DNA of 48,438 nt from Candidatus Mucispirillum faecigallinarum. GTDB lineage: Bacteria; Chrysiogenota; Deferribacteres; Deferribacterales; Mucispirillaceae. The stretch covers positions 1-48,438 of the forward strand of contig DXAQ01000032.1 of the NCBI GenBank assembly GCA_019116905.1, given 5' to 3'. Numbering within the stretch: position 1 is the stretch's first letter; each line of letters opens with the position of its first letter. This document shows positions 1 through 48,438 of this stretch, in pieces. Made by a program: the position numbers and the translations under genes. Below the pieces are notes generated by a model. It saw only the letters and a list, made by a program, of their open reading frames with translations. It did not search any database and was not told where the DNA came from.

Positions 1-34
1 GTACTAACATATTGATATTACTATATATTATAAA

Positions 35-70
35 AAAAAGCCCTTAAAATTTTATTTTTAAGGGCTTTTT
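35..70. terminator. Bidirectional Rho-independent terminator downstream of gatB
   Basis: Perfect 15-bp inverted repeat AAAAAGCCCTTAAAA / TTTTAAGGGCTTTTT (35-49, 56-70), 6-nt loop, A/T tracts on both sides. Confidence 0.9.
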
Positions 71-91
71 ATTTTACTTATAAAGTATTAT

Positions 92-1573
92 TTATTTTAA
101 TTTTTCTTTTAAAATATTATTTATTACACCAGGGTTTGCTTTGCCTTGAGTGGCTTTCATTACCTGCCCTACAAAAAAGCCAAACAGTTTATCTTTACCA
201 GCTTTATATTCTTCAACATTTTTAGGGTTATCAGCAATAATTTTATCAATTATTTTTTCAATTTCTTTTGTATCTGAAACCTGTTTTAACCCTTTTTCTT
301 CAATGATTGATTCAGGCTCCTGATTATTTTCTTCAATCATAGGTAAAAGCTCTTTTGCAATTCTTAAACCAATAGTGCCGTTTTCAACTAATGCTGTAAT
401 TCTGCCAAGACGTGATGCAGTAGTTTTTAAATCTCTAATATTTTCTATTTGTTTTTCACTCATAATTGCAGCAAGTTCAACAAGTATTAATGTAGCAGTT
501 TTTTTAGGGTCGCTGCCTTTTTCTTTCATAGCTTCTTCAAAATATTCAGCAACTGTTTTTTCTGCTGCAAGCCTTTTTGCCTCATCTTCACTTAATTTAT
601 ATTCTGATATAAAACGTTTAGTTTTTTCTTCAGGCATTTCAGGCATACTTTTTTTAACTTTTTCTAAAAGTTCATCTGTTACAATTAATGGAAAAGCTAA
701 ATCAGGGTCTGGAAAATATCTGTAATCGTTAGCGTTTTCTTTGCCGCGCATACTTCTTGTTTCTTTTTTATTAGCATTAAAAAGCCTTGTTTCCTGATAT
801 ATTTCTTCCCCATTTTCATAAGCATCTACATGGCGGTTTGCTTCATATTCTATTGCCTGCATAAGATAGCGTATAGAGTTTACATTTTTTATTTCGCATC
901 TTGTTCTAAGTTCTTTTGAACCAACAGGGCGCACTGATACGTTAGCATCACAACGCATAGAGCCTTCGTTCATATTGCCGTCGCATGTTTCAAGGTAGCG
1001 CACAATACTTCTTAATTTAGTAAGGTAGGCACCAGCCTCAAAAGGAGAGCTCATATCTGGTTTAGATACAATCTCCATTAATGCAACACCAGAACGGTTT
1101 AAATCTATACAGCTTTTACCAGGCAGCATATCATGAATTGACTTACCTGCATCCTGCTCTAAGTGCAGCCTTTCTATACCTACTCTTTTTGTAGAGCCGT
1201 CTTCCAGCTCAATATCTAAATAGCCATTACCAACAATAGGTTTATCATACTGGCTTATTTGGTAGCCCTGCGGCAAATCTGCATAAAAATAGTTTTTTCT
1301 TGCAAATACTGACTCTTTATTTATTTGAGCATTTAAACCAAGCCCTGTTTTAACAGCCTGTTCTACACAGAATTTATTTACAACAGGCAGCATACCAGGA
1401 AAGCCTGCATCAATAAACGCTACATGGTCATTAGGTGTGCCGCCGCTTGCAGCAGATGCACCTGAAAAAAGTTTTGCATTTGATATAACTTGACAGTGAA
1501 CTTCAAGCCCTATTACAAGCTCCCAGTCGCATGTTCTTCCTTTTATTATATAACTCATTATTTTCTGCTCCAA
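92..1573 (-). CDS. gatB: Asp-tRNA(Asn)/Glu-tRNA(Gln) amidotransferase subunit B
   Basis: Protein reads [13 protein letters not shown]...[15 protein letters not shown]...[15 protein letters not shown], typical GatB; adjacent to gatA and gatC. Confidence 0.97.
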
Positions 1574-3018
1574 CTATTATTTTGTTCCAGCACATAAGCA
1601 CCTTTAAAAAGTGTTTCTTCATCAAAATCTCTGCCTATAAGCTGTAAACCGATAGGAAGTCCATTATCTGCTTTTTTAACAGGTACAGAGATTGCAGGAA
1701 GTTTTGCAAGGTTTATAGGTACAGTAAATGCATCCTGCAGATAGTTTGTTACTGGGTCAAAAGATTTACTTTCTTCTATTGTAAAAGCTGTTGTTGGTGC
1801 ACATGGGGTAAGGATTGCATCAACTTCTTTAAAAGCATTTAAATAATCCTGCCTAATCAGTTTACGCACATTTGATGCTTTTAAGTAGTATGCATCATAA
1901 TAACCTGCAGAAAGCACATAAGTTCCTATCATTATACGCCTTTGAACTTCTGCTCCAAAGCCTGCACTTCTTGTATTTTCATACATTTCATCAAGTGATG
2001 AACCGTCCACCCTTAAACCAAAACGAACGCCGTCATATCTTGCTAAGTTAGATGACGCCTCAGCTGGAGCAATAATATAATATGTTGCAAGAGCATATTT
2101 CATATTAGGAAGTGATATTTCTTTAACTTCTGCCCCTGCTTTTTCTAATATTTCTTTACCCTCCTGCCATGCAGAAGCGATTTCAGAATTTAAATCGTTA
2201 TTTAAAAATTCTTTTGGCATACCTATTTTTAAGCCTTTTACACCTTGTTTAAGTGTTGCTTTAAAATCAGGCACTGCAATATTTGCACTTGTAGAATCAA
2301 ATTCATCAAAACCAGCCATTTTTTCAAGCATAATAGCAGCATCTTCTACAGTTTTAGTCATAGGTCCTGCTTGGTCAAGTGATGATGCATAAGCGATTAT
2401 ACCATAACGAGAGCATCTTCCGTAGCTTGGTTTAATGCCTACAATACCGCAGAAAGCAGCAGGCTGACGAATAGAGCCGCCAGTATCTGTTCCTGTTGCA
2501 CCAGCACACATATCAGCAGCTACAGCAGCAGCAGAGCCGCCTGATGAACCGCCTGTTACAACTTCTGCCCCATCGAGCCTTTTAACTGGGTTTATAGTCT
2601 GGCCAAAATAGCTTGTTAAGTTAGCGCCACCCATTGCAAACTCATCCAGGTTAGTTTTACCTGTAAAAACACTGCCTGCTTTTAAAAGATTTGCAGTAAC
2701 AGTTGATTCATAAGGTGGGATAAAATTTTCTAATATTTTACTGGCAGCAGTAGTTCTTATGTTTTCTGTACAGAATAAGTCTTTTATTGCAAGTGGAACG
2801 CCGTCTAAATCAGAAAGCCTTTCCCCTTTGCTTATTCTTTTATCACTTTCTGCTGCCTGTTTTAATGCATATTCTGGAGTTTCTGTAATAAAAGCATTAT
2901 ATTTTCTACCCTGCTCCATTTTTTCTATATAGGCTTTTGTTACTTCTGTTGAAGAAAACTCTTTATTATTAAAGCCTTTTGAAAGTTCTGCAATTGATAA
3001 TGATGTTAAATCTGCCAT
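1558..3018 (-). CDS. gatA: Asp-tRNA(Asn)/Glu-tRNA(Gln) amidotransferase subunit A
   Basis: Amidase signature [13 protein letters not shown]; GatA-like length; overlaps gatB start. Confidence 0.97.
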
Positions 3019-3290
3019 TATTCCACCACCTTAGGAACAGTAAAAAAATGCTCGTATGGCTCAGTAGCATTTTTCATAAGTTTTTCTGATAAGTTACTAA
3101 TAGTAACTTTATCTTCCCTTTGTCTTAATGGGGCAGTTTCTTCTTCAATTACTTTGGAAGTATCTGCACTTTGTAAAATTTCCATCCATTTTAAAATGTC
3201 ATTTAAATCTTTTGCCATACTTTCAACAGTGCCTTCATCAAATTTCAGGCGTGCAAGTTTAGCAATGTGGTTAATTTCTTTTGCGTCCAT
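3018..3290 (-). CDS. gatC: Asp-tRNA(Asn)/Glu-tRNA(Gln) amidotransferase subunit C
   Basis: Small GatC-like protein ([12 protein letters not shown]...[12 protein letters not shown]) immediately upstream of gatA. Confidence 0.95.
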
Positions 3291-3369
3291 ATTATGTCCT
3301 TGTTATGTCCTTTTATATTTTTTAACAGTGTAATATTACACAATTTTTTTTATAAAGAAAAGCAGGAAT

Positions 3370-4734
3370 TTATCTATAAAACCAAAATCTTACTAATTTT
3401 TCTTTTCTGCTGTTTGGAGAAAAGCGTAAATCATTATCAAAAAAAGAATATTTTTGATAAATATGTTTTTTGTGGGAAAAAGTATCAAAGCTGTATTTTC
3501 CATGATATGCACCCATTCCGCTTGCACCAACACCGCCAAATGGGGCATAATTATTAGTAATATGCACCATTAAATCATTTACAGCACCGCCCCCAAAAGA
3601 TATGTTTTCTATAACTTTCTTTATCAGTGATTTATCACTTGCAAAAATATACAGCGCCAGCGGCTTATCAAGTGATTTAAACTGATTTATAACATCATCA
3701 ATATTAGTATATTCTATAACTGGTAAAACAGGGGCAAATATTTCTTCCTGCATAACTCTATCGCTGTATGTTACATTATCCATAATAGTCAAATCAATTT
3801 TCAGTTTCTGCATATCTACTAAACCGCCAAAAACTACTTTTGAGCTGTCTATTAAACGAACTGCCCTTTCAAAATGTTTTTTTGAAATAATTTTTGGAAA
3901 TGCATCATTTTCAGAAGAATGAGCACCATTAACAAGTGAACTTTCTGCAATTAAAGCACTTATTAAATCTTTTTTTACTCGTGAATGGCATAATATATAA
4001 TCTGGGGCAACACATGTCTGGCCAGCATTTAATGATTTTCCCCATATTATTTTTTTTGCTGCATCTTTTATATCTGCACTGCTGTCAATAATACATGGAC
4101 TTTTCCCCCCAAGCTCAAGCGTAACGGGGGTTAAATTAGTGCTTGCTGATTTCATAACAATTTTGCCAACATTTTGGTTGCCTGTAAAAAATATATAGTC
4201 AAACCTTTCAAGTAAAAGAGCAGCGCCGGTAACAGCATCGCCCCTGATAGGTTTAACATATTCTCGTGGAAATGTTTCATTAATAAGCTGAGAGATAATA
4301 AGGGATGTATTTTCTGAATATTCAGATAATTTAAGCACAGCGCAGTTGCCAGCTGCAATGGCTGCAATAAGGGGGCATAAAGTAAGCTGCACAGGATAAT
4401 TCCATGGGGAAATAATCAATACTACACCATAAGGCTCATAATGAATATAACTTTTACCAGGCTGCAGCGTTACTGGCACTTTTACTTTTTTAGGCTTTGC
4501 AAGTTTTTTAAGGTTTTTAATATAAAAATTAATTTCATCCATTACTATACCAGTTTCTGTAATAATGGCTTCATAGCTTGATTTATTCAAATCATCATGC
4601 AGTGCCTGCAAAAGTGCTGCATCATATTTTAAAAGTGATTTTTTTAACGCTTTAAGCTGCTCTATTCTAAATTTAATACTTAATGTTTCGCCACTGTTAT
4701 AAAATTCCCTTAACGGTCCTACAGTATCTTTCAT
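3370..4734 (-). CDS. Aldehyde dehydrogenase family protein (class 3-like)
   Basis: ALDH motifs ISPWNYPVQL, FTGNQNVGKIV, LELGGKSP, NAGQTCVAPDY. Start moved from ORF-track 4848 to 4734 (MKDTVGPL) because of GGAG just upstream and because the longer frame runs into a terminator hairpin. Confidence 0.9.
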   Translation of the reverse strand: MKDTVGPLREFYNSGETLSIKFRIEQLKALKKSLLKYDAALLQALHDDLNKSSYEAIITETGIVMDEINFYIKNLKKLAKPKKVKVPVTLQPGKSYIHYEPYGVVLIISPWNYPVQLTLCPLIAAIAAGNCAVLKLSEYSENTSLIISQLINETFPREYVKPIRGDAVTGAALLLERFDYIFFTGNQNVGKIVMKSASTNLTPVTLELGGKSPCIIDSSADIKDAAKKIIWGKSLNAGQTCVAPDYILCHSRVKKDLISALIAESSLVNGAHSSENDAFPKIISKKHFERAVRLIDSSKVVFGGLVDMQKLKIDLTIMDNVTYSDRVMQEEIFAPVLPVIEYTNIDDVINQFKSLDKPLALYIFASDKSLIKKVIENISFGGGAVNDLMVHITNNYAPFGGVGASGMGAYHGKYSFDTFSHKKHIYQKYSFFDNDLRFSPNSRKEKLVRFWFYR

Positions 4735-4829
4735 ATTTTTCTCCACTATTATATATAACTTATAATTATAAAAGATAATAAATAAATAATCAAGACCTAT
4801 AAAAGATTTATATTTGTTAAAAATGGTAA

Positions 4830-4862
4830 ATAAAGAAAATGCTCCCATAAATAAGGGAGCAT
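4830..4862 (-). terminator. Rho-independent terminator of the SLAC1-like gene
   Basis: Inverted repeat ATGCTCCC-8 nt-GGGAGCAT (4839-4846/4855-4862), followed on the minus strand by TTTTCTTTATTT. Confidence 0.85.
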
Positions 4863-4869
4863 AATATAT

Positions 4870-5844
4870 TTATTCTGGCTGGCAGATTTCGCCTCTTTTT
4901 ATGGCAATAATAGTTCTAATTAATACAACTAAAACTAAAATAGATGTCATGATTAATGATACAATGCCTAAAAATTTAAATGTAAAATACTGAAAATTAG
5001 TTTTTTCATATACTGTGATAATAGCCATAGTTAATGCAGCCATAGGGAATGTAAATGCCCACCAGGAGATGAAAAACTTAATCTTATAAAAGTTTTTAAT
5101 TAATGCAAGCAGTATTAATCCAAAAGTTAATGCTACATTAAAAAGTATTACTGCAAACATATCATAAACGCCGCTTAATTTTAAGTAGCTAAGCATACCA
5201 ACAGAAGGCGGTGCTATAAAAATAGCAAGTGTTGGCAGAAACTTCTGCGGCAGCATTCCATGGAAAATAATTCTGTTAAAAAGTATTGCTGTTAATATTA
5301 TCCAAAAGAAAATACCTAGTGAAAAGAAAAAATCAAGCAGATAAATATCAGCAAACCCAGCCCCTGCAATCGGCACAATTATATTACCAACAACTGGTAT
5401 AAACCATGCAGGGTTAGAATGGGCAAGCTCAATATTTTTATTAAGCCAGTAAGTTATAGTGTAAAAAGTAAAAAATGTCTGTAAACCTGTGCCTATTACA
5501 AAAAGCGGAAATGCAACACTTTCATTTTCATGAAAAACTGATGATAATAAAAGCATAGAAATAGATATTGCTGCAAAAAAATTCACTCTTACAGGGTGCT
5601 TAATTTCTTTTTTCACTTCTGATGTATATCTTATTATTTTATAAAGATATAATAATGATATAATCACCGCTAAAATTGCAGTAATATATGATAAAACCTG
5701 ATAAACTATTTCTGGCAGTAAAAGTATTTCACTACCCTTTTTATACGCCAAAGTTATACCAGAAAACCCCATTATGACAGCAAACATCATAACTGGAAAA
5801 AATTGTAAACGAGAACCTTGTTTCTCATTTGCTGATTCGCTCAT
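4870..5844 (-). CDS. SLAC1/TDT-family anion channel or C4-dicarboxylate transporter-like membrane protein
   Basis: Multi-TM protein beginning LQFFPVMMFAVIMGFSGITLA, typical of SLAC1/TehA-like proteins. Confidence 0.8.
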   Translation of the reverse strand: MSESANEKQGSRLQFFPVMMFAVIMGFSGITLAYKKGSEILLLPEIVYQVLSYITAILAVIISLLYLYKIIRYTSEVKKEIKHPVRVNFFAAISISMLLLSSVFHENESVAFPLFVIGTGLQTFFTFYTITYWLNKNIELAHSNPAWFIPVVGNIIVPIAGAGFADIYLLDFFFSLGIFFWIILTAILFNRIIFHGMLPQKFLPTLAIFIAPPSVGMLSYLKLSGVYDMFAVILFNVALTFGLILLALIKNFYKIKFFISWWAFTFPMAALTMAIITVYEKTNFQYFTFKFLGIVSLIMTSILVLVVLIRTIIAIKRGEICQPE

Positions 5845-5958
5845 AGTGTCCCTTCCTTCTATCTGTCTTTTTTAAAAAAGACTTATTTAGTCTGAATATA
5901 TATACTCCTTTTAAAAAATAAAACAAGAGAAAAATTATTTTTAATATAAATTTATTAC

Positions 5959-6393
5959 TTATCTTAGATTGACTTTAACAAAATTTTCATCTTTATCTAT
6001 ATTTATTAATACTTTATCAAAAGGTGGCATAGCAGAATAAGAGCCAAAGAAATTATTTGAAAACCCAAATTTTTCTATCGGGTGGTTTGCCTGATTTAAA
6101 TCAAGCATTTTATTTTCATTTTCATCATGGAAAACTTTTACTGCATATCTGCCCTTAGGCAGAGTTATTTTTGCAGTAACTGATGATTTTTTTGCAGGAA
6201 AGAAAAATGAATACTGCGGATTGATTTCACCATTAAATTCCTGTTCATTTCTGCATAAATGTATCATTATATTGCCAGTAGATGTTTCAATATTATTTAC
6301 TTCCAGAACCATTACTGCCATATTATCATCTGCAAAAACATTTATACTGTAAAACAATATTATTATAAATATAAATCTACTAAATAATTTCAT
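5959..6393 (-). CDS. Secreted DUF2141-like protein
   Basis: Signal peptide, then TGNIMIHLCRNEQEF...GRYAVKVFHDENENKMLD, DUF2141-like. Confidence 0.7.
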   Translation of the reverse strand: MKLFSRFIFIIILFYSINVFADDNMAVMVLEVNNIETSTGNIMIHLCRNEQEFNGEINPQYSFFFPAKKSSVTAKITLPKGRYAVKVFHDENENKMLDLNQANHPIEKFGFSNNFFGSYSAMPPFDKVLINIDKDENFVKVNLR

Positions 6394-6396
6394 ATA

Positions 6397-7416
6397 TTAA
6401 TCTTCCATATCATAGGCCTGCAGTTTTTTATGAAGTGTATTCCTGTTTATTCTAATAAGCTGAGCTGCCTGCGACCTGTTACCTTTTGTCATATCAAGAG
6501 CTGCCTGAATTAAAGGTTTTTCCACAGCTTTACAGTATTCAAAATATGGGTCAATAGCTTTTGAATGTGTACCGCTTTCTAAAAGCCCCCGTGCAAATTT
6601 ATAAAGTTCATCAAGGGTATTTCTGCCTGCCTCCACATATCCCTGCTTTCTTCTTACATCTTTTGGCAAAGATGAAAGCATAATTATGCCGCCATTTGTA
6701 TGGTTTACTGCATGATATATTGTATTTACAAGCTGTCTTACATTGCCAGGCCAGTCATAGCTTTGCAGAGTTTCTTCTGCCTCCTCTGAAATAGGGATAG
6801 TTTTCTTTCCAAAATAACCTAAATCACGCATAATTATACGGATTAAATCATTAATATCTTCTTTCCTTTCTCTTAAAGGCGGGATATTTATAATAATTGC
6901 AAAGCTGTCCCTAAGCCTTTGGTTAAACCTGTTCTGCCTTGAAAGCTCTGTTAAGTTTCTATTAGTAGATGAAATAAACCGTGGAGAAAACATACCCAGT
7001 TCCTGCTCCACTTTTATAATAGAGTTTAGTAAATATTCCTGTAACTTAGTATTTGCTGCTGCAATATCAGAAATATATACTGTTCCTTTTTCTGCCCTTT
7101 TAAAGTAATCATACACTTTACTAAACCCAAGTGAACCTACAATATCATTAAGCTCTACAGGGTTAATAATAACAAACTCACCAGTTCTGCCGCTCTGGCT
7201 GTGAATATATTCTGCCAGCCTGTCTTTACCGCAGCCGTCTTCACCTGTTATATGTATACTTACATCAATAGGTGCAACAACCTCTACTAAATCATATATT
7301 TTTTTCATTTTCGCAGAATTATTTACTATACTTCTGCTTTTATATTTAGTAGTCTGCTGTTCTTCTGTTTCCTGCAAATTTTCTGTTTTATTGTTTTCTA
7401 TATTACTGTTTTCCAT
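6397..7416 (-). CDS. Sigma54-activator-like AAA+ / Fis-HTH protein lacking the GAFTGA loop
   Basis: AAA+ with degenerate Walker motifs (GEDGCGKDRLAEYIH; GTVYISDI), PPLRERKEDI, YDWPGNVRQL, C-terminal Fis HTH (GNRSQAAQLIRINRNTLHKKL). Confidence 0.85.
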   Translation of the reverse strand: MENSNIENNKTENLQETEEQQTTKYKSRSIVNNSAKMKKIYDLVEVVAPIDVSIHITGEDGCGKDRLAEYIHSQSGRTGEFVIINPVELNDIVGSLGFSKVYDYFKRAEKGTVYISDIAAANTKLQEYLLNSIIKVEQELGMFSPRFISSTNRNLTELSRQNRFNQRLRDSFAIIINIPPLRERKEDINDLIRIIMRDLGYFGKKTIPISEEAEETLQSYDWPGNVRQLVNTIYHAVNHTNGGIIMLSSLPKDVRRKQGYVEAGRNTLDELYKFARGLLESGTHSKAIDPYFEYCKAVEKPLIQAALDMTKGNRSQAAQLIRINRNTLHKKLQAYDMED

Positions 7417-7418
7417 TA

Positions 7419-9908
7419 CTACTTCTTAAAATTATATGATGTTGGTTCACCGCTGCTGTCAACAGGGTAAATTGAATAAGAAAAATCTCCTGTGATAGCA
7501 TCTGTTATCTGGTTAGTTTCTTTGCTTACTTTAAAATATGCAGCATTTACAGGTGCAGGAAAAAGTGCAAGTGGCACAATATTATTAATTCTGCTGAAAT
7601 AATCTATAAATATAAACTGCGCAGTATTTCCGCCAACTGCATAATCACCCATTTTTCTGTAATCATCATAACCAACCCATGCAACAGTTACAAGGTTAGG
7701 CAGCACACCTGCAAACCAGCCGTCTTTTGAATCGTTTGATGTACCAGTTTTTCCTCCAAGCATTCTGTTTACTGCATTCCTGCTGCGCCATGCGCCGCCT
7801 TTTTCTACTACTTTTATTAAGCTGTCAGTTATAAGTGATGCAGATTTTTCATTAAGCACTTCTGTCATTTCAGGCTGCTGAAATTCAAATAAAGTCTTGT
7901 TATCAATATCTGCAACTCTTGTAACAAAGAACGGTTTAACTGGCCGTTTGCCCTGATTTGCAAAAGTAGAATATGCATAAGCAAGTTCTAATGGAGAAGC
8001 TGAAAGACTGCCTAAACTTACAGATAAATCAACAGGAATATCTCCTGTAAAGCCAAAGAGTTTAGCATATCTTATGATTTTTTTAATACCTATTTTTTGG
8101 GCAAGCTTAATAGTTACAGAGTTATTTGAAAGCTGTAATGCTCTTTCAAGAGTCATTTCACCTGTAAACTGGCCGTCAAAGTTTTTAGGACGCCAGTCCT
8201 CCTCACCTTCTTTTTCACTTTCCTGGATTACAGGGGTATCATAAAAAACACTCATTGGATAATATCCGCTTTCATAAGCTGCAGAGTAAACAAGCGGTTT
8301 AAATGTGCTGCCTACCTGACGCCTTGCCTGTACTGCCCTGTTAAAAAATGATTTAAAATATGACATTCCGCCTGCCATGGCATATATTTCACCAGTCTGC
8401 GGATTAATTGATACAACAGCACCCTCTAAGTCAGGGTTTTGCTCTATCATATATACACCAGTTGATACATTATCCTTTAATATGGCAGAAACATATATCA
8501 TATCATCTACAGCAAACACATCTTGAAAAGATTTTGCTTTTCTTTTTGCTGCTGTTGTAATCCAGTCATTATTTTTAAAATTTATAGTGCCTTCGCTGTT
8601 ATCACTTAGTTTAATTTTCAGTGTATTTTTATTTACTTCTGTAATAACTGCTTTTTGATAACCTAAATCTTTTAGATAGCCAGGTACATCATTATCAAGC
8701 CTGATATATTTAACTGTATTATTATCACTTTCTTCATTAATTATATTATTATCAGCAGTATCTTCTGTTTCTTCCACATCTTCATCATTTTCTATTAATA
8801 TTTTACCAAGCGGCCCTTGATAGCCTTCTCTTTTTGCAATATCCATAAGGTTTTTTATTAATGCATTTTCTGCTGCAATCTGGTAATCAAGGTTTAATGT
8901 AGTAAATACTTTTATACCTTTATTTTGAGCATCTTCAATTTTTAAATCTTCCTCAATATATTTATGAACATAGTCCATAAAATAACCTGCATGACGAAGT
9001 CTTAATGGAATACTTTCTGCAAGCTTAACAGTTTCATTTACTGCAGTATCATATTCTTCCTTAGTAATATAATTTACATCAAGCATTCTTTTAAGTACGT
9101 GGTTTCTTCTATTTACTGCTCTTTTCATATTTAAATGAGGTGCATAGATTGAAGGACCTTTTGGAATACCTGCAATCATAGCAGCCTCTGCAATTGTTAA
9201 ATCTTTTACATCTTTGCCAAAATAGTTGATTGCTGCTGCCTGAATACCGTAAGCTCCGCGCCCAAAATTTACCTGATTTAAATATAATTCTAATATTTTT
9301 TCTTTACTTAACTCTTTATCAAGCCTGTATGCAATAATTGCCTCTTTAATTTTACGTTTTAATTTCCTTTCAGGTGATAAATAAATGACTTTTACAAGCT
9401 GCTGAGTTAATGTAGAACCACCTTCAACCATTCTGCCTGCTTTAATATTTGAAACCATAGCACGCGCTATACCCCACGGGTCAATACCACTGTGCTCATA
9501 AAACCTTGCATCTTCAACAGCCACTACTGCCTGATATACATAAGGTGGCATCTGCTCAATAGATACAGGATAACGCCTTTCAGCACCTAATTCTGCAATA
9601 ATATTGCCTTTTGCATCATAAACAACCATAGGCTCTGTATATTTAAACTTGCTAAACTCATCAGTAGATGGCAGCTGCAGACTTAAAATATAAATATATA
9701 CAATAATAGATATAACACCTATTATGCCAAGAGCAAACATAGCGCCAATAACATATAATATTATACGCAGTTTTGAACGTTTTTTACGTTTTTTACCTTT
9801 TTTATTTTTATTGTTTTCATTATTGTTACTATTTGCAATCTCAGTTAATTCTGCTGCAATATCAGGAACTTTGTTTTCATCATTATCAAACTTATTTTCT
9901 GACATCAT
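7419..9908 (-). CDS. mrcA: Penicillin-binding protein 1A (transglycosylase/transpeptidase)
   Basis: Transglycosylase motifs VEDARFYEHSGID, GGSTLTQQLVK; transpeptidase LSNNSVTIKLAQ, GGKTGTSNDSKDGWFAG; N-terminal TM. Confidence 0.93.
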   Translation of the reverse strand: MMSENKFDNDENKVPDIAAELTEIANSNNNENNKNKKGKKRKKRSKLRIILYVIGAMFALGIIGVISIIVYIYILSLQLPSTDEFSKFKYTEPMVVYDAKGNIIAELGAERRYPVSIEQMPPYVYQAVVAVEDARFYEHSGIDPWGIARAMVSNIKAGRMVEGGSTLTQQLVKVIYLSPERKLKRKIKEAIIAYRLDKELSKEKILELYLNQVNFGRGAYGIQAAAINYFGKDVKDLTIAEAAMIAGIPKGPSIYAPHLNMKRAVNRRNHVLKRMLDVNYITKEEYDTAVNETVKLAESIPLRLRHAGYFMDYVHKYIEEDLKIEDAQNKGIKVFTTLNLDYQIAAENALIKNLMDIAKREGYQGPLGKILIENDEDVEETEDTADNNIINEESDNNTVKYIRLDNDVPGYLKDLGYQKAVITEVNKNTLKIKLSDNSEGTINFKNNDWITTAAKRKAKSFQDVFAVDDMIYVSAILKDNVSTGVYMIEQNPDLEGAVVSINPQTGEIYAMAGGMSYFKSFFNRAVQARRQVGSTFKPLVYSAAYESGYYPMSVFYDTPVIQESEKEGEEDWRPKNFDGQFTGEMTLERALQLSNNSVTIKLAQKIGIKKIIRYAKLFGFTGDIPVDLSVSLGSLSASPLELAYAYSTFANQGKRPVKPFFVTRVADIDNKTLFEFQQPEMTEVLNEKSASLITDSLIKVVEKGGAWRSRNAVNRMLGGKTGTSNDSKDGWFAGVLPNLVTVAWVGYDDYRKMGDYAVGGNTAQFIFIDYFSRINNIVPLALFPAPVNAAYFKVSKETNQITDAITGDFSYSIYPVDSSGEPTSYNFKK

Positions 9909-9922
9909 CTACTCCATAATAC

Positions 9923-11896
9923 CTATTTTTTAGCTTTCAATTCAAATATTAAATCTCTTAATTTAGCAGCTGTTTCAAAATCCAGTTCTTCAGAAGCTTT
10001 ATACATTTTCTTTTCAAGCATTTCAATATCTTTATCAGTTTTGCCGCTTAATTTTACATCAAAACTATCTGGCACATCAACTGTAAAATAATCTTTTTCA
10101 TAAATTGATGATAAAATATCGCTGATAGCACTTTTTACAGTTTCAGGGGTTATACCGTGAGCTTCGTTATATGCTTTTTGTTTTGCTCTGCGTCTGTTTG
10201 TTTCATCTATTGTCTGCTGCATAGCAGCGCTTACTTTATCACCGTAAAAAATAGCCCTGCCCTCTGCATTTCTAGCAGCACGACCTATTGTCTGAATAAG
10301 TGATTTTGTAGAGCGTAAAAAACCTTCCTTATCTGCATCAAGTATTGCTACAAGTTTCACTTCTGGAATATCAAGCCCTTCCCTTAATAAGTTGATACCC
10401 ACAAGCACATCAAATTCACCAAGCCTTAATGATTTTATTATTTTTATACGCTGCAGAGTGTCAATTTCTGAGTGAAGATATTCTATTTTTATACCCATAT
10501 CTTTATAATATCTTGTTAATTCTTCTGCCATACGTTTAGTAAGGGTTGTAACAAGTACTCTGCCGCCCTCTTTTGTTACTTTTAATATTTCATTATATAA
10601 ATCATCAACCTGAGTTCTTGCAGGACGCACTTCAATTTCTGGGTCCATTAAACCTGTTGGGCGGATAATCTGCTCCGCTATTACTCCGTGAGCCTGGTCT
10701 ATTTCATATTTATCAGGAGTAGCACTTACATATAATACTTTATTTACTCGGCTGTCAAACTCATCAAACTTTAACGGCCTGTTATCAAGTGCCACAGGCA
10801 GACGGAAACCAAAATCTACAAGTGTCATTTTCCTTGACCTGTCCCCATTATACATACCTCTTATCTGCGGTATTGTTATATGGCTTTCATCTATTATAAC
10901 AAGCGCATCTTTTGGAAGATAGCTTATTAAAGTGTAAGGAGTAGAGCCTGGCGCTCTGCCGTCAAAATATCTTGAATAGTTTTCTATGCCTGTGCAGTAG
11001 CCTGTTTCTTTTAACATTTCTATATCAAACATAGTTCGCTGTGTTAAACGCTGTTCTTCTAATATTTTATTCTGGCTTACAAATTCTGCACATCTTTCAA
11101 GCAAATCTTTTTTCATCTGCTCTATAACGCTGTCCATTGTTATGGCACTTGTTACATAGTGCGTGTTAGGATATACTGAAAGATTAGTCAGTTCATTAAT
11201 AGTTTTACCACTTATTGCGTTAAATTCACTTATTCTATCAAGAGTATCGCCAAAAAATTCAAGCCTGTATGCAGTTTCATCTTCATGGCTTGGAAATATT
11301 TCTATTGTATCGCCTTTAACCCTGTATACGCCCCTGTGGAAATCTATATCGTTTCTTTCATAACGCACTTGTATTAATTTCATTAATACATCATCAAAAT
11401 TATAATCTTCGCCCACTTCAAAATGCTGTATCATAGTAGAATAAGTTTCAGGAGAACCAAGGCCGTATATACATGAAACTGAGGCAACAATAATAACATC
11501 ACGCCTTTCTATTAATGAGCGTGTTGCCCTGTTTCTTAATTTTTCTATTTCTTCATTAATTGCAGAATCCTTTTCAATATATGTATCACTTGACGGAATA
11601 TATGCTTCCGGCTGATAATAGTCATAATAACTTACAAAATATTCAACTGCATTATCAGGAAAAAATTTAAGAAATTCACCGTATAACTGAGCAGCTAGAG
11701 TTTTATTGTGAGCAATAATTAATGTAGGAACCTGCAGGCGTTCTATTACATTTGCCATAGTAAAAGTTTTACCTGAACCTGTAACACCTAGTAATACCTG
11801 ACGCATTGCACCATCATTATATGATGATACAATCTGCTCAATAGCTTCTATCTGGTCCCCAGCTGGCTTATATTCTGATGATATTTTAAATTCCAA
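9923..11896 (-). CDS. uvrB: Excinuclease ABC subunit B
   Basis: [37 protein letters not shown]-terminal UVR motif. Confidence 0.98.
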
Positions 11897-11976
11897 TATT
11901 CTGCTCCAAAAAATACTAGTCTTTATTTTATCATATTAATTATGAAAAATAAATAATTAATCATAAAAAATACTGA

Positions 11977-13260
11977 TTAATATCCAAATAAAAACTTAAG
12001 CTCTGCAAAATATTTAATATCACCGTCAAGAGTAACGCTGTATGGACCTTCTCTTTTAGCATAAAAAAATTCAACAAGTCCGCTGTATTCTGCACCAACA
12101 TCAAAGGCTATACCTACGCCCTGCGCCTTAAATATATGCTGATAACCAAGGCTGAGTTTTGCTTTGTATGATACAAGCCCTTCAGTATTTCCATAAGATA
12201 CATTATACTTACTGCTTGTTTCTATATCTCCAATACCTGCATACACATTTATACCAAACATTAACCCTTTATATAAATCCTGCCTCATTTCGTAAAATAT
12301 ACCGCCAGAACGTGCTGTTCCGTCTACAAGCAGCGTATTTCCACCAGCATAATCAGTACCAGGCAAAGCTGTTCTTGAACTTCTTGTTTCATCATAATAT
12401 ATACCAAAATAAGCATATTCTGAAATAGAAGGCTTTAATACAACAGGTGTATCTAAATAAAGACGCACATTCCAGCTGGATGCAGCAGTATGAAAAGAGC
12501 TGCCGCTGCCTAAAAGTGTGCCCTGTACCATAAGGTTATCTTTTACCTGAAAATTATTATTAAGACTTGAATAACTGCCGTCAATATACATTTCTGATTT
12601 CCAGCCAAAAAATGGTATATAAAATCCAAGTGGCAGTTTTAAGTAATAGTAATTATAATTATCTGCCTGTTCATCAATAGTTGATTTGCTTTCAGTAAAA
12701 ATAAACCTGGAATCTTTTATAACTAATTCAGGTGAAAATCTTGTTCCGCTCATAAATTTTAAAGATACAGAGCCATAAGGTATAACATATTCTTTTTGCT
12801 GAGCATTAGCAGGCTTTATTGAAAAATAATTAAACCCATAAGCGCCGCCTGATACAATTCCTTCAATATAGAGAAAATCCTTACCCCAGATATTTGTTTT
12901 AGACCATCTGTTTTTCATAGTAAGAGTAACATTATCATAAAGATGCCTGTTTTTTGCATTTAAATCAGTATTAATTTTAAATTCTTCTCTTTCAGGAAAT
13001 CCAAATTTTGTCATAAAAGTGTTTTTATCATTAATAAGCCTGTCGGGTACAAGTTTAGGTTTAATTTTTAGTTTAAGATTTATATTTTTTTTTGTCTTAT
13101 TATCAAGAGTAGCGTTATCTTTTGTTTGATTATCTTTTGAAACATTATCAAAAGTTTTATTATCTGATGCAATTTTATTTTTTGGCGCAGCAGCACTGGT
13201 ATCAGTAAAAACACACACAAATAATAGTAACAATGTAACAAAAGATAAAATAAAACGCAT
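11977..13260 (-). CDS. Predicted outer-membrane beta-barrel protein with N-terminal DNxTx repeat
   Basis: Signal peptide, Asn/Thr-rich pentapeptide repeat, then alternating amphipathic strands ending in Phe-Gly-Tyr. Confidence 0.65.
   Translation of the reverse strand: MRFILSFVTLLLLFVCVFTDTSAAAPKNKIASDNKTFDNVSKDNQTKDNATLDNKTKKNINLKLKIKPKLVPDRLINDKNTFMTKFGFPEREEFKINTDLNAKNRHLYDNVTLTMKNRWSKTNIWGKDFLYIEGIVSGGAYGFNYFSIKPANAQQKEYVIPYGSVSLKFMSGTRFSPELVIKDSRFIFTESKSTIDEQADNYNYYYLKLPLGFYIPFFGWKSEMYIDGSYSSLNNNFQVKDNLMVQGTLLGSGSSFHTAASSWNVRLYLDTPVVLKPSISEYAYFGIYYDETRSSRTALPGTDYAGGNTLLVDGTARSGGIFYEMRQDLYKGLMFGINVYAGIGDIETSSKYNVSYGNTEGLVSYKAKLSLGYQHIFKAQGVGIAFDVGAEYSGLVEFFYAKREGPYSVTLDGDIKYFAELKFLFGY
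13100..13164 (-). repeat. 15-nt degenerate tandem repeat encoding DNxTx pentapeptides
   Basis: TTATC recurs at 13100, 13115, 13130, 13145 and 13160 (period 15); encodes DNKTF-DNVSK-DNQTK-DNATL-DNKTK. Confidence 0.9.
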
Positions 13261-13490
13261 TATGATTTAAGTACTCGTTCTCTCACAATTTTTAAAAGCT
13301 GCCTTGCTTCTCCCTCTGCATATAAATCATCAGAATAAACTCCGTCAATTGTTTTAAAGAAACCTTTACGCACAATGACTTCTGCATCAGGAAATTTACC
13401 AGACACTGCCTCTTTAACAGCTTCAATAACTTTTGGAAGGTTTTCTTCCCCTCCTGATTTTTCAATGGATAAGTTGATTTCTATATACAT
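13260..13490 (-). CDS. Small conserved-looking hypothetical protein
   Basis: 76-aa ORF with clean alpha/beta composition, abutting the flanking genes; SD AGGAGGAG upstream. Confidence 0.6.
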   Translation of the reverse strand: MYIEINLSIEKSGGEENLPKVIEAVKEAVSGKFPDAEVIVRKGFFKTIDGVYSDDLYAEGEARQLLKIVRERVLKS

Positions 13491-13501
13491 TTCTCCTCCT
13501 T

Positions 13502-14236
13502 TTATTTTTGGGTAAGATACAAATACGCAGCAAACTGTTTAGCAAGTCTGCCACTTCTACCGCCTCTGTCAATTGCATAGCTTTCTGCCATTTTTTCCCA
13601 CCCATCAACTATATCTATCTTATACTTATTTAAATACATTTTTACTATATTTAAATAATCATTTTTATTAAGTGGATAAAATCCAATAGAAAGCCCAAAC
13701 CTTGCCTGCAAAGATGTCTGCTCCGAAGCCTCATCTCTGTCATAAATATCGCCAGTATCCTGGGAAGATGCAGAAACTATCTGCCTTCTGTTAGATGTGG
13801 CTGCATATATTACGTTTTTAGGTTTTGATTCTATACCGCCTTCTATTGCAGATTTAAATCTTCTATATGATACATCATCATCTTTAAAAGAAATATCATC
13901 AAAAAATAAAAGAAATTTTTTATCGCTGTGCTCTCTAATAATCTTATAAAGATTATATATTGCACCAGGTGTTTCATCAATAAATTCAATAGTAACAAGC
14001 CCCTGCGGAGCATATTTTAAAGCAAGCAGCCTAAGCAGAGTAGATTTACCACTTCCTTTTTCGCCCCATAAAAGCATATTTAAGCATGGGCCGCCTGATA
14101 CAAAAGAGGAAATATTTTTATCTGCCAGCTCCACATTATCAGTAACAGACAGAAGTTCCTGCATATTTATATCACTTTCAAGAACTGCTTCTTCTATACT
14201 TCCATTTATATATCTGTATGCTGCACTTTTAAACAT
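13502..14236 (-). CDS. DUF815-like AAA+ ATPase
   Basis: NMLLWGEKGSGKSTLLRLLALKY (Walker A), KFLLFFDDISF (Walker B), AATSNRR. Start moved to 14236 (MFKSAAYRY) on SD AAAGGTG. Confidence 0.8.
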   Translation of the reverse strand: MFKSAAYRYINGSIEEAVLESDINMQELLSVTDNVELADKNISSFVSGGPCLNMLLWGEKGSGKSTLLRLLALKYAPQGLVTIEFIDETPGAIYNLYKIIREHSDKKFLLFFDDISFKDDDVSYRRFKSAIEGGIESKPKNVIYAATSNRRQIVSASSQDTGDIYDRDEASEQTSLQARFGLSIGFYPLNKNDYLNIVKMYLNKYKIDIVDGWEKMAESYAIDRGGRSGRLAKQFAAYLYLTQK

Positions 14237-14578
14237 GGTTTTCACCTTTAAAATATATAGTCTTGCAAATATTATATATTTTTTTAGAATAAAACAAGGT
14301 AAAATTATAATCAACCAAAAATAATTGTAAAAAAATTTAAAATAGCTGTTTTGCATTAAATAATTATCCTTTTACAAAATAAAATATGTATTAAAATTAA
14401 AATAAAAAGCAAAAATCATATAAGTATATGTTAATATGTACAAATTATAGCGATACTCATCTTTTTCATTGCTTTTTTATTATATATATGTTTTACTAAC
14501 CTAATAATAAATATAACTATGTTATTATTTTTATATAAATAATATAGTAAAATACTGGATTTTAGCAGCAGGTGAGAG

Positions 14579-16468
14579 ATGATTGAAGAATCAATGACAC
14601 TACCAGACAATATTATTGAGAAATTAAGAAAACAACATCTTTTTGAAAACTTATCAATAGAAGATATAAAATCTGCTATTACCCGGTTTGAAGAAATCCA
14701 CATACTCACAGGTGAGCTTGCTTTTAGAAAAGGCGAACGTTATCACAAGGGTATATATTTTCTTCTAAGCGGAGAGATTCTTCTTACTCACCCAAACACA
14801 CATATACAAGTTGCATGCCATAACTGCCCTGTTGGTCTTTCCACATTTTTAGGCAAAACAATGTACACTATGAATGCAATAGCGCAATCTGACTGCGATT
14901 TATTATTTGTCCATGAGCTTTGCATATACAGGCTTATGGAGCTTTCAGATGATTTTAGAAGCAAGCTTATAAAAGATATACAAATAAGGCTTACTCATCT
15001 TGATAATTCTTCAAATGCATTTTTGATGCAGTCTGTTTACCAGACAGTATCAGGTGTTATGAGCTCCCCTGTTATAACTATTCAAACAGGTAAATCTGTT
15101 GTGGAAGCTGCAAATATTATGAAAGAGCATAAAATAAGCAGTTTATTAGTAGTAAACAGAAAGCAGATAGTTAAAGGGCTGCTTACTTCAAATGATTTAA
15201 CAAGAAAGTTTTTAGTTGATTTAGAAAATAATATAAAAAACCAGGATGTAGAAAATTATATGGATACGGAGCCTGTTACATTTCCTCCAGAATTTCCAAT
15301 TGTTGAGGCGTTAAACGAGCTGCAAATAACTGGAAAAACTCATGGTGTTGTTATGCAGAATTCAAAACCTGCAGGCATCGTATCTATCCATAATATTTCT
15401 ACCATGCTTTTTGAAAATTCTCATTTATACTGTGCTCATATAGACAGTATGACTAGTTTAGATGAATTAAAGCAGGTGTTTAAACAGATATACCGTGTTG
15501 CAAGAACTCTTGCCACTTCTTCAAGGGTCTCACGGGAAGAATTAACTGCCCTTTCATCAATCCACAGGGCAATCCATAAAAAAGCATTCCAGCTTACAAG
15601 CGATGCTTTTAAAGCAGAGAAAAATTTTAAATTAACAGATTATTCTTACTGCTACCTTCTGCTGGGAGCAGGTGCAAGGCGTGAAATGGATTTAAGACCC
15701 CAGATAAATAATGCTTTTATATTAGCAGATGATATGCCTGATACAGCTGAAAAACATTTTAAAGAATTTGCTGCAAAATATCATGAAAATCTTGTAGATA
15801 TTGGCTATTACCCACATAACAGTAATGATGATGTAATGACAGTTAATCTTGTACTTAAATATTCTAAATGGTTGGAAGAAATAGACGGCTGGTCATCAAA
15901 GGGCAGTAAATCTAACAAAAAATATGCACTTCCTATGCTTATAGATGTGGCAGCACTGGAAGGAGATATTAAACTTGCCTGGTCTATTAGGAATTATGTA
16001 TTGAAAAAAGCAGCTGACAGACCTGCAATACTTACTGCATTAGTAAAACAATACCCTGCTATCAAAATCCCAGTATCACAGTTTGGCAGTTTTATTGTGG
16101 AAAAAGAAGGCAAATATGAAGGTATGTTTAACTTAAAAACTCAGGCACTTTCTTATATTGTTAATATTACAAGGCTTTTATCAATATATGCAGGCATTAC
16201 TGATATGGGCACAATAGAAAGAATAGAGCATTTAGAAAGAAAAAAAATAGTATCAGAAGAACTTGCTACTCAGGCAATTATTGCTTTTGATACAATTACA
16301 GAAACATTAATTAATGAACAGGTTAATCAGGCAGCTAATAATCAGGAAGTTACAAGCTATATTTCACCTGCTTCATTATCACTATTTTATCAGGAGAAAT
16401 TAAAACGAGCACTGCAGTTTGCAACAATATATACAAGCTATGGTGTAAAATTTTTAAATGAAATATGA
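14579..16468 (+). CDS. cNMP-binding / CBS-pair / DUF294 nucleotidyltransferase-like protein
   Basis: N-terminal cyclic-nucleotide-binding-like domain, two CBS domains (VSGVMSSPVITIQTGKSVVEAANIMKEHKISSLLVV), DUF294-like C-terminal half. Confidence 0.8.
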   Translation: MIEESMTLPDNIIEKLRKQHLFENLSIEDIKSAITRFEEIHILTGELAFRKGERYHKGIYFLLSGEILLTHPNTHIQVACHNCPVGLSTFLGKTMYTMNAIAQSDCDLLFVHELCIYRLMELSDDFRSKLIKDIQIRLTHLDNSSNAFLMQSVYQTVSGVMSSPVITIQTGKSVVEAANIMKEHKISSLLVVNRKQIVKGLLTSNDLTRKFLVDLENNIKNQDVENYMDTEPVTFPPEFPIVEALNELQITGKTHGVVMQNSKPAGIVSIHNISTMLFENSHLYCAHIDSMTSLDELKQVFKQIYRVARTLATSSRVSREELTALSSIHRAIHKKAFQLTSDAFKAEKNFKLTDYSYCYLLLGAGARREMDLRPQINNAFILADDMPDTAEKHFKEFAAKYHENLVDIGYYPHNSNDDVMTVNLVLKYSKWLEEIDGWSSKGSKSNKKYALPMLIDVAALEGDIKLAWSIRNYVLKKAADRPAILTALVKQYPAIKIPVSQFGSFIVEKEGKYEGMFNLKTQALSYIVNITRLLSIYAGITDMGTIERIEHLERKKIVSEELATQAIIAFDTITETLINEQVNQAANNQEVTSYISPASLSLFYQEKLKRALQFATIYTSYGVKFLNEI

Positions 16469-17271
16469 TGACAAAAGATATTAATAACTCACAGCAAAAA
16501 TTAGTTGTATTAATAGATGCAGATAACGCATCACCAAGTATAATATACGGGCTTATGTCTGAAATTGCAAAATACGGCACAGCCCATGTAAAAAGAATAT
16601 ACGGAGACTGGACAAGCCCTAACTTAAAAGGCTGGAAAGAGCTGCTTTTAGAGCATGCATTACAGCCTGTGCAGCAGTTTGGCTATACAAAAGGTAAAAA
16701 CTCAACAGACAGTGCCATGATTATAGACGCTATGGATTTACTATACAGCGGTAAATTTGATGGTTTCTGCATAGTATCAAGCGACAGTGATTTTACAAGG
16801 CTTGCTTCCCGCATAAGAGAGGGCGGCTTAAATGTTTACGGCTTTGGTGAGCAGAAAACTCCTCAGCCATTTATAAGTGCCTGCGATAAATTTATATATA
16901 CTGAAATTCTGCAGGAAATGGAAGATGAAACAGACAGCGAAAATAATGATAAGGATGCTGCCCCTCAGCTTGTTAAAAGAAAAACTACAAACGAATTAAA
17001 AATGGATACACGTCTTGTAAACCTGCTGCGTTCTGCTGTTATTGCATCAATGGATGAAAACGGCTGGGCGTTTTTAGGCGAAGTTGGCCAACATATTACA
17101 AAGCAGTCCCCTGAGTTTGACGCAAGAAACTACGGATATGCTAAATTAAAAGATTTAGTCAAATCTATACAGCTTTTTGATATAGACGAAAGAAAAGATG
17201 AGCGTGCACCTAATATTAAACAGATTTATATAAAAGATAAACGTATGAAAAAACAGTTTATGGATGAGTAA
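16465..17271 (+). CDS. NYN (LabA-like PIN) domain protein with C-terminal OST-HTH/LOTUS domain
   Basis: VVLIDADNASPSIIYGLMSEIAKYG...GKNSTDSAMIIDAMDLLYSGKFDGFCIVSSDSDFTRLASRIRE; C-terminal WAFLGEVGQHITKQSPEFDARNYGYAKLKDLVK. Confidence 0.9.
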   Translation: MMTKDINNSQQKLVVLIDADNASPSIIYGLMSEIAKYGTAHVKRIYGDWTSPNLKGWKELLLEHALQPVQQFGYTKGKNSTDSAMIIDAMDLLYSGKFDGFCIVSSDSDFTRLASRIREGGLNVYGFGEQKTPQPFISACDKFIYTEILQEMEDETDSENNDKDAAPQLVKRKTTNELKMDTRLVNLLRSAVIASMDENGWAFLGEVGQHITKQSPEFDARNYGYAKLKDLVKSIQLFDIDERKDERAPNIKQIYIKDKRMKKQFMDE

Positions 17272-17717
17272 TGTTTATTATTAAACAATATCCGCAGGAT
17301 TTGGAAACACCTTATCATCTGCTGCTTGATGCAGACCCATCTAAAAGATTAGTTGATAAGTATTTAGCCTGCGGTATTTTGTTTGGCGCATTTTATGAAA
17401 AAGAAACAATAGGCGAATGTCTTTTAATTTTTCATAACGATATTTCAGCAGAAATTATAAATCTGGCAGTATTAGAAAAATATCAAAACCAATCAGTTGG
17501 TAAGTCATTAATTTCTATGGCAGAAAATCAGGCAAGGCTTTTGGGCTGCAAATATATGGAAATAGGTACAGCAGAACCACTTGTAAAATATTATGAAAAA
17601 GCAGGCTATAAATACCATAAAACTATAAAAAACTTTTTTGTAGATAATTATGATTTTCCAGTTACTGATAATGGAATAATACTAAAAGATATGGTAAGAC
17701 TAATTAAAAATTTATAA
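17271..17717 (+). CDS. GNAT-family N-acetyltransferase
   Basis: LAVLEKYQNQSVGKSLISMAENQARLLGCKYMEIGTAEPLVKYYEKAGYKYHKT, GNAT core. Confidence 0.85.
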   Translation: MFIIKQYPQDLETPYHLLLDADPSKRLVDKYLACGILFGAFYEKETIGECLLIFHNDISAEIINLAVLEKYQNQSVGKSLISMAENQARLLGCKYMEIGTAEPLVKYYEKAGYKYHKTIKNFFVDNYDFPVTDNGIILKDMVRLIKNL

Positions 17718-17731
17718 AATAAGGTAATTTT

Positions 17732-19339
17732 ATGACATCTGCACTTTTAATTTTATCATTTGTTTTAATACTATGCATTATGCTTACAAAAGTTTCAAGT
17801 AAACTTGGTATGCCTATGCTTTTGGCGTTTATTATACTTGGTATGCTTTTTGGCTCTGATGGAATAGTAAAAATACCATTTGATGATTATATTGTTATGG
17901 AACAGATTGCTACTATTGCACTTATATTTATTATCTTTTACGGCGGCTTTGGTACAAAATGGTCTACTGCTAAACCAGTTGTTGTAAAAGCTGCTATGCT
18001 TTCTACCATTGGTGTAGTGCTTACTGCATTATTTGTAGGTCTTTTCTGCCATTATGTATTAAAGTTTCCTTTACTTGTAAGTTTTCTTTTAGGAGCGCTT
18101 ATAAGTTCAACTGATGCAGCCTCAGTCTTTTCAATACTTCGTTCAAAAAGGCTGAACTTAAAAGAAGGAACAGCCCCACTTTTAGAGCTTGAAAGCGGAA
18201 GTAACGACCCGGCAGCTTATATGATTACTATTATTCTTATTACCATGATTACAGGTGATTTTAATGCAGGCTCATTTGCGTATATGCTTTTTGCCCAAAT
18301 TGTTTATGGTATTGTTGCAGGTGCATTAATAGCTTTTGCTGCTGTTAAAGTTATACAAAAATATAAATTCAGCTCTACTGGAATGGTTATGATATTCTTT
18401 GTTGCTGTAGCACTTCTTTCCTACTCACTGCCAGCTGCTGTTGGTGGCAACGGCTATTTAAGTGCATATATTGTAGGTATTGTGCTTGGTAACACTAAAT
18501 TTAATGATAAAAAACCACTTGTTTATTTCTTTGATGGCTTAACAGACCTTATGCAGATGCTGCTTTTCTTTTTACTTGGGCTTTTGGCTTTCCCTTCAGA
18601 ATTTCCAGCTTATGCGGTAGAAGCCATACTGATTGCGTTATTTTTAACATTTATTGCAAGACCATTAGCTGTTTTTATGCTGCTTACGCCTATGAAATCA
18701 AGTATAAATCAACAGCTTTTAGTTTCATTTGCAGGGCTGCGTGGTGCAGCATCCATTGTGTTTGCAATAATGGCGCAAAACGGTCTTTCATCTAACAGCG
18801 AATTTGCAGGCAACGACCTTTTTAATATTGTATTTTTAATAGTGCTTTTTTCAATAATTTTTCAAGGCTCTCTTATACCTTTTGCTGCTAAGAAATTTAA
18901 TATGATTGATAACAGTGAAGATGTAATGAAAACATTTACAGATTATTCTGATGAAGTGCCTGTGAAATTTATACGCAGTTCCATATCTAATGAGCACCCA
19001 TGGCATGAAAAAGCCATTAAGGATATTACTCTGCCACCTGACACTATTATTGCAATGATTTTAAGAGGACATGATAAAATAGTTCCAAAAGGCTCAACTA
19101 TTCTTAAACCTGATGATACACTGATACTTTGTGCAAAAGCAGGTGATAATATTGAAGGCGTTAAAATATCAGAAAAACATATTGACAGCACAAGCCCATT
19201 TATCGGTAAAAAAGTTGCCGAATTAAAAGCTGAAAAAAATATGCTGATAGTTATGATACAGCGTGAAAATACAGTTATTATTCCACGAGGTAATACTGTA
19301 ATTAATAATGGTGATGTGCTGATTATTAACCATTCATAA
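17732..19339 (+). CDS. Potassium/proton antiporter, CPA1 family with C-terminal RCK_C/TrkA_C domain
   Basis: Multi-TM NhaP2-type protein (LGALISSTDAASVFSILRSKRLNLKEGTAPLLELESGSNDP) and cytoplasmic TrkA_C-like tail. Confidence 0.9.
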   Translation: MTSALLILSFVLILCIMLTKVSSKLGMPMLLAFIILGMLFGSDGIVKIPFDDYIVMEQIATIALIFIIFYGGFGTKWSTAKPVVVKAAMLSTIGVVLTALFVGLFCHYVLKFPLLVSFLLGALISSTDAASVFSILRSKRLNLKEGTAPLLELESGSNDPAAYMITIILITMITGDFNAGSFAYMLFAQIVYGIVAGALIAFAAVKVIQKYKFSSTGMVMIFFVAVALLSYSLPAAVGGNGYLSAYIVGIVLGNTKFNDKKPLVYFFDGLTDLMQMLLFFLLGLLAFPSEFPAYAVEAILIALFLTFIARPLAVFMLLTPMKSSINQQLLVSFAGLRGAASIVFAIMAQNGLSSNSEFAGNDLFNIVFLIVLFSIIFQGSLIPFAAKKFNMIDNSEDVMKTFTDYSDEVPVKFIRSSISNEHPWHEKAIKDITLPPDTIIAMILRGHDKIVPKGSTILKPDDTLILCAKAGDNIEGVKISEKHIDSTSPFIGKKVAELKAEKNMLIVMIQRENTVIIPRGNTVINNGDVLIINHS

Positions 19340-19340
19340 A

Positions 19341-20363
19341 TTATATTGCAAAGCTAATCATAATAGAGCCAAAAGTATGCTCTGAGGGCTGCCCCCTGTA
19401 TTCTTTGCCTTTATGTGTTATGCTGTAAGATAGTTCAAACCCCTTATATGCTATTGCAAGTCCACCCTCATAATAAAATACAAGCGGGTCTATATCATGC
19501 CTGAATGGGTTTTCCCATGTGTTGCCTTGAATATATATGTTGCGGACAGTAAATCTATACCCTATACCACCGTATACATATATTGAAAAATCATCACTGA
19601 TAACACCATTAAAATCCTGCCCAAAATTCATTTTAGATGTACCAAAAGATGCATTTAGATTATGACCAATTTTTAAACGTGTGCTTAAATCTAAAAAGGT
19701 ATTAGCATTACCTAATGATATGGCAGCAGAAGGCATAAGGTGCACACTCATTATGTTTGTATCAACTATACGCAGCCTGCCAGTCCAGCTGTAATGGAGA
19801 TTTACAAAAAATTCATCTCCAACCTGATTGCCCCATGGAAGAACAGAGTTATGGGCAGTATTAACTGATGTATGAATACCGTTTTGCACATTTTCTGCAA
19901 AGGAATATTTACCAACAACACCAATATCCAGCCATATTCTTTCAAAAGATGTATCACGCCTTTGGTTTACACCAAAAGATAAGTAAAGTCCGCCTGCATA
20001 AGGGTGGTCATAAGCTGGAGCATTTAAAGATTTATCACTAGGAGTATATATTTCCTGGCTGACATTTATAAAATAGCTTGTAATATTATTTTTTGGGTAG
20101 ACTGATATTTTACCAAGCCATGATGCTTTACTTTTATTATCCTCCCCATGAAAATCCCATTCGGGAGAAATGTAGGATACTCTGTGAGCTGCAGAATAAT
20201 ATTTATCTGTATATATATCAAAATAAGCATCATTATCTGATAATAATACAACCTTATGTTTTTTATATGGCTTTAATATGTCTTCATTATAAACATCTTC
20301 TGCATAAGATGGTAAAAACAGGCACAAATATACTATCAAAAATGAAAAAATATTTTTAAACAC
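19341..20363 (-). CDS. LpxR-like lipid A deacylase / DUF2219 outer-membrane protein
   Basis: Signal peptide; SDNDAYFDIYTDKYYSAAHRVSYISPEW and ITHKGKEYRGQPSEHTFGSIMISFAI resemble LpxR/DUF2219. Confidence 0.75.
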   Translation of the reverse strand: MFKNIFSFLIVYLCLFLPSYAEDVYNEDILKPYKKHKVVLLSDNDAYFDIYTDKYYSAAHRVSYISPEWDFHGEDNKSKASWLGKISVYPKNNITSYFINVSQEIYTPSDKSLNAPAYDHPYAGGLYLSFGVNQRRDTSFERIWLDIGVVGKYSFAENVQNGIHTSVNTAHNSVLPWGNQVGDEFFVNLHYSWTGRLRIVDTNIMSVHLMPSAAISLGNANTFLDLSTRLKIGHNLNASFGTSKMNFGQDFNGVISDDFSIYVYGGIGYRFTVRNIYIQGNTWENPFRHDIDPLVFYYEGGLAIAYKGFELSYSITHKGKEYRGQPSEHTFGSIMISFAI

Positions 20364-20365
20364 TA

Positions 20366-21154
20366 CTATACTCTTTTAATTAAAATAACAGATGATGCTT
20401 TACATAATGCTGTAACTTTCATACCGTAAGAAATATCCATAAAATCTATACTGTCATTAGTTACCATAACACATAATTTATTATTATCATCAAGTTTTAT
20501 AAATACTTCACTGTTTACAGCGCCTTTTTTAACTGAGTTTACAAGCCCTGTAAATTTATTTTTGCAGCTTAACTTTACTGTATTATCAAGTGATAAAATA
20601 AGCTGATTTGAGTTTATAAGGGCAGATACTTTATCACCAGCAGCAAGTGCCATACGCTCTATACTGCTTTTAGAAATAGATGCCATTATTTTAAATGATG
20701 AACATTCTACTTCCACCATAGAATATACTGCACCCTCTGTAATATTAGACACTGTGCCGTTAAATGAATTATCTGCAGATGATTTTAATTCAAAGTTTGC
20801 AATAAGATTTTCTATATCAGGATTATCCTCAATAATTGATAAGATTTTTTCAAAAGTTTCAGTATATTTATCATACCTTTCTATAAACTCTAATCCAGCA
20901 TCTGTAATTTTACTGCCGCCGCCATGCCTGCCCCCGCTTATTCTTGATACAAGCACTTCTCCTGTTATTTTATTCATTGCATCAACACTGTCCCAGGCTG
21001 CTTTATAACTCATTCCCATTACTTTTGCTGCCTGAGATATAGAGCCAGTTTCTTTAATATGCTTTAAAAGCTCTATACGACCTCTGCCTGCAAAATATTC
21101 ACCATTATTAGTAAGCCAAAATCTTCCGTCTATTTTTCTATTATTCTTTTTCAT
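20366..21154 (-). CDS. modE: ModE-family molybdate-responsive regulator with two TOBE domains
   Basis: HTH RIELLKHIKETGSISQAAKVMGMSYKAAWDSVDAMN, GGRHGGGSKITDAG, two TOBE-like repeats. Confidence 0.88.
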   Translation of the reverse strand: MKKNNRKIDGRFWLTNNGEYFAGRGRIELLKHIKETGSISQAAKVMGMSYKAAWDSVDAMNKITGEVLVSRISGGRHGGGSKITDAGLEFIERYDKYTETFEKILSIIEDNPDIENLIANFELKSSADNSFNGTVSNITEGAVYSMVEVECSSFKIMASISKSSIERMALAAGDKVSALINSNQLILSLDNTVKLSCKNKFTGLVNSVKKGAVNSEVFIKLDDNNKLCVMVTNDSIDFMDISYGMKVTALCKASSVILIKRV

Positions 21155-21182
21155 ATTATTTTCCTTTCAATTGTTATAATAT

Positions 21183-21198
21183 AATAATGTAATAATGT
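21183..21198. repeat. 8-bp tandem direct repeat AATAATGT x2 upstream of modE
   Basis: AATAATGTAATAATGT, 29 bp upstream of the modE start. Confidence 0.8.
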
Positions 21199-21507
21199 AA
21201 ATATTAATTAAATTGTCTGCTGTTTTTTAAACTGATATGTTTATTATGTCATCATATTATTTTAATATGTTTGGCTAAAATAATCATATTTATTCATATA
21301 AATATATATTCTAATACATCAAATTTAAGATAAAACTTGACAATTTTATTTTATTTATATATTTATGTAAGAAATAGTTTTTAGTTTTTTTTATTTTTAA
21401 ATAATACTTGAAATATACTTAAAGTATTATTTTTTTATTCTTATATATCTCAGTAATTTCCAAGTATAACTTTTAGTATAGTAAATCTTTATTAGGAGGC
21501 GTTTTTT

Positions 21508-23520
21508 ATGAATTCTAAATTTAGAATGACTATTGCAGCTAAAATATTTATAATTTTAGCAGTTATCACATTAGTATCATTTGCAATGGGGGTTTATTCA
21601 TTTATTTCCACAAAAAGTGCAGGTAAAATTGCTGCCGATATTAGTAATGTATATTTAGACTTATTTGATTATAACACAGATTTAAACAACAAAATATCAG
21701 ATGTTCGCAGACTATTCAGAAGGTATATTATTGACCCTTCTCAGCAGCATTATGACAGCATAATGCAGTTAAAAAAATATGCAGAAGATGATTTACAGAA
21801 ATTAGATGCGCTTATTGATGATAAAAATACATCATCACTTGTGCCTGAAATAACTGCTGTATATCCTGAATTAAAAGGTGCTGTTACAACATATTTAAAT
21901 ACTGCTATAAATCAAATAGACATACGCCACAATATTGTGCCAAAAGAGCAGGAGTTTATAAAACTTACTAACAATTTTTTAAATGAAAGTGAAAATCTTA
22001 GAAAAGCTATTGCAAGTGTTGTAAGCAGAAATAGTGATGACCCGCAGATTGCAATGCGCTATTTTAATAACTATACCCGCATTGCAAATTTAGCAGTAAA
22101 TACAGGGCTTGTTTTAGAAATTTTTGCATCAGTTAGATATACTGGCAATTTAAAAGAGCTTGAAAAAACTGGCCAGCTTATGAAAAATATAAAAGAAGAC
22201 CTTGAAAATATAAGAACAAATATTGTAAATAGAGATTCTCTTGCTGTTATTGATAAAATGCTTACTATTCTTAACCAAAATGAAAAAGTATATAATGAAA
22301 TAGTAAAAGCTTATGAATTAAGGGCATCTGCAAACCAAAAACGAGATGCCAGTGTAGAACTGCTTGTTGGAATAAGCCAGCAGATTTCTGATTCCATTAA
22401 TAATATTATACAAGAAAAATCAAGCTATGCAGAAACATCTTTAAAAAGAACAAATTATGTAATAATATCACTGCTTATAGTAACTATTGCAGTTATAGCG
22501 GCAGCTGCTTTTATTACTCTTACATCAGTTATTAAACCTATACGCACTTTTGTTGATGCTGCGCATAATTTAACAGGCGGTGATAGAGATTTAACTATCA
22601 GGCTTAAAACTAAAAGTAATGATGAAATGTCTGATTTAGCAAAATATTTTAATACTTTTATAGAAAATGTGCAGGAAATTATAAACGAGGTAAAAAATTC
22701 TACAAACGAAGTAGCCTCAGGAAACAGCCAGCTGGCAGCAACTATTGAAGAACTTTCTGCTACATTTAATTCTCAATCTGAGCAGGTAAGCAGCATTGTT
22801 GTAGATATGAATAATATTAATAACGCATCAGAAGATGCTACTAATGAATTAAGGTCTGCTTTACAAGTGATAAATACTACATCAGAAGCTACTACTAATG
22901 GTCAAAACTCGTTATCTGAAATTAAAGACACTATGCTTGATATAAATAATAAAACTACTCACCTTTCAGAAACAATAAATAAACTTTTAGACAGCTCTGA
23001 ACAGATTGGTGAAATTTTAACAGTGATTAATGATATTGCAGACCAGACTAACCTGCTTGCATTAAATGCAGCTATTGAGGCAGCTCGTGCTGGAGAAGCA
23101 GGCAGAGGGTTTGCAGTTGTTGCTGATGAAGTTAGGAAACTTGCAGAACGCACCACAAAAGCTACAAGCGAAATTGAAAACATTATCTCCACTCTGCAGC
23201 ATGAATCAGAACAGGCATCAAAAGAAATGTCATCTGCAACAGACAGTGTAACAACAGGCGTATCTGTTATTGAAACAACTACATCATCATTTGTGCAGGT
23301 AGTGCATGGCGTGGATAATGTAACAAACACTACAAACCAGTTAATGGAAGGCTTTAATATACAGCATGAAACAGTGCAGTCTGTAACAGATAAAACTCAG
23401 GCTATTGCAAGCGGTATTGAAGAAAGTAATGCTGCAGTAAGTGAAATATCTATTACTGTAGACCACCTGCAGGAAAGAACAGAAGCTCTTAAAACTCTTG
23501 TAGGTCAGTTCAAAGTTTAA
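21508..23520 (+). CDS. Methyl-accepting chemotaxis protein
   Basis: Two TM segments, HAMP, signalling hairpin [49 protein letters not shown]. Confidence 0.97.
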
Positions 23521-23562
23521 ATTTTTCAAATAATAGCTTAAAATTTTACCCGTATAACATAA

Positions 23563-23599
23563 AATTATACGGGTAAAATATAAAATATTTAATCAATTT
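23563..23599 (+). terminator. Probable terminator after MCP gene
   Basis: Perfect 15-bp inverted repeat ATTTTACCCGTATAA / TTATACGGGTAAAAT (23563-23577 / 23585-23599); no strong T tract on the plus strand. Confidence 0.6.
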
Positions 23600-23677
23600 T
23601 AATCTTTTATTGATTTTTTTTAAATACTGATTATAATCATAAGAAGTATGAGAAAGGGTTGATAAGGTTTATTAGTT

Positions 23678-24376
23678 ATGACAAATGAAGAATTAGTTGC
23701 AAAAACGGAATCTTTATATGATAATGGGGAATATAATCAAATTATTTCATTAATACAATCACTTCCAAAGGAGCAGCAGACATATCCACTTTTATTTATG
23801 CTGGCATTAGCATACAGCGATAACATTGATGGTGATGATGAAGAAAATAAAAGGCAGGCTCTTAAAATTCTTAAACAAATATCTGATAGTGGAGAATACG
23901 ATATAAAATGGCTTTATCTTATAGGTAAAACTTATTTTGAAACTAATCAGGAAGAATATGCCATAGAATATTTTAACCGTATTAATAGAATTTACCAAAA
24001 AGATAAAGAAATCGCATCTTTAATGAATGTGCAGCACTTTATAGAAAGCTGTAACGAAGTATTATATGAACGTGCATTAGCTGTTATCTTTATTACACTA
24101 AAAGAAGCATCAAAAGATGATAATATTACTATTAATAATATCAGTGAAAATAAATTAGCAATATTTTTCCCAAAATATAATATAAAACTTAATATGGAAA
24201 TATATAATCTGCACAGAAGTGGGGCAAAGCTGTTATTTGAGATTATTTATCCAGATAATTATACTCAAAAATATGATATTGACGGCGATGCAAACACTTA
24301 TGAAAACGGTATTTCTGATGCCTTAAATAAATTTGTAAATATTATTAATCATGAATTTTCAAAACATTGCAAGTGA
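23678..24376 (+). CDS. TPR-like hypothetical protein
   Basis: Intact 232-aa ORF with TPR-like N-terminus; domain order resembles the next gene. Confidence 0.65.
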   Translation: MTNEELVAKTESLYDNGEYNQIISLIQSLPKEQQTYPLLFMLALAYSDNIDGDDEENKRQALKILKQISDSGEYDIKWLYLIGKTYFETNQEEYAIEYFNRINRIYQKDKEIASLMNVQHFIESCNEVLYERALAVIFITLKEASKDDNITINNISENKLAIFFPKYNIKLNMEIYNLHRSGAKLLFEIIYPDNYTQKYDIDGDANTYENGISDALNKFVNIINHEFSKHCK

Positions 24377-24382
24377 AAAAAT

Positions 24383-26020
24383 ATGAATGAAAATATTTTA
24401 GAAAAAATAGAAAAACTTCATAATGCAGAAAAACATAAAGAAATTATTAAGTTAATAGAAAAACAAAAAGAACCGCTAAGTTATGAGCTTACATGCCTTC
24501 TTGCCCGTGCATACTGTAATATTCCTATAAAATCAATAGAAGATACCGGTTATATAAATAAAGGTCTTTCACTTTTGCTTTCTGTTGAAGATATGGGCAA
24601 AAATGACCCGCTTTGGCATTACAGAACTGGGTATGCTTATTTTTATTCTGATGATGAGGAAAAAGCTCTCTACCATTTTAATAAAACAGTGGAATTAATA
24701 CCAAAAACAAAAGAAAATGCTGAAAAATGGAAAGAATTTAATATAGGATATTTTATAGGCGAATGTGAAGATATTATAAAAGCTAAAAAAATTAGTGAAA
24801 AATTTGGCACAGGTGAAAATGCATCAGAGCAGGATATTATTGACTTTATATTATTTGCTTTAATGCACAGAAGTTTCCCAAAAGATGATATAATAAACGA
24901 TAACAGTATATATATTCCTGAATGGATGCTTATTATTAAGCCTGTTATTATAAATTATGCTGATGACAGGGTGGAAATAGAATGGAATATTACATGCCCG
25001 CTTTTTGATACAGGTCTTAAAGAAGAAACTTTTGGTGCAGGCGATAATTTAAAAGAGGCAGTATTTATTGCTGCAGGCACATTTACAGCATCTATTTTAC
25101 TGGCAGTTAAAAATGCACTTACAAAAAGTAATAATAAATTATCATACACATCAGAATTTAACGGACATATCCATAACTGGAATGTTTATTATAATCCACT
25201 TTTAATTGCAAGAGATGAAATGCAGACTGGAAAAATTGATGATTTAATATTATGGAACCAAATAAGTCCATTCCTTGATGCGTATTTAGGCAACCAGAAA
25301 TCAGTATGCATAAAAATATATGTGGCTAAGTTTGCAGGCAGTATAATCAGTGAATGCAGTATAGATAATATATATATTAATGAACTTAGCAATACTATTG
25401 GTGATTTTATTGATGATTTTGATGTAAAAGACAGTTTTTTTACTATGAGGCAGTATATTATACTTTCTCAGGAAGAAGAAACAACACTTCCATATATATA
25501 TGACGGAAAAGAAGGATATGTGGAACTTAAAAACAAACTGAAAAAAATATTAAATGTAATATATGAAATACAGCCATTTAATCCAGAAGATAATGAAGAT
25601 ATGGAAGATGCTTTCTTTTATCTTATAAGCAGGCTTGATGAAGAAGTTGATGATTTTACATTATGTATTGAATCTTTAATATTTATACCAGAAATATTTG
25701 CAGCAAACGTTTATGATAATATAGCCTTTCCAGAATCTATAACTATATATACGCAGGATGATGAAGAACCTCTGCAAATATTATATACTCAATTTAATGA
25801 TTACAGCAGAATATTTAAAGCTGTATGGGAAATACTTGATAATTATGAAGATACAGATAAACGTGATGTTATATATAATAAACTTTTAAGTATGAGTTAC
25901 TCTATAAACAGTATCTTAGCAGAAGGCAAAAAATTAGAAGAAATAGGTGGTGATGAAGATGAAGAAATCACTATCCCTGTTTTTGAAATGAATGTAGATG
26001 AAAGGTTTGAAATAAGGTAG
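24383..26020 (+). CDS. TPR-like protein with DUF6348-like domain
   Basis: N-terminal TPR-like helices; IPEWMLIIKPVIINYADDRVEIEWNITCPLFDTGLKEETFGAGDNLKEAVFIAAGTF resembles DUF6348. Confidence 0.6.
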   Translation: MNENILEKIEKLHNAEKHKEIIKLIEKQKEPLSYELTCLLARAYCNIPIKSIEDTGYINKGLSLLLSVEDMGKNDPLWHYRTGYAYFYSDDEEKALYHFNKTVELIPKTKENAEKWKEFNIGYFIGECEDIIKAKKISEKFGTGENASEQDIIDFILFALMHRSFPKDDIINDNSIYIPEWMLIIKPVIINYADDRVEIEWNITCPLFDTGLKEETFGAGDNLKEAVFIAAGTFTASILLAVKNALTKSNNKLSYTSEFNGHIHNWNVYYNPLLIARDEMQTGKIDDLILWNQISPFLDAYLGNQKSVCIKIYVAKFAGSIISECSIDNIYINELSNTIGDFIDDFDVKDSFFTMRQYIILSQEEETTLPYIYDGKEGYVELKNKLKKILNVIYEIQPFNPEDNEDMEDAFFYLISRLDEEVDDFTLCIESLIFIPEIFAANVYDNIAFPESITIYTQDDEEPLQILYTQFNDYSRIFKAVWEILDNYEDTDKRDVIYNKLLSMSYSINSILAEGKKLEEIGGDEDEEITIPVFEMNVDERFEIR

Positions 26021-26052
26021 CAGATATATTTCTTTATATATTTATATATGCT

Positions 26053-28179
26053 TTATTTCTTTTTGCCTTTTTTTCTATATATTGTAAAATCTGCCTGTAA
26101 AAGCATAATATCTATTTTATAAGGTATTACTCTGATTTTATCGCCTACTCTGTATCGTTCCCCAGTTCTTTCCCCTGTGGCAGTTTCACCATACTTATAA
26201 AATATATCAAAATCAATATATGAATAATCAATATAACCTGTCATCATAAGTTTTTCTATATAAATAAATATGCCGTTTCCTGTAATTCTATTTATATAAC
26301 CAGTAAAAACATCATCATAATGATTAGAAATATATTCAAGTTTTTTAAAAGAGCCTATGTCATGCTCTGCATCCTGGGCAACCCTTTCTCTTTTTGAGCA
26401 GTGGGCAGCAAGTTCTTTTAATTCTTCCAGCTGCTCGCTTATACTTCCTAACTTTAATGCAGAAAGCAGTGCCCTGTGCACCAGTAAATCAGGGTAACGT
26501 CTTATTGGGCTTGTAAAGTGAGTATAGGCACTTGATGCCAGCCCAAAATGGCCTTTATTTTCTGTTGTATATTCTGCACGCATCATAGAGCGCACAAGCA
26601 GTGAGCCTAAAAGGTCAGCATGTTTTGAAGATGATGCAATTTTACTTAATTCTGCAACTGTTTCAGGTGTTACAGGGTATTCTAATGGCGGCACTTTTAA
26701 GCCAAAATTTCTTGCCATTTCCACCCAGTCATCAATCTTTTTTGTATCTGGTTCATCATGAACTCTGTATATGCCTTTTAAATCATTTTCCTCAAAAAAT
26801 TCTGCTGCCGATTCGTTTGCTGCAATCATAAAACATTCTATTAATCTTTCAGCAAGTCCCCTTTCATATGGTTTAATATCTAATATTTCCCCATTATCAT
26901 CAAATATAAATTCAGCTTCAGGTAAATCAAAATCAATAACGCCGTCTTTCTGTCTTTTTGCAAGCAGAATATCTGTTAATTCTTTTGCTGTATTTAAAAA
27001 CGGCACAAGTTTTTCATCTTCACTTTCTGCCTTCTCATTAAATACCTGGTTTACAAAAGTATATGTTAACCTGTGGTTAGAATTAATTATAGAGCGGTAA
27101 AATTCAGCTACTTTTTTATGGCCGTTTTTATCAAAAACCATTCTGCATGTTACAGTAAATCTATCTTCATGAGGCACAAGGCTGCATACCCCATTAGAAA
27201 GCACTTCTGGCAGCATTGGTATTGCAAATTCAGGAAAATATACACTAGTGCCTCTAGCCTGCGCCTCCATATTTAAATGACTTCCCCTTTGCACATATCT
27301 TGATACATCAGCAATATGCACGTAAAGTTCATAATCACTGCCTTTTTTAAATATGCTTATAGCATCATCAAAATCTCGTGCTGATTCGCCGTCAATTGTA
27401 ACAGTATAAATATCTCTAAAATCAGTTAAATCTTTTTTATTTATTTTAAATGTGCCGTTTTCTATTAAGCTGCATTCCTGCATTACTGTTTCAGGAAAAC
27501 TGCCTGATAAAGAGTATTTATACATAATAATTTTATTATCAATATCTTTATCGCTTAATGTGCCGATTTTTTCTATTATTCTGCCTGATGCATAATTATG
27601 ACCTGACGGATATCTTTCTATTTTGCATAAAACAACATCATCATCATGCAAAGCAACAGGGCAGTTTTTTATAATAAAATGACCTTGAAAATTTCTTGAA
27701 AAAGGTATAACGCGGTAACTGCTGCGGTATTTTTCTACAACCCCTACCACCTGCTCTATACCTCGCTCTATAATCTGCACTACTTCTGCTTCACGTTTAC
27801 CTTTATATATACCGATACGGGCAAGGCATATATCGTTATGCGCTGCTCCTTTTAATTTTTTAGGGTGAATAAATGCATCTTCAATGTTTTTATCATCAGG
27901 AATAAAAAAGCCATACCCGTCTTTATGGATAGATACAGTGCCTTTCAGCACTTCTCCTATATGGCTTTTTTTATAAGCATTATTATCAGATTTCTTTTCT
28001 GGCTTTTTATCTTTAATAAATTTCCTGACATTTTCTTCTAAAATATCCTGCGGTAGATTTTTAATAAGTTTACGAGCCTGCCTTTCATCTATATTTAAAA
28101 TATCTGCAAGCTCGTAAGAAGAAATATGCGGAAATTGAGATAATATTTTTTCTGCTTTTTTCCTTAATTTATTATCCAA
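26053..28179 (-). CDS. rnr: Ribonuclease R
   Basis: DIYTVTIDGESARDFDDAISI, YVHIADVSRYV, YTHFTSPIRRYPDLLVHR, C-terminal S1 domain. Confidence 0.95.
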   Translation of the reverse strand: MDNKLRKKAEKILSQFPHISSYELADILNIDERQARKLIKNLPQDILEENVRKFIKDKKPEKKSDNNAYKKSHIGEVLKGTVSIHKDGYGFFIPDDKNIEDAFIHPKKLKGAAHNDICLARIGIYKGKREAEVVQIIERGIEQVVGVVEKYRSSYRVIPFSRNFQGHFIIKNCPVALHDDDVVLCKIERYPSGHNYASGRIIEKIGTLSDKDIDNKIIMYKYSLSGSFPETVMQECSLIENGTFKINKKDLTDFRDIYTVTIDGESARDFDDAISIFKKGSDYELYVHIADVSRYVQRGSHLNMEAQARGTSVYFPEFAIPMLPEVLSNGVCSLVPHEDRFTVTCRMVFDKNGHKKVAEFYRSIINSNHRLTYTFVNQVFNEKAESEDEKLVPFLNTAKELTDILLAKRQKDGVIDFDLPEAEFIFDDNGEILDIKPYERGLAERLIECFMIAANESAAEFFEENDLKGIYRVHDEPDTKKIDDWVEMARNFGLKVPPLEYPVTPETVAELSKIASSSKHADLLGSLLVRSMMRAEYTTENKGHFGLASSAYTHFTSPIRRYPDLLVHRALLSALKLGSISEQLEELKELAAHCSKRERVAQDAEHDIGSFKKLEYISNHYDDVFTGYINRITGNGIFIYIEKLMMTGYIDYSYIDFDIFYKYGETATGERTGERYRVGDKIRVIPYKIDIMLLQADFTIYRKKGKKK

Positions 28180-28192
28180 TATAATATCCTTA

Positions 28193-29107
28193 CTATTCAG
28201 CTAATACAGAAAGGTATCTTTCCCCAGTATCTGCAAGTATTACAGCAATATTTTTGCCTGCATTTTCAGGCCTTTCTGCTATTTTTAAAGCTGCTGCCAT
28301 TGCTGCACCTGATGAAATGCCTGCTAATATACTTTCATTAGCTGCTAATGCTTTTGCCATATCAAAAGCTTCTTCATTAGTAATCTGTACTATTTCATCA
28401 TATATATTAGTGTTTAATACATCAGGCACAAACCCTGCCCCAATACCTTGAATTTTATGAGGTCCTGCCTTGCCACCTGAAAGCACAGGAGATGATGCAG
28501 GCTCAACTGCCACTACTTTTATATTACTGTTTTTCTCTTTTAAATATTCGCCAACACCGGTAATTGTGCCACCTGTTCCTACTGCTGATATAAATATATC
28601 AATTTTGCCGTCCATATCATTATAAAGTTCTGGGCCTGTTGTTTCTTTATGTATCTGGCTGTTGGCTTTATTTTTAAACTGCTGTGGCATAAAAGCACCC
28701 TCTATTTCTTTAACAAGTTCTTCTGCTTTTGCAACAGCTCCGCCCATACCTTTGCTTCCTTCTGTTAATACTATTTCTGCACCAAAAGCTTTAAGCAGTT
28801 TACGCCTTTCTATACTCATAGTTTCAGGCATTGTAAGGATAAGTTTATATCCTTTAATAGCTGCAGCACCAGCAAGCCCAATACCAGTATTGCCGCTTGT
28901 TGGCTCAACTATAACGCCGCCTTTTTTTAAAAGTCCTTCACGCTCTGCCTGCTCTATCATTGCAAGCCCAACCCTGTCTTTTACACTGGAAAATGGGTTA
29001 AAAGATTCTATCTTTGCAAAAATATTTGCTTTTGTATTATTTAATTTATTGATTTTTACAACAGGTGTTTTACCTATTAATTCTAACATATTTTCTGCTA
29101 TTTTCAT
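28193..29107 (-). CDS. cysK: Cysteine synthase A (O-acetylserine sulfhydrylase)
   Basis: LIGKTPVVKINKL, SSVKDRVGLAMI, VEPTSGNTGIGLA, GTGGTITGVGEYLK. Start placed at 29107 (MKIAENM) with GGAG 6 nt upstream. Confidence 0.95.
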   Translation of the reverse strand: MKIAENMLELIGKTPVVKINKLNNTKANIFAKIESFNPFSSVKDRVGLAMIEQAEREGLLKKGGVIVEPTSGNTGIGLAGAAAIKGYKLILTMPETMSIERRKLLKAFGAEIVLTEGSKGMGGAVAKAEELVKEIEGAFMPQQFKNKANSQIHKETTGPELYNDMDGKIDIFISAVGTGGTITGVGEYLKEKNSNIKVVAVEPASSPVLSGGKAGPHKIQGIGAGFVPDVLNTNIYDEIVQITNEEAFDMAKALAANESILAGISSGAAMAAALKIAERPENAGKNIAVILADTGERYLSVLAE

Positions 29108-29193
29108 CATATACTCCATTTTAAATATTTGATATATAAAATATTTTTTAGTATTACACTTTTATATATGCTTGTCAAGTATCATAATTTATA

Positions 29194-31161
<1,968 letters not shown>

Positions 31162-32361
31162 TTAAAACCTCATAATAAGTGAGCCTTCTGGAACTTTATC
31201 TTTAAAAGGTATTTTATATATATAGTTTGGCCTTGTAGCCTCTATTTTATTACTGCCCTCATCTAATATAAATTCAGGAGTAATATTTATCCTTTTTAAA
31301 TCAGGTGTTAAAATTGTTATTTCTTCATCAGGTGCAAATTTTGCCCTGCATGTAATATTTAATTCTTCGCCGTTGCTGTCATTTAAAGCAACCCCTAAAA
31401 ACGCAGCTGCGCGGGAATATCCACTTGTTTCTCTGTTAATTGCATTAGCATCATATTCGCCGCCGTAAAAGCCTTCAATATAGCCTCTGTTGCTTACGCT
31501 GTTTAATAAATCATGCCATTCTGGCAGTGCTTTATAATTATCAGCATCTTTCATTGCTGCATCTATTGCCTGCCTGTATACACCTGTTACAATAGATACA
31601 TACATTATACTTTTCATTCTGCCTTCAATTTTACCACTGGCAGAGCCCATTTTTACAAGCTCCCCTATTCTGTCTAATAAACATAAATCTTTAGAGTTGT
31701 ATAAATATGTACCTCTTTCATCTTCATAAACTGGAAAATATTCACCTTCTCTTTTTTCTTCCATAAGTGCATAATTCCACCTGCATGGGTGAGTGCATTC
31801 GCCGTTATTTGCATCTTTTCCAGTCATATAAGAGCTGATTAAACATCTTCCACTCATAGATATGCATATTGCACCGTGAATAAAAGTTTCCACTTCGCAT
31901 TTAGCATGTTTCATAATTTCTATTAAATCTTCTTTGCGGACTTCCCTTGCCATAATTACCCTTTTTGCACCAAGTGATGCCCAGAAATTAACGGCAGCAA
32001 GGTTTGTAGTATTAGCCTGTGTGCTTATAGATACAGGTGTTTTTATACCCTCCTGCTTAACAATAGAAAATATGCCAGGGTCGCTTATAATCAAAGCATC
32101 TGCCCCTAACTGCTCACATTTTTTAAGATATTTGCTTATATCATCAAGTTCATGGGTTTGAGGGTAAATGTTAACTGTAACATAGCCTTTTTTACCCCTT
32201 TCATGCAGATATTTAAAAGCTTCTTCCATTTCATCAAAAGTAAAGTTTCCTGCATTTGCACGCAGCCCAAAAGCTGGACCGCCCATAAATACTGCATCTG
32301 CTCCAAAACGAACAGCTGCCTTTAATTTTTCAAAATTTCCTGCGGGAGAAAGTAATTCCAT
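31162..32361 (-). CDS. Peptidase U32 family protein (YegQ/TrhP-like)
   Basis: MELLSPAGNFEKLKAAVRFGADAVFMGG, EVETFIHGAICISMSGRCLISSYMTGKDANNGECTHPCRW. Confidence 0.92.
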   Translation of the reverse strand: MELLSPAGNFEKLKAAVRFGADAVFMGGPAFGLRANAGNFTFDEMEEAFKYLHERGKKGYVTVNIYPQTHELDDISKYLKKCEQLGADALIISDPGIFSIVKQEGIKTPVSISTQANTTNLAAVNFWASLGAKRVIMAREVRKEDLIEIMKHAKCEVETFIHGAICISMSGRCLISSYMTGKDANNGECTHPCRWNYALMEEKREGEYFPVYEDERGTYLYNSKDLCLLDRIGELVKMGSASGKIEGRMKSIMYVSIVTGVYRQAIDAAMKDADNYKALPEWHDLLNSVSNRGYIEGFYGGEYDANAINRETSGYSRAAAFLGVALNDSNGEELNITCRAKFAPDEEITILTPDLKRINITPEFILDEGSNKIEATRPNYIYKIPFKDKVPEGSLIMRF

Positions 32362-32403
32362 ATATTATTATCCTTAATTTTATTTAGTTTAGTGGCTTAA
32401 TAT

Positions 32404-32418
32404 AACATAATTTATGTT
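32404..32418. repeat. 7-1-7 perfect palindrome AACATAA-T-TTATGTT upstream of the U32 gene
   Basis: Direct reading of the divergent intergenic region between U32 and the lipoprotein gene. Confidence 0.8.
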
Positions 32419-32562
32419 TTATTCAAGAATATATTTAAAATATGGCAGTTTATCTATAATATCTGCACAAATATAAAATATTTTTTTCAAAATGACACAT
32501 ACTGTCGCACAGGTGCTATACATTCATACATAGAAAAAAATTTATAAAATGTAAAAAAATAC

Positions 32563-32592
32563 TTGACAATCCCCACCCCCCCCAAGTATAAC
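32563..32592 (+). promoter_or_regulatory. Sigma70-type promoter with C8 tract in the -35/-10 spacer
   Basis: TTGACA (32563-32568), 18-nt spacer containing CCCC-A-CCCCCCCC, TATAAC (32587-32592). Confidence 0.75.
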
Positions 32593-32622
32593 GGCTTATA
32601 TTTTATTAAAAAGGAGAATGTT

Positions 32623-33894
32623 ATGAAAAAACTACAAAACTTAATTTTTGCATGCCTGCTTACTCTTGGGCTTGCTGCATGTGCTAATGATGATAAGTCA
32701 TCAAACGCTGCACCAATCATCAATACTGATGAAGAAGTTACTGAATCTTTTGAAGCAAAACTTAATGAAAGTGCTGAAAAGACTATTACTTTTACAAACC
32801 CTCATCTAACAGATGCTGACCTTGAAGTAAGTATTTACAATAATGAATCATCTATTGAAATTGATACAGCAAGTTCAACATGTGATAGTGTTACTAATAA
32901 CTATGGTAACTATACTATTAAAAGCAGATTAGCAGCTGGAGGGTCCTGCAAAATAAAATATACTTATACACCTACTCAATTTGCTACAAAAGCACTTGAA
33001 TTAAATATTGATTATCATAAAGTGTATGAAGCAGTATGCCCAACACCTAACTATGTGCCTAGTTTAGAACAAGCTATGACTAGAAATAAATATGTTAATA
33101 TGACTATCTATAACTATGCAGTAGACAGCAACGGCACAAAATCACCAGATATTATAAATGTAGAAATTAACCTGGAATGGTATGTATCTGGCAACTTGAT
33201 GAATTATACTAACCCAGCTCCTTATTCTCAAACTTTTAACCTGCCAGCAAAAAAAGGAGAATATTTATTTAATAATTATGGTATTGAATTAACTTCTAAT
33301 AATAATAACTGCTCAATATCTGGCAGCACTCTTACAGTAAATAATGATGTAAATAATGATAATGGCTGCTCTATTACTTATTCAACTACAATAGATAATA
33401 TTACTTCTATCCAGTTTTCCCCTAAGGAAGAAGCAAACCCATACTACAATGTAAATGTAAACATAAACAGTAACTATACATATAACTTATTAAGTGCGCC
33501 TTATTATAATACATTTGGACCTGAATATTTTGCAACTAATTTAAGTGGTGATACTTATATTGATGCAGGTTTACTTAGCAATAATGAAAAAATCACAAGT
33601 TATGAAATAACTGGCACAAATAAAGATAAATTTAAAGTTGCATCTACAAAACATAATGGCTGCAAAGTAACAGATACAGAAATATCAATACCAGCAGAGC
33701 AGGAAAACTGCTTTTTCACTGTTGAAATAGCAGACATTAAAGAAAGTGGAGATTTTACTGCTACTTTAAATACAACTTCAAGCACTAACGGCAGCCAAAC
33801 ATATAATATTCAAGGTGAGGTAAGTCTTTTATTAAATGATAAGTTATCAACTTACTGCCAGCAAAATACTCAAAGTAAAAAATTATTTAATTAA
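32623..33894 (+). CDS. Predicted surface lipoprotein with repeated Cys-paired Ig-like segments
   Basis: Lipobox MKKLQNLIFACLLTLGLAAC; SD AAGGAG; three segments each with a Cys pair. Confidence 0.8.
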   Translation: MKKLQNLIFACLLTLGLAACANDDKSSNAAPIINTDEEVTESFEAKLNESAEKTITFTNPHLTDADLEVSIYNNESSIEIDTASSTCDSVTNNYGNYTIKSRLAAGGSCKIKYTYTPTQFATKALELNIDYHKVYEAVCPTPNYVPSLEQAMTRNKYVNMTIYNYAVDSNGTKSPDIINVEINLEWYVSGNLMNYTNPAPYSQTFNLPAKKGEYLFNNYGIELTSNNNNCSISGSTLTVNNDVNNDNGCSITYSTTIDNITSIQFSPKEEANPYYNVNVNINSNYTYNLLSAPYYNTFGPEYFATNLSGDTYIDAGLLSNNEKITSYEITGTNKDKFKVASTKHNGCKVTDTEISIPAEQENCFFTVEIADIKESGDFTATLNTTSSTNGSQTYNIQGEVSLLLNDKLSTYCQQNTQSKKLFN

Positions 33895-33930
33895 GTCTAA
33901 TCTAATTAAATAAAATCACCTAAATTTAAG

Positions 33931-33960
33931 CTCCTGCAACTTGTTGCAGGAGTTTTCGTT
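33931..33960 (+). terminator. Rho-independent terminator after the lipoprotein gene
   Basis: CTCCTGCAAC-TT-GTTGCAGGAG followed by TTTTCGTT. Confidence 0.88.
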
Positions 33961-33986
33961 TACAGCATAATTTAATTAAAAAATAG

Positions 33987-34016
33987 TTGACACCGATTAT
34001 AATGCATATATATTAT
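33987..34016 (+). promoter_or_regulatory. Sigma70-type promoter of the DUF4065-like ORF
   Basis: TTGACA (33987-33992) and TATTAT (34011-34016), 18-nt spacer. Confidence 0.55.
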
Positions 34017-34056
34017 GATATAAAATAATAAAAATAAATAAATTGGTAAATCAATT

Positions 34057-34401
34057 ATGTTTGATAATAAAAAAGTACTGCAAATAATATCATATTTATT
34101 ATCTTTAAATGGTAATAAAATGGATAAATTAAAATTAATAAAAGAGCTTTATTTAATAGATAGAATGTCTATTAATGAAGATAATTCATCTATATCTGGC
34201 GATGATTTTTTTAGTATGAAATATGGTCCAGTTCTTTCAATGACACTAAATATTATTAATGATATACCAAATGATAACAGCTGGTCTGAATATTTAAAAC
34301 TAGAAGATAATAAGTCATTAATATTAATTAAACCATTTGATGAAGGCATGTTAAGTAAAAGAGATAAATATTTTATTAATGAATATAAAAGGCGCCCTTG
34401 A
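34057..34401 (+). pseudogene. DUF4065/Panacea (SocA antitoxin-like) ORF, apparently truncated by a frameshift
   Basis: KLIKELYLIDRMSI...SISGDDFFSMKYGPVLSMTLNIIND matches the DUF4065 pattern; ORF stops at EYKRRP* while the +1 frame continues GALEYRCMVSHKILAKLQNGAKVSDYLQERFYKYFDFF*. Confidence 0.6.
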
Positions 34402-34623
34402 ATATAGATGTATGGTAAGCCATAAAATATTAGCAAAACTTCAAAATGGTGCAAAAGTTTCAGATTATCTGCAGGAAAGATTTTATAAATATTTTGATTT
34501 CTTTTAATCATAACCCACTTAAAAATTAAATACATACAATACTAATTTATTTTAACTAATTTATTTGACATTTTATGCTCTATACTATATTCTTTCTTTT
34601 AATATTATTTCAGGGAGTTTATC

Positions 34624-35730
34624 ATAGATAAAGTTTATGAATATCTGGCGTTAAAACAGATTAAGGGTTTAAGCGATACAACTATCTCTTTAATCATAGA
34701 AAAACGCGGCACAATTTCCGGCATATTTCAAGAAAAGGCAGATTTTTTCTACGGCTCTAATATTCAAAGTGCAGCTGCTGAAAGAATACTTTCAAAATCA
34801 TTTAATGAGCAGGCAGTAGAAAGTGAAATAAAACGTGCAGAAAATGCAGGTATATCTATTATAACCCTTGAAGATGAAAGATATCCAAAAATGTTAAAGG
34901 AAGTATATGCGCCACCAGCCCTGCTTTATGCGCTTGGAAACGCTGAATGTTTAAATAATATATGTATTGGCGTAATAGGCTCACGCAGCTGCTCTAAAAT
35001 GGCAGAAAATTTTGCATATAAATTATCAAAAGAGTTAGCTGCTGTTGATATAACAATTGTCAGCGGCTTTGCTTACGGCATTGATATTGCAGCCCATAAG
35101 GGTGCAGTAGAAACTGGCGCTACTGCCTGCGTGCTTGGCAGCGGTCTTGCAAATATTTACCCTGCTGCACACACTAAATATATTGATAAAATACTTGAAA
35201 AAGGCGGCTGTTTAATTAGTGAATTTTCTCTTGATGAAGCACCATTATCAAATAATTTTCCTAGAAGAAATAGAATAATTTCAGGTCTTTCAAAAGCCAT
35301 TGCAGTAATAGAGGCAGGATATAGAAGCGGCTCACTTATTACATGCAGGTTTGCATTAGAGCAAAATAGAGAAATATTTGCAGTGCCTGCATTTCCTGGC
35401 ACAAAAAACAGCGCTACTAACTCACTTTTAAGGCAGGGCGCAAAATTTTTAGAATCATCTCTTGACATAATCTCAGAATTAAAATATGACTTACAAAACA
35501 AGCTTAATGACAATAATAGTGAAATTGTTGAGAACTCTGTAAAATCTATTGAAATTGAAGAGGAAACAGGGCAAAAAATATATGAAGCTTTATCTATTGA
35601 GCCTTTATCCTTAAATAACATTTGTATAAAATTAGATATAGATGTTGTTTCTGCAATGAGCTCTATTGCTTCTCTTGAACTTGACGGCATTATTGAAAAA
35701 ACAAATGATGAAAAATATATAATAAAATAA
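34624..35730 (+). CDS. dprA: DNA processing protein DprA (start codon uncertain, possibly ATA/ATC)
   Basis: VIGSRSCSKMAENFAYKLSKELAAVDITIVSGFAYGIDIAAHKGA...PRRNRIISGLSKAIAVIEAGYRSGSLITCRFALEQNREIFAVPAFPG. ORF-track start 34891 omits a DprA-like N-terminus readable in frame back to 34621. Confidence 0.92.
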   Translation: MDKVYEYLALKQIKGLSDTTISLIIEKRGTISGIFQEKADFFYGSNIQSAAAERILSKSFNEQAVESEIKRAENAGISIITLEDERYPKMLKEVYAPPALLYALGNAECLNNICIGVIGSRSCSKMAENFAYKLSKELAAVDITIVSGFAYGIDIAAHKGAVETGATACVLGSGLANIYPAAHTKYIDKILEKGGCLISEFSLDEAPLSNNFPRRNRIISGLSKAIAVIEAGYRSGSLITCRFALEQNREIFAVPAFPGTKNSATNSLLRQGAKFLESSLDIISELKYDLQNKLNDNNSEIVENSVKSIEIEEETGQKIYEALSIEPLSLNNICIKLDIDVVSAMSSIASLELDGIIEKTNDEKYIIK

Positions 35731-35749
35731 TATAGATATAGGTAGTGGT

Positions 35750-38089
35750 ATGAATCTGGTAATTGTTGAATCACCTGCAAAGGCTAAAACTATTGAAAAA
35801 TATCTTGGCTCAGATTACAAAGTAATCGCCAGTGTTGGTCATATTATTGATTTACCGCCAAATGAGCTAGGCGTTGATGTGGAACATAATTTTGAGCCGA
35901 AATATATAGTGATTGAAGGTAAAGAAAAAGTTATATCTGCCCTAAAATCAAATGCAAAAAAAGCAGATGCAGTTTTTCTTGCCCCTGACCCTGATAGAGA
36001 GGGGGAAGCTATCGCATGGCATATTGCAAGCCAGATAGATAAAAATAAGCCTGTAAAACGTGTACTTTTTAATGAAATCACTAAAAAAGGCATACTTGAC
36101 GGCATAAACCACCCTGGCGATATAAATATGAACAGAGTAAACGCACAGCAGTCAAGAAGAATACTAGACAGGCTTGTGGGTTATATGGTAAGCCCGCTTT
36201 TATGGAAACCTTTAAAATACGGACTTTCTGCAGGGCGTGTGCAGTCTGTAGCTCTTAGATTAATATGCGAAAGAGAAGAAGAAATAGAAAAATTTGTGCC
36301 TGTTGAATCCTGGAGCATTAGTGCTGATTTTAATATTGAAAATAAAGCCACTAATGAAAAAGGTGTCTTAAAAGCTAAGCTTGATAAAATAAAAGGTAAA
36401 AAGGCAGAAATAAAAACAGAAAAAGAGGCTGAAAATATAGTAAACAGCCTGCCAAAAGATTTTATAGTATCAGGTGTTGAAGAAAAGGCAGTTAAACAAA
36501 ACCCAGCAGAGCCTTTTATTACATCAAGAATGCAGCAGGAGGCTATTAGAAAACTTGGCTTTACTGCTAAAAAAGCCATGGCTGTTGCCCAAAGCCTTTA
36601 TGAAGGTGTGGAGCTGGCAGAAGGTCCTGTTGGTCTTATTACTTATATGAGGACAGATTCTACTCGTATTTCTCCTGAAGCTGAAAGCCAGGCAAAAGAA
36701 TATATTGAAAATAATTTTGGTAAAGAATACGTTTCTAAAAATAAAAAAGCTGCTAAAAAATCTAACAACGTGCAGGACGCTCACGAGGCTATACGCCCTA
36801 CTTCTGTTTTAAGAACTCCTGCAGAAATAAAAAAATATTTAACTAATGACCAGTATAAGCTTTATAAACTTATATGGGAACGTTTTGTAGCAAGCCAAAT
36901 GGCAGAGGCAGTTTATAACCAGACTGTTGTGCGCATTACTGGTGCAGATTATGAATTTAAAGCATCTGCTAAAACTCTTGCTTTTGCAGGCTTTACAAAA
37001 CTTTATCTTGAAAGTAAGGAAGAAGATATTAAAAACGATGAAGATGATGAAACTACTATCTCTTTTAAAATATCAGAAAACACTCCTGCTTTAAGAGATA
37101 AAACAGAGAAAAAGCAGCATTTTACACAAAGCCCGCCACGCTATACTGAGGCAACACTTGTAAAAACATTAGAACAGCAGGGAATAGGCAGGCCGTCTAC
37201 TTATGCATCTATTATATCAACTATTGTAGACAGGCAGTATACAGAATTGCAGGAAAAAAAATTTCACCCAACAGAGCTTGGAAGAATTGTAAATAAAATA
37301 TTAATAGAAAACTTCCCAAAAATATTTGAAGTGAAATTTACAGCGCAGATGGAAAAAGATTTAGACTTGATAGAGGGCGGCACAGAAAACTGGCACGATG
37401 TATTATCTACTTTCTATAAAAGCTTTGATAAAGAATTAAAAGCAGCCTCCACAGGCAAAATCTCTGCTAATTTAGAAACTAATAAAAAATGCCCAATATG
37501 TTCAAGTGATTTAGTAATAAAAATGGGTAAAAATGGTGCATTTCTTGCATGCTCTGCTTATCCTGAATGTAAGTTTACTTCCAACTTTAAGCGTAACGAA
37601 AAGGGAGAAATAGAACTTGTGGAAGACAAGCAGTTTGAAGGAACCGGCATAATGTGTGAAAAATGCGGCGCTGAGCTTGTGTTTAAAAAAACAAGGTTTG
37701 GGGAAGTAATCGCATGCCCGTCATACCCGGAATGTAAAAATATTAAAAACTTTCTGCGTGCTCCTGACGGCTCTATTAAAATATTAGAGGCTGGGCAGAT
37801 GCTTGATGAAAAATGCCCAGAATGTTCTAAACAGCTTACTTTAAAAGCTGGTAAAAATGGTATGTTTGCAGCCTGCTCTGGTTATCCAGAATGTAAGTTT
37901 ACTGCGAATATTGAAATGAAAGAAAACGGCACAATAGGCATAAAACCTGCTGCATCTAATGAAAGCGGCGAAGTATGCGAAAAATGCGGTAAACCTATGG
38001 TTGTAAAAAGAAGTTTCCGAGGTGCTTTTCTTGCATGCTCTGGCTATCCAGAATGTAAAAACACTAAACCATTAAAGAAAAAAGATTAA
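35750..38089 (+). CDS. topA: DNA topoisomerase I
   Basis: MNLVIVESPAKAKTIEKYLG, DPDREGEAIAWHIA, LITYMRTDSTRIS, four C-terminal Cys4 zinc ribbons. Confidence 0.98.
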   Translation: MNLVIVESPAKAKTIEKYLGSDYKVIASVGHIIDLPPNELGVDVEHNFEPKYIVIEGKEKVISALKSNAKKADAVFLAPDPDREGEAIAWHIASQIDKNKPVKRVLFNEITKKGILDGINHPGDINMNRVNAQQSRRILDRLVGYMVSPLLWKPLKYGLSAGRVQSVALRLICEREEEIEKFVPVESWSISADFNIENKATNEKGVLKAKLDKIKGKKAEIKTEKEAENIVNSLPKDFIVSGVEEKAVKQNPAEPFITSRMQQEAIRKLGFTAKKAMAVAQSLYEGVELAEGPVGLITYMRTDSTRISPEAESQAKEYIENNFGKEYVSKNKKAAKKSNNVQDAHEAIRPTSVLRTPAEIKKYLTNDQYKLYKLIWERFVASQMAEAVYNQTVVRITGADYEFKASAKTLAFAGFTKLYLESKEEDIKNDEDDETTISFKISENTPALRDKTEKKQHFTQSPPRYTEATLVKTLEQQGIGRPSTYASIISTIVDRQYTELQEKKFHPTELGRIVNKILIENFPKIFEVKFTAQMEKDLDLIEGGTENWHDVLSTFYKSFDKELKAASTGKISANLETNKKCPICSSDLVIKMGKNGAFLACSAYPECKFTSNFKRNEKGEIELVEDKQFEGTGIMCEKCGAELVFKKTRFGEVIACPSYPECKNIKNFLRAPDGSIKILEAGQMLDEKCPECSKQLTLKAGKNGMFAACSGYPECKFTANIEMKENGTIGIKPAASNESGEVCEKCGKPMVVKRSFRGAFLACSGYPECKNTKPLKKKD

Positions 38090-38106
38090 TAATATAAGGT
38101 TATTTT

Positions 38107-39444
38107 GTGGCAGAATATGATGTAATAATCGCAGGTGCAGGGCTTGCAGGAAGTGAGGCGGCATATCAGCTGGCAGAAGCTGGATATAAAGTTAAGCTGA
38201 TAGAAATGCGCCCATTAAAAACTACACCAGCACATGAAACAGATAAATTTGCAGAGCTTGTATGCTCTAACAGTTTAAAGTCCCTGGATATTACAACAGG
38301 AAGTGGCTTATTGAAAAAAGAAATGATGCTTTATAACTCATTTCTTTTGCAGACTGCTTTTAAGTGCAGTGTGCCGGCAGGTGGCGCCTTAGCTGTTGAC
38401 AGGGTGCTTTTTTCAAATATTATTACAGATACTTTAAAAAACCATAAAAATATTACTGTAATAAATGAAGAAATAAAAGAACTTCCTATTGATACAAAAA
38501 CACCTTTTCTTATTGCAACTGGGCCGCTGACAAGTGATATTTTAGCAGAAAATATAAAAGAATACTGCGGCGGCGCGTTATATTTTGCTGATGCAATAAG
38601 TCCAATAATAGATGCAGATACTATTGATATGGAAAAAGGCTATTTTTTAGGCAGATATGGTAAAGGTGGCGATGATTATTTTAATATCCCTTTAACAGAA
38701 GAAGAATATAATACATTTTATGATGATATTATGGCTGCCCCAAAAACAGCTTTTCATGATTTTGAAAAAATATCATATTTTGAAGGCTGTATGCCTGTGG
38801 AAGTTATGGCAGAAAGAGGCAGGCAAACCCTAACTTTTGGGCCAATGAAACCAGTAGGACTTGAAGACCCAAAAACAAATATTCGCCCTTATGCAGTAAT
38901 ACAGCTGCGAAAAGAAAATAAGGCAGGCACAGCATATAATATGGTAGGCTTTCAAACTAAAATGACAATAGGGGCACAAAAGGAAATATTTAGGAAAATT
39001 CCTGCTTTAAAAGATGCAGAATTTTTACGCTTTGGCTCAGTTCATAGAAATACATATATAGAAAGTCCAAAACATATTACAAAATATTTTAACTTTAAAA
39101 ATAATAAAAACTTGTTTATTGCAGGCCAAATTACAGGTTTAGAAGGCTATAATGAATCAATTACAGGCGGCTTAATTGCATCATTACAGATTGCAAGGCT
39201 CATAGAAAATAAACCATTTCTTGATTTCCCAAAAGGCACAGCGATGGGAAGCTTATCAGAATATATTTCTGGAATATCAGAATTTTCCAGCGGTAAAAAA
39301 TATGTGCCATCTAACTTTCATTTAGGAATGCTTGAACCACTTGAAAAAAAAGTGAAAGATAAAAAGTTAAAAAAACAAATGCAGGTTGAAGCTGCTTATA
39401 AAAAAGCAGAATTATTTTATAAAGAAAATTATGGAAATAGATAA
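38107..39444 (+). CDS. trmFO: tRNA (uracil-5-)-methyltransferase TrmFO
   Basis: IIAGAGLAGSEAAYQLAEAGYKVKLIEMRP, FAELVCSNSLKS, GQITGLEGYNESITGGLIA. GTG start. Confidence 0.97.
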   Translation: MAEYDVIIAGAGLAGSEAAYQLAEAGYKVKLIEMRPLKTTPAHETDKFAELVCSNSLKSLDITTGSGLLKKEMMLYNSFLLQTAFKCSVPAGGALAVDRVLFSNIITDTLKNHKNITVINEEIKELPIDTKTPFLIATGPLTSDILAENIKEYCGGALYFADAISPIIDADTIDMEKGYFLGRYGKGGDDYFNIPLTEEEYNTFYDDIMAAPKTAFHDFEKISYFEGCMPVEVMAERGRQTLTFGPMKPVGLEDPKTNIRPYAVIQLRKENKAGTAYNMVGFQTKMTIGAQKEIFRKIPALKDAEFLRFGSVHRNTYIESPKHITKYFNFKNNKNLFIAGQITGLEGYNESITGGLIASLQIARLIENKPFLDFPKGTAMGSLSEYISGISEFSSGKKYVPSNFHLGMLEPLEKKVKDKKLKKQMQVEAAYKKAELFYKENYGNR

Positions 39445-40348
39445 CGCAATTGATGAATTTATAAATTTTGTCCGCATAGAGCGAGAATACAGCGACCATT
39501 CTGTAACAGCATACGCGAAAGATTTAAGCGAGCTTTCTATTTATGCTCACAATGAAAAAGTGCCTGATGATATAAAATCACTTGATTTTTTTCTTCTTCG
39601 CGGTTTCATTACAACTCTTTATGACAGAGGGCTTTCAAAATCAAGCATTGAAAGGAAAATATCAACTATTAAATCATTTTTTAAGTTTTTATACAGGCGG
39701 GGCTTTATAGAAGAAAACCCTGCCCGTATGCTTAAATTTCCTAAAAAAGAAAAATATCTGCCTACTGTATTTAATGTAGATGATATTTTTACGCTTTTAG
39801 ATTTGCCTGATAAATCTACCCCTATGGGTTTAAGGGACGCCTTAATATTAGAGCTTTTATACGGCACTGGTGTTCGTGTTTCTGAACTTGTAGGCCTTGA
39901 TAAAAGCGACATAGATTTAAACGGCATGCGTATCCTTGTTCGCGGTAAAGGCAAAAAAGAAAGGATTGTGCCACTTGCTCCTGAGCTTATTTCTCTTATA
40001 AAAGATTACTATAAAGTAATGTATGAAATAGTTTCAGAATCAAGAATGGTGGAAAGTGATGCAGTTATAATAAACAGGCTTGGCACCCGCATGACAGACA
40101 GAACTGTCCGCAGAGTAGTAGAAGCATATCTTAAAAAAGCAGGCCTGCCCCTTGATTATTCGCCCCACTCTTTCAGGCACACTTTTGCAACCCATTTACT
40201 TGAAGGTGGTGCAGATTTACGCTCTATTCAGGAGCTCTTAGGTCATGAATCACTTGCCACAACTCAAAAATATACCCACAGCGATTTATCTTCTCTTTTA
40301 AAAGTATATGATGAATCTCACCCTATGGCAAAAAAAGATAATCAGTAA
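39431..40348 (+). CDS. xerC: Tyrosine recombinase XerC
   Basis: Phage-type integrase motifs LYGTGVRVSELVGLDKSDID, HSFRHTFATHLLEGGADLRSIQELLGHESLATTQKYTH; start at 39431 (MEIDNAIDEF), overlapping trmFO. Confidence 0.95.
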   Translation: MEIDNAIDEFINFVRIEREYSDHSVTAYAKDLSELSIYAHNEKVPDDIKSLDFFLLRGFITTLYDRGLSKSSIERKISTIKSFFKFLYRRGFIEENPARMLKFPKKEKYLPTVFNVDDIFTLLDLPDKSTPMGLRDALILELLYGTGVRVSELVGLDKSDIDLNGMRILVRGKGKKERIVPLAPELISLIKDYYKVMYEIVSESRMVESDAVIINRLGTRMTDRTVRRVVEAYLKKAGLPLDYSPHSFRHTFATHLLEGGADLRSIQELLGHESLATTQKYTHSDLSSLLKVYDESHPMAKKDNQ

Positions 40349-40471
40349 TAATATATTGATTTAACTTTTCAAATACAATTTTCTTTTAAATTTTATACAG
40401 CATAAATATTCTTATATATCAATAAGTTATAAAATACTTAAAAATTTTTTTAATTTTTTTAAAATTTCTTA

Positions 40472-40505
40472 TTGACTTTTATTATCAATAATGATATTAA
40501 TAATC
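40472..40505 (+). promoter_or_regulatory. Extended -10 promoter overlapped by a candidate Fur box
   Basis: TTGACT (40472-40477), 17-nt spacer, TGaTATTAA (-10 40495-40500). AATAATGATATTAATAATC (40487-40505) matches Fur consensus GATAATGATAATCATTATC at 15/19; extra half-site ATTATCA at 40481-40487. Confidence 0.7.
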
Positions 40506-40506
40506 A

Positions 40507-40692
40507 TCGGCAGAAAGGAAGTATAAAAAAGCCGAAATAAAAGAATATACAAGGAGTTTTAAAGATAGTTATATAAGCATACAAGCTTATAAATGATAAA
40601 CGTTTTCAAAAAGTAAGATTTCTAATACTTACAATCCTCCCATATTTTGCACAATTAAAAAATCAGCAGGTCGGCACAACCTGCTGTTTTTT
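40507..40692 (+). ncRNA. Candidate Fur-regulated trans-acting sRNA
   Basis: Non-coding interval with promoter, 5' hairpin TCGGC/GCCGA, hairpins TATAAGC/GCTTATA and GTAAG/CTTAC, unpaired CAATCCTCCCAT, terminator. No supportable ORF. Confidence 0.65.
40664..40692 (+). terminator. Rho-independent terminator of candidate sRNA
   Basis: CAGCAGGT-CGGCACA-ACCTGCTG followed by TTTTTT. Confidence 0.95.
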
Positions 40693-40767
40693 ATTATTAT
40701 AAAAATACTTTCAAAAAATATATGCTTATGGTATTGTTATTTAGTATTTTATATAGTGAGGCTTAAA

Positions 40768-41970
40768 ATGTATTCAAAAGTACCTGGTGCAGAGCTTATA
40801 AACAGACTTAAAAAATTTACTACATTTATGGATATGGCAGATGATGCCTGGCGGTATATATTTATATTTAACCCATTAAGTATTTATTATTTTACAGGCA
40901 CTATGCAGGACGGAATACTTTTTATACAGCGTGATGAAGAACCTGTTTATTTTGTTAAAAGAAGTGTAAAACGCGCCGAAGAAGAAATCAGATACTGTAA
41001 AGTAAAGCCCTATAAGGAATTAACTGATATAAAAAACGAGCTTGCTTTAAATACGTTTTTCCCTGCCTTTGTTGATAAAAGCTTTGTTACAATTAAAATG
41101 CTTGAAGACTTTAACTCTGTATTTGAATTTGGAAAAATTTATTCCTGTGATAAAGCATTAAATATGTGCAGAAGTGTTAAAAGTAAATATGAAATAGATA
41201 TTATAAAAGAGGCAGGGGCAATACATGCAGATATTATGGCAAATATTGTGCCTGAACTTTTATCAGAAGATATTTCTGAAAGAGAGGCAGCCTTACTTAT
41301 TTTTAACGAGTTTATAAATAAAGGTCATCAGGGAATAGTCCGTTTAGAAAGGCCTTATATGGAGTTCCAGACAGTTAATGTTGCTTTTGGAGAAAGTGCA
41401 TTAAATATATATAAATATGACAGTCCAGTTGGTGTAACAGGGTTATATGCCTCATCCCCTTTTTTCGGCAGCAGTAAAATCACCCTCAAACAAAATGATT
41501 TAGTAACAATCCCTTCTGTATTTGGTATGAATGGGTATAATTCTGTATGCACATACTGTTACGCATTTAACAGCCTTATAGATTATATCCGCTCCCAGCA
41601 GGAGCACTGCAAAAATTTAAAAAATTTAGCCTTAACTCTTTTAAAACCAGGTGCAAAACCAAGTGAAATATATAAAGAGATTATGGATAATATCCACCCA
41701 GAAATACAAGGCACATTTATGGGTATAGGTGATGATGTGATAAACCATATAGGCAGAGGCACAGGGCTTACTATTGACGAATACCCAGTAATTAATAAAA
41801 ATAATACTAATCCACTTGTAGAAAATATGGTAGTAAGCCTTAGTTTTTTCTCCACATTAGAAGGGTATGGCGTAACAGGTATGCAGCATACATATATTAT
41901 TACTGCTGAGGGCGCAGTATCTGTAAACGGCAGTGCTGATGAAATACTCGTTGCAGGGAAATATTTATAA
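40768..41970 (+). CDS. M24 (aminopeptidase P/creatinase-fold) family protein, probably non-catalytic
   Basis: Creatinase-like N-terminal domain and M24-like C-terminal half with metal-ligand positions substituted. Start at MYSKVPGAEL with GTGAGG upstream. Confidence 0.75.
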   Translation: MYSKVPGAELINRLKKFTTFMDMADDAWRYIFIFNPLSIYYFTGTMQDGILFIQRDEEPVYFVKRSVKRAEEEIRYCKVKPYKELTDIKNELALNTFFPAFVDKSFVTIKMLEDFNSVFEFGKIYSCDKALNMCRSVKSKYEIDIIKEAGAIHADIMANIVPELLSEDISEREAALLIFNEFINKGHQGIVRLERPYMEFQTVNVAFGESALNIYKYDSPVGVTGLYASSPFFGSSKITLKQNDLVTIPSVFGMNGYNSVCTYCYAFNSLIDYIRSQQEHCKNLKNLALTLLKPGAKPSEIYKEIMDNIHPEIQGTFMGIGDDVINHIGRGTGLTIDEYPVINKNNTNPLVENMVVSLSFFSTLEGYGVTGMQHTYIITAEGAVSVNGSADEILVAGKYL

Positions 41971-42051
41971 TTTTCAACTGATAATATTTTTATTAGCAAT
42001 AATATACATCACTCAGAGCGCAGCTTGAGCCTTGCAGCCTATATTAGCATA

Positions 42052-43170
42052 CTAAACATTAAATGTTTTCATATCTGAGATTGTTACATTCTCACTGTTT
42101 CTTGATACAAGCACATTATCTTTAAAAAAGTTTTTCAGGTTTAGTTTATCAAGATAATGCAGCTTGTTATGATAGCAGGCTTTTTCACAAAGCTTACAGG
42201 ATATGCATTTTGACGGGTTAAATGTTATCATATTCCTTTCTTCATTAATATATAATGCTCCAGTATTACAAAATCTTGCACACATGCCGCAGTATACACA
42301 TGTTTCATCTATTACTATATTATTAAATAATATATTTGTATCCACTTCCATTTGCGTTATTCTGCCCAGAGACATTATACTTTCAAGAAATGTTTTACGC
42401 CTTGCTGTTTCTTCATGACTGAAATCTATTTTTGTTCTTTCATCTAATTTTTCAACAGTTATCATATCTGCACTTTTTAGTATACTTTCCTGCAGCGTAT
42501 TTTTTAAAAATGCAAACATACCCCGTCTGTTTACTGTTGGGTTTGGCTTTTCTTCTTCCTTAGGTTGAATAATGGGCAGCTGCTTTGGAAAAATTATACG
42601 GATACTGTCATTTTCATATATTGTTTCAAGGTCATTTAAATCTTCAAATATATTTTTTAGCTGCTCTAATAATTTTATTTCCTGCTCTAAAATAGTTTTA
42701 CCATGTTTAGATGCACACTCCATACATAAGCCGTATTTAACAGTTATACGAGAGGCACCACGCAGGTATAATACTAAAAAATCAACTACGCTAAATATAC
42801 CTGCACAGTCAACAAGAGCAGTCTGCCTGTTGTATGACGGATTATCACTGCATGTTATAACTAAATCACCACGAGGAGAAATACTGCGGCTTAGATTATC
42901 TATAAATTTCCTGTATCCTCCATGACGCAGTTTAAACACCTGTGCAGGACACTGGCTTACACATATTCCACAGCCTGTGCAGCTATCCCACTCTACATTG
43001 ATTGTTTCACCTGGACCGCCTACCTCTATTGCACCAGTAGGACATAATGAATAACATATAGTGCATGGAGAACTTTTATGCTTTATTTTCGAGCAGTATT
43101 TAGGGGTAACAGATATAGAACGTGATACCCCTTCAAATACCATATTTGCAATATCTATCTTATTAAACAA
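42052..43170 (-). CDS. Multi-cluster 4Fe-4S ferredoxin-like protein
   Basis: CTICYSLCPTGAI, CTGCGICVSQCPAQVF, CVYCGMCARFCNTGAL, CISCKLCEKACYHNKL. Confidence 0.88.
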   Translation of the reverse strand: MFNKIDIANMVFEGVSRSISVTPKYCSKIKHKSSPCTICYSLCPTGAIEVGGPGETINVEWDSCTGCGICVSQCPAQVFKLRHGGYRKFIDNLSRSISPRGDLVITCSDNPSYNRQTALVDCAGIFSVVDFLVLYLRGASRITVKYGLCMECASKHGKTILEQEIKLLEQLKNIFEDLNDLETIYENDSIRIIFPKQLPIIQPKEEEKPNPTVNRRGMFAFLKNTLQESILKSADMITVEKLDERTKIDFSHEETARRKTFLESIMSLGRITQMEVDTNILFNNIVIDETCVYCGMCARFCNTGALYINEERNMITFNPSKCISCKLCEKACYHNKLHYLDKLNLKNFFKDNVLVSRNSENVTISDMKTFNV

Positions 43171-43204
43171 TATTTCACCTGATTAATAATTATACAGCAT
43201 AAAT

Positions 43205-44533
43205 CTAAATATCTGATAACTCAAATGTTTTAGGCTCAACTTTATCTATTTGATATTCCCTTAAAACTTTTCTGCCATATTCTTCATCAAAATCTACTGC
43301 TAAATATGTAAGCCCCAGCTCCATATTATAATCTTTTAATAAAGGTATATATGTTGGAGAAAATTCTATTACTTTATTTGATGTATCATACATGTAATGG
43401 TCTACATTATTTTCATCAAGCACTTTTTTTATAACTTCTGCATCATTACCATAACCTTTAGCAGTTTTTAAAAAGAAATCTTTTTCAGAAAAATATTCTA
43501 TTTCACTCATTTTTATAGGGTGGTTGCTTTGATAAAGCTGTGCTGTTAATTTATTTTCAAGGCTGCAGTAGTGCATACCAATTTTAACATGATGTTCAAG
43601 GCAGTAAAGCATTACTTCTAAACATTCTACACTGCTTTTTGCAATAGGCACGCCACCTGCATAAGTATATGGATATAAAACTTTATATGGGCGATTGACT
43701 ACTTCATAACCTTTGCCCCTGTATTCATCAGGGTGTACATAAGGGTATAAAAACTCTAACACATTTACACCAAATATTCCTATTTTATCAAGAGTCATCA
43801 TTAGTTCTTCCATTTCTTTTACTTTACCAAGCATAAGCGGCATTTCTACCATAGTTCTTTTAATATATTTATTTGCTAATGCAAGGTTATCAAGGCTTTT
43901 TTGAGAAACTTTGCCATTATCATCAGGTTTTAATCCGAAACGGATTTCATCGAGCCCTGCATCTTTCAAAGACTGTAACATTTCTTCTGTTACTAAATCG
44001 CCGTTTGTATATATACGTGTTTGGATAGTTTTATCTGCTTTTTTAACTTCTTTAATAAACTCTATACATTTTTCAGGGTATAATAAAGGTTCTCCGCCTG
44101 TTATGGCAACAGATTTCATTTTTTTATAATATCCCAGGTGAGTTTTAAATTCCGAGATAATATCATAAACCTTATTTACACCTTCTGCATAATCTGCCTG
44201 ATTTTTATTAGTGCAGAAAAAGCAGTCTCTGTTGCATTTTAATGTTAAAATATATGTAGCTGAGCCCATACCAGTATGGCAGTGTTCGCATGACGGAGAA
44301 ATGGCATTTATTACTACACTTTTGCCACTGTTACAAATTTTTGCGCCTTTTTCTTCTAACTTTTTTAAAAGCTCATATTCTTTTTCTGCATAGTCAACAT
44401 TCGATATTTCAGCACCGCTTTCTTTTATATAGTCTAAAAACCTGCTGTACTGCTCTATATACCTTAAAGCGTCTTTTTTTAGTCCCTCATTTTGTATTTC
44501 ATCAATATTTTCTTTTGTAATAGTGTATACCAC
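43205..44533 (-). CDS. Radical SAM protein
   Basis: CNRDCFFC (CX3CX2C) and VAITGGEPLLYPE; preceding CEHCHTG. GTG start at 44533 with GGAG SD preferred over ORF-track 44575. Confidence 0.9.
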   Translation of the reverse strand: MVYTITKENIDEIQNEGLKKDALRYIEQYSRFLDYIKESGAEISNVDYAEKEYELLKKLEEKGAKICNSGKSVVINAISPSCEHCHTGMGSATYILTLKCNRDCFFCTNKNQADYAEGVNKVYDIISEFKTHLGYYKKMKSVAITGGEPLLYPEKCIEFIKEVKKADKTIQTRIYTNGDLVTEEMLQSLKDAGLDEIRFGLKPDDNGKVSQKSLDNLALANKYIKRTMVEMPLMLGKVKEMEELMMTLDKIGIFGVNVLEFLYPYVHPDEYRGKGYEVVNRPYKVLYPYTYAGGVPIAKSSVECLEVMLYCLEHHVKIGMHYCSLENKLTAQLYQSNHPIKMSEIEYFSEKDFFLKTAKGYGNDAEVIKKVLDENNVDHYMYDTSNKVIEFSPTYIPLLKDYNMELGLTYLAVDFDEEYGRKVLREYQIDKVEPKTFELSDI

Positions 44534-44537
44534 TTCT

Positions 44538-45995
44538 CTACTCCGCTGGCAGTGTAACTGTAAATACTGCACCATTTTTGCTGTTATAAACAGTTAAATC
44601 GCCATTATGATTATTTAATATTTTTCTACTTATTGGCAGCCCTAAGCCTGTGCCTGAACTTGATGTTGTGAAAAACGGTTTAAAAAGATTAGGCATAACT
44701 TCAAGTGGTATTCCAGGGCCTGTGTCTGAAATCATAATACTTGTTTTGCCGTCTTTTTCCTGGAATGAAATAGTAACTGTACCATTACTTTCCATTGCGT
44801 TCATTGCATTAGCTATTAAGTTGACAATAACTTGTTTTATTTGGTCAATATCTGCATAAATATAAGCATCATCAGGAATATCAAGATTGATTTTTAAATT
44901 ATGCTCTGTCATTCTTGTTTCAAATAAAGGCACTATTCCTTCAAAAAGAGTTTTTAAATGAATTTTCTCTTTTTTAGGCGGTCTTTTTCTTGAAAAAGAA
45001 AGTATATCTTCAGTTAAATGTTCAAGCCTGATTGATTCTGTTGCAATAATACCTGCCATACGTTTTAAGTCATCATTTGTAACAGACTTCATCAGCCTTT
45101 TTGCAAACCCGCCAATAGATATAAGCGGATTTTTTACTTCATGGGCAATAGTTGCCACATAGTTGCCTAATGTAACAAGGCTTTGTTTACTGCGCATTTC
45201 TGATTCTATCTCTTTATAAAATGATGTGGTATATTCATATTTCTGTGTAGAAATTACAACCATCATCATTGTATTTAAAAGCCTTGCAGTAGAACGTGTT
45301 GTAAATATATGGGTATTTGTATATTTGTTATTAGAATATGTTATTAATACGCCATATATTTTATTACCTGTCATCATAGGCACAATAATTAATGGGTTAG
45401 TTAATTTAACATTATCTATTGAGCGGAAAATTTTATCTTCCAGCTCTATATGTTTTTCTAAATCATCTGGGTTACTATTATAGTCATGTAACTGTTCAAT
45501 AATAGATTTTTTAACAGGCACTCTTTTATTTTTAAATGCCTGAATCTGTTCATCGCTGTATGGCGGTATGCTTGACATATATACGCCGCGAAACTCCATA
45601 CGCTTTTCATTAAAAAACATAACGGCAGCCTTATCAAAAAGACCAGAATAAACTAACGCATTAGTCGTTACTTTAACCATTTCTTCAAGGTTTACTCTGC
45701 CTGTATTAATATCAGGGCTTTTTGTTACATTTTCTGCTATTTCCCACGTGGCTCTGTTTTCCACATAAACATCAATTAAATCAGTAAGCAGGCTGACAGC
45801 ATCATCAGATAACTTTTCGTCTGCAGAATATGTTATTACTAAATCAATATTACCCCTTTGCAAAGAAATATCATAACATTTCTTATTATCATTAGGGATA
45901 TCTTTATACGCTATCCTTTCACCCAGCGGGCTTGTAATAATTATCTGCGTAACTTTACAGTTACAACGTTTGTTGATAATATCTATCAGCTTCAT
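44538..45995 (-). CDS. Soluble sensor histidine kinase (GAF-like sensor, HisKA, HATPase)
   Basis: IAHEVKNPLISIGGFAKRLM (H box), VIVNLIANAMNAM (N), ISDTGPGIP (G1), GTGLGLPISRKIL (G2); no TM segment visible. Confidence 0.93.
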   Translation of the reverse strand: MKLIDIINKRCNCKVTQIIITSPLGERIAYKDIPNDNKKCYDISLQRGNIDLVITYSADEKLSDDAVSLLTDLIDVYVENRATWEIAENVTKSPDINTGRVNLEEMVKVTTNALVYSGLFDKAAVMFFNEKRMEFRGVYMSSIPPYSDEQIQAFKNKRVPVKKSIIEQLHDYNSNPDDLEKHIELEDKIFRSIDNVKLTNPLIIVPMMTGNKIYGVLITYSNNKYTNTHIFTTRSTARLLNTMMMVVISTQKYEYTTSFYKEIESEMRSKQSLVTLGNYVATIAHEVKNPLISIGGFAKRLMKSVTNDDLKRMAGIIATESIRLEHLTEDILSFSRKRPPKKEKIHLKTLFEGIVPLFETRMTEHNLKINLDIPDDAYIYADIDQIKQVIVNLIANAMNAMESNGTVTISFQEKDGKTSIMISDTGPGIPLEVMPNLFKPFFTTSSSGTGLGLPISRKILNNHNGDLTVYNSKNGAVFTVTLPAE

Positions 45996-46030
45996 ACTTC
46001 ACCTCAAACATTTTAAGGTAATATTTATTA

Positions 46031-48100
46031 TTATTTAGCAGCGATTGCCCCTAAATCTCCTATTATTAAAAATACTTTTCTTAAACATGCAATTAAACCA
46101 AGCCTGTTTTCTCGTATTTTTTCATCTTCTGCCATAACCATGACTTTTTCAAAAAAGTTATCAACAGCAGGAGCAAACTTCATAAGTTCATCAAGTGTGG
46201 CATAATTTTTTTCTTCATCAAGTAAAGCCTGCATATTTTGGTTTCTTATTAAGCTGCCCAATGCTTTTTCTTCATCAGTCTGTAAAAGCTCATCAGCAAA
46301 CTGCTCTTTATCCCAGTTATTTTTCTTTAATATATTATTAATACGTTTGAAAGCCTGTGCAATAGTTTGAAAGCCGTCAGTACCTCTTGCATTAGTTAAT
46401 ACTTTTGCAAGATTTAATGTTTTTAATATATCGCTTGATTTATCACATACTGCATCAAAAACATCAGCTGCTACAATATCTTTTGATACAAGCATCTGCC
46501 TGTAACGCAGGTTAATAAATGAAAGCACTTCTTTTATTACTTCATCTTTATTAAATGCAAGGCGGCTGCTAAGTTTATCAAGAGTGATTTCTATAATATC
46601 TTTTAATTCTATTCTGTAACCTGCCTGCTCAATAATAGAGATTATACCTATTGCACTTCTTCTAAGTCCGTAAGGGTCAAGATTACCTGTTGGTTTCATG
46701 CCGGCAGCAAAAACACCAGATATTGTATCTATTTTATCAGCAATAGATGTAAGTCTGCCTTCGTCAGTTTCAGGCAGCACATCTCCTGCAAATTTTGGCA
46801 GGTAATGTTCCATTATACCGCGGGCAATATCTTCATCTATACCTTCATTTTTTGCATAGTAATAACCCATTATGCCCTGCAGCTCTGGAAATTCATATAC
46901 CATTTCACTTAAAAGGTCTGCTTTGCAAAGGTATGCAGTTTTTTCAACATTTTCTTTTTTATCACTGCACAGCTTTTCTGCTAAAAAGGAAGCTATTGCT
47001 TTAAAGCGTTCCATTTTTTCGTAGCTTGTGCCAAGTTTTTCCTGATATACAACTTTTTTAAGCTGTTCTGCTCTTTCTTCTAATTTTACTTTTTTATCAT
47101 TATTATAAAAGAATAATGCATCGTTTAATCTTGCACGCAGAACTCTTTCATAACCAAGCCTTATAGTGCCGTCCCCATTAGGAGATTTTATATTTGCAAC
47201 ACCTGCAAATTTATTAATAAGTGTATTATCACTGTCTTTTACAGGGAAATATTTTTGATGTATTTTCATAGATGTAATAAGTACTTCTTCCGGCAGTGTT
47301 AAAAATGAATCTTCAAAAGAGCCAAGTATTGCATTAGGGTATTCCACCAAATCTGATACTGTATTTAAAAGGTCTTCATCTATTTCTACACATACATTTT
47401 CTTTTGCTTCAATTTCTTTAATCTGGGCAAGTATAATATCACGTCTTTTAGATGTTTCTATATAAACAAAAGCGTTTTCTAATTTTTCTTTATATTCTGC
47501 TGCATTTTTTACTTCTATTGCAGCAGGCGCTAAAAACCTGTGTCCGTAAGTAATATTAGATGCAGTAATACCATCAGTTTCAAAAACGAGAGGTTTTTCA
47601 TCATAAACAGATAAAAACCAGTGGATAGGGCGCACAAATCTAAAATCATTATTTCCCCATTTCATAGATTTAGGAAATGGTATACTTTTAATAATTTCAG
47701 GAGCAGTTTTCATAAGTAAATCAGCAGTTTTTTCGCCACCTGTCCTTTTTTCGCCCTGTAAATAATCGCCTTTTTGAGTAGTTACTTTTTTTAATGTACT
47801 TTCATCTATCCCCTTAGATGCAGCAAACTTTTTAGCTGCTTCTGTTAATGAGCCGTCTGAATTAAAAGCAATATTTGCAGGCGGCCCCATAATTATTTCA
47901 GTTTTATCAACTTGTGATACAGGCAGACCTTCAATATTTACGTAAAGCCTGCGTGGAGTGCCGCCAGATTCTATTGATGAAAATGGTAAATTTAATGCGG
48001 AAAGTCTTTTTGTCCACTCATCAAGCAAAAATTTATAAGATGTTGGAATAAATGCTGCAGGTATTTCCTCACAGCCAATTTCTAGTAAATATGAAGGCAT
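46031..48100 (-). CDS. glyS: Glycyl-tRNA synthetase beta subunit
   Basis: YLLEIGCEEIPAAFIPTS, GGTPRRLYVNIEGLP, FPKSMKWGNNDFRFVRPIHWFLSVYD. Confidence 0.97.
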   Translation of the reverse strand: MPSYLLEIGCEEIPAAFIPTSYKFLLDEWTKRLSALNLPFSSIESGGTPRRLYVNIEGLPVSQVDKTEIIMGPPANIAFNSDGSLTEAAKKFAASKGIDESTLKKVTTQKGDYLQGEKRTGGEKTADLLMKTAPEIIKSIPFPKSMKWGNNDFRFVRPIHWFLSVYDEKPLVFETDGITASNITYGHRFLAPAAIEVKNAAEYKEKLENAFVYIETSKRRDIILAQIKEIEAKENVCVEIDEDLLNTVSDLVEYPNAILGSFEDSFLTLPEEVLITSMKIHQKYFPVKDSDNTLINKFAGVANIKSPNGDGTIRLGYERVLRARLNDALFFYNNDKKVKLEERAEQLKKVVYQEKLGTSYEKMERFKAIASFLAEKLCSDKKENVEKTAYLCKADLLSEMVYEFPELQGIMGYYYAKNEGIDEDIARGIMEHYLPKFAGDVLPETDEGRLTSIADKIDTISGVFAAGMKPTGNLDPYGLRRSAIGIISIIEQAGYRIELKDIIEITLDKLSSRLAFNKDEVIKEVLSFINLRYRQMLVSKDIVAADVFDAVCDKSSDILKTLNLAKVLTNARGTDGFQTIAQAFKRINNILKKNNWDKEQFADELLQTDEEKALGSLIRNQNMQALLDEEKNYATLDELMKFAPAVDNFFEKVMVMAEDEKIRENRLGLIACLRKVFLIIGDLGAIAAK

Positions 48101-48438
48101 AAAATTAATCCTCTTTATATAATATTATTTTACATATTATCTGTATAATTAAGAGTATATTCATCTCTTTTTTATAATATATTCTAACCTTTATTTATAT
48201 ATGTTAGTGTAAAATTTTTCAAGTGTTTTATATATTTTTTAACATATTTTATTTAAGTTTTAATTAATTAATAAGTATAACTTATTTAATATTTTTCTAT
48301 CAGCCAGTCTATAAGGTTAATATAATTTAAAAATTAATATACACATTTTATTTTTTCAAGAATATTTTTTTGGAAATTTTTCCAAGAAAATATAGAATTG
48401 TAAAATCTAAAAACGATTGCGAAAAATGATATAAATAA

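Follow-up and report, generated by a model that had tools for sequence, protein, structure and literature searches.

Does a run of cytosines lodged between the -35 and -10 elements of a lipoprotein promoter in Candidatus Mucispirillum faecigallinarum act as a length-variable control of expression, and is it one of a set? The window, i.e., the whole stretch of 48,438 nucleotides that was analysed, is contig 100 of the host assembly G000 (2.31 Mb in 168 contigs). An earlier note had described a TTGACA-18 nt-TATAAC promoter with C8 in its spacer, just upstream of a Shine-Dalgarno sequence and a lipobox-bearing gene. Direct reading of the letters reproduced the promoter exactly and confirmed its position (AAGGAG, ATG at 32623, lipobox LAAC).

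32553-32559, plus strand: A7 tract resembling an UP element, 5′ of the -35 hexamer; the genus set is also A-rich there
32563-32568, plus strand: -35 hexamer TTGACA, letters read directly
32569-32586, plus strand: 18-nt spacer ATCCCCACCCCCCCCAAG, i.e., AT CCCC A CCCCCCCC AAG, letters read directly
32571-32583, plus strand: interrupted poly-C tract C4-A-C8 (C4 at 32571-32574, A at 32575, C8 at 32576-32583)
32587-32592, plus strand: -10 hexamer TATAAC, which is TATAAT in orthologues
32611-32616, plus strand: Shine-Dalgarno sequence AAGGAG, letters read directly
32623-33894, plus strand: lipoprotein gene, 423 aa, lipobox LAAC (ORF and lipobox; predicted string of Ig-like/ASH-like beta-sandwiches)
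33931-33960, plus strand: palindromic stem-loop followed by a T run, a likely terminator from sequence reading

The -10 hexamer ends 30 nt before the start codon of the lipoprotein gene and is not preceded by TGn. The C8 is the only run of at least 8 in the window, shuffles of which contain 0.08 such runs on average. The 423-aa ORF carries a lipoprotein signal at its N terminus, MKKLQNLIFACLLTLGLAAC. Pfam gave no family above the cut-off for this protein, and a fold search returned generic Ig-like/ASH beta-sandwich likeness with low TM-scores. With moderate confidence, the protein is predicted to be a chain of beta-sandwich domains; because the likeness is generic and the scores are low, we claim no specific function for it. 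Plasmid sequences contained no match to the gene.

We determined the spectrum of C/G runs in the host assembly. There are 17 runs of six, one of seven, five of eight, 10 of nine and three of ten. Eighteen runs thus reach at least 8, with a peak at 9, against about 0.9 expected from the decay of the shorter runs (how often a run was seen to extend by a further C). A second peak at long run lengths is the typical look of slippage-prone contingency tracts. Four tracts in the host genome directly follow TTGACA and two bases, and a relative assembled as a single contig has more long tracts than the about eighteen of the window's assembly.

The arrangement was then sought across ten genomes of the genus with the pattern TTGACA-N0-9-C7+-N0-8-TAWAAT, the reversed pattern serving as a control; genomes were covered by such searches and by sampled stretches. 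A C7+ tract between TTGACA and TAWAAT was matched 51 times, in nine of the ten genomes, and the reversed control once; with this strict pattern, each Mucispirillum genome that has such promoters holds three to eight. Elsewhere in the family, one of five genomes, from a sister genus, has three such promoters, two of which precede a lipoprotein and a secreted-type protein. None was found in 45 genomes outside the family, and viral contigs yielded no poly-C spacer promoter of this type. Among 50 parsed sites, including that of the window, the tract is C9 in 36 and the spacer 15 nt in 32; overall, tracts range from C7 to C11 and spacers from 11 to 19 nt. A single gene family holds C7, C8, C9, C10 and C11 tracts. 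Most of the tract lengths in this analysis were taken from metagenome assemblies. Alignment of C9 sites shows a common order of elements: an A-rich stretch, C, TTGACA, TT or AT, C9, (A/G)TGA and TAWAAT. The share of A reaches 60-83% at positions -10 to -4 before TTGACA (30 aligned C9 sites), (A/G)TGA supplies the TGn of an extended -10 element, and the outer flanks are weakly conserved. The C4AC8-type interruption of the window's tract is the sole case among the ten genomes. As in promoters of the fetA/porA type, then, a homopolymer of about 8 or more lies between -35 and -10, and it is kept at orthologous or related genes with differing lengths.

Two side observations concern these promoters. 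On the minus strand of L254 (G007:C1:861200-865200), near 1960, a C10 promoter with a good Shine-Dalgarno sequence and ATG precedes an early stop (MKKFLF*), which may mark a pseudogene or a second site of frameshifting, within a T run. Uncultured gut Clostridia, several from Lapin bins, have multiple TTGACA-poly-C-TAWAAT promoters among the matches listed (L073, L074, L092, L099 and L109, among others), with spacers, among those same matches, of 15-16 nt or 18-20 nt. They are apparently convergent with the Mucispirillum set; about half of the matches in the scan that lists them, we estimate, may be due to chance, and we drew no census from it.

The window's lipoprotein gene has homologues in five other genomes, at 28-63% identity, and the poly-C promoter is present at five of its six homologues; at the sixth, the weakest match, the flank examined holds no C6+ run. 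All five tracts are uninterrupted C9 runs in the same place, with spacers of 15, 15, 15, 15 and 19 nt, versus 18 nt in the window. At the syntenic site in genome G003, where the neighbouring U32-type peptidase (a family name derived from its sequence) is common to both and 94% identical, the aligned intergenic regions read AAT-C9-ATG-TATAAT in G003 and AT-C4AC8-AAG-TATAAC in the window, with spacers of 15 and 18 nt, respectively. As the homologues keep the tract and the intergenic regions align at this site, the tract predates the species, and at one site both its length and its letters have changed.

What lies behind these promoters was assessed with a single lipobox rule. The first gene codes for a lipoprotein at 34 of 45 readable sites, versus five of 207 baseline ORFs taken from the window and ten sampled stretches of the single-contig relative, one of those five being the window's own gene. 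This enrichment (Fisher p about 3e-27, with no correction for homology) is spread over ten clusters, unrelated to each other at E 1e-5, that together make up the 34 lipoproteins. Five of the remaining eleven first genes begin with a secretion signal and a typical cleavage site, as read by eye. The lipobox and the lipoprotein enrichment thus point to control of surface-type genes, another property of fetA/porA-type promoters. One of the clusters is an RCC1-repeat family. Within the host assembly, L221 (G000:C10) 1501-3780 lies behind a C9 promoter and encodes a large lipoprotein built of eukaryote-like RCC1 repeats, which has many partial relatives across the genus.

Long tracts also occur inside genes of the same genome. 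Four molybdopterin-reductase-like genes, on two of which Pfam was run, have a poly-G tract just after a Tat-type signal, at the following positions.

L255 (G000:C24:3000-9500), 4267-4274: poly-G tract
L257, reverse complement, 1997-2004: poly-G tract
L028, 616-625: poly-G tract
L256, 396-405: poly-G tract

Two of these are G10 tracts in frame and two are G8 tracts out of frame, the latter followed by ORFs that stay intact for at least 742 and 665 codons. Tracts both in frame and out of frame in one genome are the usual signature of translational phase variation, and the four together look like an on/off switch of a respiratory enzyme family. Other tracts lie inside MBOAT acyltransferase, RgpF-like, sulfatase, PKD-domain and unknown genes (L003, L005, L001, L019, L017 and L022); they suggest that surface polysaccharide modification may be phase-variable.

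We consider it probable that expression in Mucispirillum is controlled at multiple genes by slipped-strand phase variation acting through the length of the promoter spacer. In a sigma-70-type promoter of this kind, a hypermutable poly-C tract would fix the -35/-10 spacing. As slipped-strand errors during replication gain or lose C's, the spacer would lengthen or shorten by 1 bp per step, and the lipoprotein gene would be transcribed more or less strongly. Since one arrangement (A-tract, cTTGACA, WT, C9, RTGA, TAWAAT) would operate at several unrelated lipoprotein or secreted-protein genes per genome, each cell would draw its own lipoprotein combination. Tract length differs between species at orthologous sites, each species being represented by one genome; slippage within a population, its effect on transcription, the surface exposure of the products and the selective reason are what we infer. 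The uniformity of C9 could mean a fixed length, yet the coding tracts also peak at C9. The proposal of the earlier note that slippage in the spacer controls the lipoprotein gene thus gains from the tracts at orthologues and at many lipoprotein genes of the genus, although the window's copy is the odd one.

The likely output of each tract length depends on the spacing that the host prefers. Promoters of the genus without poly-C (TTGACA with TGn-TAWAAT) most commonly have 16 nt, then 13 and 18, and RCC1-family relatives without the tract have ordinary spacers of 16 and 18 nt. In two genomes, the spacing of TTGACA/TATAAT pairs has its peak at 16-17 nt; their matches do not exceed those of the reversed control, so that this peak is suggestive as the host's ordinary spacing and leans also on the promoters without poly-C. 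On this scale, the C9 promoters with 15 nt would be about one base short, and a gain of one or two C's would be expected to raise expression, whereas the window's spacer would be one or two bases long, reaching 17 nt with the loss of one C and 16 nt with the loss of two. The typical promoter may therefore be strongest near C10-C11 and that of the window near C6-C7. Because the typical state is close to that peak, control is probably graded, and a clean on/off switch, which the earlier note had also allowed, is less likely.

The window's copy, with its interrupted tract, 18-nt spacer and weaker -10 hexamer, is the least certain member of the family. It would be a drifted member whose A interruption should reduce the switching rate, and its C8 part could still slip. 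It may instead be a frozen former contingency locus, fixed at 18 nt by expansion and the A interruption, so that it is constitutively weak today and its relatives continue to switch, a reading to which we give roughly one chance in three. The uniqueness of the interruption and a TATAAC in place of TATAAT, with no TGn, speak for it, but the C8 itself is uninterrupted, and the genome contains other putative C8 tracts, in two of which an intact ORF follows out of frame. This alternative concerns the window's copy alone and is compatible with slippage elsewhere in the genus.

The other alternatives deny a switch in the promoter spacer altogether. The very uniform TTGACATT-C9-ATGATAWAAT at unrelated genes might mark a lipoprotein regulon in which the tract is a conserved element, structural or bound by a regulator, with C9 fixed for function. 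We regard this as improbable, as the C9 peak recurs in coding tracts with no promoter role, which stand both in and out of frame, as one family spans C7-C11, and as spacers run from 14 to 19 nt. A frameshift switch of translation, with the tract inside an N-terminal extension from TTG 32563, takes its appeal from a frame that in the window is open through the tract and in phase with the ATG. It was rejected as extremely unlikely: in most homologues the frame is closed by stops, or shifts, on the way from the tract to the ATG, so the tract is not conserved in frame, there is a good Shine-Dalgarno sequence at ATG 32623, and a lipoprotein signal must be N-terminal. Nor do we see any real prospect that the run arose by chance and lacks function. 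It is indeed a single instance in the window, but the excess of runs in the genome, the genus-wide promoter tracts, the lipoprotein enrichment and the conservation of the arrangement led us to discard this idea.

Slippage in the promoter spacer has well-described counterparts. Random-slippage control of surface proteins has mostly been described in pathogens, and Mucispirillum is a mucus-dwelling commensal of mice in the phylum Deferribacterota. In Neisseria fetA (frpB), a poly-C run likewise lies between -10 and -35, and transcription of a surface protein varies with the length of the run (PMC5320596); there, few genes per genome are involved (three transcriptional loci are listed for N. gonorrhoeae) with C10-C14, whereas Mucispirillum has a near-identical arrangement with C9 at several lipoprotein genes. 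A homopolymer also occupies the -35/-10 spacer of Neisseria meningitidis porA, where one nucleotide alters the transcript level (PMC3899988); unlike the poly-C lipoprotein set of Mucispirillum, porA is a single porin gene with poly-G. In Treponema pallidum, of another phylum, the length of a G homopolymer modulates transcription of the outer-membrane protein genes TP0126 and tpr (PMC10118025), the tract being on the coding strand, 5′ of the start site, of few genes. Campylobacter jejuni resembles Mucispirillum in its many poly-G/C tracts per genome, 29 of 7 or more with several at 9-10 units (PMC4965091), but nearly all are intragenic, and no promoter-spacer class serving lipoproteins is described there. 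A search of titles and abstracts in one open-access collection gave no paper joining Mucispirillum with phase variation, and the M. schaedleri genome paper mentions neither phase variation nor homopolymers. The mechanism is already known from fetA and porA, and its multi-gene use in Deferribacterota appears to be undescribed.

Whether multi-locus phase variation is truly limited to pathogens, or seems so through biased databases, is a question raised in a 2025 review (PMC11868660); a mouse commensal for which the assembly analysed here shows about eighteen long tracts would bear directly on it. Mucispirillum can be grown in culture and belongs to the defined Altered Schaedler Flora (PMC3983311, PMC9600240), so that any switching could be tracked in gnotobiotic animals and counted in mouse-gut reads already available. 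Our analysis suggests that Mucispirillum may raise or lower individual surface-type proteins by random slippage. With somewhat less assurance than for the mechanism itself, we favor the view that near-identical poly-C promoters across the genus diversify the lipoprotein repertoire combinatorially by transcription, in parallel with poly-G switches inside genes for respiratory reductases and surface polysaccharides. If true, unrelated genes of a gut commensal in the Deferribacterota would be under a contingency system that works through promoters.
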